Shown here in pieces: positions 1 through 41,840 of a stretch of 41,840 nucleotides of DNA. Position 1 is the stretch's first letter. Every line of letters begins with the position of its first letter. The translations under genes were made by a program, and so were the position numbers. The notes beneath the pieces were generated by a model. The model was given only the letters and a program-made list of their open reading frames with translations, had not been told where the DNA came from and ran no database searches. The DNA is from Verrucomicrobiales bacterium (GTDB taxonomy: Bacteria; Verrucomicrobiota; Verrucomicrobiia; Verrucomicrobiales; V1-33). Where the stretch lies: the NCBI GenBank assembly GCA_018003315.1, contig JAGNEJ010000037.1:1-41840 (forward strand), written 5' to 3'.

Positions 1-1
1 T

Positions 2-736
2 CCGCAGGAAAAGGAACTGCCGAAAACCCTGCAGGAACAGAATGAAAAGCTGCGCGATTCCTTTCAGATCGAAGGCTATCCAACCATTGTGCTGGCTGAT
101 GCCGCGGGCAAACCGTATGCCAAAACCGGCTATCAGGAGGGCGGCCCCACGGAATACCTGAAACATCTTGCGGAACTGCGCGCCGTCCGGGAAAAGCGCG
201 ATGCCGCATTTGCCCTGGCGGCAAAAGCCGATGGGCTGGAGAAGGCCAAGCACCTGGCCGCCGGACTGGATGCCCTGGGCGAGGACATCGTGGGAACCCA
301 TTATGCCACCACCGTGGATGAAATCATCGCGCTGGACAACGATGACGCACTCGGGTTGAAGAAAAAGCACGAATCCCAACGAGCCCTCAGGAAGCTGGAG
401 GAAAAGCTGCAGGCCCTGCACGGCGAAGGGAAATTCGACGATTATGCCAAGGCGATTGACGCCTTCATCGACGAACACAAGCTCGCAGGAGAACAGAAGC
501 AGCGGGTCATGATGATGAAGATGCCCCTGTTCGACGAAACCAAGCTGGATGCCGCGGAAAAGCTGTTGGGCGAAGTGATCAAGCTCGACGACAAGAGCGA
601 AACCGCCCAGCAGGCCCGGGAAATCATCGAGCAGATCAATGACATCCGCACCCAGCAGAAGGAGGACGAAAAAAACAAGGACGGCAAGCCGGCAGAAACG
701 GAAAAGGAAGCAGGCAAAGCGGAAAAGCAACCCTGA
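2..736 (+). CDS. Thioredoxin-fold family protein (5' end outside window)
   Basis: The reading frame is open from base 2, so the start lies upstream of the window; 244 residues are visible. The first ~45 look like the C-terminal half of a thioredoxin fold: an FQIEGYPTIVLAD strand with the cis-proline-type YPT, then a beta hairpin (GKPYAKTGY) and an amphipathic helix. The CxxC region, if present, is off the window. After this comes about 180 residues of charged helix rich in Lys, Glu and Ala, ending in a very basic/acidic tail (KEDEKNKDGKPAETEKEAG), plausibly coiled-coil. A GTG at 89 could be misread as a start, but the fold homology continues upstream of it. A periplasmic thioredoxin-like role is likely for the family, but the redox motif cannot be checked here. 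The stop is followed within a few bases by the next gene. Confidence 0.75.
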   Translation, partial: PQEKELPKTLQEQNEKLRDSFQIEGYPTIVLADAAGKPYAKTGYQEGGPTEYLKHLAELRAVREKRDAAFALAAKADGLEKAKHLAAGLDALGEDIVGTHYATTVDEIIALDNDDALGLKKKHESQRALRKLEEKLQALHGEGKFDDYAKAIDAFIDEHKLAGEQKQRVMMMKMPLFDETKLDAAEKLLGEVIKLDDKSETAQQAREIIEQINDIRTQQKEDEKNKDGKPAETEKEAGKAEKQP

Positions 737-740
737 CGCA

Positions 741-1622
741 TTGAGTTTCCGGCTGGAAATGCTGCAGGTTGCCCGTCTGGCTCCGAGCGTGCTGGGGGAT
801 GCGACCGAACTGGTGCGGGACTTTCTGCTGGCCCAGCAGAATCCGGACGGCGGATTTCGCGACCGCGCCGGACGCAGCGATCTTTACTACACAGTCTTCG
901 GCATCGAAGGCATCCAGGCCCTGCGCCACGAAATGCCGCGGGATTCGCTGTGCGGATTCCTGAATCGTCACGGCGATGGTGAAGGACTGGACTTCGTGCA
1001 TCTCTGCTGCCTGCTCCGCTGTCGGGCCGCCTGCGGCGACGCGCAAACGGCATCCAGCCGCGAAGTGCTGCGCCGCATCGAAACCTTCCGCACCCAGGAT
1101 GGCGGCTACAACCAACGGGCCGCCGCCCCCCGCTGCACCGCCTATGCCTGCCTGCTGGGCTGGAGCGCCTATGCCGATGCCGGATTGGTGCCACCCGATC
1201 CAGAAAAAATCGCCACCGCTCTGCATTCCCTGCAAACCCCCGATGGGGCCTTTGCCAACGAACCCGGACTGCCCCTGGGCACCACTCCCGCCACCGCTGC
1301 TGGTGCGGCACTGTTGCGCCATCTCGGTCGGCCTGTCCCGGAGTCCCTGCCTCTCTGGCTGCTGGCCCAGGCCCACCCTGACGGCGGATTCAAGGCCTTT
1401 CCCGGCGCGCCCATGCCGGACCTCCTTTCCACCGCGGTGGCGCTGCATGCGCTCGATGCCCAGTTGGTTTCCCGTGCCTCCCTCAAGGAGAAATGTCTCG
1501 ATTTCGTGGATTCGCTCTGGGACGCGACCGGAGGATTTCACGGCAACTGGGCGGAAGACTTCCTGGATGCCGAATACACCTACTACGGGCTGCTGGCCCT
1601 CGGCCACCTGAGTTTGGAATAG
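741..1622 (+). CDS. Prenyltransferase/squalene-cyclase-type alpha-alpha barrel repeat protein
   Basis: About 293 residues. The sequence repeats the alpha-toroid signature of terpene cyclases and protein prenyltransferase beta subunits: [37 protein letters not shown] and [10 protein letters not shown], each followed by a helix such as STAVALHAL or [12 protein letters not shown]. At about 290 residues it is near the size of a beta subunit and far shorter than squalene-hopene cyclase (~630), and the cyclase DxDD motif is not seen. The catalytic activity is therefore unknown. The start is uncertain: TTG at 741 gives [13 protein letters not shown], and ATG at 759 begins inside the same conserved stretch. 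It begins 4 bases after the thioredoxin-fold gene, so the two are probably cotranscribed. The frame is also open upstream of 741, but that part overlaps the previous gene and is low-complexity. Confidence 0.75.
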
Positions 1623-1737
1623 CCAGGCGAACCATCACCGGCTTGCAGGACCGGCACCGGAAATTCCCCTTGCGCCGGGAAGGATCGGATTACTTTCCTG
1701 TTCCGCCCACCACCTTGTCCCCCACCCCAGACGCACC

Positions 1738-2706
1738 ATGAGCACCACTTCCAGTTCCCTCGCCCAGCTCAAACAATTTACCACCGTCGTGGCCGACACC
1801 GGGGATTTTGAATCGATGCGTGCCTACCAGCCGCAGGATGCCACGACCAATCCCTCGCTCATCCTGGCCGCTGCACAAAAACCCGCCTACCGGCATCTCA
1901 TCGACCAGGCGGTGGCCGAACTCAAAGGCTCAGGAAAATCCGGCAGCGCCCTGGTGGGAAGCGTCATCGACCGCATTCTGATTTTGTTTGGCACGGAAAT
2001 TCTGGACATCGTGCCCGGACGTGTCAGCACCGAAGTGGATGCCCGGCTTTCCTTCGACACGGAAGGCACCCTGACAAAAGCGCGGGAACTGATTTCCCTG
2101 TATGAAAAGCACGGGATTTCCCGCGACCGGATTCTCATCAAGATCGCATCCACCTGGGAAGGCATCCGGGCCGCGGAGATTCTCCAGAAAGAGGGCATCA
2201 AATGCAACCTGACCCTGCTGTTTAGCCTCATTCAGGCCGTCGCCTGCGCCGAGGCCAGGGTGCAGCTCATCTCGCCGTTTGTCGGCCGCATTTACGACTG
2301 GCACAAAAAGCAGTCCGGCACGGACTATGCGGGTGCCGACGACCCCGGCGTGCACTCGGTGCAGCAGGTGTATGCCTACTACAAGCACTTCGGCTACGCC
2401 ACGGAAGTCATGGGTGCCAGTTTCCGCAATGTCGGGCAGATCGTGGAACTGGCCGGATGCGATCTGCTGACCATCAGCCCGGACCTGCTGAAATCCCTGC
2501 AGGACTCCACGGCACCGGTCGTCCGGAAGCTGGATCCCGCCGCGGCCAAATCTGCAAAGATTTCCCGCGTCCCGTGCGACGAAAAATCCTTCCGCTATCT
2601 GCTCAACGAGGACGCAATGGCCACGGAGAAAACCGCCGAAGGCATCCGCAAGTTTGCCGCTGACATGGTCAAGCTGGAACAACTCGTTGCCGCTGCGCTC
2701 CAGTAA
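1738..2706 (+). CDS. tal: Transaldolase
   Basis: A 322-residue protein, full length for the TalA/TalB class. It transfers a dihydroxyacetone unit between sedoheptulose 7-phosphate and glyceraldehyde 3-phosphate in the cytosolic non-oxidative pentose phosphate pathway. The hallmark [20 protein letters not shown]-type N-terminus is followed by [13 protein letters not shown]. The Schiff-base lysine lies at Lys135 in [13 protein letters not shown], and the phosphate-binding region around [10 protein letters not shown] is intact. A 115-base gap separates it from the gene upstream. It is convergent with the binding-protein gene downstream, with only 17 bases between the stops. No Shine-Dalgarno is visible before the ATG. 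The assignment is secure. Confidence 0.97.
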
Positions 2707-2723
2707 CGCAACGGGCCGGATTT

Positions 2724-3515
2724 TCATTCGAACACAAACGGCACCCCGCGCTCCTTCAGTGCGTCGCGCTCATTCTTCAAGTAGCGTTCCGCCAGCCGGT
2801 CGAACCCGCCCTGCTTCCGGTACTCTGCCAGAAAGGCATTCACTTTCGTGCGCAGCCCGTCCTCGCCCTTGCGCAGGGCGATCGCCCAAGCCTCGCTCTG
2901 CAGCGGCTGCAACAGCGCCCGGGTGGCTTCCGGTTGCGCCAGGTGGAAGCGCAGCACCGACAACTGGTCGTAAACGAACGCATCCGCCTTCTTCTGCACG
3001 ATTTCCAACATGCAGGCGGTTTCGTTGTCGAGCAACTGCAGGCTGGCATCCGGCAGCTGCTGCCTGACAAAATCGACCGCTGTGGTGTTCATCCTTGCCA
3101 CCACTTTCGTACCGGGTTTTTTCAGATCATCCAGCCCCTGCGCCGTCGATGCTGCGGGCACCAGCAGGGCCAGACCGATGCGGCAGTAGGCGTCGGAGAA
3201 ATCGATCGATTCGCGGCGTTTCGGAGTATCGGTCATTGAGGATAGAATCAGGTCGATTTTTCCCGTCTTGAGCGCCGTCTCCAGCCCCTTGAACGGCATG
3301 ACTTCGATTTGCAGCGGACGCTCCAGGGTCCTGGCCAAATCCTCCGCCAGACGCACGCTGGTTCCATCCGGATTTCCCTCCCGGTCCTGCATTTCGAATG
3401 GCGGGGTGCTCAGTTCCATGCCCACCACCAGCGGCGCCGGGCCGGATTGCGATTTCCGGCACTGACAAAACAGCAGTGGCAGCAGAAGGCTCAGAACAAG
3501 GCATGAAGAACGCAT
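2724..3515 (-). CDS. Family 3 extracellular solute-binding lipoprotein (amino-acid type)
   Basis: A 263-residue periplasmic binding protein of the SBP_bac_3 family (polar amino acids and related solutes). It has an N-terminal lipoprotein signal with hydrophobic core LVLSLLLPLLFCQC, so it is probably tethered to a membrane. The family pattern is clear: LVVGMELSTPPFEMQDREGNPDG, VRLAEDLARTLERPL, GKIDLILSSMTDTPKRRESIDFSDAY, and the second-lobe signature around KKADAFVYDQLSVL. The ATG at 3515 is chosen because it places a short basic n-region before the hydrophobic core; ATG at 3533 is also possible. No ABC permease or ATPase accompanies it. The gene upstream on the same strand, 56 bases away, is a DASS-type symporter. 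It could be an orphan binding protein or a sensory protein; the ligand is unknown. Confidence 0.88.
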   Translation of the reverse strand: MRSSCLVLSLLLPLLFCQCRKSQSGPAPLVVGMELSTPPFEMQDREGNPDGTSVRLAEDLARTLERPLQIEVMPFKGLETALKTGKIDLILSSMTDTPKRRESIDFSDAYCRIGLALLVPAASTAQGLDDLKKPGTKVVARMNTTAVDFVRQQLPDASLQLLDNETACMLEIVQKKADAFVYDQLSVLRFHLAQPEATRALLQPLQSEAWAIALRKGEDGLRTKVNAFLAEYRKQGGFDRLAERYLKNERDALKERGVPFVFE

Positions 3516-3571
3516 GCACCATGCTTGCCGCATCCTCACGGGATTCAAGCGCGAAGCCGCGAAACGGAGAC

Positions 3572-4996
3572 TCAAAACACCAGCCAGCCCAGCAGGCCGA
3601 TGCAGAGCACGCAGGCGGCATCCAACAGGAGCCCGCAGCGGATCATGTCGCGCTGCGGGACTTTTCCGGTGCCGAACACCAAGGCATTGGGCGGAGTCGC
3701 CACCGGCATCATGAATCCACAGGAGGCCGCCAGCCCCACGGGAACCACCAGCTTTTCGGGAGGCAATCCCATTTCCAGCGCGACCTTGGAAAACACCGGC
3801 ACCATCAGCGTGGCCACTGCGGTGTTGCTGGCAAATTCACTGAGCAGCGTCACCGCCGCTGCCAGTCCCAGCAGCAGCAGCACCAGCGGCCAGCCCCCGG
3901 TCATCACCGTAAATCCGCGTGCCAAAAACACGCTGGCGCCGGTTTCCTCCAGCAGCCTCCCCAACAACAGTCCGCCGCCAAAGAGCAGCAGCACGCCCCA
4001 TTCCACGCTCCGCTCCAGTTCCTTCCACGGCAGCAGCCGCAGCAGGCAAACCGCCGCCACACCGCAGAGGGCGACCACCGTGTCAAAGTTTTTGGGCTTC
4101 CCCAGCAGGGCCGCCAGCGGAGCGCTGAACAGCCACGCCAGAATGACTCCCGCAAAGACCAGCAGTGTCAGGATCCGCGGAAGCGTCCACCGCCATGCGG
4201 ATGTTTCCGCGGGAATGCGCCAGGAAAACGAGGGGCGGAAAAAGCCCAGGAGGATTGCCAGAAGCGCCGGCAGGAACAAGGCAAATGCCGGCAGTCCGAA
4301 GCGGAACCAGTCATTGAATTCAAGCTGCAAGGCCTGCGCCACCACGCCGTTGGGCGGCGTGCCCACCAGACTGCCCACGCCGCCCACGCTGGCCGCGAAG
4401 GCAATTCCCAGCAGCAAAAAGACCTCGGCCCGGCGACGTTCCGCAGCGGGAAGCTCCAGTTTCGCTGCCATGCCCAGCGCCAGTGGCAGCATCATGGCGG
4501 CGGTCGCGGTATTGCTGATCCACATGGAAATAACTGCCGTGGCCAGGATCATCAGCAGAGCTGCCACGGTAAAGCGTCCATGCGCAGCGGCAATGAGCCT
4601 TCCAGCCAGCCAGCGGTCCAGCCCGTGATGCCGCAGTGTTCCGGCGATGACGAAGCCTCCGAAAAACAGGAACAGCACGGGATCAGCAAACGGAGCCAGC
4701 GCCGACTCCACCCTGCTCCCCGTAAAAAAAACCGCCATCAGCGGAATCAGCAACGCCGTGGCGCTCACCGGAAGCGCCTCGGTCAGCCAGAGAAATGCCG
4801 TGACGCTCAGGATCGCCAGCCCGTCGCGCACCCGGTCTCCATTCAGCCCGCCGGTTGCCAGTGTTTCCTCATGCAACGGAAGGAGCCGGCGCACGGCAAA
4901 AAACAATCCCGCGGCTGCCAGCAGCATTGCCGGTCCAAACCAACGGACGTGGGGACGGACTTCGTTTTCGTCAGGATCGGGAACTGAAAGCGGCAT
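3572..4996 (-). CDS. DASS/SLC13-family sodium-coupled anion symporter
   Basis: About 474 residues with many hydrophobic segments. Both SLC13 hairpin motifs are present: ISNTATAAMMLPLALGMAAK paired with VGTPPNGVVAQ in the first half, and ASNTAVATLMVPV paired with MPVATPPNALVFGTG in the second. These SNT and TPPN signatures bind sodium and a carboxylate or sulfate in the inner membrane. Substrates in the family are dicarboxylates, citrate or sulfate; which one applies here cannot be read from the sequence. The start at 4996 gives MPLSVPDPDENEVRP before the first TM; ATG at 5062 would add 22 residues. Neither has a convincing Shine-Dalgarno. The gene precedes the orphan binding protein on the same strand, suggesting a two-gene transcript. 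Confidence 0.92.
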   Translation of the reverse strand: MPLSVPDPDENEVRPHVRWFGPAMLLAAAGLFFAVRRLLPLHEETLATGGLNGDRVRDGLAILSVTAFLWLTEALPVSATALLIPLMAVFFTGSRVESALAPFADPVLFLFFGGFVIAGTLRHHGLDRWLAGRLIAAAHGRFTVAALLMILATAVISMWISNTATAAMMLPLALGMAAKLELPAAERRRAEVFLLLGIAFAASVGGVGSLVGTPPNGVVAQALQLEFNDWFRFGLPAFALFLPALLAILLGFFRPSFSWRIPAETSAWRWTLPRILTLLVFAGVILAWLFSAPLAALLGKPKNFDTVVALCGVAAVCLLRLLPWKELERSVEWGVLLLFGGGLLLGRLLEETGASVFLARGFTVMTGGWPLVLLLLGLAAAVTLLSEFASNTAVATLMVPVFSKVALEMGLPPEKLVVPVGLAASCGFMMPVATPPNALVFGTGKVPQRDMIRCGLLLDAACVLCIGLLGWLVF

Positions 4997-5332
4997 CAGG
5001 GAGCAAAGACTGGGTGGGATTTCTAGCAGAAGCGGCGGCTCATCGCCCAGAAAATTCACCATGCCTCCCGCCAGAGTCCACGCATTCAAGGCGCACGACA
5101 AAATCCGTTCTTTTCTCTTGCCACCCTTGCGGCAGCTTCTATTCTGGCAGCGCTTTGGACGCCAGCCCAAGGCAAAGGAGGCAGTCCGGTTGGATCTATT
5201 TATGCGAGTTGGGGGTTTCTCGCAGATTCACCGATCGGGCTGCCTCTTTTGCGTTCCCGCCAATCTTCCCTAAAAACCGCGGACGCAAAGAATTGGCGGG
5301 CGCATTGCTTGCGGAGCATCTATGGTGGCGGA
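4997..5332. other. Intergenic region between divergent genes (symporter and release-factor-like)
   Basis: A 336-base gap between divergently transcribed genes. No frame in it has protein-like composition. It must hold promoters for both directions, but no hexamer pair stands out. The one clear structure is a 9-bp inverted repeat at 5256-5300, listed separately. Confidence 0.6.
5256..5300. repeat. Perfect 9-bp inverted repeat upstream of the release-factor-like gene
   Basis: CCCGCCAAT at 5256-5264 is exactly complementary to ATTGGCGGG at 5292-5300, with a 27-base spacer. There is no T-run after either arm, so it is not a typical terminator. It lies 33 bases before the start of the release-factor-like gene, where an operator or leader hairpin could sit. 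A function is inference only. Confidence 0.55.
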
Positions 5333-5737
5333 ATGATCAGTCGCGAAAAAATGCGCCGGGTGCTGGAGCGCCTGGCCAGCCTCGGGGTCCACAGGGACGA
5401 CCTTGAGGAATCCTTTGTGCGCGGCTCCGGGGCCGGAGGGCAGAAGATCAACAAGACCTCCTCTACCGTGGTGCTGCGGCACCTGCCCACTGGCATTGAA
5501 GTGCGCTGTCAGGAGGAGCGCTCCCTGACCCAGAACCGCTGTCTGGCACGCATTGAACTTTGTGAAAAAATCGAATCCCGGCGGCTTCGTCAGAAGCTGG
5601 CCAAGGCCGCGGCTGTTTCCCGGCAGCGGGCAAAAAACCGCCGCCGCTCCGCCGCGGAAAAGGCCCGCCTCCTCGAATCAAAACGCCGCCGCAGTCAGAC
5701 CAAACGGCTGCGCGGCAAGCCTAGAAACGACGACTGA
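5333..5737 (+). CDS. Small GGQ peptide chain release factor-like protein
   Basis: A 134-residue stand-alone RF-1 catalytic domain. The GGQ loop is intact in GSGAGGQKINKTSSTVVLRH (about residues 26-45), which in the family positions water to hydrolyse peptidyl-tRNA in the ribosomal peptidyl transferase centre. It lacks codon-recognition domains. The core continues GIEVRCQEERSLTQNRCLARIELCEKIE, closer in pattern to mitochondrial MTRFR (C12orf65) and similar bacterial proteins than to ArfB, and ends in a strongly basic tail (RQRAKNRRRSAAEKARL and SKRRRSQTKRLRG) expected to bind rRNA. A ribosome-rescue role is likely. The ATG at 5333 is chosen because the domain starts right after it. It overlaps the next gene by one base (TGATG). 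Confidence 0.88.
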   Translation: MISREKMRRVLERLASLGVHRDDLEESFVRGSGAGGQKINKTSSTVVLRHLPTGIEVRCQEERSLTQNRCLARIELCEKIESRRLRQKLAKAAAVSRQRAKNRRRSAAEKARLLESKRRRSQTKRLRGKPRNDD

Positions 5738-6249
5738 TGCCTCCTGACAAAAAATCCAAACTCGATTCCATCCGCCCCCGCATGACGCCCGGACGGCGCT
5801 TCCTGTTGATTGTTTGGATTTTCATCGTTTTCCTGATCACCTTTTTCCTGTTCAAGCGAACGGGCGGGCGCATCCTGATTTTCCTGCTCATCTTCCTCCC
5901 GCTGATCTTTGGCCTGCTGCTGGGCCTGCGGATGCTGCGAAAGTTTGACGATGTCCTGGCGGCCTTACTCGGAGGTGATCCCGGCCCCCGCCCGCCCAAA
6001 TCCTCCGCTGCTCCTGTCGGTAGCAAAGCGGACTTCACCGCATTCATGCAATTCCTGCGGGACAAACGCACCGCGGGGCAATTCACCCGATCCGAACTGG
6101 CCCGCTGGTGCGGCGCCCGCGGCATGCAGGCGGAGGCCGTCTGCCAAGTCGGGATCAGCAAGGGGTGGTTCCGTGAGATCGGCGGCACCCTGGTCATCAC
6201 CAGCACGGGTGATCAGGTCATTGCCCGACATTTCGGGGAGGCCGCCTGA
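5737..6249 (+). CDS. Two-TM membrane protein with possible winged-helix-like C-terminus
   Basis: 170 residues, not a recognised family. A basic N-terminus is followed by two close hydrophobic helices (about residues 22-39, FLLIVWIFIVFLITFFLF, and 46-64, ILIFLLIFLPLIFGLLLGL), so both ends should face the cytoplasm. After a Pro-rich linker (80-95) there is a soluble domain (about 98-167) with the rhythm helix-helix-helix-hairpin: FMQFLRDKRTAG, FTRSELARWCGARGM, AEAVCQVGISKGWF, GGTLVITSTGDQVIA. That resembles a small winged-helix domain, an inference from pattern only. The start codon overlaps the stop of the release-factor-like gene, so the two are translationally coupled. Confidence 0.75.
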   Translation: MPPDKKSKLDSIRPRMTPGRRFLLIVWIFIVFLITFFLFKRTGGRILIFLLIFLPLIFGLLLGLRMLRKFDDVLAALLGGDPGPRPPKSSAAPVGSKADFTAFMQFLRDKRTAGQFTRSELARWCGARGMQAEAVCQVGISKGWFREIGGTLVITSTGDQVIARHFGEAA

Positions 6250-6270
6250 CCCAGCCCGCTCCTTACGGAG

Positions 6271-6798
6271 TCATTTGGCGGGTGTCTTGGCGAGGCGGAC
6301 TTTCGCCCCGGCACCCTTCACGTTTTCCCAGAGCAGCCGGCCGCCATCAAATGCAGCCGCGTAACGGACTCCATTTTCCGTCACCATTCTGGCTGAAACC
6401 TTTCCGGTGGTTTTTCCCTGCCAGACGGTCTTGCCGTCCATTTGCACGGTCGTCTGACCATTCGTCGTCACGGTGGAAATTCCTTTTCCTTCCGGATCAA
6501 TGCTGGCGGGAGGTTCTGGCAGGGGCTCCTTGGATGAGCCGTCCTTCGCCTGCAATTTTGCGGCAGCTCCCTGCTCGTTTTCCCACAGCACTTTGTCCCC
6601 GTCGAAAGCGGCGGCCAGCTCACCTTGATCAGTCGTTTTGGAAAGCGTTCTGACCTTTCCGGATGCAGAACCGCTCCACACCTCCGTGCCATTCCAGCGC
6701 ACCGTGGCTTGCCCGTCTTTGGAAGTAATCGACACATTTCCCGAACGCAGCGGGGCGGCGACGGATAGCGACAGGAGCAGAAGCCATGTACTCTTCAT
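6271..6798 (-). CDS. Secreted protein with two tandem ~63-residue repeats
   Basis: 175 residues with a signal peptide (MKSTWLLLLSLSVAAPLRSG). The mature part is two copies of one module: residues ~21-83 and ~107-169, sharing the order DGQATVRWNGTEVWSG / NGQTTVQMDGKTVWQG, then SGKVR / TGKVSAR, then LAAAFDGDKVLWENEQGAAAKL / YAAAFDGGRLLWENVKGAGAKV. A Pro/Glu/Gly-rich linker joins them. The predicted strands suggest a small beta domain. The family is not recognised and no catalytic residues are obvious. It is convergent with the two-TM protein gene (21 bases apart). Confidence 0.78.
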   Translation of the reverse strand: MKSTWLLLLSLSVAAPLRSGNVSITSKDGQATVRWNGTEVWSGSASGKVRTLSKTTDQGELAAAFDGDKVLWENEQGAAAKLQAKDGSSKEPLPEPPASIDPEGKGISTVTTNGQTTVQMDGKTVWQGKTTGKVSARMVTENGVRYAAAFDGGRLLWENVKGAGAKVRLAKTPAK

Positions 6799-6888
6799 AA
6801 CATTTGCAGCATTGCATGCCCTGTCCGGCCTGTCAACTCAGGCAGTGCTACCGCACCGAAAACCAGGGAGGCTGCCGGTATCGCAATT

Positions 6889-6929
6889 AAAAAAACACCC
6901 CCTGCGAAGCAGGGATTCGCAGGGGGTGT
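6889..6929 (-). terminator. Rho-independent terminator of the tRNA-fMet transcript
   Basis: A perfect 14-bp stem (ACACCCCCTGCGAA at 6895-6908 against 6916-6929) with a 7-base loop. On the minus strand it is followed by seven T residues (the A-run at 6889-6895). It begins 7 bases after the CCA end of the tRNA, so it ends that short transcript. Confidence 0.92.
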
Positions 6930-6935
6930 GTGAAA

Positions 6936-7012
<77 letters not shown>

Positions 7013-7164
7013 ATTTGAAGGAGCGACACCATGTGGCGGCACGGATTTTTCGCAACTGAAAAGTGCTCCGGACTTGCAATTCTCATGACTCCAGCCACCC
7101 TTGGATTCCACTTTTCAACGCATCGCCATCCGGATTGAAGCAAACGTCCCCATCCCTCATCGCC

Positions 7165-8070
7165 ATGCTGGTCCTGTCCGGGACCGGTTTTATCGCGGGA
7201 CGCTCCCTGTTTCCAAAATCCGATCCGGCCAAGCAGGCGGACCGGATGCGTGCCGACATGGAACGGGCCTACACGGAGCGAACGGGATTGGGCGGAGCGT
7301 TCGTTTCCGCATTGCGCGAGATGCACGCCGCCTTGCAGCAGCCGGGGGCTGACCCGGCAGCACTGTGGGCTACCACCGCCGCGGGCAACGACCCCGACGC
7401 GCTCAAAGGAGCGAAATTGGAAATGATCGCCGCCGCGGCGCAATCCTCTCCAACCACATCCGCCTTCGTCAAACAACATGCGGTGGAGTCGCCATGGAAT
7501 TTCCTGCTGCCAAAACCGGAAGCAGGCAAAGGCACCGCCGCACCCGCCACAATAACCTCCGGAGAAACGGCGAGCCTCGCGGTGCTTCGCGAAAACTACC
7601 AGGCTGCCATCGGATCCGCACGCCCGCAGGCAGCCGAGACCCTCGCCCGGGGCCTGGCCAGGTGTGATCCAGCACTTGCGGAAACCTGGATCGGAACCCT
7701 GACCGATGCTGCGGAGCGCGCCGCGGCCCTGACCGGAGCTGCTGGCGGCTGGGCGGAAGCGGAACCGGTGCGAGCCACCGAATGGGTTGCCACCCTGCCA
7801 GAAGGACCTGAACAGGATGCTGCCGCCGCCGGATTTGCCAGCAACGCTGCGGCGGCCAATCCTCTGATGGCGCTGTCCTGGGGCCTTCAGATCAGCACCC
7901 GCGAAAAACGCATGGAAATCATGGACGCCGCCTTGCGGGCGGCTGCCAAGCGGGACCCGGAGGCGGCCAAGCTGCGCATCGAAGCCGCCACCGGTCTGGA
8001 GGAACGCGAGAAGCTGGACTATTTGGAGAGCCTCGCCGGCTACGCGACCGGCGCAGGTCTTGCCCCCTGA
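7165..8070 (+). CDS. Membrane-anchored alpha-helical repeat protein (first of a pair)
   Basis: 301 residues. ATG at 7165 is chosen because it begins a hydrophobic anchor (MLVLSGTGFIAGRSLF); the frame is open upstream but is not protein-like. The rest is Ala-rich paired helices in a loose repeat of about 30-35 residues with recurring W near the start of a helix and a P-E-G turn (WIGTLTDAAERAAALTGAAG, WVATLPEGPEQDAAAAGFAS, LSWGLQISTREKRMEIMDAA). This fits the alpha-solenoid repeat proteins common in Verrucomicrobiota, which have no assigned function. No catalytic motif is seen. The next gene starts 5 bases after the stop and has the same layout, so the pair is probably one operon. Confidence 0.75.
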   Translation: MLVLSGTGFIAGRSLFPKSDPAKQADRMRADMERAYTERTGLGGAFVSALREMHAALQQPGADPAALWATTAAGNDPDALKGAKLEMIAAAAQSSPTTSAFVKQHAVESPWNFLLPKPEAGKGTAAPATITSGETASLAVLRENYQAAIGSARPQAAETLARGLARCDPALAETWIGTLTDAAERAAALTGAAGGWAEAEPVRATEWVATLPEGPEQDAAAAGFASNAAAANPLMALSWGLQISTREKRMEIMDAALRAAAKRDPEAAKLRIEAATGLEEREKLDYLESLAGYATGAGLAP

Positions 8071-8075
8071 TTGCC

Positions 8076-9314
8076 ATGATGCCGGTGCCGCTTCGCATCC
8101 TAACCTATCTTGCCTGTGCCGGCCTGTGCTTTGCGCTGGGGCGGTATCTTTTCCCCGCGGCTTCCAGCCTGCTTGCGCCCGCGGATGCCGGCACCTCCCG
8201 CACGGCAGCGGTCAGGGATTTCTGGACAAAAACCACGGAACAAGCCCTCGCGGGAGATTCCGCTTTTGGCCAATGCGGCCCATTGCTTGAGCTGCTGGAC
8301 CGGTTGAAGCCGGAGGATTTTTCACCCGTGGCCAGCGCCTGCAGCCACTCTGCCCTGGCATCCCGAGTGCTCGCCGCCCGATGGGCGGAAGTGGATCCGC
8401 CCGGATTCTTCAAACACCTTGCCTCGCATGGGACCGAGGGGCCGCAGGGACATGCCCTGGCTGGCATCCTCGTGAATGTCTGGGCGGCATCTGATCTCAA
8501 TGCAGCCCAGGCCGCGGCCGCGCGGTTGCAGTCGCCCGATGCGCCTTTCGACATTGAACACGCCATCGCACTGGCGCTGCTGCGCAAGGACACCAAGCAA
8601 GGTCTTGCATTCGTCACGGAACAAAAGCTCGATCTGCCGCCAGCCGTGATGGAATGGGAACTGGAAGTCAACCGCGAGGACTCCCAGCGATGGAAAAGCG
8701 CATCCGCCGGGGAGGGGATCGACTGTCTGCAGGCGCTTCCGCCATCCATCTGGCGGGATGCGGCACTGGACGCACTGTTTGCCACCTGGGTGGCGGAAAA
8801 TCCCAAAGCGCTGCTGCTCGCCGCCCAGGAAACCGGCCGCGGTGCCGGCCAGATCCAGGCGGCGGTCGCTGCCTGGATGCAGCGGGAACCGGACGCGCTG
8901 GTTCCATTTTTCCAGCAGGAGGCAAAGGAGGCAGTGAAGGCGGCGATCGGCGTCGCCCTGGCCCGGCGTGGGGCGGAAAAAGACGCGCAAAACGCCTGGG
9001 ACTTTGCGCAGTGGAGCCTCGCCGGACGTCCGCGGGTTGAAGCCTATCGAAACATCATTGAAACGGTTGCGGAGACCGATCCCCTGTTTGCCTGGAAAGC
9101 CTGGGTTGCAGACGCTGCGGATGAGCCGTGGCGGCGCCACTCCCTGCAAGTGATCGCCAAGGCCCTGTTTTCCAAACAAAACCCGGAAGCCGACGCATGG
9201 TTCGAGGCTCTTTCCGCCACGGACCAGCGCGATGCCGCCCTGGCCTTGATTGCCGATCCGCACTTTCCCGACAGCCAGCGCACCGCGCTCAAGTCGAAGT
9301 TCAACGTCGAGTAA
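8076..9314 (+). CDS. Membrane-anchored alpha-helical repeat protein (second of a pair)
   Basis: 412 residues. The N-terminus carries one hydrophobic segment (ILTYLACAGLCFALGRYLFP) ending in the same G-R-x-L-F-P pattern as the preceding gene. The body is helical repeats with recurring D-x-x-x-A-x-x-W units, for example WAEVDPPGFFKHLASHG, WVAENPKALLLAAQETG, WMQREPDALVPFFQQEA and WKAWVADAADEPWRRHS. The family is not recognised. The predicted location is the cytoplasmic membrane with the repeat domain on one side, probably periplasmic. Two adjacent ATGs (8076 and 8079) are possible starts. The shared architecture and tight spacing suggest duplication followed by divergence. Confidence 0.75.
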   Translation: MMPVPLRILTYLACAGLCFALGRYLFPAASSLLAPADAGTSRTAAVRDFWTKTTEQALAGDSAFGQCGPLLELLDRLKPEDFSPVASACSHSALASRVLAARWAEVDPPGFFKHLASHGTEGPQGHALAGILVNVWAASDLNAAQAAAARLQSPDAPFDIEHAIALALLRKDTKQGLAFVTEQKLDLPPAVMEWELEVNREDSQRWKSASAGEGIDCLQALPPSIWRDAALDALFATWVAENPKALLLAAQETGRGAGQIQAAVAAWMQREPDALVPFFQQEAKEAVKAAIGVALARRGAEKDAQNAWDFAQWSLAGRPRVEAYRNIIETVAETDPLFAWKAWVADAADEPWRRHSLQVIAKALFSKQNPEADAWFEALSATDQRDAALALIADPHFPDSQRTALKSKFNVE

Positions 9315-9376
9315 ACTCCCAAACGCGGAACATCCGGACCTTGCGGAACCGTCCGTCATCCGCTACGCCCCATCGC

Positions 9377-10549
9377 ATGCGAATCTCCATCACCCTGGCA
9401 ACCGGCAGCGTTCTGGCTTTTTCTTCCCCGCTTCTTCATGCGGATGGCGCGTTTTACGGCGATCCCCCGGATGACACCCACCCCTGGGCCATTCACGACA
9501 TGAACCGTCCGCAGCCCCCCCGCGTGGAACCCGGCACGTTCAGCAGCCAGGAACAGCCGGGCAAGCCCCCGTCGGATGCGGTCATCCTGTTTGACGGCAC
9601 CCCCGCTTCACTGGCCAAGTGGGAGGCGGATAAAAACCCACCGGAACCAACCCAATGGATCGTCAAGGATGGTGCCATGCAGTGCATGCCCGGCTCCGGT
9701 TACATCCGCACCAGGGAGCAGTGGGGCGACTGCCAATTGCATGTGGAGTGGGCAGCGCCTTCCAAAGCCGAGGGCAGCAGTCAGGGGCGCGGCAACAGCG
9801 GCGTTTTCCTGATGGGCGAGACCGAAGTCCAGGTGCTGGACAATTTCAACAATGCCACCTACGCCGATGGCTTTGCCGCCTCGGTCTATGGCGTCAATCC
9901 CCCCGCCGCCAATGCGCTGCGGGCGCCCGGCGAATGGCAGGTTTACGACATTGTGTTTCGCCGACCTGTCTTCAAGGACGGCAGAGAGGTGGACACCGGC
10001 TATCTGACCGTATTTGCCAACGGAGTGCTGGTGCAGGACCACACACCGCTGGAAGGCGGAGGCGGGCATCGCGCCAGATCCAAGCCGCATCCGTTTCCGG
10101 AAAAGGGCCCCCTGAAACTTCAGGACCACGGCAACCCGGTGCGCTACCGCAACATCTGGTACCGCCCGCTTCCGCCCCGCGCCATCGAAGGAGGCACCGA
10201 TGGACGCCTGACCGCGGAGGCGGCCACTGCCAGGAAAAAGGCCACCGCCAAATCCATCGTGGCCGACGCCGCAAAACTCACTGGAAATGCGCGGATGCTC
10301 CGCCTGCTGGAATCGCTCTGCTACGACCAGAATCCTGACATCCTCAAGCAGGCCGAAGCCATGGTCGGCGAATTTGTGTCAGGAATTCAGAAGACTCCCG
10401 CCGACAAACTGGAAGGCAAAAAGGGGGAAGTGCTGCATGTGGCCGGGGCGCTGGGATACCTGATCAAGTTCAAGTTCATTCCAGCCGGATTTCCGGCCGC
10501 CGCGGAACTCCAGACGACCATCAAGTCCCGCGGCTGGGACAAGAAGTGA
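9377..10549 (+). CDS. Secreted DUF1080 (3-keto-disaccharide hydrolase fold) protein
   Basis: 390 residues with a signal peptide (RISITLATGSVLAFSSPLLHA). The central region has the DUF1080/PF06439 jelly-roll pattern: ILFDGTPASLAKWEA, WIVKDGAMQCMPGSGYIRT, DCQLHVEWAAP, RGNSGVFLMGETEVQVLDNF, GEWQVYDIVFRRP, TVFANGVLVQDH and PLKLQDHGNPVRYRNIWYRPL. This domain is found in 3-keto-glycoside hydrolases and is common in planctomycete and verrucomicrobial glycan loci. The last ~110 residues (from about 280) form a helical extension not part of the domain. The ATG at 9377 directly precedes the signal peptide. It is convergent with the prolyl oligopeptidase gene and lies close to two sulfatases. Confidence 0.88.
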   Translation: MRISITLATGSVLAFSSPLLHADGAFYGDPPDDTHPWAIHDMNRPQPPRVEPGTFSSQEQPGKPPSDAVILFDGTPASLAKWEADKNPPEPTQWIVKDGAMQCMPGSGYIRTREQWGDCQLHVEWAAPSKAEGSSQGRGNSGVFLMGETEVQVLDNFNNATYADGFAASVYGVNPPAANALRAPGEWQVYDIVFRRPVFKDGREVDTGYLTVFANGVLVQDHTPLEGGGGHRARSKPHPFPEKGPLKLQDHGNPVRYRNIWYRPLPPRAIEGGTDGRLTAEAATARKKATAKSIVADAAKLTGNARMLRLLESLCYDQNPDILKQAEAMVGEFVSGIQKTPADKLEGKKGEVLHVAGALGYLIKFKFIPAGFPAAAELQTTIKSRGWDKK

Positions 10550-10597
10550 CAGGCAGGCTGGTTTCATGGCCCATGGTCAGGATGACGGAGCCTGGGA

Positions 10598-12709
10598 TCA
10601 TGGCTTCATCGCCAGTGCTTCTGCCAGAAACGCAAACTTGTCGGTCGTTTCCTCCAGCAGTTTTGTCGTGGGCTTTCCTGCGCCATGACCTGCCTTGAGA
10701 TCCACCCGCAGCAGCACTGGCGCCGGCCCGGTCTGGGCCTGCTGGAGCGTGGCCGCGTATTTGAAACTGTGTGCGGGGAAGACCCGGTCGTCATGATCCG
10801 CCGTGCAGATGAGTGTCGGTGGATAGTTCACTCCCGGCTTCACGTTGTGCAGCGGGGAGTATTTCAGCAGGTTGTGGAAATCCTCCGCCTGGTCCGGGCT
10901 TCCGTATTCCTCCTGCCAGGCCCAGCCAATCGTGAACTTGTGAAAGCGCAGCATGTCATGGACGCCCACCGCAGGAAGCGCCGCCCCGAAAAGTTCCGGA
11001 CGCTGATTCAGACAGGCGGCCACCAGCAGGCCGCCGTTGCTGCCTCCGGAAATGGCCAGCTTCTGCGGTGAAGTGAACTTGTCCCGAATCAGCCACTCAG
11101 CCGCGCTGATGAAATCGTCGAAGACATTCTGCTTGTGCAGGCGTTTGCCGGCCTCATGCCAGGCCTGGCCGTACTCGCCGCCGCCGCGCAGGTTGGCCAT
11201 GGCATAAATGCCGCCCATGTCCATCCAGGCGATGAGTGAAGGAGAAAAGGAAGGAGTCAGGGCATTGTCGAATCCACCGTAACCGTAGAGCATGGTCGGA
11301 TTGAGGCCGTCCTGTTTGATGCCCCGGCGGTGCACGAGAAAAAGGGGAATCCGCGTGCCATCGCGGCTGGGGTAAAACACCTGCCGCACTTGATAGGCCT
11401 CCGGATCGAATGCCACGTTCGTCCGTTCCACCAGCTCGCTTTTTCCAGTGGGAACATCATACCGGTAGATTTCACCAGGAGTGGAAAAGCCGGTGACGAC
11501 ATAGTGCGTTTGCCGGGCGTCCTGATGTCCCCCAAATCCGCCCACCGAACCCAGATTGGGCACCGGCACCCGGCGCAATTCCCTGCCATCGCGGGCATGC
11601 ACTGTGACTTCATCATGCGCATCCACCAGCCGCGTGGCAATGAATTGGCCGCTCAAATAGTGCACGCTTCCCAGCAGCGATTTGCTTTCAGGCAGAATGG
11701 TGCGCCAATTTTCAGGCGCTGGCCGGGTCAGATCCACCGCCATCAGTTTCTGATTCGGCGCTTGGTGCGTCGTCTGCACATAAGCTGTGGAGCCGTCGTT
11801 TCCAATGATCCGGTATTCGGCATCGAACTTCCCGAACAGTTCGATGAAGGGAGCATCCGGACCGGCTCCAAGATCACGGTAGAAAACGGCATTTTTCGCC
11901 GCACTGCCTTCTGAAATGCCCAGAAAAAGATAGCGCCCGTCATCAGACTCACCCGCTCCCACCATCCATTTTGGCTTGTCCGGCCGGTGAAAGAGCAGCA
12001 CATCCTTCTCCTGTGCTTCCCCCAGCCGGTGCAGGTAGAGCTTCTGGTTTTCATTTTTCAGCTTTAACGACTGACCATCGGGCGGAGCATCGTATCGGCT
12101 GTAATAGATGGCGTTTCCGGCATGGTTGAACGAACAGCGGGAAAACTTGATCCATTGCAGCAGGTCCGGCAGATCTTTCCCGCTGTCGATTTCGCGGATG
12201 CGCCATTCATTCCAGTCGGACCCCGCCCTGCTCAGTCCGTAGGCGAGCAGTCTTCCATCGCGACTGACCTCATACCCGGCCAGGGCGACAGTGCCATCCG
12301 GAGACAACTGGTTCGGGTCCAGCAGCACCTGCTCCGGAGCATCCGGTCCGGCCTTCCAATAAAGCACTCCCTGGTTCTGCAATCCGGTCCGCCGACTGAA
12401 AAAAATGCGTCCGTTCTCCGTATGCGGCAGCCCGATCCGGTCGTAGTCCCAGAGTTTTTTCAGACGTTCCGCGATTTCCGCACGGCGGGGCAGTTTTGCC
12501 AGGTAATTTCCGGAAAGTTTCGCCTCGGCCTCAACCCACGCCCTGGTTTCCGCGCTGTCAATGTCCTCCATCCAACGGTAGGGGTCGGCCACGCTCACGC
12601 CGTGCAGCATGTCCTGCGTGTCCGCCCTGCGGGCTTTTGGATAGGAAAACGCCTCGGCATGCGACACTGCGGTGCAGGCTGCCATCATTGGAAGGATGCG
12701 GTGAATCAT
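10598..12709 (-). CDS. Prolyl oligopeptidase (family S9A)
   Basis: 703 residues, the usual length of the family. It hydrolyses peptides after proline. The N-terminal ~80 residues carry the YPKARRADTQDMLHG and VADPYRWMED signature, followed by a seven-bladed propeller (to ~430) and an alpha/beta-hydrolase domain. The triad is visible: nucleophile Ser557 in SGGSNGGLL, Asp near 641 in TADHDDRVFPAHSFKY, and His675 in KAGHGAGKPTT. The start at 12709 (MIHRILPMMAACTAVSHAEA) gives a signal-like N-terminus, so the enzyme is probably periplasmic. The frame extends upstream but only as basic low-complexity sequence. It is divergent from the first sulfatase (145 bases between starts). Confidence 0.95.
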   Translation of the reverse strand: MIHRILPMMAACTAVSHAEAFSYPKARRADTQDMLHGVSVADPYRWMEDIDSAETRAWVEAEAKLSGNYLAKLPRRAEIAERLKKLWDYDRIGLPHTENGRIFFSRRTGLQNQGVLYWKAGPDAPEQVLLDPNQLSPDGTVALAGYEVSRDGRLLAYGLSRAGSDWNEWRIREIDSGKDLPDLLQWIKFSRCSFNHAGNAIYYSRYDAPPDGQSLKLKNENQKLYLHRLGEAQEKDVLLFHRPDKPKWMVGAGESDDGRYLFLGISEGSAAKNAVFYRDLGAGPDAPFIELFGKFDAEYRIIGNDGSTAYVQTTHQAPNQKLMAVDLTRPAPENWRTILPESKSLLGSVHYLSGQFIATRLVDAHDEVTVHARDGRELRRVPVPNLGSVGGFGGHQDARQTHYVVTGFSTPGEIYRYDVPTGKSELVERTNVAFDPEAYQVRQVFYPSRDGTRIPLFLVHRRGIKQDGLNPTMLYGYGGFDNALTPSFSPSLIAWMDMGGIYAMANLRGGGEYGQAWHEAGKRLHKQNVFDDFISAAEWLIRDKFTSPQKLAISGGSNGGLLVAACLNQRPELFGAALPAVGVHDMLRFHKFTIGWAWQEEYGSPDQAEDFHNLLKYSPLHNVKPGVNYPPTLICTADHDDRVFPAHSFKYAATLQQAQTGPAPVLLRVDLKAGHGAGKPTTKLLEETTDKFAFLAEALAMKP

Positions 12710-12854
12710 GGTGCGACGAGAACCTCCGCCCCCGGCTCCGGCAAGCACAATCACACCGCCAAACGCAGAGCCGCTGGCGGCGAACAACGCGTTTCTGGGA
12801 TGGTCAAGTCGCCGATGACCTGGGAATCTGTCTGCTGCCATCCGCCGCCAAGCC

Positions 12855-14618
12855 ATGGAACCGTCCTGCCGCCCACAACCCGCTCGCCGCCTGCCGTTGC
12901 TGCACCGCTTTCTGACCGGACTCGCCGCCTTTGCCGCGGCGATGCCAATGGCCCGTGCAGCCCAGGAGAGGCCAAACATCATCATCATCCTATCCGATGA
13001 CATGGGTTACTCCGACATCGGCTGCTACGGGGGCGAGATTCAAACGCCGCAACTCGATGCGCTGGCTGCCGACGGCTTGAGATTCACCCAGTTTTACAAC
13101 ACCGCCCGCTGCTGTCCCACCCGCGCCTCGCTGCTGACCGGGCTCTACCCTCACCAGGCGGGAATCGGCCACATGACCGATGACCGCGGCCGCGATGGCT
13201 ACCGGGGCGACTTGAACACTAACTGCGTGACCATTGCCCAGGTGCTGCAGCCCGCGGGCTACCGGTGCTTCATGGCGGGAAAATGGCATGTCACCAAGCA
13301 CCTCCAGGCGGCGACCGATGCGGAGAAGCTCAACTGGCCATGCCAGCGGGGATTTGACCGCTTTTACGGCACCATCATCGGCGGAGGCAGCTATTGGGAT
13401 CCCGCCTTCCTAACCAGGGACAACACGCAGATTTCGCCTTTCGCGGATCCTGACTACCAGCCGAAGGACGGCTACTACTACACGGACGCTCTGAGCGATC
13501 ATGCCGTTCGTTTCGTCAGGGAACACCGCACCAGGGAACCGCAGCGCCCGTTTTTTCTTTACCTGGCCTACACCGCGGCCCACTGGCCGATGCATGCCCG
13601 GGAGGCAGACGTGGAAAAATACCGCGGGAAATACGCCGTTGGGTACCAGGCCACCCGCGATGCCCGTTACCGCCGCATGGCGGGGCTGGGCGTCATCGAC
13701 CGGGAAAGCACCGCCGCCCTGCCGATACCCAAGGCAGCCCGTGCGGCGAAGCACCGGGCCTGGGACGAACGCAACATGGAAGTGTATGCCGCCATGGTGG
13801 ATCGCATGGATCAGGGAATCGCCAAACTGGTCGAAACCCTCAAGGAAACCGGCGCTTTGGCCAACACCCTGCTTTTCTATCTGCAGGACAACGGAGGTTG
13901 CGCGGAGGGCATGGGGCGCGGGAAACAGGGAGCGGAACGGCTGGCCGCCCCATCACTGCCGCCGCTGCCCCCGACGGAACTGCAGCGCAAACTCATCCCC
14001 TCACAAACCCGCGACGGCTATCCTGTGCGCCAGGGCAAGGGCGTCATGGCCGGTGGTCCTGACACCTACATCGGCTATGGCGAGGCCTGGGCTGCCGTAT
14101 CCAACACCCCGTTCCGTGAATACAAGCACTGGACGCATGAAGGCGGCATCAGCACCCCGCTCATCATCCATTGGCCTGCAGGCATCCCCTCCGACCGGCG
14201 GGGAACGCTCGATAAACAGCCGGGCCACCTCATCGACCTCATGGCAACCTGTGTGGATGTTTCCGGTGCCGCCTACCCCAAGGAACGCAAAGGCCAGGCC
14301 ATCAAGCCCATGGAAGGCACCAGCCTACGTCCCGCTTTCTCCGGTGGCCAGATTCCGCGTTCCCAGCCGCTTTTCTGGGAACACGAAGGCAACCGCGCCG
14401 TGCGCGATGGAAAGTGGAAACTCGTCGCCAAGGCGAACCAGCCGTGGGAGCTTTACGACATCGATGCGGATCGCACTGAACAGCACGACCTGGCCTCCGC
14501 AAAACCGGAACTGGCAGTGGAACTCGCCAAAAAATGGGACGACTACGCCGCCCGGGCCAGCGTATTGCCGCTGGGTGCATGGAAACAGGCCCCGACGCCC
14601 CTCCCGGAGAAACATTGA
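12855..14618 (+). CDS. Secreted type I sulfatase (arylsulfatase A-like)
   Basis: 587 residues. After a signal region (FLTGLAAFAAAMPMARAA) the mature protein begins RPNIIIILSDDMGYSDIGCYGG, with the calcium-binding DD at 48-49. The formylglycine motif is C86-C-P-T-R90 followed by ASLLTG, so Cys86 must be converted by a formylglycine-generating enzyme not encoded in this window. Also visible are GKWH (around 141-144), the second metal site DNGGCAEG, and the C-terminal KWKLVAKANQPWELYD strand typical of the family. It is expected to remove sulfate esters from glycans or aromatics in the periplasm. It shares a divergent intergenic region with the prolyl oligopeptidase, and a second sulfatase follows 75 bases downstream. 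Confidence 0.95.
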   Translation: MEPSCRPQPARRLPLLHRFLTGLAAFAAAMPMARAAQERPNIIIILSDDMGYSDIGCYGGEIQTPQLDALAADGLRFTQFYNTARCCPTRASLLTGLYPHQAGIGHMTDDRGRDGYRGDLNTNCVTIAQVLQPAGYRCFMAGKWHVTKHLQAATDAEKLNWPCQRGFDRFYGTIIGGGSYWDPAFLTRDNTQISPFADPDYQPKDGYYYTDALSDHAVRFVREHRTREPQRPFFLYLAYTAAHWPMHAREADVEKYRGKYAVGYQATRDARYRRMAGLGVIDRESTAALPIPKAARAAKHRAWDERNMEVYAAMVDRMDQGIAKLVETLKETGALANTLLFYLQDNGGCAEGMGRGKQGAERLAAPSLPPLPPTELQRKLIPSQTRDGYPVRQGKGVMAGGPDTYIGYGEAWAAVSNTPFREYKHWTHEGGISTPLIIHWPAGIPSDRRGTLDKQPGHLIDLMATCVDVSGAAYPKERKGQAIKPMEGTSLRPAFSGGQIPRSQPLFWEHEGNRAVRDGKWKLVAKANQPWELYDIDADRTEQHDLASAKPELAVELAKKWDDYAARASVLPLGAWKQAPTPLPEKH

Positions 14619-14693
14619 CGGCCTGCTTCTCCGGAAAACCAAACCGTTCGATCCACCACTCCGAACTGTTCCCTGCGCTCATCCCCAACCACA

Positions 14694-16058
14694 ATGAAAC
14701 ATCGCCTGCTTTTCCTGCTGCTCCTCGCCGCCGCCCTGAATCCGCTTGGCGCCGCCGAACGACCGAACATGGTGCTCTTCCTCATCGACGACCTCGGACG
14801 GGCGGACTGCGGCTTCATGGGCGGAAAGGACATTCAGACGCCCCAGATCGACAAGCTGGCGAAATCCGGAGCCATCCTCGATGCATTTTACGTGCAGCCC
14901 GTCTGCTCGCCAACGCGGGCAGCGCTGCTCACCGGACGCTACCCCACGCACACCGGAGTTTACACGGTTGTCAGGCCCGGCGCGAAATGGGGTCTGCCAC
15001 TGGCGGAACGAATCCTGCCACGGGCCCTGCACGATGCCGGTTACCTCACAGCCATCTGCGGCAAGTGGCACCTCGGAGAATTTCAGCCGGACTACCTCCC
15101 CACCCGCAGGGGATTCGACCACCAATACGGCCACTATTTCGGTGCGATCGACTACTTCACCCATCACCGGGATGGCCGGCCCGACTGGCATCGCGATGAC
15201 AAGCCATTGAAGGAGGATGGCTATTCGACGCATCTGATTGCCGCGGAGGCCTGTCGCATCATCCGGGAGAAACCGTCCGACAAACCCTTGTTTCTGTATG
15301 TCCCCTTCAACGGCATTCATGCTCCGCACCAGGTTCCCGACCGTTACACCAAACCGTATGGCAGCCTGACTCCGCTGCGCCGGAAAATCGCGGGCATGCT
15401 GGCCGCGGTGGATGCAGCCATTGGACAGATCACTGCGGCCCTGGAGGAAAAAGGGCTGCGCGACAACACCCTGATCCTGTTTTCGAGCGACAACGGCGGT
15501 CCAAATCCTGGCAAGGCCACGCTGAACACGCCGCTGCGAGCCGGCAAGGGGACCATCTATGAAGGCGGAGTCCGCGCCTGCGCCTTTGCCTCCTGGCCCG
15601 GAAAAATTCCGGCCGGCCTGACCATCCGGGAACCCGTGCATGTGGTGGACTGGTTCCCCACTCTGGCAGCCATGGGAGGGGCCAGCCTGGAACAAAAACA
15701 CCCCCTGGACGGACTGGACATTCAGACCGTCCTGACAAAAGGAGCGAAGTCTCCGCACGATGCGCTCCTGCTGCACGGAACGCGCCCCGGGGTGGCGGCT
15801 CTTCGCATGGGGGACTGGAAACTCATCACCGGTGGCGCCGCAAACAACACCGTGGAGCTGTACAACCTGGCGGAGGATGCGGGCGAAAGCAAAAACCTGG
15901 CCGATTCACAGCCGGAACGCATGAAGGAAATGCGCCGGCGGCTGGCCGCTTTCCTCAAGGATGCCGCAGCTCCCGGAAATCCGGAGCCCGTCACCGGGAG
16001 CAGGCACAGGCGCCCAGGGCAGCAGCATCGCCCTGACATTTCCCCATCGAATGGTTAG
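14694..16058 (+). CDS. Secreted type I sulfatase (arylsulfatase B-like)
   Basis: 454 residues with signal peptide MKHRLLFLLLLAAALNPLGA. Metal-binding DD at 32-33 (FLIDDLGRADCGFMGG), formylglycine motif C71-S-P-T-R75 followed by AALLTGRYP, GKWHLGEF, HxxH-type region FNGIHAPHQVP, and SSDNGGPNPG complete the active site. The compact length and the sequence around the motif resemble N-acetylgalactosamine-4-sulfatase-like members rather than the 587-residue neighbour, so the two sulfatases probably attack different linkages. The same strand and 75-base gap suggest co-expression. Substrate not determinable from sequence. Convergent with the oxidoreductase gene downstream (28 bases). Confidence 0.95.
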   Translation: MKHRLLFLLLLAAALNPLGAAERPNMVLFLIDDLGRADCGFMGGKDIQTPQIDKLAKSGAILDAFYVQPVCSPTRAALLTGRYPTHTGVYTVVRPGAKWGLPLAERILPRALHDAGYLTAICGKWHLGEFQPDYLPTRRGFDHQYGHYFGAIDYFTHHRDGRPDWHRDDKPLKEDGYSTHLIAAEACRIIREKPSDKPLFLYVPFNGIHAPHQVPDRYTKPYGSLTPLRRKIAGMLAAVDAAIGQITAALEEKGLRDNTLILFSSDNGGPNPGKATLNTPLRAGKGTIYEGGVRACAFASWPGKIPAGLTIREPVHVVDWFPTLAAMGGASLEQKHPLDGLDIQTVLTKGAKSPHDALLLHGTRPGVAALRMGDWKLITGGAANNTVELYNLAEDAGESKNLADSQPERMKEMRRRLAAFLKDAAAPGNPEPVTGSRHRRPGQQHRPDISPSNG

Positions 16059-16086
16059 GATGGTCCGACGCCACGCCCGCCCTGCG

Positions 16087-17244
16087 TCAGCAGTCCAGTT
16101 TCGTCCAGGCGGCGTTGGCCTTGCTGGAGCCGACCACGGCTTCGATGAAGGCCATTCCGCGGATGCCGTCCTCGATTTTGGGATAGTCCAGCGCCACGGC
16201 ATCCGGTGCGGATCCGGCGAGGATCGAACGAATGTGGCTGGCGAAATTCCGATAAATGTTGGCAAACGCCTCCAGGTAGCCTTCCGGGTGGGCGGGCGGG
16301 GTTCTGGTGGCGGCTGCGGCGCTGCTTCCGAGGTAGCCGTTGGCCGTGCGAAAAACCTGCATGGGCTGGTCCAGCCATTTCAGCAGCATGGTGTTAGGCT
16401 CCTTCTGGTGCCATTCGAGGCCGCCCAGTTCGCCATAGACGCGCAGGTTCAGGTTGTTTTCCTCACCGACGGAAATCTGCGAGCAGTGCAGCACTCCCTT
16501 GGCTCCGCCTTCGAATCGAAGCAGCACGTTGGCATCATCATCGAGCAGCCGACCTTCCACGAAGGAAGTGATGTCGGCGGCCAGTTCCTGGATTTTCAGG
16601 CCAGTCACATACTCCGCAAGATTTTCGGCATGCGTGCCAATGTCGCCGACGCACCCGGCGGCGCCCGAGCGCTTCGGATCCGTGCGCCAATCCGCCTGCT
16701 TTTGGCCGGATGCTTCCAGACGGGTTGCCAGCCAGCCTTGCGGATATTCGACCACCACCTTGCGGATTTTTCCCAACCTTCCGGCGCGAATCAGGTCCCG
16801 CGCTTCCTTGATGAGCGGATAGCCGGTATAATTGTGCGTCAGGCCGTAAAGCAGTCCAGAACGCTTCACGATGTCACCCAGCGCCCTGGCTTCCGCGAGG
16901 TCGAAAGTCGCCGGCTTGTCGCTCAGAACGTGGAATCCATTTTCCAGCGCCAGTTTCGCCGGGGCAAAGTGCATGTGGTTGGGCGTCACAATGGAGATGA
17001 AATCCATGCGGCGTTCCGCGGGGAGCGCCTTCTCCTTCTGGATCATCTCCTCAAATGTGCCGTAGCAGCGGTCCGCAGGCAAAAACAGGTCCGCTCCGGA
17101 AGCTTTGGATTTTTCAGGCTCCGAGGAAAATGCGCCGCAGACGAGTTCGATTTGCTGATCAATGGAGGCGGCGATGCGGTGCACCGCGCCAATGAAGGCT
17201 CCACGGCCTCCGCCCACCATGCCATAACGGATTTTTCGGCTCAT
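16087..17244 (-). CDS. Gfo/Idh/MocA-family NAD(P)-dependent oxidoreductase
   Basis: 385 residues. The Rossmann dinucleotide loop is at the N-terminus ([19 protein letters not shown]), and the family's second signature is clear: [21 protein letters not shown] followed by [15 protein letters not shown], where the conserved Lys of the xKP motif lies. The C-terminal alpha/beta domain contains [16 protein letters not shown], with the histidine expected near the substrate. Members oxidise or reduce ring hydroxyls of sugars and inositols, including formation of 3-keto sugars. ATG at 17244 is chosen because the Rossmann strand begins five residues later. No signal peptide, so cytosolic. It lies between sulfatases and a GHMP kinase and is divergent from the latter. 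Confidence 0.93.
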
Positions 17245-17355
17245 GTCAGATTTTGGATTGGGTTGTTTTGGTAAGGAGATGGATCGAATTCCGGCGGGAG
17301 TGTAAAGGGTGGAACGGCCTTGGCAAGCGGCAAGCCCGCCGGCCATCCGCAGTCC

Positions 17356-17383
17356 TTGCATGAGCCCTCCGGTGCATTAGAAT
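17356..17383 (+). promoter_or_regulatory. Possible sigma-70-type promoter for the GHMP kinase gene
   Basis: TTGCAT at 17356-17361, a 16-base spacer, then TAGAAT at 17378-17383 (five of six -10 matches). The predicted transcription start would be about 25 bases before the ATG at 17415. The -35 box is weak, so the call is tentative. Confidence 0.4.
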
Positions 17384-17414
17384 CCGGGCTGTTTTTTCCG
17401 AAAAATTTCACGCC

Positions 17415-18416
17415 ATGCCTCAAACCATCCGAGTCGAAAGCCACGCCCGCGCCGGCCTCATGGGAAATCCATCCGACGGGTACTTCGGCAAGACAATTTC
17501 GTTGATTGTCAGGAATTTCCTGGCCCGGGTGGAACTGACCGAGTCGAAGGACGTGCACATTGTGCCGAGCCCGCGGGACATTTGCCAATTCGACACACTG
17601 GAGCAGTTGGCGGACAGTGCGCGGCTGTTCGGCTATCACGGAGGTGTGCGCCTGCTCAAAGCCGCCGCAACGGTGTTTTTCGAACACTGCCGCCAGCATG
17701 ACATTCCGCTGGCAAAATGCGGTTTCACCATTCGCTACATGAGCACCGTGCCGGAACGCGTGGGCATGGCTGGCTCCAGCGCCATTGTCACCGCCTGTCT
17801 GCGGGCGCTGATGAAATTCTATTCGGTGGACATTCCGGAGCCGATCCTGCCCAACCTGACCCTGAGTGTGGAACGGGACGAACTCGGCATTCCAGCAGGG
17901 CTGCAGGACCGGGTCATCCAGGCCTACGGGGGCTGCGTGTTCATGGATTTTGACAGGACGCTCATGGAACGGCAGGGCCACGGCCAGTACGAGCGGATCG
18001 ATCCCGCATTGCTCCCTCCGCTCTATGTCGCCTACAATCCGAACCTCGGTGAAGGCACGGAGGTTTTTCACAACGACATCAAGTCCCGCTGGCTGCGCGG
18101 CGATCCCGAGGTGGTCGATGCCATGCACCAATGGGCAGCGCTAGCCCAGCATGCGCGCGATCTCATCGTGGCCGGTCGCGGACGGGAAATCGCTCCGCTG
18201 GTCAATGCGAATTTCGATTTGCGTTGCCGCATCTACCGGATCGGCCAGGGAAACATCGACATGGTGGAAACCGCCCGGAAGACCGGAGCCAGCGCCAAAT
18301 TCACCGGCTCAGGCGGTGCCATCATCGGCACCTGCGAGGACGATGCCATGTACCAGCGGCTGGAGGCGGAAATGAAACGCAAGGGCTTCTGCATTTTGAA
18401 GCCGGAGATCGTGTGA
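17415..18416 (+). CDS. GHMP-family sugar kinase resembling plant glucuronokinase
   Basis: 333 residues. The N-terminus (ESHARAGLMGNPSDGYFGKT) is the substrate-binding strand of GHMP kinases. The ATP-binding glycine/serine loop is VPERVGMAGSSAIVTACL (~112-129), followed by ERDELGIPAGLQDRVIQAYGG, and the C-terminal motif is AKFTGSGGAIIG (~294-305). From memory, the arrangement and several segments (GNPSD-YFGKTISL, GYHGGVRLL, GSSAIV, AGLQDRV-Q-YGG) match plant glucuronokinases, which make glucuronic acid 1-phosphate, better than galactokinases or heptose kinases. The substrate is thus probably a sugar or sugar acid phosphorylated at C1, but this is inferred. The neighbouring divergent Gfo/Idh/MocA gene supports a role in sugar metabolism. 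Cytosolic. Confidence 0.88.
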   Translation: MPQTIRVESHARAGLMGNPSDGYFGKTISLIVRNFLARVELTESKDVHIVPSPRDICQFDTLEQLADSARLFGYHGGVRLLKAAATVFFEHCRQHDIPLAKCGFTIRYMSTVPERVGMAGSSAIVTACLRALMKFYSVDIPEPILPNLTLSVERDELGIPAGLQDRVIQAYGGCVFMDFDRTLMERQGHGQYERIDPALLPPLYVAYNPNLGEGTEVFHNDIKSRWLRGDPEVVDAMHQWAALAQHARDLIVAGRGREIAPLVNANFDLRCRIYRIGQGNIDMVETARKTGASAKFTGSGGAIIGTCEDDAMYQRLEAEMKRKGFCILKPEIV

Positions 18417-18420
18417 AGGT

Positions 18421-18436
18421 TGCTGCACGGGCAGCA
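18421..18436 (+). terminator. Short hairpin just after the GHMP kinase stop
   Basis: TGCTGC (18421-18426), loop ACGG, GCAGCA (18431-18436), four bases after the stop codon. There is no T-run, so at best it is a weak transcript-end hairpin between convergent genes. Confidence 0.25.
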
Positions 18437-18513
18437 GGCAGTGCTCCGGAGGCGCATGCTCGCACAGGGAAGCAGTGCCGCGCCGGCTGCGGGCGGGCGT
18501 GGCTCAGGGCACG

Positions 18514-19926
18514 TCAGGCTTTTGCCACTTCAAAGCCGTCTTTGCCATCCTTGATGGTCCAGCCCAGAGCGCTGAGCTGGCGGCGGAGTGCATCGGCTTC
18601 GTCCCAGTTTTTTGCCAGCTTGGCATCCCAGCGGCGCTGCGCGAGCGCTTGAATCTCCGGTGGCACCGCCGACGGAGTTTCGGAGGGAAGGGATGGAAGG
18701 TCGAGCCCAAGTGCGGCCAGCACTCCGTGCAGTCCTCGCCAGGCGGTTTGGGAATCCAGTGGAGAAAGACTGCCCACTTTGAGCCGGTTCAGCGCGGCAA
18801 AGAGACGACCCAACGCTTCCGGGGTGTTGAGATCCTCCAGCAACGCATCGAAAGCCGACGCGAACGGTCCGAAATCCGTCAGGCCTCTCAGTGAATCATA
18901 CTGCAGTTGCGCGGGAAAACCGGCCCTTTCCGCCAGCGCCGTTTCCGTCCTGGCAATTTTCTCGAGGGCGCTTTTCGCGGCATCAAGACTGGCAAAGGTA
19001 AAGTTCAGCGGAGTGCGGTAGTGTCCGGAAAGCAGGGCGTAGCGCACGACAATTGGCGGATAGCCCCGGGTGGCGAGGTCATCGAGCGTGTAGAGGTTGC
19101 CGATGCTTTTGGACATCTTCCGGCCTTCGACGACGAGATGGTTTACATGGAACCACAGTCGGGAGAATTCCTTGCCCGTGCAGCATTCACTCTGGGCAAT
19201 TTCGTTTTCGTGATGGGGAAACACCAAATCCACGCCGCCGGAATGCAGGTCAAAGGTGTCTCCCAGGTATTCCCGCGTCATGGCGGAGCATTCCAAATGC
19301 CAGCCCGGACGCCCCTCGCCCCACGGGCTCGGCCAGAAATTCGGTCCGTCCTCCGGCTTACGCGCCTTCCACAGGACGAAGTCGGCGATGCCTTCCTTTT
19401 CGTATTCGTCACTGTCCACGGCCGCGCCGAATTTCAATTCCCGCGTGTCGAGGCGGCTGAGACGCCCGTATCCGGGGAAACTGGCAATTTTGAAATAGAC
19501 GGAGCCGTCCGCAGCCTGGTAGGCGTGCCCGCCGGTGATGAGCTGGCGGATCATGTCGATCTGCTGCGGAATGTGCGTGACCGCACTGGGTTCGACGTGA
19601 GGCGTCAGCAGATTGAGGGCCGCGCAGTCGGCATGAAATTTGTCCCGCCAGAAATCGGTGAACGCACGCAGGGATTTTCCTTCGACCTGTGACTGGCGGA
19701 TGGTTTTGTCATCGACATCGGTGAGGTTGCGGACATGCCGGGTGGGCAGGCCGCTGAGTTCCAGCACGCGGCGGAACGTATCCTGCACGGCGAACGTGCG
19801 GAAATTTCCGATGTGGGCGGGGCCATACACGGTAGGGCCGCAGCAGTAAAATCGGAAGGTCTGACCGTCCATCGGCAAGACATCGCGCAGCGTGCGGCTC
19901 ATCGTTTCGTAGATCTTCATCGGCAT
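18514..19926 (-). CDS. cysS: Cysteinyl-tRNA synthetase
   Basis: 470 residues, normal class Ia length. It charges tRNA-Cys in the cytosol. The zinc and adenylate site is intact: FYCCGPTVYGPAHIGNFRTF, with the zinc Cys at 29 and the HIGH-type motif as HIGN at ~38-41; further zinc ligands lie in WHLECSAM and DLVFPHHENEIAQSE. The second signature is GRKMSKSIGN. The C-terminal ~100 residues form the helical tRNA-binding domain (PPEIQALAQRRWDAKLAKNWDEADALRR). Start: ATG at 19926 or 19920, six bases apart; neither has a Shine-Dalgarno. It is divergent from the Smr gene and convergent with the GHMP kinase. Confidence 0.97.
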   Translation of the reverse strand: MPMKIYETMSRTLRDVLPMDGQTFRFYCCGPTVYGPAHIGNFRTFAVQDTFRRVLELSGLPTRHVRNLTDVDDKTIRQSQVEGKSLRAFTDFWRDKFHADCAALNLLTPHVEPSAVTHIPQQIDMIRQLITGGHAYQAADGSVYFKIASFPGYGRLSRLDTRELKFGAAVDSDEYEKEGIADFVLWKARKPEDGPNFWPSPWGEGRPGWHLECSAMTREYLGDTFDLHSGGVDLVFPHHENEIAQSECCTGKEFSRLWFHVNHLVVEGRKMSKSIGNLYTLDDLATRGYPPIVVRYALLSGHYRTPLNFTFASLDAAKSALEKIARTETALAERAGFPAQLQYDSLRGLTDFGPFASAFDALLEDLNTPEALGRLFAALNRLKVGSLSPLDSQTAWRGLHGVLAALGLDLPSLPSETPSAVPPEIQALAQRRWDAKLAKNWDEADALRRQLSALGWTIKDGKDGFEVAKA

Positions 19927-19992
19927 AGGCGCGCAACTAATGGGGTGCGGTGCCGCGATTGCAATTCCGAATCACCGGAGCACGTTGCAGCC

Positions 19993-20289
19993 ATGGAGCA
20001 AAACCCCTTTCCAGATCCGGTGGATGTGCCGATCACCGGTGAACTCGACCTGCATGCCTTCCGGCCAAGGGACGTGGGAAGCCTGCTGCCCGAATATCTG
20101 CGGGCCTGCCGGGCAAAGGGCCTGATGCAGGTGCGGATCGTCTACGGCAAAGGCACGGGGACCTTGCGGGCAGGCGTGCATCGGCTGCTGGAGCGGATGC
20201 CGGAAGTGGCGTCGTTTCGCCTGGCGGAGGAATCTGCCGGTGCCTGGGGAGCCACCTGGGTGGTCCTCCGGCGCAGTGTGGAAGACTGA
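19993..20289 (+). CDS. Small stand-alone Smr-domain protein
   Basis: 98 residues, essentially only an Smr (MutS2 C-terminal) domain. The two family motifs are present: GELDLHAFRPRDV (LDLH-type) at about 18-30 and IVYGKGTGTLRAGVHRLL (the GxGxG-type loop) at about 56-73. Smr domains are nucleases acting on DNA or RNA, in bacteria often on stalled or collided ribosomes' mRNA or on recombination intermediates. A free Smr domain of this size is seen in several bacteria; its target here is unknown. ATG at 19993 is chosen because upstream sequence in frame is antisense to cysS. It starts 66 bases from the divergent cysS start. Confidence 0.9.
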   Translation: MEQNPFPDPVDVPITGELDLHAFRPRDVGSLLPEYLRACRAKGLMQVRIVYGKGTGTLRAGVHRLLERMPEVASFRLAEESAGAWGATWVVLRRSVED

Positions 20290-20315
20290 TCCGCGCGGGC
20301 CGCCGGAAAGAAACA

Positions 20316-20345
20316 ACGGCTGGTCCCGCGAAGGGAACCAGCCGT
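20316..20345 (-). terminator. Hairpin terminator of the small lipoprotein gene
   Basis: ACGGCTGGT at 20316-20324 pairs with ACCAGCCGT at 20337-20345, extended by CCC/GGG after one bulged A. On the minus strand it is followed by a T-rich tail (TGTTTCTTT). It sits between the convergent Smr and lipoprotein genes and probably serves mainly the latter. Confidence 0.7.
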
Positions 20346-20370
20346 CGTCGCAATGAAAGTTGAATCCGCC

Positions 20371-20493
20371 TTACTTGGTCGGGTTCACGTAGCCGGGGCC
20401 GGTGGGCGGCGGCGGGGTTTGATTGTTGGATTTGCAGGCGCTGATATAACAAGCGGCGAAGAGGCCGATGAGGCCGAGGGCGATGTGCTTCAT
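20371..20493 (-). CDS. 40-residue lipoprotein
   Basis: A complete small gene encoding 40 residues. The N-terminus is a lipoprotein signal: basic start MKH, hydrophobic core IALGLIGLFAACYIS, then lipobox ISAC with the lipidated Cys at about 20. The mature part is only ~21 residues, rich in Pro, Asn and Gly (KSNNQTPPPPTGPGYVNPTK). A hairpin terminator lies 25 bases after the stop, which supports it being expressed. Similar tiny Pro-rich lipoproteins occur in many Gram-negative bacteria without known role; a small outer-membrane or peptidoglycan-facing peptide is a guess. The promoter would lie in 20494-20800. Confidence 0.75.
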   Translation of the reverse strand: MKHIALGLIGLFAACYISACKSNNQTPPPPTGPGYVNPTK

Positions 20494-20800
20494 GGATTGG
20501 ATTGTTGGTGTTTAGGTGGTTTGGGCTGCAACGCGGGGATGCGTCACACCTGCGCGTGCTTTAGCCCAATCCTTGCCGTGCGCAATCGAAAGTTAAGTTT
20601 TGTGAAGCGATCCATCCATCCTGCCAGAGCCAAAACGGTGCCAGCCGGCATCCTGCGCGCAGGATCGCACGCAGTGCATGGCGGAGGTCAGAGTGAAGCT
20701 GCACGGATCCGCCTTCCGGATGCCTTCGCCGCAGCGAACTCGCAGGCACAGATTTGTTGGCACCTGCTCCACCAGCTTGCTGCGGCATCCACCTTGGGTT
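20494..20800. other. Intergenic region between modC and the small lipoprotein gene
   Basis: 307 bases with no convincing reading frame. It holds the promoter region of the lipoprotein gene and the 3' end of the mod transcript. The clearest element is a perfect 16-bp palindrome at 20650-20665, listed separately. No terminator with a T-run was found after modC. Confidence 0.55.
20650..20665. repeat. Perfect 16-bp palindrome
   Basis: ATCCTGCGCGCAGGAT is its own reverse complement, with no spacer. It lies 135 bases beyond the modC stop and 156 bases upstream of the lipoprotein start. A zero-spacer palindrome is a poor hairpin and a better dimeric-protein binding site, but no cognate regulator is identifiable. 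Confidence 0.6.
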
Positions 20801-21454
20801 TCAAGGGAGGCTTGCACTCATTTCCACCGTGTGGTCGGCAATCAGCTCCGCTTCGCCTCGGTCGTGAGTCACCAAGATCACCGGCAGCTCCAGCAGGCGC
20901 AGCGTCGCGCACAAATCCTGACGCAAGGATTCCCGAAGGCTGGAATCAAGCGCAGAGAGCGGCTCGTCCAGGAGCAGAAGGCGCGGACGACGCACCAGGG
21001 ATCGCGCCAGGGCCACGCGCTGCTGCTGGCCTCCGGAGAGCTGGCGGGGCAGCTTGCGGGCATGATCGGTGAGGCCGTAGCGTTCGAGGATTTCCTCCAC
21101 GCGCTCACGGCGTGCGAACTTGGGCAGATCGTGCAGACCGAATTCGATGTTGCGTTGGATGCTCAGATGCGGAAAAAGCGCATAATCTTGAAACACGAAC
21201 CCGATGTCGCGCTGCTGGGGAGCAAGGCTGATCCCTGATTCGGCATTCGCCCAGATTTCGGAGCCAAATCGAATGGAGCCGCTGTCGATCCGATCCAGGC
21301 CTGCGATGCAGCGCAGCACGGTTGTCTTGCCGCAGCCGGAAGGCCCGAAGAGCACGGTCACGCGGTGCGTGTGCACAGGCATCTCCAGCGCACAGTGGAT
21401 CAGGCCGCTGCCGGGATGCCGCTTGGTGAAGTGCGCGGTTAACGAATCGGCCAT
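20801..21454 (-). CDS. modC: Molybdate/tungstate ABC transporter ATPase, short form
   Basis: 217 residues. ATP-binding parts are complete: Walker A GPSGCGKTT (37-45), Q-loop FVFQDYALFPHLS (~88-98), signature LSGGQQQR (139-146), Walker B RLLLLDEPLSALD (158-170) and the H-loop ILVTHDRGEA. Usual ModC proteins have ~350 residues with a C-terminal MOP domain that binds molybdate; this one ends right after the ATPase core. The gene starts inside the end of modB (16-base overlap), so it is translationally coupled, and it is the last gene of the mod operon. The pairing with ModA and ModB defines the substrate class; the ATPase alone would be ambiguous. Confidence 0.9.
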   Translation of the reverse strand: MADSLTAHFTKRHPGSGLIHCALEMPVHTHRVTVLFGPSGCGKTTVLRCIAGLDRIDSGSIRFGSEIWANAESGISLAPQQRDIGFVFQDYALFPHLSIQRNIEFGLHDLPKFARRERVEEILERYGLTDHARKLPRQLSGGQQQRVALARSLVRRPRLLLLDEPLSALDSSLRESLRQDLCATLRLLELPVILVTHDRGEAELIADHTVEMSASLP

Positions 21455-22113
21455 GTCTGGGTAAAGCGGCGTTGCAGTGCGTAGGTGATGGAGAGCACGA
21501 GGAAGGAGAACACCAGCATGGCGAGAGCGGTCTGGTGGGCAGCGGCATAGTCGAGTGCCTGCACATGATCGTAAATGGACACTGCAACGGTGCGCGTGGT
21601 GCCGGGCAGATTTCCCCCCACCATGAGGACCACGCCGAATTCACCCATCGTGTGGGCAAAGGTGAGCACGATGCCTGCCAACACTCCGGGCCAGGCCAGT
21701 GGCAGCACCACCCGCAGAAATGTTTCCAGCGGACGCACACCGAGGCACCATGAGGCTTCGATGAATCGTCGATCCACCGTGGCAAAAGCCCCCATGAAAG
21801 GCTGCACGGCGAACGGCAGACTGTAAATCACCGAAGCAACGAGCAGCCCCTGAAATGAAAAGGGCAATCGCGTGCCGAAGACCGCCTCGTAGGCCTGCCC
21901 CAGCGGGCTGTGCGGCCCGATGGCCATCAGCACATAGAAACCGAGCACCGTCGGTGGCAGCACCAGCGGCAAAGCCACCACGGCCTCGATTAAACAACGT
22001 GCCCGCGACCGGGTGTTCGACAGCCACCAGGCCAGCGGAAGGCCAAGCACAACCAGAATGAGCGTGGTGCAGGCGGAAAGCCGCAGGCTGAGACTGATGG
22101 CCGACCAGTCCAT
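21439..22113 (-). CDS. modB: Molybdate ABC transporter permease
   Basis: 224 residues, the normal ModB size, with about five membrane helices. The start at 22113 (MDWSAISLSLRLSACTTL) matches the typical ModB N-terminus. The family signatures are present: ALPLVLPPTVLGFYVL, and the EAA loop around FIEASWCLGVRPLETFLRVVLPLAWPGVLAG, which docks on the ATPase, followed by FAHTMGEFGVVLMVGGN. It forms the inner-membrane channel for molybdate (or tungstate) delivered by ModA. Four bases separate it from modA, and it overlaps modC by 16 bases, so the operon is tightly coupled. Confidence 0.95.
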   Translation of the reverse strand: MDWSAISLSLRLSACTTLILVVLGLPLAWWLSNTRSRARCLIEAVVALPLVLPPTVLGFYVLMAIGPHSPLGQAYEAVFGTRLPFSFQGLLVASVIYSLPFAVQPFMGAFATVDRRFIEASWCLGVRPLETFLRVVLPLAWPGVLAGIVLTFAHTMGEFGVVLMVGGNLPGTTRTVAVSIYDHVQALDYAAAHQTALAMLVFSFLVLSITYALQRRFTQTWPIR

Positions 22114-22117
22114 GCGA

Positions 22118-22909
22118 TTATTTTCCCGGAAGTTTGAACCCGTGACGCTGCAGAATCTGCGCAGCCGCAACATCGCTGAGAATGAATTCGCGGAAAGAAC
22201 GTGCAGCGGAAGCATGGGCCGTGTGCTTGACGATGATCAACCCTTGCTCAATGGCGGGGAAAGTGTCCGCGGGAACCTGCCAGTAGCGCCCTTTGCCTCT
22301 GAGCTTGTCAGAGACGGCATGAGACAATGCCAGAAAGCCAATGTCCGCCGCGCCGCTTTCCACAAACTGCGCCGTCTGCGCAATGTTCTCGCCGAGCACC
22401 AGCTTTGTTGCCACCGTCTCGTGCACATGGAGTGCTTTCATCGCGGCAACGGCTGCCGACCCATACGGCGCAAGTTTGGGATTGGCGATCGCGATCTTTT
22501 TCACCTGCGGCTCAGTGAGCGCCAGAATGCCCAGCTTCGCCACGTCGATCCCCGAGGCATTCGTCACCCAGAGCACCAGTCCTCCGACCGCATAGCGGGA
22601 CACTTCGCCATCAAGCGCGAGTCCGGCTTGCGCCAGCCTTTCGGGGTAGTCCATGTCGGCGGCGAGGAAGAGATCAAATGGCGCATGGTTCTGAATCTGC
22701 GCAAAGAAATTGCCGGAGGACCCATAGGTTGCCTGCACGCTCACCTCGGGATGCGCCGCGCTGTATGCATGAATCAGATCTTCCATGGAAAACTGAACGC
22801 TTGAGGCGACTGCGAACGACAATGAGGCCCCGGTGGGTCTGATCGCAGGCTTGCAGCCGCTGAGCCAGGCGATTCCCATCAGGAGAAGAAAATTCAATCG
22901 TAGCATCAT
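22118..22909 (-). CDS. modA: Molybdate-binding periplasmic lipoprotein
   Basis: 263 residues. The signal peptide ends in lipobox WLSGC (Cys19), so this ModA is probably membrane-tethered rather than free, although it belongs to a Gram-negative-type genome. The ModA pattern is clear: LSFAVASSVQFSMEDLIHAY, VQATYGSSGNFFAQIQNHAPFDLFLAADMDYPERL, KIAIANPKLAPYGSAAVAAM and the C-terminal SGAADIGFLALSHAV. The Ser residues of the ASS and GSSGN loops are the expected oxyanion contacts. Molybdate versus tungstate selectivity cannot be decided from sequence. It starts 9 bases after the regulator gene's stop. ATGs at 22909 and 22906 are both possible. Confidence 0.95.
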   Translation of the reverse strand: MMLRLNFLLLMGIAWLSGCKPAIRPTGASLSFAVASSVQFSMEDLIHAYSAAHPEVSVQATYGSSGNFFAQIQNHAPFDLFLAADMDYPERLAQAGLALDGEVSRYAVGGLVLWVTNASGIDVAKLGILALTEPQVKKIAIANPKLAPYGSAAVAAMKALHVHETVATKLVLGENIAQTAQFVESGAADIGFLALSHAVSDKLRGKGRYWQVPADTFPAIEQGLIIVKHTAHASAARSFREFILSDVAAAQILQRHGFKLPGK

Positions 22910-22918
22910 GCGGCAGGG

Positions 22919-23980
22919 TTAAATGGAAAGCAGTTCGCCCGTATGGCCGGCGCTGTAGCCTGGCAGTTCATCGATCAGGCGGCGATGCGCCCTGCTGCGC
23001 AGCAGGCGGATGAGCGCCTGGACGCGGGGATCGCGCTCCATCGCTGCCGGGAAGCAGAGATCCAGCGACTCCCTGCGCAATGGCAGGAAGCGCAAGCCAG
23101 CGTTCTCCGCACAGAGACGCACGCACACGCCCGCCTCAGCCCAACCGCCACGCACGGCCTCGGCGACTGCCTGATGGCTCAGCACCACGCGCTTCGATGC
23201 GCGGGATTTTTCCAGCAGCCCATCCAGGCATTCCCGCGCGGCAGAGCCAGGCTCGCGCATCGCCCACTGCCGCACTTGCTTCACGCAGGCCGTCACAGTG
23301 CGCAGCCTATCATCGGAACGAAGCACGATGCCCTCCTGCCAGTCTGCGTTCCGCAACAGGCGGTAGCCGCCTCCGAGCCGTTTTCGGGCTGTTATCGCAT
23401 TTTCATCGGGATTGGTTTCGGTGGACCGATGCAGCGCCGCCACATGCACCGCGCCTTGTTTCAAAAGCTCCAGCGCGAATCCACCCCCACGCGAGAAAGC
23501 CAACAGCCGGAACCCGGAGGCTGCGCCATACTCCGCAGCAAGCAGTCCCGCCGCCGGATCACAACCAGCGAGCACCAGCGTTTGCGACGCATCCCACTTG
23601 CTGCAGCCATGCAGCACACCGCCCCGGCAGATGCCGTCATGCGCCCACGAGCAGCCTGGCAGAGCCTCCACGGGATACAGCCGCCTTGTCCCTCCCACTT
23701 CCGCCTCCCAGTAGCAGCCAGACTCTCCGGGCGGCTCCCAGGCCCACGCCGCAGTCTGCTTTCCCTTGCGACCGCCACTGGCAAAGAGCTCTTCCACGCT
23801 GCACTCCAGTGCATTGGCTACCGCAAGCGCTGCCGTCACCGACGGCGTAAGCCGCCCTGCTTCGATCGCGCTGATCGAGCTGCGCGGGATGCCGGATCTG
23901 GCTGCCAGATCTTCCTGTGACCAGCCGCGGTCGGTTCTCCTGACGGCAACAGGGTGTGATAATGCAGTGCCTTTCGACAT
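22919..23980 (-). CDS. XRE-family regulator with C-terminal PBP-like domain, likely molybdate-responsive
   Basis: 353 residues. Residues ~10-66 form an XRE helix-turn-helix (VRRTDRGWSQEDLAARSGIP, RSSISAIEAGRLTPS, VTAALAVANALECSVEELF). From ~85 on is a periplasmic-binding-protein-like domain of the kind fused to HTHs in molybdate regulators (PF12727 type), with TLVLAGCDPAAGLLAAEYG, VHVAALHRSTE, RLLRNADWQEGIVLR and QAVAEAVRGGWAEAGVCVRL. The start at 23980 places the HTH directly at the N-terminus. It is the first gene of the mod operon and probably represses its own promoter, replacing ModE; oxyanion binding in the PBP domain would be the signal. That it senses molybdate is an inference from context and domain fusion. 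Confidence 0.88.
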   Translation of the reverse strand: MSKGTALSHPVAVRRTDRGWSQEDLAARSGIPRSSISAIEAGRLTPSVTAALAVANALECSVEELFASGGRKGKQTAAWAWEPPGESGCYWEAEVGGTRRLYPVEALPGCSWAHDGICRGGVLHGCSKWDASQTLVLAGCDPAAGLLAAEYGAASGFRLLAFSRGGGFALELLKQGAVHVAALHRSTETNPDENAITARKRLGGGYRLLRNADWQEGIVLRSDDRLRTVTACVKQVRQWAMREPGSAARECLDGLLEKSRASKRVVLSHQAVAEAVRGGWAEAGVCVRLCAENAGLRFLPLRRESLDLCFPAAMERDPRVQALIRLLRSRAHRRLIDELPGYSAGHTGELLSI

Positions 23981-23993
23981 AAACCTGTCGAAA
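23972..23993. promoter_or_regulatory. Inverted-repeat operator overlapping the -10 region and start codon of the mod regulator
   Basis: TTTCGACA at 23972-23979 and TGTCGAAA at 23986-23993 are perfect 8-bp inverted repeats with a 6-base spacer. The left arm overlaps the start codon (23978-23980) and the right arm overlaps the -10 box. A dimeric HTH protein bound here would block both transcription and initiation, which suggests autorepression by the XRE-PBP regulator. Confidence 0.75.
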
Positions 23994-24018
23994 TATGGCA
24001 GGATACAATCAATGTCAA
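23990..24018 (-). promoter_or_regulatory. Promoter of the mod operon
   Basis: On the minus strand, consensus -35 TTGACA (24013-24018) is followed by a 17-base spacer and TATTTC as -10 (23990-23995). Only 9 bases separate the -10 box from the ATG, so the transcript should be leaderless or nearly so. Confidence 0.7.
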
Positions 24019-24144
24019 TATGCCGACTCCTTATCAACCATGCAATCTGGAGCATCCTGAAGGGGTGCCGCGCGGCGGCTGGCACCATCGCAAGCATGCG
24101 GATAGCGATTGCGCAACATTCGCTGAGCTTTACGCTGTGCCGCC

Positions 24145-25452
24145 ATGAAACCATCCTCATTTCCCCGCTGGACGCTGGCCCTTTTGCTGCTCGTCATCAC
24201 GCCGTTGGCGGCTTCCGGCGGAGATCTGCGTGCGGCGGCGGTGAAGATCGACATCACGCCGGACACGCCACAACCGATGATTGGTTATGCCCACCGGATG
24301 TCCAACGGAGTCCACACGCCGCTTTTTCACCGAATCCTGGTTCTCGATGATGGCCAAACGAAGACAGTGATTGCCTCCACCGAGGTTTGCCTCGTCTCGC
24401 CTGCGGAATATGACCGCACCGCCGCACTCGTTGAAAAGGCCCACGGCATCCCGCCACTGCACTTTTTCTGGACCGTCACCCACACCCATTCGGCACCGCA
24501 AATTGGACCGCATGGCATGACCACCGTGTACCTGCCCAGCCGCACCACCACCAGCGACTACGACCGGGCCTACAACGAAAAATCCATCCGCCAGCTCGTC
24601 GATGGCATCGGCGCGGCCATTGCGAAACTGGAACCCGCACGGCTCGGAGTTGGTTCCGGCAGTTCCGATGCCAACATCAACCGCCGCGAACGCGCGGCCA
24701 ACGGCAGCATCGTGCTCGGCAACAACCCGCAAGGCGCGGTGGACCGCCATATCGGCGTGTTGAAGCTGGTGAAACGCACCGACAACGCACCGCTCGCTGC
24801 ACTGGCAAACTACGCCATTCACGCAACCGTACTGGGCCCCAAAAGCCTGCTCATCAGTGGGGATGCCACCGGCATCGCCGCTGCCCATGTAGAGGAAAAG
24901 ATTGGCGTGCCCATGCTCTTTGTGAACGGTGCGGCGGGAAACATCGCACCGATCTACAGCGTCTGCCCCACACCGGCTGAGGGCCGCATTGACGAATTCA
25001 AATCCCGCCTCGGAGATCCGATCCTCACGGCGCTGGGAGCTGTGGTTGACTTTCGCGATTCCTTGTCTGTTCAAAGCTGGGAAGCCGTCTTTGAAACGCC
25101 GCGCAAAACCGGACTCGGCTGGAACGACGACCTCGCCGCCTACACGCGCACCGGTGCTGACGGTCTCCCCCTCGTGCGGATGCCCTGCCGCTTTCTCCGC
25201 CTCGACAAAGACATCCTCGCCTGGTCCGCTCCCGCGGAAATTTTCTGTGAATATGCACTCGCCGCCCGTGCATCCTCACCCTATGCCCACACCTTCTTCT
25301 TTGGTTATACCAACGGTTGGTTCGGATACCTCCCCACCGCTGAAGGTTTCGCCGAAGGCGGCTACGAGACGACGGTGACTCCTTTCTCCCCGGCGGTGGA
25401 TGCCCCGTTTCGGGAGTTTGTCCGCAAACAAATCCGCGCCCATTCCCCGTAG
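24145..25452 (+). CDS. Secreted neutral/alkaline ceramidase-like protein
   Basis: 435 residues with signal peptide (RWTLALLLLVITPLAASGG). The mature protein begins LRAAAVKIDITPD and continues with the zinc-site motif VTHTHSAPQ (H113 and H115) and a second histidine in NYAIHATVLGP, then FVNGAAGNIAPIY, the pattern of the N-terminal catalytic domain of neutral ceramidases. It is much shorter than true ceramidases (~650 or more) because the C-terminal domain is missing. Such short members are frequent in planctomycete and verrucomicrobial genomes and their substrates are unknown; a zinc amidase or esterase acting on lipids or glycans is a guess. Convergent with the GH5-like gene and divergent from the mod operon. 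Confidence 0.88.
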   Translation: MKPSSFPRWTLALLLLVITPLAASGGDLRAAAVKIDITPDTPQPMIGYAHRMSNGVHTPLFHRILVLDDGQTKTVIASTEVCLVSPAEYDRTAALVEKAHGIPPLHFFWTVTHTHSAPQIGPHGMTTVYLPSRTTTSDYDRAYNEKSIRQLVDGIGAAIAKLEPARLGVGSGSSDANINRRERAANGSIVLGNNPQGAVDRHIGVLKLVKRTDNAPLAALANYAIHATVLGPKSLLISGDATGIAAAHVEEKIGVPMLFVNGAAGNIAPIYSVCPTPAEGRIDEFKSRLGDPILTALGAVVDFRDSLSVQSWEAVFETPRKTGLGWNDDLAAYTRTGADGLPLVRMPCRFLRLDKDILAWSAPAEIFCEYALAARASSPYAHTFFFGYTNGWFGYLPTAEGFAEGGYETTVTPFSPAVDAPFREFVRKQIRAHSP

Positions 25453-25871
25453 CTGCTGTCGCAGCCTCCTGGTGAGCAGGCAACGCTTCCCGCCGGAAAC
25501 CCCGCCACACAACTCTGGCCAGGGAACTTGTCGGCGATGCGGAAGCAGGTGGTGGTCGAAAAGTTCGAGTGCTGCTGTGCGGATTTGAACACACAGCGCA
25601 ATCTGAAAGGGGTGGCAGGCTGCTTCTCTGCGCGCTGGGCAGCAAGGATCCATTTTCCCGATCGTTTACCGCTCCTCAAGTTTCGAGCAGAGCAGGGCGC
25701 AAAAGCTGACGAAAGCGATCCGTTTGGCGCCGGAGCATCCATCGTCGCAGCCGTTGCCGTCCTGTTCACCGCCTTGGATTTGACGATAACCGACAGCCAC
25801 CGCGCAGCTTGATGCCTCGCGCTTGTGTCCATTCCAACAGCAACATTCCCTGCGGTGCGCCGCGGAATTGG
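25453..25871. other. Gene-free region between convergent genes
   Basis: 419 bases between the stops of the ceramidase-like and GH5-like genes. Open frames exist on both strands (for example 25528-25812 plus and 25362-25832 minus), but none has a recognisable domain, signal peptide, or sensible start. No T-run terminator or tRNA is seen. It may be a remnant of a lost gene. Confidence 0.55.
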
Positions 25872-26975
25872 TCACGGTCGCTTCATTTCCGCTGCGTGGT
25901 CGCGAAAGTAGGTCAACCATTTCGCGACCAGTGCGGCAATTTCCTTTTTTTCCTTCGCCGCGGAAAGTTCCTCGATGGTGCGGCCCCAGTAGAAACTCAC
26001 ATGCCCCTCCGCCCTGGCGCGCGATTTCTTCAGGAACTCGTCCATTTCCTCAATCGAACAGCTCAGCGGAAACGTTTCCTCAATGACCAGCGGTTTGCCG
26101 AGGTCATACGCTGCCAAGGCGGTGAGCGCCTTTTCGACACCGCCCTTTTCGGGGTAAAGGTGAATGCTCACGAAGTCGAACGCACCGATGACTTCCGGCG
26201 CGTAAAATATCGGCTTGGCACCCGGCCAGGTATGCGCCCACGGGATGACACCGACCGTGATGAGGTGGGCAGGATCTTCGGCTCGGATCGCCTTGGTGAG
26301 CAAGGCCGACCACTCCTTGGCAACTTCGATGTTGCTGCGCGGCGCCGGGTCGAAGGCAATGCGCTGGACGAAATGCTTCCCTCCCAGTTCACCGGCAAGC
26401 CAGCCCTGCTCTTTTTTAGCCCCGATGACCGGTTCATTCATCAGATCATAACAAAACACCGCAGGCGACTTGCAACAGGTGCGCGCAATAGCCGTCCAGA
26501 ACCTGGCCTGCACCTGCCAGCGCTCCGGCGCATCCATCGCGTCATACCACGCCGGGACGTCGGCCTTGTGATAGCAGCCCAGTCCGGTGAGGTCGAGATA
26601 CAACCCGGTCTGCTCGGCCAGGGCGAGCAGTTTGCGCAGTTGGGTCAGCGATTTTTCGTTTGCCCTGTCCGGCCCCGCCATGAATCGGCCAAGCTGGAGG
26701 TGAATGCGCACGACGTTTGCGCCGAGATCGCGCATTTCGCGGAAGTCCGCGCACACCGTCTCCCACTCCTCATGCCAGTAATCCTCAATCAGGCGTCCAC
26801 CCTCGCCCTCGCTGTCGTGATCGTAATTGACGCCCCAGACGCGGAAAGGCCGACCGGATTCGGCCAGCACGAATGACTTCCCGTCCGGACCCAGTTTGAC
26901 GGGCTCGAGAGCGCAGGCCCCCAGTGCTGTGGCGGCAAGGACAACGACGGCGGGAAAGCAGATAGGGAAACGCAT
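25872..26975 (-). CDS. Secreted or lipid-anchored GH5-like glycoside hydrolase
   Basis: 367 residues. The signal peptide (VVVLAATALGAC) ends in a possible lipobox LGAC at Cys21. The mature part is a (beta/alpha)8 barrel of the clan GH-A/cellulase type: FRVWGVNYDHDS, LGANVVRIHLQLGRFM, CYDLMNEPVIGA with the acid/base at Glu181, FVSIHLYPEKGG and PLVIEETFPLS with the nucleophile at Glu299 or 300. Beta-mannanase-, glucanase- or cellulase-like hydrolysis is possible; the linkage cannot be told. The start at 26975 precedes the signal peptide directly. It lies between two ceramidase-like genes and is convergent with the first. Confidence 0.88.
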   Translation of the reverse strand: MRFPICFPAVVVLAATALGACALEPVKLGPDGKSFVLAESGRPFRVWGVNYDHDSEGEGGRLIEDYWHEEWETVCADFREMRDLGANVVRIHLQLGRFMAGPDRANEKSLTQLRKLLALAEQTGLYLDLTGLGCYHKADVPAWYDAMDAPERWQVQARFWTAIARTCCKSPAVFCYDLMNEPVIGAKKEQGWLAGELGGKHFVQRIAFDPAPRSNIEVAKEWSALLTKAIRAEDPAHLITVGVIPWAHTWPGAKPIFYAPEVIGAFDFVSIHLYPEKGGVEKALTALAAYDLGKPLVIEETFPLSCSIEEMDEFLKKSRARAEGHVSFYWGRTIEELSAAKEKKEIAALVAKWLTYFRDHAAEMKRP

Positions 26976-27286
26976 CGCGTGAGTTTAGGGAGGAGGTGAA
27001 GGACTGACAGGATTGCCATGGCCGTGTGGCAGCCGACGCGGGCCAACCGCCGGACTTGAAGTGAAACCGGCCCTGCGAATTCGGTATCTGGAAATGCCTG
27101 CCAAAATCACGGAATGATGCTAGCCGCCCCATGCCTGACCGCAAGCGGGTAATCATGAGGGGGGAATTTTGATTTGGTGACCGGCGAACCATGGATCAAA
27201 ATCCAAACCGACCACCGCAGCAGCAGCAGCACCGCAGCCAATGCGGCGAAATGTTTTCCAACCGCCCACAACGCGACGTGCCAGCC
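26976..27286. other. Divergent intergenic region with a CAG triplet run
   Basis: 311 bases between divergent GH5-like and second ceramidase-like genes. It must contain promoters for both, but no clear hexamer pair was found. A run of CAG/GCA triplets lies at about 27218-27240. A longer version of the downstream gene starting at 27191 would be low-complexity (many Gln and His), so the ATG at 27287 is preferred. Confidence 0.55.
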
Positions 27287-28747
27287 ATGAAATGCATCTT
27301 AACCTGCCTCCTCCTCGCCCTGAGGCTTCCACTCCACGGCGGCATCCTTGCCGGTACCGCGAGGGTGGACATTACGGACCGCACCGGGCCAGTGAATGAC
27401 CCGTGCTTCGCCAAGGCGCTCGTGTTGCAGAGTGGCGCAACCACCGCCGTGCTCATCACCGTGGACGCGGTGGCCATCGGCGGCATCGGGAGCATCGGAA
27501 ACGATTTCCTCCCTGGCGTCCGGAAACAACTCGGCGGTCTCGCTGACGCTGTCCTCGTCAATGCCAGTCACTGTCACGGCATCGTGCGCCAAGACCTGGA
27601 GCCGCTCGTCGTGCAAGCCGTGAAGGACGCGACGAAGAATCTCGTTCCAGTCAATGTGAGCGCCGGCAGCGGCAGCGAGGCCCGCATCAGCGAAAATCGA
27701 CGCATGTTTCTCAAGGACGGCACGCAACTCGACATGCGCCGCGCCTACGCCATGCCGCGGGACGAGGACGTGATCAGCACCGGACCCATCGATCCGCAGA
27801 TCGGCCTGTTGAAACTCGGGCGTGCTGACGGCACACCACTTGCGATCGTCTATCAATTTGCCTGCCATCCCATCATGAACCCGCCGAGCAAGGGTTGTTC
27901 CGCCGACTATCCCGGCATTGCCTCCAAAGTCATCGAAGATGCCACCGGTGCCATGGCCTTCTTTGTGCAAGGCTGCGGCGGAGACATCAATCCCTTGCAT
28001 TACAAGGAAGTCAGCCGCCCCGCCGACGCCGAACCGCTTGGCACCATGCTCGGTGCAAGCGTGCTGGCTGCGCTGCGCCGACTGGAGCCGCAACACGACG
28101 ACACGCTGCAAATCAGCCGCGAAATCCTGCCACTGCCCCGCGCTGCTGATTTTGAGAATCGCATCGCACACGTCGAAACAGAGCTGAAATCCCTCGTGGC
28201 GTCGCTAAAACCAACGAACATCAATTTCAAAACGTTCCTGCCGCTGTTGATCCAGCACAGACTCTTCCCGGAAATGCCCTCGCACTACGCCCAGGGCTAT
28301 CTCGACAACCCAAAGCCACTCCAGCAACTGGATGCCGACAACAAAGCGCAGGTCGAAGCCTACCTCGGCAATCTGGCCAGCATGGAGCAGATCACCCGGC
28401 TCAATGCCAATCTCGCCCTGCTGAAAAAACACCTGACCGACACCAGAGCTGCCGGCAGCCCGACGGTGGATGCAGAAGTGTGCGGCCTGCGCGTGGGCAA
28501 ATTCAAACTGGTGACCTTTCCAGGTGAAATCACCGTGCAGATCGGCCTGAACATCAAAAAAGCAGCGCAGGATGCCAACGCGCACGTTTCCGGCTACACC
28601 AACGGCTACCTCTGGTACACCGCCACCGAGCAGCAGCGCCGCAATCCGGGTTATGCCCAGGAAGACTGCGACGTGATCGTGGCGCCGGAATGGCAGAAAC
28701 TGTTTGAGGCAAAAGCGCTGGAAGTTCTGCGGCAGCTCGCACGCTGA
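27287..28747 (+). CDS. Second secreted ceramidase-like protein
   Basis: 486 residues. Signal-like start MKCILTCLLLALRLPLHGG. The same fold as the gene at 24145 but distant: ARVDITDRTGPVNDP, VLVNASHCHGIV (H95 and H97, where ceramidases have HTH), QFACHPIMNPPSKG with the next histidine, and FVQGCGGDINPL. The domain continues to VTFPGEITVQIGLNIK and SGYTNGYLWYTATEQQRRN, the conserved glycine/tyrosine end of the family. A neutral-ceramidase-type zinc hydrolase domain is expected, substrate unknown. It ends 9 bases from the convergent XylR-type regulator. Two paralogues close together, each near a GH5-like gene, suggest co-use on one polymer. Confidence 0.87.
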   Translation: MKCILTCLLLALRLPLHGGILAGTARVDITDRTGPVNDPCFAKALVLQSGATTAVLITVDAVAIGGIGSIGNDFLPGVRKQLGGLADAVLVNASHCHGIVRQDLEPLVVQAVKDATKNLVPVNVSAGSGSEARISENRRMFLKDGTQLDMRRAYAMPRDEDVISTGPIDPQIGLLKLGRADGTPLAIVYQFACHPIMNPPSKGCSADYPGIASKVIEDATGAMAFFVQGCGGDINPLHYKEVSRPADAEPLGTMLGASVLAALRRLEPQHDDTLQISREILPLPRAADFENRIAHVETELKSLVASLKPTNINFKTFLPLLIQHRLFPEMPSHYAQGYLDNPKPLQQLDADNKAQVEAYLGNLASMEQITRLNANLALLKKHLTDTRAAGSPTVDAEVCGLRVGKFKLVTFPGEITVQIGLNIKKAAQDANAHVSGYTNGYLWYTATEQQRRNPGYAQEDCDVIVAPEWQKLFEAKALEVLRQLAR

Positions 28748-28756
28748 CAGCGTTCC

Positions 28757-29908
28757 TCACCTCCCCTGTTTGCTCTTGCGATATTTCAACGGTGTGGCGC
28801 CAGTTTGCTGTTTGAAGACGTGGATGAAATATTTCGCCTCCTCGTAGCCGATGCGGCGGGCAATCTCCGCGATGCTGAGGTCGGTGTCCTCCAGCAGTTC
28901 GCGGGCGCGGGCGATGCGCAGGCGCATCTGCTCCTGCTTCGGCGAGCGGCCAAGCTGCTGCCGGAAGCGACGGTAGGCGGCGCTGCGGCTCAGCGGCACG
29001 CCGCGCAGCACTTCGTCCACGCTCTGTGGTGTGCAGGCACCGTCACGGATGCGCCGTGCAGTGCTGGCGACGTGATGATCCTCCACGGCGATGATGCTGG
29101 TGGACTGCCGCTCGACGATGCGGCGCGGCGGGAAGTAGCGCGGCTGGCGCGGCGGCTTTTTCCCGCGCATGAGCTGGTCGAGCAGCGCGGCGGCCTCGTA
29201 GCCGATCTGCACGGAGTCCACGTCAATGCTGCTCATGGGCGGCGTGGTGAGGTGGCAGAGGAACTCGTCGTTATCGACGCCGAGCACGGCGATCTCGTCC
29301 GGCACGGCAAACCCGGCCCGCAGGCAGGCGTCGAGCACCTGCTGGCCGCGATCATCGTGGCAGGTCATCAGCGCGCAGGGGCGCGACAGTTTTGCCAGCC
29401 AGTGAATGAGGTGCTGCAGATCGCGCTCGGCTCCGCGTTTGGATTTCGGATGTGCATAAACGGCGCATTCGAAGCCACGGCTTTGCAACTCGGCACGAAA
29501 GCGGTCGGAGCGTTCGTCCTGATACACATGCTGTCCATACGGCGTGCCGCAGAAGGCGAAATGACGGAAGCCGCGCTCCACGAAGTGCTCGACGGCCATG
29601 CGCACGACGAGGCGGTTCTCGATGCCAACGGTGGGCAGGTTCAACCCTGGCACCGAGGTTCGCAGGTCAATCAATGGCAACCTGAGTCGCATCAGTGCCT
29701 GGGCCGTGGTGCAGTCGTTGATGCGGGCGATGATGCCATCCCCTTTCCAGGTGCCCAACCAGGACGGCGGTGGTTCGTCGAGACCGTGCGGCTGAAAGGT
29801 GATGGACCAGGGGCCGTGCTTGCGCTGGTAGCGGATGATGCCGCGCAGCAGGCCGCGGCCGTATTCGCGGGACGTTTCAACGAGAAGTGCAACGCGGGGT
29901 GTATTCAT
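28757..29908 (-). CDS. XylR-type transcriptional regulator (LacI sensor plus AraC HTH)
   Basis: 383 residues. The first ~275 residues form a LacI/GalR-type sugar-sensing domain (RVALLVETSREYGRGLLRGIIRY, MAVEHFVERGFRHFAFCG, CALMTCHDDRGQQVLDACLRAGF, VPDEIAVLGVDNDEFLCHL, SSIDVDSVQIGYEAAALLDQL), and the last ~100 an AraC DNA-binding domain with its two helix-turn-helices (QEQMRLRIARARELLEDTD, LSIAEIARRIGYEEAKYFIHVFKQQTGATPLKYRK). This is the arrangement of E. coli XylR. Start at 29908 is the ATG; a TTG three bases earlier is less likely. It is divergent from the MFS gene with 85 bases between starts and probably controls that operon. Effector unknown. Confidence 0.93.
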   Translation of the reverse strand: MNTPRVALLVETSREYGRGLLRGIIRYQRKHGPWSITFQPHGLDEPPPSWLGTWKGDGIIARINDCTTAQALMRLRLPLIDLRTSVPGLNLPTVGIENRLVVRMAVEHFVERGFRHFAFCGTPYGQHVYQDERSDRFRAELQSRGFECAVYAHPKSKRGAERDLQHLIHWLAKLSRPCALMTCHDDRGQQVLDACLRAGFAVPDEIAVLGVDNDEFLCHLTTPPMSSIDVDSVQIGYEAAALLDQLMRGKKPPRQPRYFPPRRIVERQSTSIIAVEDHHVASTARRIRDGACTPQSVDEVLRGVPLSRSAAYRRFRQQLGRSPKQEQMRLRIARARELLEDTDLSIAEIARRIGYEEAKYFIHVFKQQTGATPLKYRKSKQGR

Positions 29909-29993
29909 CAAGGAAACTCATACGCTCAAAAAGTGGTGTTTTCTTGGACAAAGTTGGGATGAAATCAGATTCCGTGGCCTGTATTCATCCGGC

Positions 29994-31244
29994 ATGTCTG
30001 CCGCCGACTCCAACCAGAATGCCCGGGCCATGACGCTCATCGCCGCCTTCCTTGGCTGGATGTTTGACGGCCTGGAGATGGGCATCTTCCCGCTCGTGGC
30101 CCGACCCGCACTTCAGGAGTTCCAGGCCACGGCGGGCATCGTTGATGAATCCTTCGTGCAAATGTGGATGGGATACATCACCGCCGCCTTTTTGCTGGGT
30201 GCTGCTGCTGGCGGGCTGGTCTTTGGCTGGCTGGGGGACCGGATTGGCCGCGTGCGGGCGATGGTGCTGAGCGTGCTGGCCTACTCGCTCTTCACGGGCT
30301 TGAACTATTTTGCCGAAGCGCCGTGGCAGCTCGCGCTGTTCCGCTTCATCGCCGCGCTGGGCATGGGCGGTGAGTGGTCGCTCGGCGTGGCGCTGGTGAT
30401 GGAGGCATGGCCGCAGGACAAGCGCCCGCTCATGGCCGGACTCATTGGTGCGGCCTCCAATGCCGGCTACGTGCTCATCGCGGTGCTCGGCCTGTTTGTG
30501 CAAATCACCACGGATTCCTGGCGCTGGGTCATGCTGGTGGGAGCCGCACCTGCCCTGCTGGCGCTGTTCATTATGCAAAAAGTTCCGGAATCCGCTTCGT
30601 GGAAACAGGCCGTGGTGCAAGGTCGAAGGTCGAGTCCGCTGCGCGAAATCTTTTCCAGTACGCTGCGCAAAAACACGCTGTTGGCCATTTTGTTCGCCTC
30701 CGTGGCCCTCACGGTAACCTGGGGCATCGTGCAATGGATTCCCCTGTGGGCGGATCAACTCACGCACGGCCAGCAGCCAAAAGCCAAGGCGTGGATTCAA
30801 ATCTGCTCCTGCGCTGGCTCAATTCTGAGCTGTATTGTCGCGCCGCTCATCGGTGCGAAGTTTGGCCGCAGGCCGGTCTATTTCGCGCTGTGCCTTGGGT
30901 CGCTGGTTGCGTGCTCACTGTTTTTCCGGATGTTTGACGGCTACGGGGCGGGCTTTCTGGCCATGACCGCGGTGGTCGGCGCATGGACCGGCGCGTTTTA
31001 CGGCTGGCTGCCGCAGTATCTGCCAGAGCTGTTTCCCACCCGAGTGCGCGCCACCGGCCAAGGCCTGGCCTACAACTCCGGCCGCATCATCGCTGCCATC
31101 GGCGCGTGGCAGATGGGGAGCGTGATGAGTTTCTTCGGCGGCAGCTACCCCAAGGCCGGTGCGGCCATCGTCGTTGTCTATCTCATCGGCATGATCGCCA
31201 TCTGGTTCGCGCCGGAAACGAAAGACCGTCCGCTGCCCGAGTGA
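29994..31244 (+). CDS. MFS transporter, sugar/organic acid type
   Basis: 416 residues and about 12 membrane helices. The start at 29994 (MSAADSNQNARAMTLIAAFLGW) begins just before TM1; upstream residues in frame are antisense. MFS motifs are present: GWMFDGLEMGIFPLV in TM1, the loop 2-3 motif FGWLGDRIGRVRAM, the RFIAALGMGGEWSLGVALVMEAWP stretch of the 4-5 region, and a second motif-A-like sequence GAKFGRRPVYF in the 8-9 loop. It is in the family of H+-coupled sugar acid and sialate importers, with the substrate unresolved. First gene of the operon that continues with amidase, dehydratase, cytochrome and ThuA. Divergent from the XylR-type regulator. Confidence 0.92.
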   Translation: MSAADSNQNARAMTLIAAFLGWMFDGLEMGIFPLVARPALQEFQATAGIVDESFVQMWMGYITAAFLLGAAAGGLVFGWLGDRIGRVRAMVLSVLAYSLFTGLNYFAEAPWQLALFRFIAALGMGGEWSLGVALVMEAWPQDKRPLMAGLIGAASNAGYVLIAVLGLFVQITTDSWRWVMLVGAAPALLALFIMQKVPESASWKQAVVQGRRSSPLREIFSSTLRKNTLLAILFASVALTVTWGIVQWIPLWADQLTHGQQPKAKAWIQICSCAGSILSCIVAPLIGAKFGRRPVYFALCLGSLVACSLFFRMFDGYGAGFLAMTAVVGAWTGAFYGWLPQYLPELFPTRVRATGQGLAYNSGRIIAAIGAWQMGSVMSFFGGSYPKAGAAIVVVYLIGMIAIWFAPETKDRPLPE

Positions 31245-31469
31245 TTTCACCCGCCCGAACATGAACCCACGCCTGTTCTCCACCTGTTTCGCCGGTCTTT
31301 GGCCTCAGCCCGTGTTCAAGTCGGCCAGGCTCCGCATCGTTGTGCCAAGGTGCGGCGTTGCCGGAAGCTCCCCCGCCCTGCGCGGCGGCGGCTCGCTCGA
31401 AAACCTGGACGCCTGCGCCTCGACCTACCTGGGCTGGATGCGCGAGCGCTCCCTCATTCCATTCACCCC
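31245..31469. other. Leader between MFS and amidase genes with an uncertain small ORF
   Basis: 225 bases. A 70-codon frame at 31261-31473 (MNPRLFSTCFAGLWPQPVFK start) ends in an ATGA overlap with the amidase start. It has no known domain, and its middle (Arg, Gly and Ser rich) reads like GC-rich non-coding DNA. It may be a spurious frame, a translationally coupled leader or part of a repeated element; I cannot decide. Confidence 0.35.
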
Positions 31470-32831
31470 ATGATCCACCTCCGGTTTTCCATTCTCGCCG
31501 TTCTGATGTTCGCGATGCAACCGGCCACGCGCGCCTCCGATTTCCAAGGCTGGTCGGCCGAAAGCCCGCGCGAGGAGATTCGCCCCCGGTTTTCCATGAG
31601 CGAGCGCGGCGGGCTCGTCATCACGCACGATCGGCGGGAGGGGCTTGATGGTTGGTTCCAGAAGTCCTTCCCGGTGAAAGGCGGCGACTTCCACCGCTTC
31701 GAGGTACGGCGGAAAATCAGCGGCGTGGCCCTGCCGCGACAAAGCTGCCTCGTGCGCATCTCATGGCAGGATGAAGCGGGAAGAGGGGTCCTCATCGAAG
31801 CGCCACCGGAGCACGTCGATCCAAAGCTGCCGGTTCCGAGCGCGGAACCTGAGTATCCCGCCGACGGTCCCGACGATTCAGACGGCTGGACCGCCGTCCG
31901 CGGCATCTATAAAAGCCCGCCGAAGGCCGCGCGTGCCATCGTCGAACTCCATCTTCAGTGGGCGCCGGGCGGGAGCGTGGAATGGCGTGGGCCGGAGTTC
32001 ACGCGGGTCGATCCCCCGAAGCCGCGGACGGTGCGGCTGGCAACAGTGCACCTCCGTCCGGCGGGCAAGTCTCCGCGTGAGAACTGCGAGGAATTCGCGC
32101 CGATGATCGCCGAAGCCGCAAGGCAGAGCGCCGATCTCGTCGTGCTCGGCGAGACCGTGCCCTCAGCGAACGTGAAGGCGAAGCCCGAGGAGATCGCCGA
32201 ACCGGTTCCCGGCCCGGCCACTCAATACTTCGGTGGTCTCGCAAAGCAGCACCGCCTCCACATCGTGCTCAGCCTCTACGAGCGCGACGCGCATCTCATC
32301 TACAACACCGCAGTGCTTCTCGGCCCCGACGGCGGACTGATCGGCAAGTATCGCAAAGTCTCCCTGCCGCCCAGCGAAGCCGCAAGCGGCATTGCGCCCG
32401 GCAAGGATTACCCGGTGTTCGACACCGCCTTCGGGAAAGTCGGAATGATGGTCTGCTACGACGGGTTCTTCCCCGAGGTCGCCCGCGAACTGACAAAGAA
32501 CGGCGCGGAGGTCATCGCGTGGCCTGTGTGGGGTTGCAACCCGCTGCTGGCCCGGGCGCGGGCGTGCGAAAACCACGTCTATCTTGTGAGCAGCACGTTT
32601 TCGAACTCGGACGCCGGATGGATGATTTCCGCCGTCTATGACCATGGCGGAAAGCCGATCGCTCAGGCCGGCGAGTGGGGCACTGTGGCCGTCGCGGAAG
32701 TCACGCTGAACCAGCCCTTCCTCGGCCCCTACAACCTCGGCGACTTTCGCGCGATGATCCCCCGCCATCGCCCTCCGACCACCGGCGAACTGACGCCACC
32801 AACCGGAGAACGCCGATCGCCCGTCGACTGA
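31470..32831 (+). CDS. Secreted nitrilase-superfamily C-N hydrolase with N-terminal beta domain
   Basis: 453 residues, about 180 longer than a bare nitrilase domain. N-terminal signal (FSILAVLMFAMQPATRA). Residues ~25-190 form a predicted beta-rich domain (KSFPVKGGDFHRFEVRRK, SCLVRISWQDEAGRGV, RAIVELHLQWAPGGSVEW) like a carbohydrate-binding or jelly-roll module. From ~190 the amidase domain has the catalytic triad Glu228 (VVLGETVPSA), Lys296 (KYRKVSLPPSE) and Cys329 (MMVCYDGFFPEVA). The enzyme should cleave an amide or nitrile outside the cytoplasm, unusual for this family, which is mostly cytosolic. Its start overlaps the preceding frame and its stop is 10 bases before the dehydratase gene. 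Confidence 0.93.
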   Translation: MIHLRFSILAVLMFAMQPATRASDFQGWSAESPREEIRPRFSMSERGGLVITHDRREGLDGWFQKSFPVKGGDFHRFEVRRKISGVALPRQSCLVRISWQDEAGRGVLIEAPPEHVDPKLPVPSAEPEYPADGPDDSDGWTAVRGIYKSPPKAARAIVELHLQWAPGGSVEWRGPEFTRVDPPKPRTVRLATVHLRPAGKSPRENCEEFAPMIAEAARQSADLVVLGETVPSANVKAKPEEIAEPVPGPATQYFGGLAKQHRLHIVLSLYERDAHLIYNTAVLLGPDGGLIGKYRKVSLPPSEAASGIAPGKDYPVFDTAFGKVGMMVCYDGFFPEVARELTKNGAEVIAWPVWGCNPLLARARACENHVYLVSSTFSNSDAGWMISAVYDHGGKPIAQAGEWGTVAVAEVTLNQPFLGPYNLGDFRAMIPRHRPPTTGELTPPTGERRSPVD

Positions 32832-32841
32832 TTCCCCGACC

Positions 32842-34203
32842 ATGAGCAAACCCACCGACCTCCGCATCCGCGACCTCCGCACGACCTACGAGCATTACGA
32901 CTACCGCACGCCGATCAAGTTCGGCGGCGTGGCGGTCCACGAGGTCACGGTGCTGAATGTGGAATGCGAGGTCGTCTCGCGCGATGGCCGCGTGGCGCAG
33001 GGCCTTGGCTCCATGCCGCTGGCGAACACCTGGTCGTTTCCCTCCCGCGAACTGACCTTCCAGCAGACGCATGAGGCGATGAAGGTGCTTTCCGAACGGT
33101 TCGCCAAAGTCGGCCGCAGCTTCACCGAGTCCGGGCATCCGATCGAGCTGGGCATCGAGCTGGAGGAGCATTTTCTCCAAGCTGCGGCGGAGGTGAGCGC
33201 GGAGCTGAAGCTCTCGCAGCCGATCCCGAAGCTCTGCACACTGGTCTGCGGCAGTGCTTTCGATGCGGCCTTGCACGATGCGTTTGGAAAGATGCTCGGC
33301 CTGAACTGCTACCACACTTATTCGAGCGAGTTCATGAACCGCGATCTCGGCGCGTGGCTGGGCGCGGAGTATGCGGGGGAATATCCCGACGCCTATGTGC
33401 TGAAGACGCCGCAGACGCGGATGCCCTTGTATCATCTCGTCGGTGCGCTGGACCCGCTCGATGATGGCGAACTGACGCAACCCGTGGGCGATGGTCTGCC
33501 GGAGACCTTGCCGCAGTGGATCCATCTCAACGGCCTCACGCATCTGAAGATCAAGCTCAACGGCGACGATTTGAACTGGGATCTGGAACGCATCGTCAAA
33601 GTGGACCGCGTGACCACCGAGACGCAGCGCGAGCGCGGCGTGACGGCCTGGCATTACTCGCTCGACTTCAACGAGCGCTGCCAGAGCGTGGAATATCTCG
33701 TCGAAATGATCCGCAGGCTGCGCGAGCGCACTCCGTTGGGCTTCGATCGCGTGCAATACATCGAGCAGCCGACCGCGCGCGACTTGAAGGCGCATCCCGA
33801 GAACAAGATGCACGAGGCGGCCAAGCTGAAGCCGGTGGTGATCGATGAATCGCTCACCGACCTGGAGTCGCTGCTGCTCGCCCGAGAGCTGGGCTACACC
33901 GGCGCCGCCTTGAAGGCATGCAAGGGCCAGAGCCAGTCGCTCCTGATGGCGGCGGCGGCGCAAAAGCTGGGCCTGTTCCTCTGCGTGCAGGATTTGAGCT
34001 GCCCGGGCGCCTCGCTGATCCACTCCGCCGGCATCGCCGCGCATGTGCCGGGCGTGGCCGCCATCGAATCGAACTCGCGCCAATATTGTCCCGCAGCCAA
34101 CGATGGCTGGCGCGACCGCTTCCCCGGAATCTTCAATGTTCGCGATGGCTCGATGGACACGAGCTGCCTCGATGGCGTCGGCCTCGGCGCGGTGAAACCT
34201 TGA
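32842..34203 (+). CDS. Enolase-superfamily dehydratase/racemase (mandelate racemase type)
   Basis: 453 residues. Cytosolic; the N-terminal capping domain (1-130) is followed by the (beta/alpha)7 barrel. Catalytic and metal residues are visible: the KxK pair Lys236/Lys238 (HLKIKLNG), metal ligands Asp275 (YSLDFNE), Glu308 (YIEQPT) and Asp335 (VIDESL), and a second lysine side at Lys358/Lys361 (AALKACKGQS), as in muconate-lactonising and dipeptide-epimerase-like groups. The reaction starts with proton abstraction next to a carboxylate, so the substrate is a sugar acid or similar. It is long for the superfamily (usually 350-400) because of extra residues around 160-230. Third gene of the MFS operon. 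Confidence 0.92.
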   Translation: MSKPTDLRIRDLRTTYEHYDYRTPIKFGGVAVHEVTVLNVECEVVSRDGRVAQGLGSMPLANTWSFPSRELTFQQTHEAMKVLSERFAKVGRSFTESGHPIELGIELEEHFLQAAAEVSAELKLSQPIPKLCTLVCGSAFDAALHDAFGKMLGLNCYHTYSSEFMNRDLGAWLGAEYAGEYPDAYVLKTPQTRMPLYHLVGALDPLDDGELTQPVGDGLPETLPQWIHLNGLTHLKIKLNGDDLNWDLERIVKVDRVTTETQRERGVTAWHYSLDFNERCQSVEYLVEMIRRLRERTPLGFDRVQYIEQPTARDLKAHPENKMHEAAKLKPVVIDESLTDLESLLLARELGYTGAALKACKGQSQSLLMAAAAQKLGLFLCVQDLSCPGASLIHSAGIAAHVPGVAAIESNSRQYCPAANDGWRDRFPGIFNVRDGSMDTSCLDGVGLGAVKP

Positions 34204-34215
34204 TTTGAGTCTCCC

Positions 34216-36852
34216 ATGAAACGCATCCTGCCTCTCCTCCTCGCCCCGCTCGCGGTTTTCGCGGCGAATCCGGCGAAGAAACCCGTCTATCCGCCGCAGC
34301 CGTGGGCCGCGTGGCTGGAGCCGGACTTTCCGTTCATTTCCTCCATTCTCGATGCGCGACGCGAAGGCGTGGGCGAGCACAATCTCTCGCCGCGCGGCAT
34401 CATCCTGAAGCTCGACCATGATTGTTGGGCCTGCTTCGACCCCGATCTGCTGCGCGTGTCCGCCATCTGGCGCGGCAAAGGCGTCACGGCCAATGCGCTC
34501 GCGCCGGGATCGTATCTCGACGCGGGGCGCAAGACGCCCGGCGGCCAGTTCCCCGCGCCGCAGTTCGATGGCAAGCTCTGGCTCGGCAACGGACTCTTCC
34601 CCGGCTGGCAGAGCAGTGAAAAGGTGTCGATGAAAGACCCGCGCGAGCCTGCGCCGAGCGCCGAGGAGGTCGGACGCGGCCCGGTGCCGGAGGAGATCGG
34701 GCGTTTCAATGCCGTGCGTCTGGTGAAAGACGGCGTCGTGCTCGAATACAACGCGAGCGGCGCCGATGTCCGCGAATGGTGGCAGGCCAGCGAGCATGAC
34801 GGCAGGCCCGTGGTGGAGCGTCACATCTGCGTGAGTGCCGCGAAGCGGCCGCTGCTGCTCGTGCTCGGCGCGAAGATGAATGGCCCCTCGCAGGAGATCG
34901 AGACGGGCGTGACGGTGACGGGCGGCGCGGAGCTGCTGGACGATGACGAGTTGTGGATCGCGAAAGTGCCCGCGCATGAAAAGACGGCGTCGTTTTGCAT
35001 CACCTTCTGCGATGAGCATACCGCACCGGCGATCCAGCCACGCGAAATCTCCACCGAAGCCGCTGCGGTGCGCTGGCCGCAGCAGGCGGTGTCGAAGATC
35101 AAACCCTCCACGAGCAAGGAAGCCTATGTGATCGACCACATCGACCTGCCGAATGACAATCCGTGGAAGCGGGCCGTGCGCATCAGCGACATCCAATTTA
35201 TGCAGGACGGCACCGGCGTCGGCGTCACGCTGGATGGCGATGTGTGGCTGATCCGCGGCCTCGATACCGCGAGCGGCCCGGTGACTTGGAAACGCTTCGC
35301 CTCCGGCCTGCACGAGCCGATGACCTGCGCCATCCGCGACGGGCAAATCTTCGTCTTCGACCGCAACGGCATCTGGAAACTGCGCGACACGAACGCCGAC
35401 GGCGAGGCCGACGTGCATGAGCTTTTCAGCAACTGCTTCGCGCAGACGGCGGACATGCGCGAGTTCCCCAGCACGCTGCGAAACGCGCCCGGCGGCGAGT
35501 TCGTCATCGCCAAAGGCGGCCAGGAGGCCACCACCATCGGCAAGCACAACGGCAGCGTGCTGCGCATCTCCGCCGACGGCAGAAAAGCCAGCGTGCTCGG
35601 CTACGGCTTCCGCCAGCCCAGCGTCGGCGTGAACCCGCGCACCGGCCTCGTCACCTCCAGCGACCAGGAAGGCCAATACATCCCCAGCACGCCGCTGCAC
35701 ATCGTGAAGGATCATCAGTTCTACGGCTTCCTCAGCGACAAGCTGCCGGTGGAGAAATACCCCGCGCCCATCGCCGATCCGGTGACGTGGATGCCGCACG
35801 CGGTGAACTCCTCCGCCATGTCGCAGGTGTGGCTCTTCGATGCGAAAATGGGACCGCTCAATGACACGATGGTGCAGATTTGCTTCAACAAGCCCGAGCT
35901 GCTCAGCATCCTCTGGAACGGACGCGGCAAACGCCCGCAGGCCGCCGTGGTCAGCATCACCGACGCGTTCGACTTCCCCCCGCTCAACGGCAGCGTGAAT
36001 CCCAAGGACGGCCAGCTCTACCTCGCCGGCTTCCAGGTCATCGGCTGGGGCAATACGCTCGACACATTGGCCGGACTCTGCCGCGTGCGCCACACCGGCG
36101 CACCGAGCACGCTGCCACGCGAGATCGTGCCGATGGCCAACGGCGTGCTGCTGCGATTCGACGTGGCCCTCGATGCGAAGAAGGCCGCCGATCCCGCCAG
36201 CTACTCACTCGGCACCTGGAGCTACCAACGCGCCCACACCTACGGCTCCGCGCAATACAAGGCCGATGGCAGCACCGGCATCGACTGGCTCACGCCGAGC
36301 AGCGCGTATCTCAGCCGCGATGGCAAGGCGGTCTTCATCGGCGTGCCCGGCATGAAGCCCGTGATGCAGCTCCGCATCGGCTGGTCCATCGCCAGCGCGG
36401 ACGGCGCCGCGATGGCGCAGAACGCCTACACCACGCCCTACGAACTCGCCGCCTTTGACGCGAAGAAGGAAGGCTTTGGCGACATCCGCGTCGATCTCAC
36501 CCCACGCGCCGCCGCCGCGCAGGTCGGGGGCCCTGTTTCCATCGAGGAAGGACTTCGCCTCTCGCAGATGCTAGGCTGCGTGGCCTGCCACAGCGTGAAG
36601 GACCAGGACCTCTTCAAGATCGGTCCGAAGTGGAACAAGCTCTTCGGCGCGAAGCGCGACTACATCGACGAGAAGAAGAAGAAAGGCAGCGTCGTCGTCG
36701 ATGACGCCTACATCCGCGAGTCCATCCTCCAGCCCGCCGCCAAACGGCACGCCGACTTCGCGAAAAGCGAATACGCCATGCCCAGCTATGCCGGTGTGCT
36801 CACGGACTCACAGCTCGAATCCCTCGTGCTTTACATCAAGTCATTGAAATGA
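34216..36852 (+). CDS. Secreted DUF6797-type beta-propeller protein with C-terminal cytochrome c domain
   Basis: 878 residues. Signal peptide MKRILPLLLAPLAVFA. The N-terminal third matches the DUF6797 type (PQPWAAWLEPDFPFISSILD, DHDCWACFDPDLLRVSAIWRG). The middle is like the soluble glucose/sorbosone dehydrogenase beta-propellers of PVC bacteria (GLHEPMTCAIRDGQIFVFDR, GIWKLRDTNADGEADVHELF, NGSVLRISADGRKA, GYGFRQPSVGVNPRTG). The C-terminus is a class I cytochrome c domain: heme motif CVACH at 788-792 and axial Met855 (YAMPSYAG), ending VLYIKSLK. The protein can therefore couple an oxidation in the periplasm to an electron chain. Substrate unknown. The stop overlaps the ThuA start by ATGA, and the dehydratase gene ends 12 bases upstream. 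Confidence 0.88.
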   Translation: MKRILPLLLAPLAVFAANPAKKPVYPPQPWAAWLEPDFPFISSILDARREGVGEHNLSPRGIILKLDHDCWACFDPDLLRVSAIWRGKGVTANALAPGSYLDAGRKTPGGQFPAPQFDGKLWLGNGLFPGWQSSEKVSMKDPREPAPSAEEVGRGPVPEEIGRFNAVRLVKDGVVLEYNASGADVREWWQASEHDGRPVVERHICVSAAKRPLLLVLGAKMNGPSQEIETGVTVTGGAELLDDDELWIAKVPAHEKTASFCITFCDEHTAPAIQPREISTEAAAVRWPQQAVSKIKPSTSKEAYVIDHIDLPNDNPWKRAVRISDIQFMQDGTGVGVTLDGDVWLIRGLDTASGPVTWKRFASGLHEPMTCAIRDGQIFVFDRNGIWKLRDTNADGEADVHELFSNCFAQTADMREFPSTLRNAPGGEFVIAKGGQEATTIGKHNGSVLRISADGRKASVLGYGFRQPSVGVNPRTGLVTSSDQEGQYIPSTPLHIVKDHQFYGFLSDKLPVEKYPAPIADPVTWMPHAVNSSAMSQVWLFDAKMGPLNDTMVQICFNKPELLSILWNGRGKRPQAAVVSITDAFDFPPLNGSVNPKDGQLYLAGFQVIGWGNTLDTLAGLCRVRHTGAPSTLPREIVPMANGVLLRFDVALDAKKAADPASYSLGTWSYQRAHTYGSAQYKADGSTGIDWLTPSSAYLSRDGKAVFIGVPGMKPVMQLRIGWSIASADGAAMAQNAYTTPYELAAFDAKKEGFGDIRVDLTPRAAAAQVGGPVSIEEGLRLSQMLGCVACHSVKDQDLFKIGPKWNKLFGAKRDYIDEKKKKGSVVVDDAYIRESILQPAAKRHADFAKSEYAMPSYAGVLTDSQLESLVLYIKSLK

Positions 36853-37613
36853 CCGCCATGCGCCCGCTTCGCCGCCTCGTCCTCGCTTTCATCATGCTGG
36901 CGCTGCCCGCGCAAGCCGCGAACCTCGTCTTCATGATCGGCGAGGAGGAATACCTCACCTGGGAAACGCTGCCTGAGTTCGCAAAGAAGGACATCGAGCC
37001 GCTCGGGCATCGCGTGGCCATCATCCACGCCGACATGGCTGACAAAAACAACTTCCCCGGCCTTGTCGCCGCGCTCAAAGACGCCGACCTGCTGCTCGTC
37101 AGCGTGCGCCGCCGCACACCATTGAAGGAGCAGCTTGACGCGGTGCGTGCTCACCTCGCCGCAGGCAAACCGCTCATCGGCATCCGCACCGCCAGCCATG
37201 CCTTCGCCCTGCGGCCCAAGGACAAGCTCGTCGATGACAAGCACGCCAACTGGCAGGAGTTCGATCCCGAAGTGCTCGGCGGCAACTATCATGACCACCA
37301 TCGCGGCGAGGACAAAACGATCTGCACCGTGGCCGCAGGCGCGGAGTCGCACCCCATCTTGAAAGGCATCACCCTCGGCGAACTCATCGGCAACGGCACG
37401 CTGTATAAGAACGCACCGCTCGCCCAAACCGCCACGCCTTTGCTCATTGGCACCATCCCCGATCAACCCGCCGAGCCGGTGGCCTGGGCACATCGCTTCG
37501 GCCCGCAGCAGGCAAAAATCTTCTACACCTCGCTCGGCCACCCCGACGACTTCAAAGAGTCCGACTTCCGTAAACTGCTGCTCAACGCCATCGCGTGGGC
37601 ACTGGGTCCGTGA
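36849..37613 (+). CDS. Secreted ThuA-domain protein
   Basis: 254 residues. Signal peptide (RLVLAFIMLALPAQAA), ATG at 36849 overlapping the previous stop by four bases; ATG at 36858 is also possible. ThuA-type pattern: ANLVFMIGEEEYLTWETLPEF, DADLLLVSVRRRTPLKEQLDA, GKPLIGIRTASHAFAL, FDPEVLGGNYHDHH, ESHPILKGI, and PVAWAHRFGPQQAKIFYTSLGHPDDF. The fold is a class I glutamine-amidotransferase-like flavodoxin fold, but the Cys nucleophile is not seen. ThuA is named for trehalose utilisation (3-keto trehalose metabolism); the family also occurs with DUF1080 and Gfo/Idh/MocA proteins. Last gene of the MFS operon. Confidence 0.9.
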   Translation: MTAMRPLRRLVLAFIMLALPAQAANLVFMIGEEEYLTWETLPEFAKKDIEPLGHRVAIIHADMADKNNFPGLVAALKDADLLLVSVRRRTPLKEQLDAVRAHLAAGKPLIGIRTASHAFALRPKDKLVDDKHANWQEFDPEVLGGNYHDHHRGEDKTICTVAAGAESHPILKGITLGELIGNGTLYKNAPLAQTATPLLIGTIPDQPAEPVAWAHRFGPQQAKIFYTSLGHPDDFKESDFRKLLLNAIAWALGP

Positions 37614-37748
37614 TTTCGGTTGGCTGAATGTCCATACAGCATTTCAAGCGAAGGAGGACGGCTCCGGCACGCACGCCTGCGCAATCAGCAACACGATTTC
37701 GACGGTGCTCAGCCAGCGGAGGCTCATCTTCCGTGAAAACCTTGCGAC

Positions 37749-38111
37749 TCAGCGTTCCGACCACACTGCCAGTTCGTTTCCAGCAGGATCGCGAAAATGA
37801 AACCGTCGTCCCCCCGGAAAAGAAAACACCGGACGCGTCACCGTGCCGCCTGCTTTGATCACTCGATCCTCCGCCGCAGCGAGGTCGTCCGTATAAATGA
37901 CGGGCAGCGGCGCTGCCTGTTGTTCGGAATCTCCGTCAATCCCGGACCCGACTCCGGAATCACGGGTATCGCAATAGGCATCGCCCCACATTTGATACTT
38001 CCAGCCAAATACGGTGGAGTGGAAGTCTCGCGCACTGCTCATGAGTTCGGGTGTGGCGGCGGAAAGCTCAATGTAGTCGATCGTGTTCGGTTGATGCTTG
38101 GAGTGGGACAT
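37749..38111 (-). CDS. VOC-superfamily (glyoxalase-like) protein
   Basis: 120 residues. The vicinal-oxygen-chelate pattern is seen: a first strand IDYIELSAATPELM with helix SARDFHSTVFGWKYQMWG, then the second repeat LPVIYTDDLAAAEDRVIKAGGTV and the closing strands RRFHFRDPAGNELAVWSER. It resembles the single-module VOC proteins of unknown substrate, including glyoxalase- and bleomycin-resistance-type members; the metal ligands cannot be assigned confidently (His in the FHFRDP strand and a late Glu are candidates). The start at 38111 is supported by the N-terminal strand. It is divergent from the oligopeptide-binding gene and is 135 bases from the ThuA stop. Confidence 0.85.
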   Translation of the reverse strand: MSHSKHQPNTIDYIELSAATPELMSSARDFHSTVFGWKYQMWGDAYCDTRDSGVGSGIDGDSEQQAAPLPVIYTDDLAAAEDRVIKAGGTVTRPVFSFPGGRRFHFRDPAGNELAVWSER

Positions 38112-38264
38112 GGCGGAAGAGGATGAATGAATGCAATGGCACAGTGGGGAGTGACGGGGCAGAAGCTTGCTGGAGGGATGTGAGAGTGTCCAGCGCAGAG
38201 GAGCCGCCCCGGTGCCGTGTGTGGTTGATGATTCCGTCCGGTTGCAATTTGCGCTGTCCGCTCC

Positions 38265-39905
38265 ATGCTCAACGCCCACATGGTTCGGCTGTTGTTCATC
38301 CTGATTTTTCCCATCATCCTGACCGCGTGCGGTCCCAGGGAACAGCTTGCGACCATCGCCGCCCGGGAAAAGATCCTGCTGAAGGGAAATGGTACGGAGC
38401 CGGACACACTGGATCCGCATTTCGCTCAAAGCACCACGGAACATCATGTGCTGATGGCACTGTTCGAAGGACTGGTGGAGGAACATCCTGACAACGATGA
38501 AGAAGTCATTCCGGGGGTGGCCGAACGTTGGGAGTTCCTGGACAATGCCAGCCGCTGGATTTTCCACCTGCGGGAGAAGGCAAGGTGGTCGGATGGAGAG
38601 CCCGTCACCGCAGGCGATTTCGTTTTTGCCTATCAACGCCAACTGACACCGGCTACCGGTGCCATGTATGCCTCCATGCTCTACAAGCTCAAAGGGGCGG
38701 AGGACTTTCATCAGGGGCGCAGTCAGGATTTCGCCTCGGTGGGAGTGAAGGCGCTAAATGACCGGACACTGGAACTGACATTGGCCGGTCCCATGCCGTA
38801 TTTTTTGAAAATGCTCCCCCATTTCACCTGGTACCCGCTGCCCCGCCATGTCCTGCCGAAATACGGCGGCATCTCCGATCGCTATAACCAGTGGACCCGC
38901 CCTGGAAAAATCGTGAGCAACGGTGCCTTCCGCTTGAAGGAGCATGTGTTCAAAAAGGAGATCCGCATGGAACGCAATCCCCACTACTGGGATGCGGCCA
39001 CCGTCAAACTCAACGGCATCCGGTTTTTTCCAATCACCTCGGATGCCAGCGAGGACCGCATGTTCCGCACCGGCAGGCTCCATGTGACTGAAATTGTCCC
39101 GCTCGACAGGATTCCACACTACAAGCAGAACTTCCCGAACATCCTCCATCTCGAACCCTACCTCGGAGTCTATTTTTTCCGACTCAATCTGAAGCGCCCG
39201 CCGGTGGACAATCCAAAAGTGCGCTGGGCATTGGCGCTGGCCCTGGATCGGAAGGCAATCTGTGACAACGTGCTACGCGGTGGCCAGATACCAGCCTATG
39301 GGCTGACCCCGCCGATGACTGGATATGAAGCACCCAGGCCGGTGACGCATGATCCGGAAAAAGCGCGCAGGCTGCTGGCGGAAGCGGGCTATCCGGGCGG
39401 AAAGGATCTGCCACGGCTGGAAATCCATGTCAGCGACACGGAATCCAACAAAAAGATGGCGGAAGTGGTCCAGAGCATGTGGAAAACCGAACTGGGCGTA
39501 CAGGCGAGCATTCGTCTCGAAGATTCCTCGGTTTTTTACAATACCCAGAACCGCATGGACTATCAAATTTCACGCGCCGGCTGGATTGCCGACTACGTGG
39601 AGCCGCTGACCTTCATTGACATGTGGACGACCGGAAATGAAAACAACAACACCGGATGGAGCAGTCCGGAATTCGACCAGTTGATCCGCGATTCCTATCG
39701 TGAGGGAAATCCCGCCGCCCGCCTGGCCATTCTGCACCGGGCGGAAGAGCTTTTTATGGCGGACCTGCCCATTGTTCCCATCTATTTCTACACCCGCCAG
39801 TATCTGCTGCATCCGGCGGTCAGCGGATGGGGCAAAAAGGTCATGGACAACCATCCCTACAAATTCGTGGACCTGGAGGATGTCCCGCTGCCGGAGATGC
39901 ATTGA
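38265..39905 (+). CDS. oppA: Oligopeptide-type ABC transporter substrate-binding lipoprotein
   Basis: 546 residues, full length for SBP_bac_5 proteins. Signal with lipobox LTAC (Cys22 from 38265, or Cys17 from the in-frame ATG at 38280). The family signature follows: EPDTLDPHFAQSTTEHHVLMALFEGL, PGVAERWEFLDNASRWIFHLREKARWSDGEPVTAGDFVFAYQR, GNGAFRLKE-type (SNGAFRLKEHV), PKVRWALALALDRKAICDNVL, and SNKKMAEVVQSMWKTELGVQ. It binds oligopeptides or, in some members, other substrates such as murein peptides or nickel, and passes them to the permease genes directly downstream. The next gene starts 4 bases after the stop. Symbol by homology; the ligand is unverified. Confidence 0.93.
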   Translation: MLNAHMVRLLFILIFPIILTACGPREQLATIAAREKILLKGNGTEPDTLDPHFAQSTTEHHVLMALFEGLVEEHPDNDEEVIPGVAERWEFLDNASRWIFHLREKARWSDGEPVTAGDFVFAYQRQLTPATGAMYASMLYKLKGAEDFHQGRSQDFASVGVKALNDRTLELTLAGPMPYFLKMLPHFTWYPLPRHVLPKYGGISDRYNQWTRPGKIVSNGAFRLKEHVFKKEIRMERNPHYWDAATVKLNGIRFFPITSDASEDRMFRTGRLHVTEIVPLDRIPHYKQNFPNILHLEPYLGVYFFRLNLKRPPVDNPKVRWALALALDRKAICDNVLRGGQIPAYGLTPPMTGYEAPRPVTHDPEKARRLLAEAGYPGGKDLPRLEIHVSDTESNKKMAEVVQSMWKTELGVQASIRLEDSSVFYNTQNRMDYQISRAGWIADYVEPLTFIDMWTTGNENNNTGWSSPEFDQLIRDSYREGNPAARLAILHRAEELFMADLPIVPIYFYTRQYLLHPAVSGWGKKVMDNHPYKFVDLEDVPLPEMH

Positions 39906-39909
39906 ATCC

Positions 39910-40833
39910 ATGGTGCGCTTTCTGTTCAACCGCATTGTGCAGGCCCTGCTCGTCATTTGGGCGCTCATCACCATCACCTTTTTCCTGGTGAGAATGATTC
40001 CGGGCGATCCCTTTGCCGGAGAAAAAAACCTTCCTGAGTCGGTGAAGGCAAAGCTCCGGGAACAATACGATCTCGACAAGCCCCTGATGGTTCAATACTG
40101 GAAAACCATTTCCAACATCGCCTTGCGGGGAGATTTTGGCATCTCCACGAAATACGAAGGGCGGACCGTCAATGATTTCATCCGCGAGGCCTTTCCCATC
40201 TCGTTGCGCCTCGGGCTCTTCGCCTTGGCCATCGCCCTGGCCATCGGCATTCCAGCGGGGCTCCTGGCTGCGGTCAGACAGAATACGTGGGCGGATTACG
40301 CCCCGATGTCCGTGGCGATGCTGGGGATCTGTCTGCCCACGTTTGTGCTCGGGCCGCTGCTGGCCCTGCTGTTCGGCATCAAGCTGGGGTGGTTCAACGT
40401 TGCTGGGCTGTACGAGTGGCGGGACTGGGTGCTGCCCTCACTGACGCTGGGACTGGTCTATGCCGCTTCCATCGCGCGGATGACTCGCGGAGGCATGCTG
40501 GAAGTACTTTCCCAAGATTTTATCCGCACGGCGCACGCCAAGGGCCTTCACCCGAGCCGCATTGTTTTCCGCCATGCGCTGAAGGCCGGATTGATGCCGG
40601 TCATTTCGTTCCTTGGTCCCGCGGTGGCCGGACTGGTCACCGGGTCATTCATTCTGGAAAAGATTTTCCAGATTCCGGGGCTTGGCTCGCACTTTGTGGA
40701 AGCAGCCACCACGCGGGATGTCACGCTGATCGTGGGCACCGCGGCATTCTATGCGGTGCTCATCACGGGATGCAATCTGCTGGTGGATGTCCTCATGGTG
40801 TTGCTCAATCCCAGATTGAAATTCGGATCATGA
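39910..40833 (+). CDS. oppB: Oligopeptide-type ABC transporter permease (OppB class)
   Basis: 307 residues and six membrane helices. The start at 39910 (MVRFLFNRIVQALLVIWALI) is typical of DppB/OppB. The N-terminal domain has the RMIPGDPFAGE motif and DLDKPLMVQYWKTISNI; the EAA loop that contacts the ATPase is EVLSQDFIRTAHAKGLHPSRIVFRHALKAGLMPV, followed by GPAVAGLVTGSFILEKIFQIPGLGSHFVEA. Inner membrane. It is four bases from oppA and overlaps oppC (ATGA). No OppD or OppF ATPase genes follow in the window. Confidence 0.95.
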   Translation: MVRFLFNRIVQALLVIWALITITFFLVRMIPGDPFAGEKNLPESVKAKLREQYDLDKPLMVQYWKTISNIALRGDFGISTKYEGRTVNDFIREAFPISLRLGLFALAIALAIGIPAGLLAAVRQNTWADYAPMSVAMLGICLPTFVLGPLLALLFGIKLGWFNVAGLYEWRDWVLPSLTLGLVYAASIARMTRGGMLEVLSQDFIRTAHAKGLHPSRIVFRHALKAGLMPVISFLGPAVAGLVTGSFILEKIFQIPGLGSHFVEAATTRDVTLIVGTAAFYAVLITGCNLLVDVLMVLLNPRLKFGS

Positions 40834-41735
40834 AGCCGGCTCCGACATCCGCATTGCCCTTGGAAAGGGGCGTTTCGCTGGGACGGGATGCCTGGCGGCG
40901 GCTGTGCCGCAACCGCCTGGCGCTGGTCTGCCTCTACGCTTTCGGACTCATCCTCGCGGCCTGCATGGCGGGTCCGTGGCTTTCACCCTATGATCCTGCC
41001 GTGCAGGACCTGGCACTCAAAGCTGCGCCGCCCAGTGGTGAGCACTGGATGGGCACGGATGACCTGGGGCGGGATGTTGCCACGCGTGTACTGTGCGGCG
41101 GAAGGGTGTCGCTCGCCGTCGGACTGGCGGCCACGCTGGTGGCGCTGGTCATCGGGGTCGTTTATGGAGCCACCGCGGGCTATGTCGGAGGAAAAGTGGA
41201 CGGCGTCATGATGCGCTTGGTGGACATTCTCTACGGCGTTCCCTTCATCATTTTCATCATTCTGGTGAAGGTGGTTGTCGATGAGCACATCAAGGATCCC
41301 ACGGCATCGCTGGTGGTCATCTTCCTGGTTATCGGTGCGGTGGAGTGGCTGACCATGGCCCGAATCGTCCGCGGCCAGGTTCTTTCTCTGCGAAAGATGG
41401 AGTTTGTCGAAGCGGCAGAAAGTCTGGGGCTCGGAACCTGGCGCATCATTCGCCGCCATGTCATCCCAAATACCGTTGGCCCGGTCATCATCTACACCAC
41501 CCTGACAGTCCCCGCGGTCATGCTCACGGAAGCAGCACTCAGTTTCCTCGGACTCGGCATCAAGCCGCCGGACAGTTCCTGGGGCGTGCTCATTCAGGAA
41601 GGGGCGGCGAAAATGGAGACGTATCCCTGGATGCTGGTCTTCCCGGCGGTGCTTTTTGCGGTCACGCTCTTCTGCTTGAATTTCATCGGCGACGGCCTGC
41701 GCAATGCTCTGGATGTGAGGTCGGCGAAGGATTGA
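40830..41735 (+). CDS. oppC: Oligopeptide-type ABC transporter permease (OppC class)
   Basis: 301 residues. Start overlaps the oppB stop by four bases (ATGA). It has the DppC/OppC layout: WLSPYDPAVQDL and HWMGTDDLGRDVATRVLCGGRVSLAVG, then VDGVMMRLVDILYGVPFIIF, the EAA loop RKMEFVEAAESLGLGTWRIIRRHVIPNTVGPVI, and the C-terminal LTEAALSFLGLGIKPPDSSWGVLIQEG and NFIGDGLRNALD. Inner-membrane partner of OppB. The following gene (obg) is 42 bases downstream and unrelated; the two ATPases needed for function must be encoded elsewhere. Confidence 0.95.
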   Translation: MKPAPTSALPLERGVSLGRDAWRRLCRNRLALVCLYAFGLILAACMAGPWLSPYDPAVQDLALKAAPPSGEHWMGTDDLGRDVATRVLCGGRVSLAVGLAATLVALVIGVVYGATAGYVGGKVDGVMMRLVDILYGVPFIIFIILVKVVVDEHIKDPTASLVVIFLVIGAVEWLTMARIVRGQVLSLRKMEFVEAAESLGLGTWRIIRRHVIPNTVGPVIIYTTLTVPAVMLTEAALSFLGLGIKPPDSSWGVLIQEGAAKMETYPWMLVFPAVLFAVTLFCLNFIGDGLRNALDVRSAKD

Positions 41736-41777
41736 GTCCTCCTTGCGCCCGCTGCTGTTCCCCGGTATGCATGGCCC

Positions 41778-41840
41778 ATGTTTGTGGACCACATCAAGGT
41801 GTATGCGAAAGCGGGAAACGGCGGAGACGGCTCAGCCAGT
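41778..41840 (+). CDS. obg: GTPase Obg (partial, N-terminus only)
   Basis: Only the first 21 codons lie in the window, but the MFVDHIKVYAKAGNGGDGSAS sense is diagnostic for the N-terminal glycine-rich Obg fold, an essential GTPase that binds the 50S subunit late in assembly. The ATG at 41778 is chosen because Obg proteins start MFVD or similar; the ATGs at 41767 and 41771 are out of this frame. No Shine-Dalgarno is visible. The rest of the gene is past the window end. Confidence 0.92.
   Translation, partial: MFVDHIKVYAKAGNGGDGSAS

Follow-up and report, generated by a model that had tools for sequence, protein, structure and literature searches.

A tandem operator-like site that includes the start codon of an XRE-PBP regulator gene next to molybdate transport genes in Verrucomicrobiales

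The inverted repeat at the start of the XRE/PBP-like regulator gene in the window (the whole stretch of 41,840 nucleotides of Verrucomicrobiales DNA that was analysed) is, to judge by its conservation among orthologues, very probably the switch by which the regulator turns off itself and the transporter genes. We suggest that the protein is an autorepressor acting on tandem operators, O1 and O2, at its own reg-modABC promoter, with molybdate or tungstate as the probable co-repressor, and we give this reading a probability of roughly three in four. An earlier note on this DNA had described a single repeat. That repeat is indeed an operator-like dyad, but it appears to be one of two tandem operators, and O1 had been missed. 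The coordinates are collected in Table 1.

Table 1. Features of the regulator promoter, the adjoining genes and the additional operator copies (window positions unless a locus handle is given; positions in brackets count from the start codon)
Feature	Position	Strand	Remarks
Inverted repeat described earlier	23972-23993	(-)	arms TTTCGACA (23993-23986) and TGTCGAAA (23979-23972), 6-base spacer
-35 element TTGACA	24013..24018 (-38 to -33)	(-)	TTGAC at -38 in 12/12 orthologues (+/-1; one-base shift in L017 and L036)
-10 element TATTTC	23990..23995 (-15 to -10)	(-)	weak in window, position conserved
Candidate operator O1 TGATTGTATCCTGCCA	23996..24011 (-31 to -16)	(-)	21 bp upstream of O2, in promoter spacer
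Candidate operator O2 CGACAGGTTTATGTCG	23975..23990 (-10 to +6)	(-)	within 22-bp inverted repeat; ATG included
Regulator gene, XRE HTH_3 + PBP_like (PF12727), 353 aa	22919..23980	(-)	Pfam
modA, molybdate-binding protein	22118..22909	(-)	TIGR01256 179.8 bits, cut-off 62.5; 9 bases past regulator
modB, molybdate permease	21439..22215	(-)	TIGR02141 238 bits, cut-off 182.6; listed ORF start overlaps modA
modC-like ABC ATPase, 217 aa	20801..21454	(-)	PF00005; TIGR02142 below its cut-off
Copies at TonB-receptor gene	L014 2856-2892; L015 1854-1891; L033 1398-1413		
Copies at probable secreted-protein ORF	L031 515-551; L032 599-614		L031: pair abuts ATG of ORF

The promoter spacing proposed in the earlier note is borne out, with TTGACA, 17 bases, TATTTC, nine bases and the ATG at 23980-23978, and the two 8-bp arms are both perfect, with 6 bases between them. 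The repeat had also been said to cover the -10 box and the start codon. It overlaps both, but the arms leave out two of the six -10 bases and also the A of the ATG, which falls in the repeat spacer; only the TG lies within an arm. The window's TATTTC agrees with TATAAT at three of six positions and lacks the final T, which explains why a sigma-70 consensus scan called no promoter at the window's regulator start. The genome of the window has no second exact copy of the repeat. Taken alone, however, it is only mildly unusual and constitutes weak evidence, because inverted repeats of at least 8 bp were found in 35 of 1000 shuffles of the 301-nt region (3.5%) and in 11 of the 139 300-nt tiles of the window (8%).

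In Pfam, the N-terminal HTH_3 domain of the regulator scores 54.2 bits against a gathering score of 23, and the C-terminal PF12727 domain scores 116.2 bits against 27. The HTH resembles C.AhdI by sequence and fold. The matches of the PBP fold include tungstate-binding proteins (TupA), with a low model quality (mean pLDDT of 69.6). Together with the gene context, the PBP fold makes molybdate or tungstate the likely effector. We infer that the regulator and the mod genes form one transcript with the regulator first. The order reg-modA-modB is retained in 7 of 12 orthologues, window included, and no modABC adjoins the regulator in the sequence available for L030-L033. The window's modC-like ATPase has no TOBE/molbindin match, so the transporter seems to lack this domain. 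On the other strand of the window, the ORF at 24145-25452 (+) looks related to neutral ceramidases by Pfam PF04734, and a second neutral-ceramidase-like ORF at 27191-28747 (+) was recognized by eye only. Our literature searches found no specific description of the XRE-PBP group and no described operator for it.

The evidence for O2 comes from orthologues of the regulator, which were taken from genome collections; after the removal of duplicates, 12 distinct sequences were left, window included. Their proteins are 44-100% identical, and those with a known family represent four families of the order. When the upstream regions were aligned at the start codon, the operator consensus TGACAGCATCATGTCA was found in a fixed register from -10 to +6, with the ATG in its right half. 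The most constant bases are T at -10 (11 sequences), G at -9 (12), C at -7 (11), A at -6 (11), G at -5 (11), and C at +5 (12). In the -10 element, A at -14 is present in 9/12, A at -11 in 8/12, and T at -10 in 11/12, and upstream of -40 the mean pairwise identity is only 29%. Because in-frame stops lie at about -21 in L030 and -15 in L017, the ATG must be the true start in these two, and the conserved bases before it must be noncoding. The dyad at -10/+6 with a spacer of 6 has 50 complementary pairs of a possible 60, the maximum over all offsets and spacers of 2 to 11 (mean of 15.2 and sd of 4.9 for that spacing). The symmetry is preserved by two-sided changes in the window (C-10/G+6) and in L033 (G-8/C+4). 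The earlier note had proposed a search for the same arms upstream of orthologues. The register is kept in all 11 others, but conservation is confined to a core of 5 bp per arm, TGRCA-N6-TGYCA; the outer T/A bases of the 8-bp arms belong to the window genome alone.

When a weight matrix was derived from the O2 sites of the remaining orthologues, O2 ranked first in 11 of 12 sequences and second in L033, where a distal copy outscores it; only one of the 12 has an O2 that scores lower than the window's. In a search of 387 genomes with the pattern TTGAC-N23-operator, every match with up to 2 mismatches lay at this regulator gene, and those with 3 mismatches were mostly chance by appearance. The 16-bp consensus alone proved useless as a genome pattern, being swamped by coding-like matches, for example the peptide D-S-I-M.

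The same matrix reveals a probable second operator in the promoter spacer. O1 ranks second or third of 200 positions in 8 of the 12 orthologues (second in the window). Only one offset has a higher mean score than -31, and 0 of 5000 spacer shuffles reached the mean at -31, although shuffle counts are not independent probabilities because the 12 sequences are related. In L036 the copy at -32 is weak and a second, at -21, is stronger, and L030 and L031 have a copy at -21 that has a half-site in common with O2. At L017 2970-3006, a 17-bp perfect inverted repeat extends across the promoter and start codon, because O2 recurs upstream as its exact reverse complement. The spacing of 21 bp between O1 and O2 would place both sites on the same helix face. 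A tandem pattern with up to 3 mismatches matched at regulators, at the neighbor gene of L031 and at one likely chance position. It had no match in the window's genome, because the window O1 is too diverged.

Across the 12 orthologues there is no Shine-Dalgarno sequence, and the -10 element stands about nine bases from the ATG. With the -10 element ending nine bases before the ATG, the start of transcription is predicted at about -5 to +1, so the regulator mRNA is likely leaderless or nearly so. The missing Shine-Dalgarno sequence fits a leaderless mRNA but is weak evidence for it, because such sequences are scarce in some Verrucomicrobia (PMC10783764) and the window modA also lacks one; the absence is thus not specific to the regulator.

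We propose that the regulator, encoded directly downstream, binds the tandem operators over its own reg-modABC promoter as two dimers lying two helical turns apart on one DNA face. One dimer would occupy O1, between the -35 and -10 elements, and the other would occupy O2 and cover the end of the -10 element, the transcription start and the start codon. Since O1 fills the spacer and O2 covers the start, their occupancy should exclude RNA polymerase from the reg-modA-modB-modC promoter, resulting in negative autoregulation. The PBP-like domain would sense cytoplasmic molybdate or tungstate, most simply as a co-repressor, which would give negative feedback on uptake. One ATG would then be both the start codon of a leaderless or nearly leaderless mRNA and part of an operator. 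Self-control at the promoter and start site, as put forward in the earlier note, is in agreement with the conserved dyad and the conserved -35 and -10 positions. The accompanying idea that initiation is blocked at the same site would be true for transcription only, because a DNA-bound repressor blocks polymerase, not ribosomes.

The repeat could also be read as an RNA hairpin, an 8-bp mRNA stem that would restrain translation by enclosing the UG of the start codon. Although the 22-nt repeat folds at -8.7 kcal/mol (z of -5.7), this hairpin requires a transcript start upstream of -13, contrary to the conserved promoter position. Moreover, only the window genome has the long stem, the orthologues keeping three to five of the five core pairs; their mismatches are of the G-A type, as suits a protein site; and the motif recurs as a tandem copy and upstream of other genes, off the start codon. 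We consider a hairpin very improbable. It is likewise improbable that the conserved bases represent only promoter, discriminator and start-codon context, with an incidental dyad and no repressor. TTGAC, the -10 position and the ATG do explain part of the conservation, but the GNCAG-AT between the -10 element and the ATG, plus C+5, exceeds the needs of a discriminator, and this context does not account for a matching copy in the spacer and others upstream of different genes.

If the sites are operators, the questions that follow are which protein binds them and with what effect. Binding of the O1/O2 site by another XRE protein of the cell is the least probable alternative, given that the motif accompanies the regulator gene across genera and that the promoter-linked pattern, at 0-2 mismatches over the 387 genomes, points to this gene only. 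More can be said for a true operator at which the protein activates, or activates at low level and represses at high level, or from which the ligand induces, in that XRE C proteins with tandem sites both activate and repress (PMC4824078) and the regulator's HTH is of the C.AhdI kind. We nevertheless regard it as unlikely: both sites lie inside the promoter and O2 covers the start site, as would suit repression, and there is no conserved site upstream of -35 at the regulator gene. Autorepression through O1 and O2 is the reading we prefer.

Further copies of the operator were found at genes near the regulator, beginning 16-47 bp upstream of a TonB-receptor gene in three genomes and lying upstream of a probable secreted-protein ORF in two; the background density of sites that score at least 13 is 0.064 per kb. 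Most of these copies are away from a start codon, which distinguishes the operator from start-codon conservation. Those at the TonB-receptor gene suggest an outer-membrane step for the same oxyanion. No homolog of the TonB receptor was found in the window's genome at E<=1e-40. Operator copies at other genes were seen only near the regulator, and none beyond reg-modABC is known in the window genome. A high matrix match at window position 4484 was rejected as a coding chance match inside a transporter ORF, which by eye we take to be SLC13-like. The probable secreted-protein ORF of L032 is weakly like CBM96, below the cut-off.

In L037 and L038, from another family of the order, the site pairs are also 21 bp apart and are shifted relative to the ATG. 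In this family (L038 1423-3969, G160:C13:239344) the genes run in the order regulator, alginate-export-type outer-membrane protein, modA. The motif is absent from eight more distant XRE-PBP homologs in the phylum. The regulators that have the operator share a conserved HTH recognition segment, which differs in these distant homologs. No convincing operator was found upstream of distant modA-like genes in related genomes. Several related genomes have a second modA-like family (L111-L118), encoded by ORFs of about 510-520 aa, again with no convincing operator. We give even odds to a broader proposal, namely a defined operator TGRCAGSATCATGYCA, in tandem at 21 bp, and a small regulon for an XRE-PBP group of oxyanion regulators in Verrucomicrobiales; the start codon would itself belong to the recognition site, and molybdate uptake would be coregulated with a TonB-dependent receptor of the outer membrane. 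The regulator group thereby gains a testable DNA site and gene set, and there is a handle on a TonB receptor possibly tied to molybdate or tungstate. It is also a seemingly clear case, in several genera, of one ATG being both a protein recognition site and a start codon.

The design itself is already known from AcuR, the C proteins and lambda cI, whereas the operator, its tandem form and its small gene set appear to be new for this regulator group. ModE and TunR are molybdate/tungstate regulators. As in these systems, a cytoplasmic oxyanion sensor would govern molybdate uptake, but their architecture is different, and the present regulator, an XRE HTH fused to PF12727, is not a ModE, as Pfam and NCBIfam show only the XRE-type HTH and PBP_like. 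Lambda cI and Tn1721 tetR are autoregulated at operators over the promoter, with unrelated ligand control and cargo genes. Both, cI from PRM, are cited as repressor genes with leaderless mRNAs in PMC3017554. The closest precedent is AcuR of Rhodobacter sphaeroides, where the transcript of the acuR-acuI-dddL operon begins exactly at the AUG by 5' RACE and operator mutants are constitutive (PMC3017554). There, too, the regulator is the first gene, an 8-bp inverted repeat with a 6-bp spacer lies over the promoter, and a Shine-Dalgarno sequence is lacking. AcuR differs in being a TetR-family protein that responds to acrylate in DMSP catabolism, and its reported operator is a single inverted repeat instead of a tandem pair of which O2 contains the start codon. 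The C (controller) proteins of restriction-modification systems, such as C.Csp231I and C.AhdI, are autoregulated via two tandem inverted repeats, and their transcripts are described as leaderless (PMC4824078). They share with our regulator the XRE-type HTH, matched to C.AhdI by sequence and fold, and the tandem inverted repeats. However, they are small, have no ligand domain, and activate as well as repress, whereas the present system has O1 in the promoter spacer and a transporter as its cargo; a protein of 353 aa with a PBP_like domain, linked to modABC, is not a C protein. We suggest that the tandem site is a good new example of this known design.
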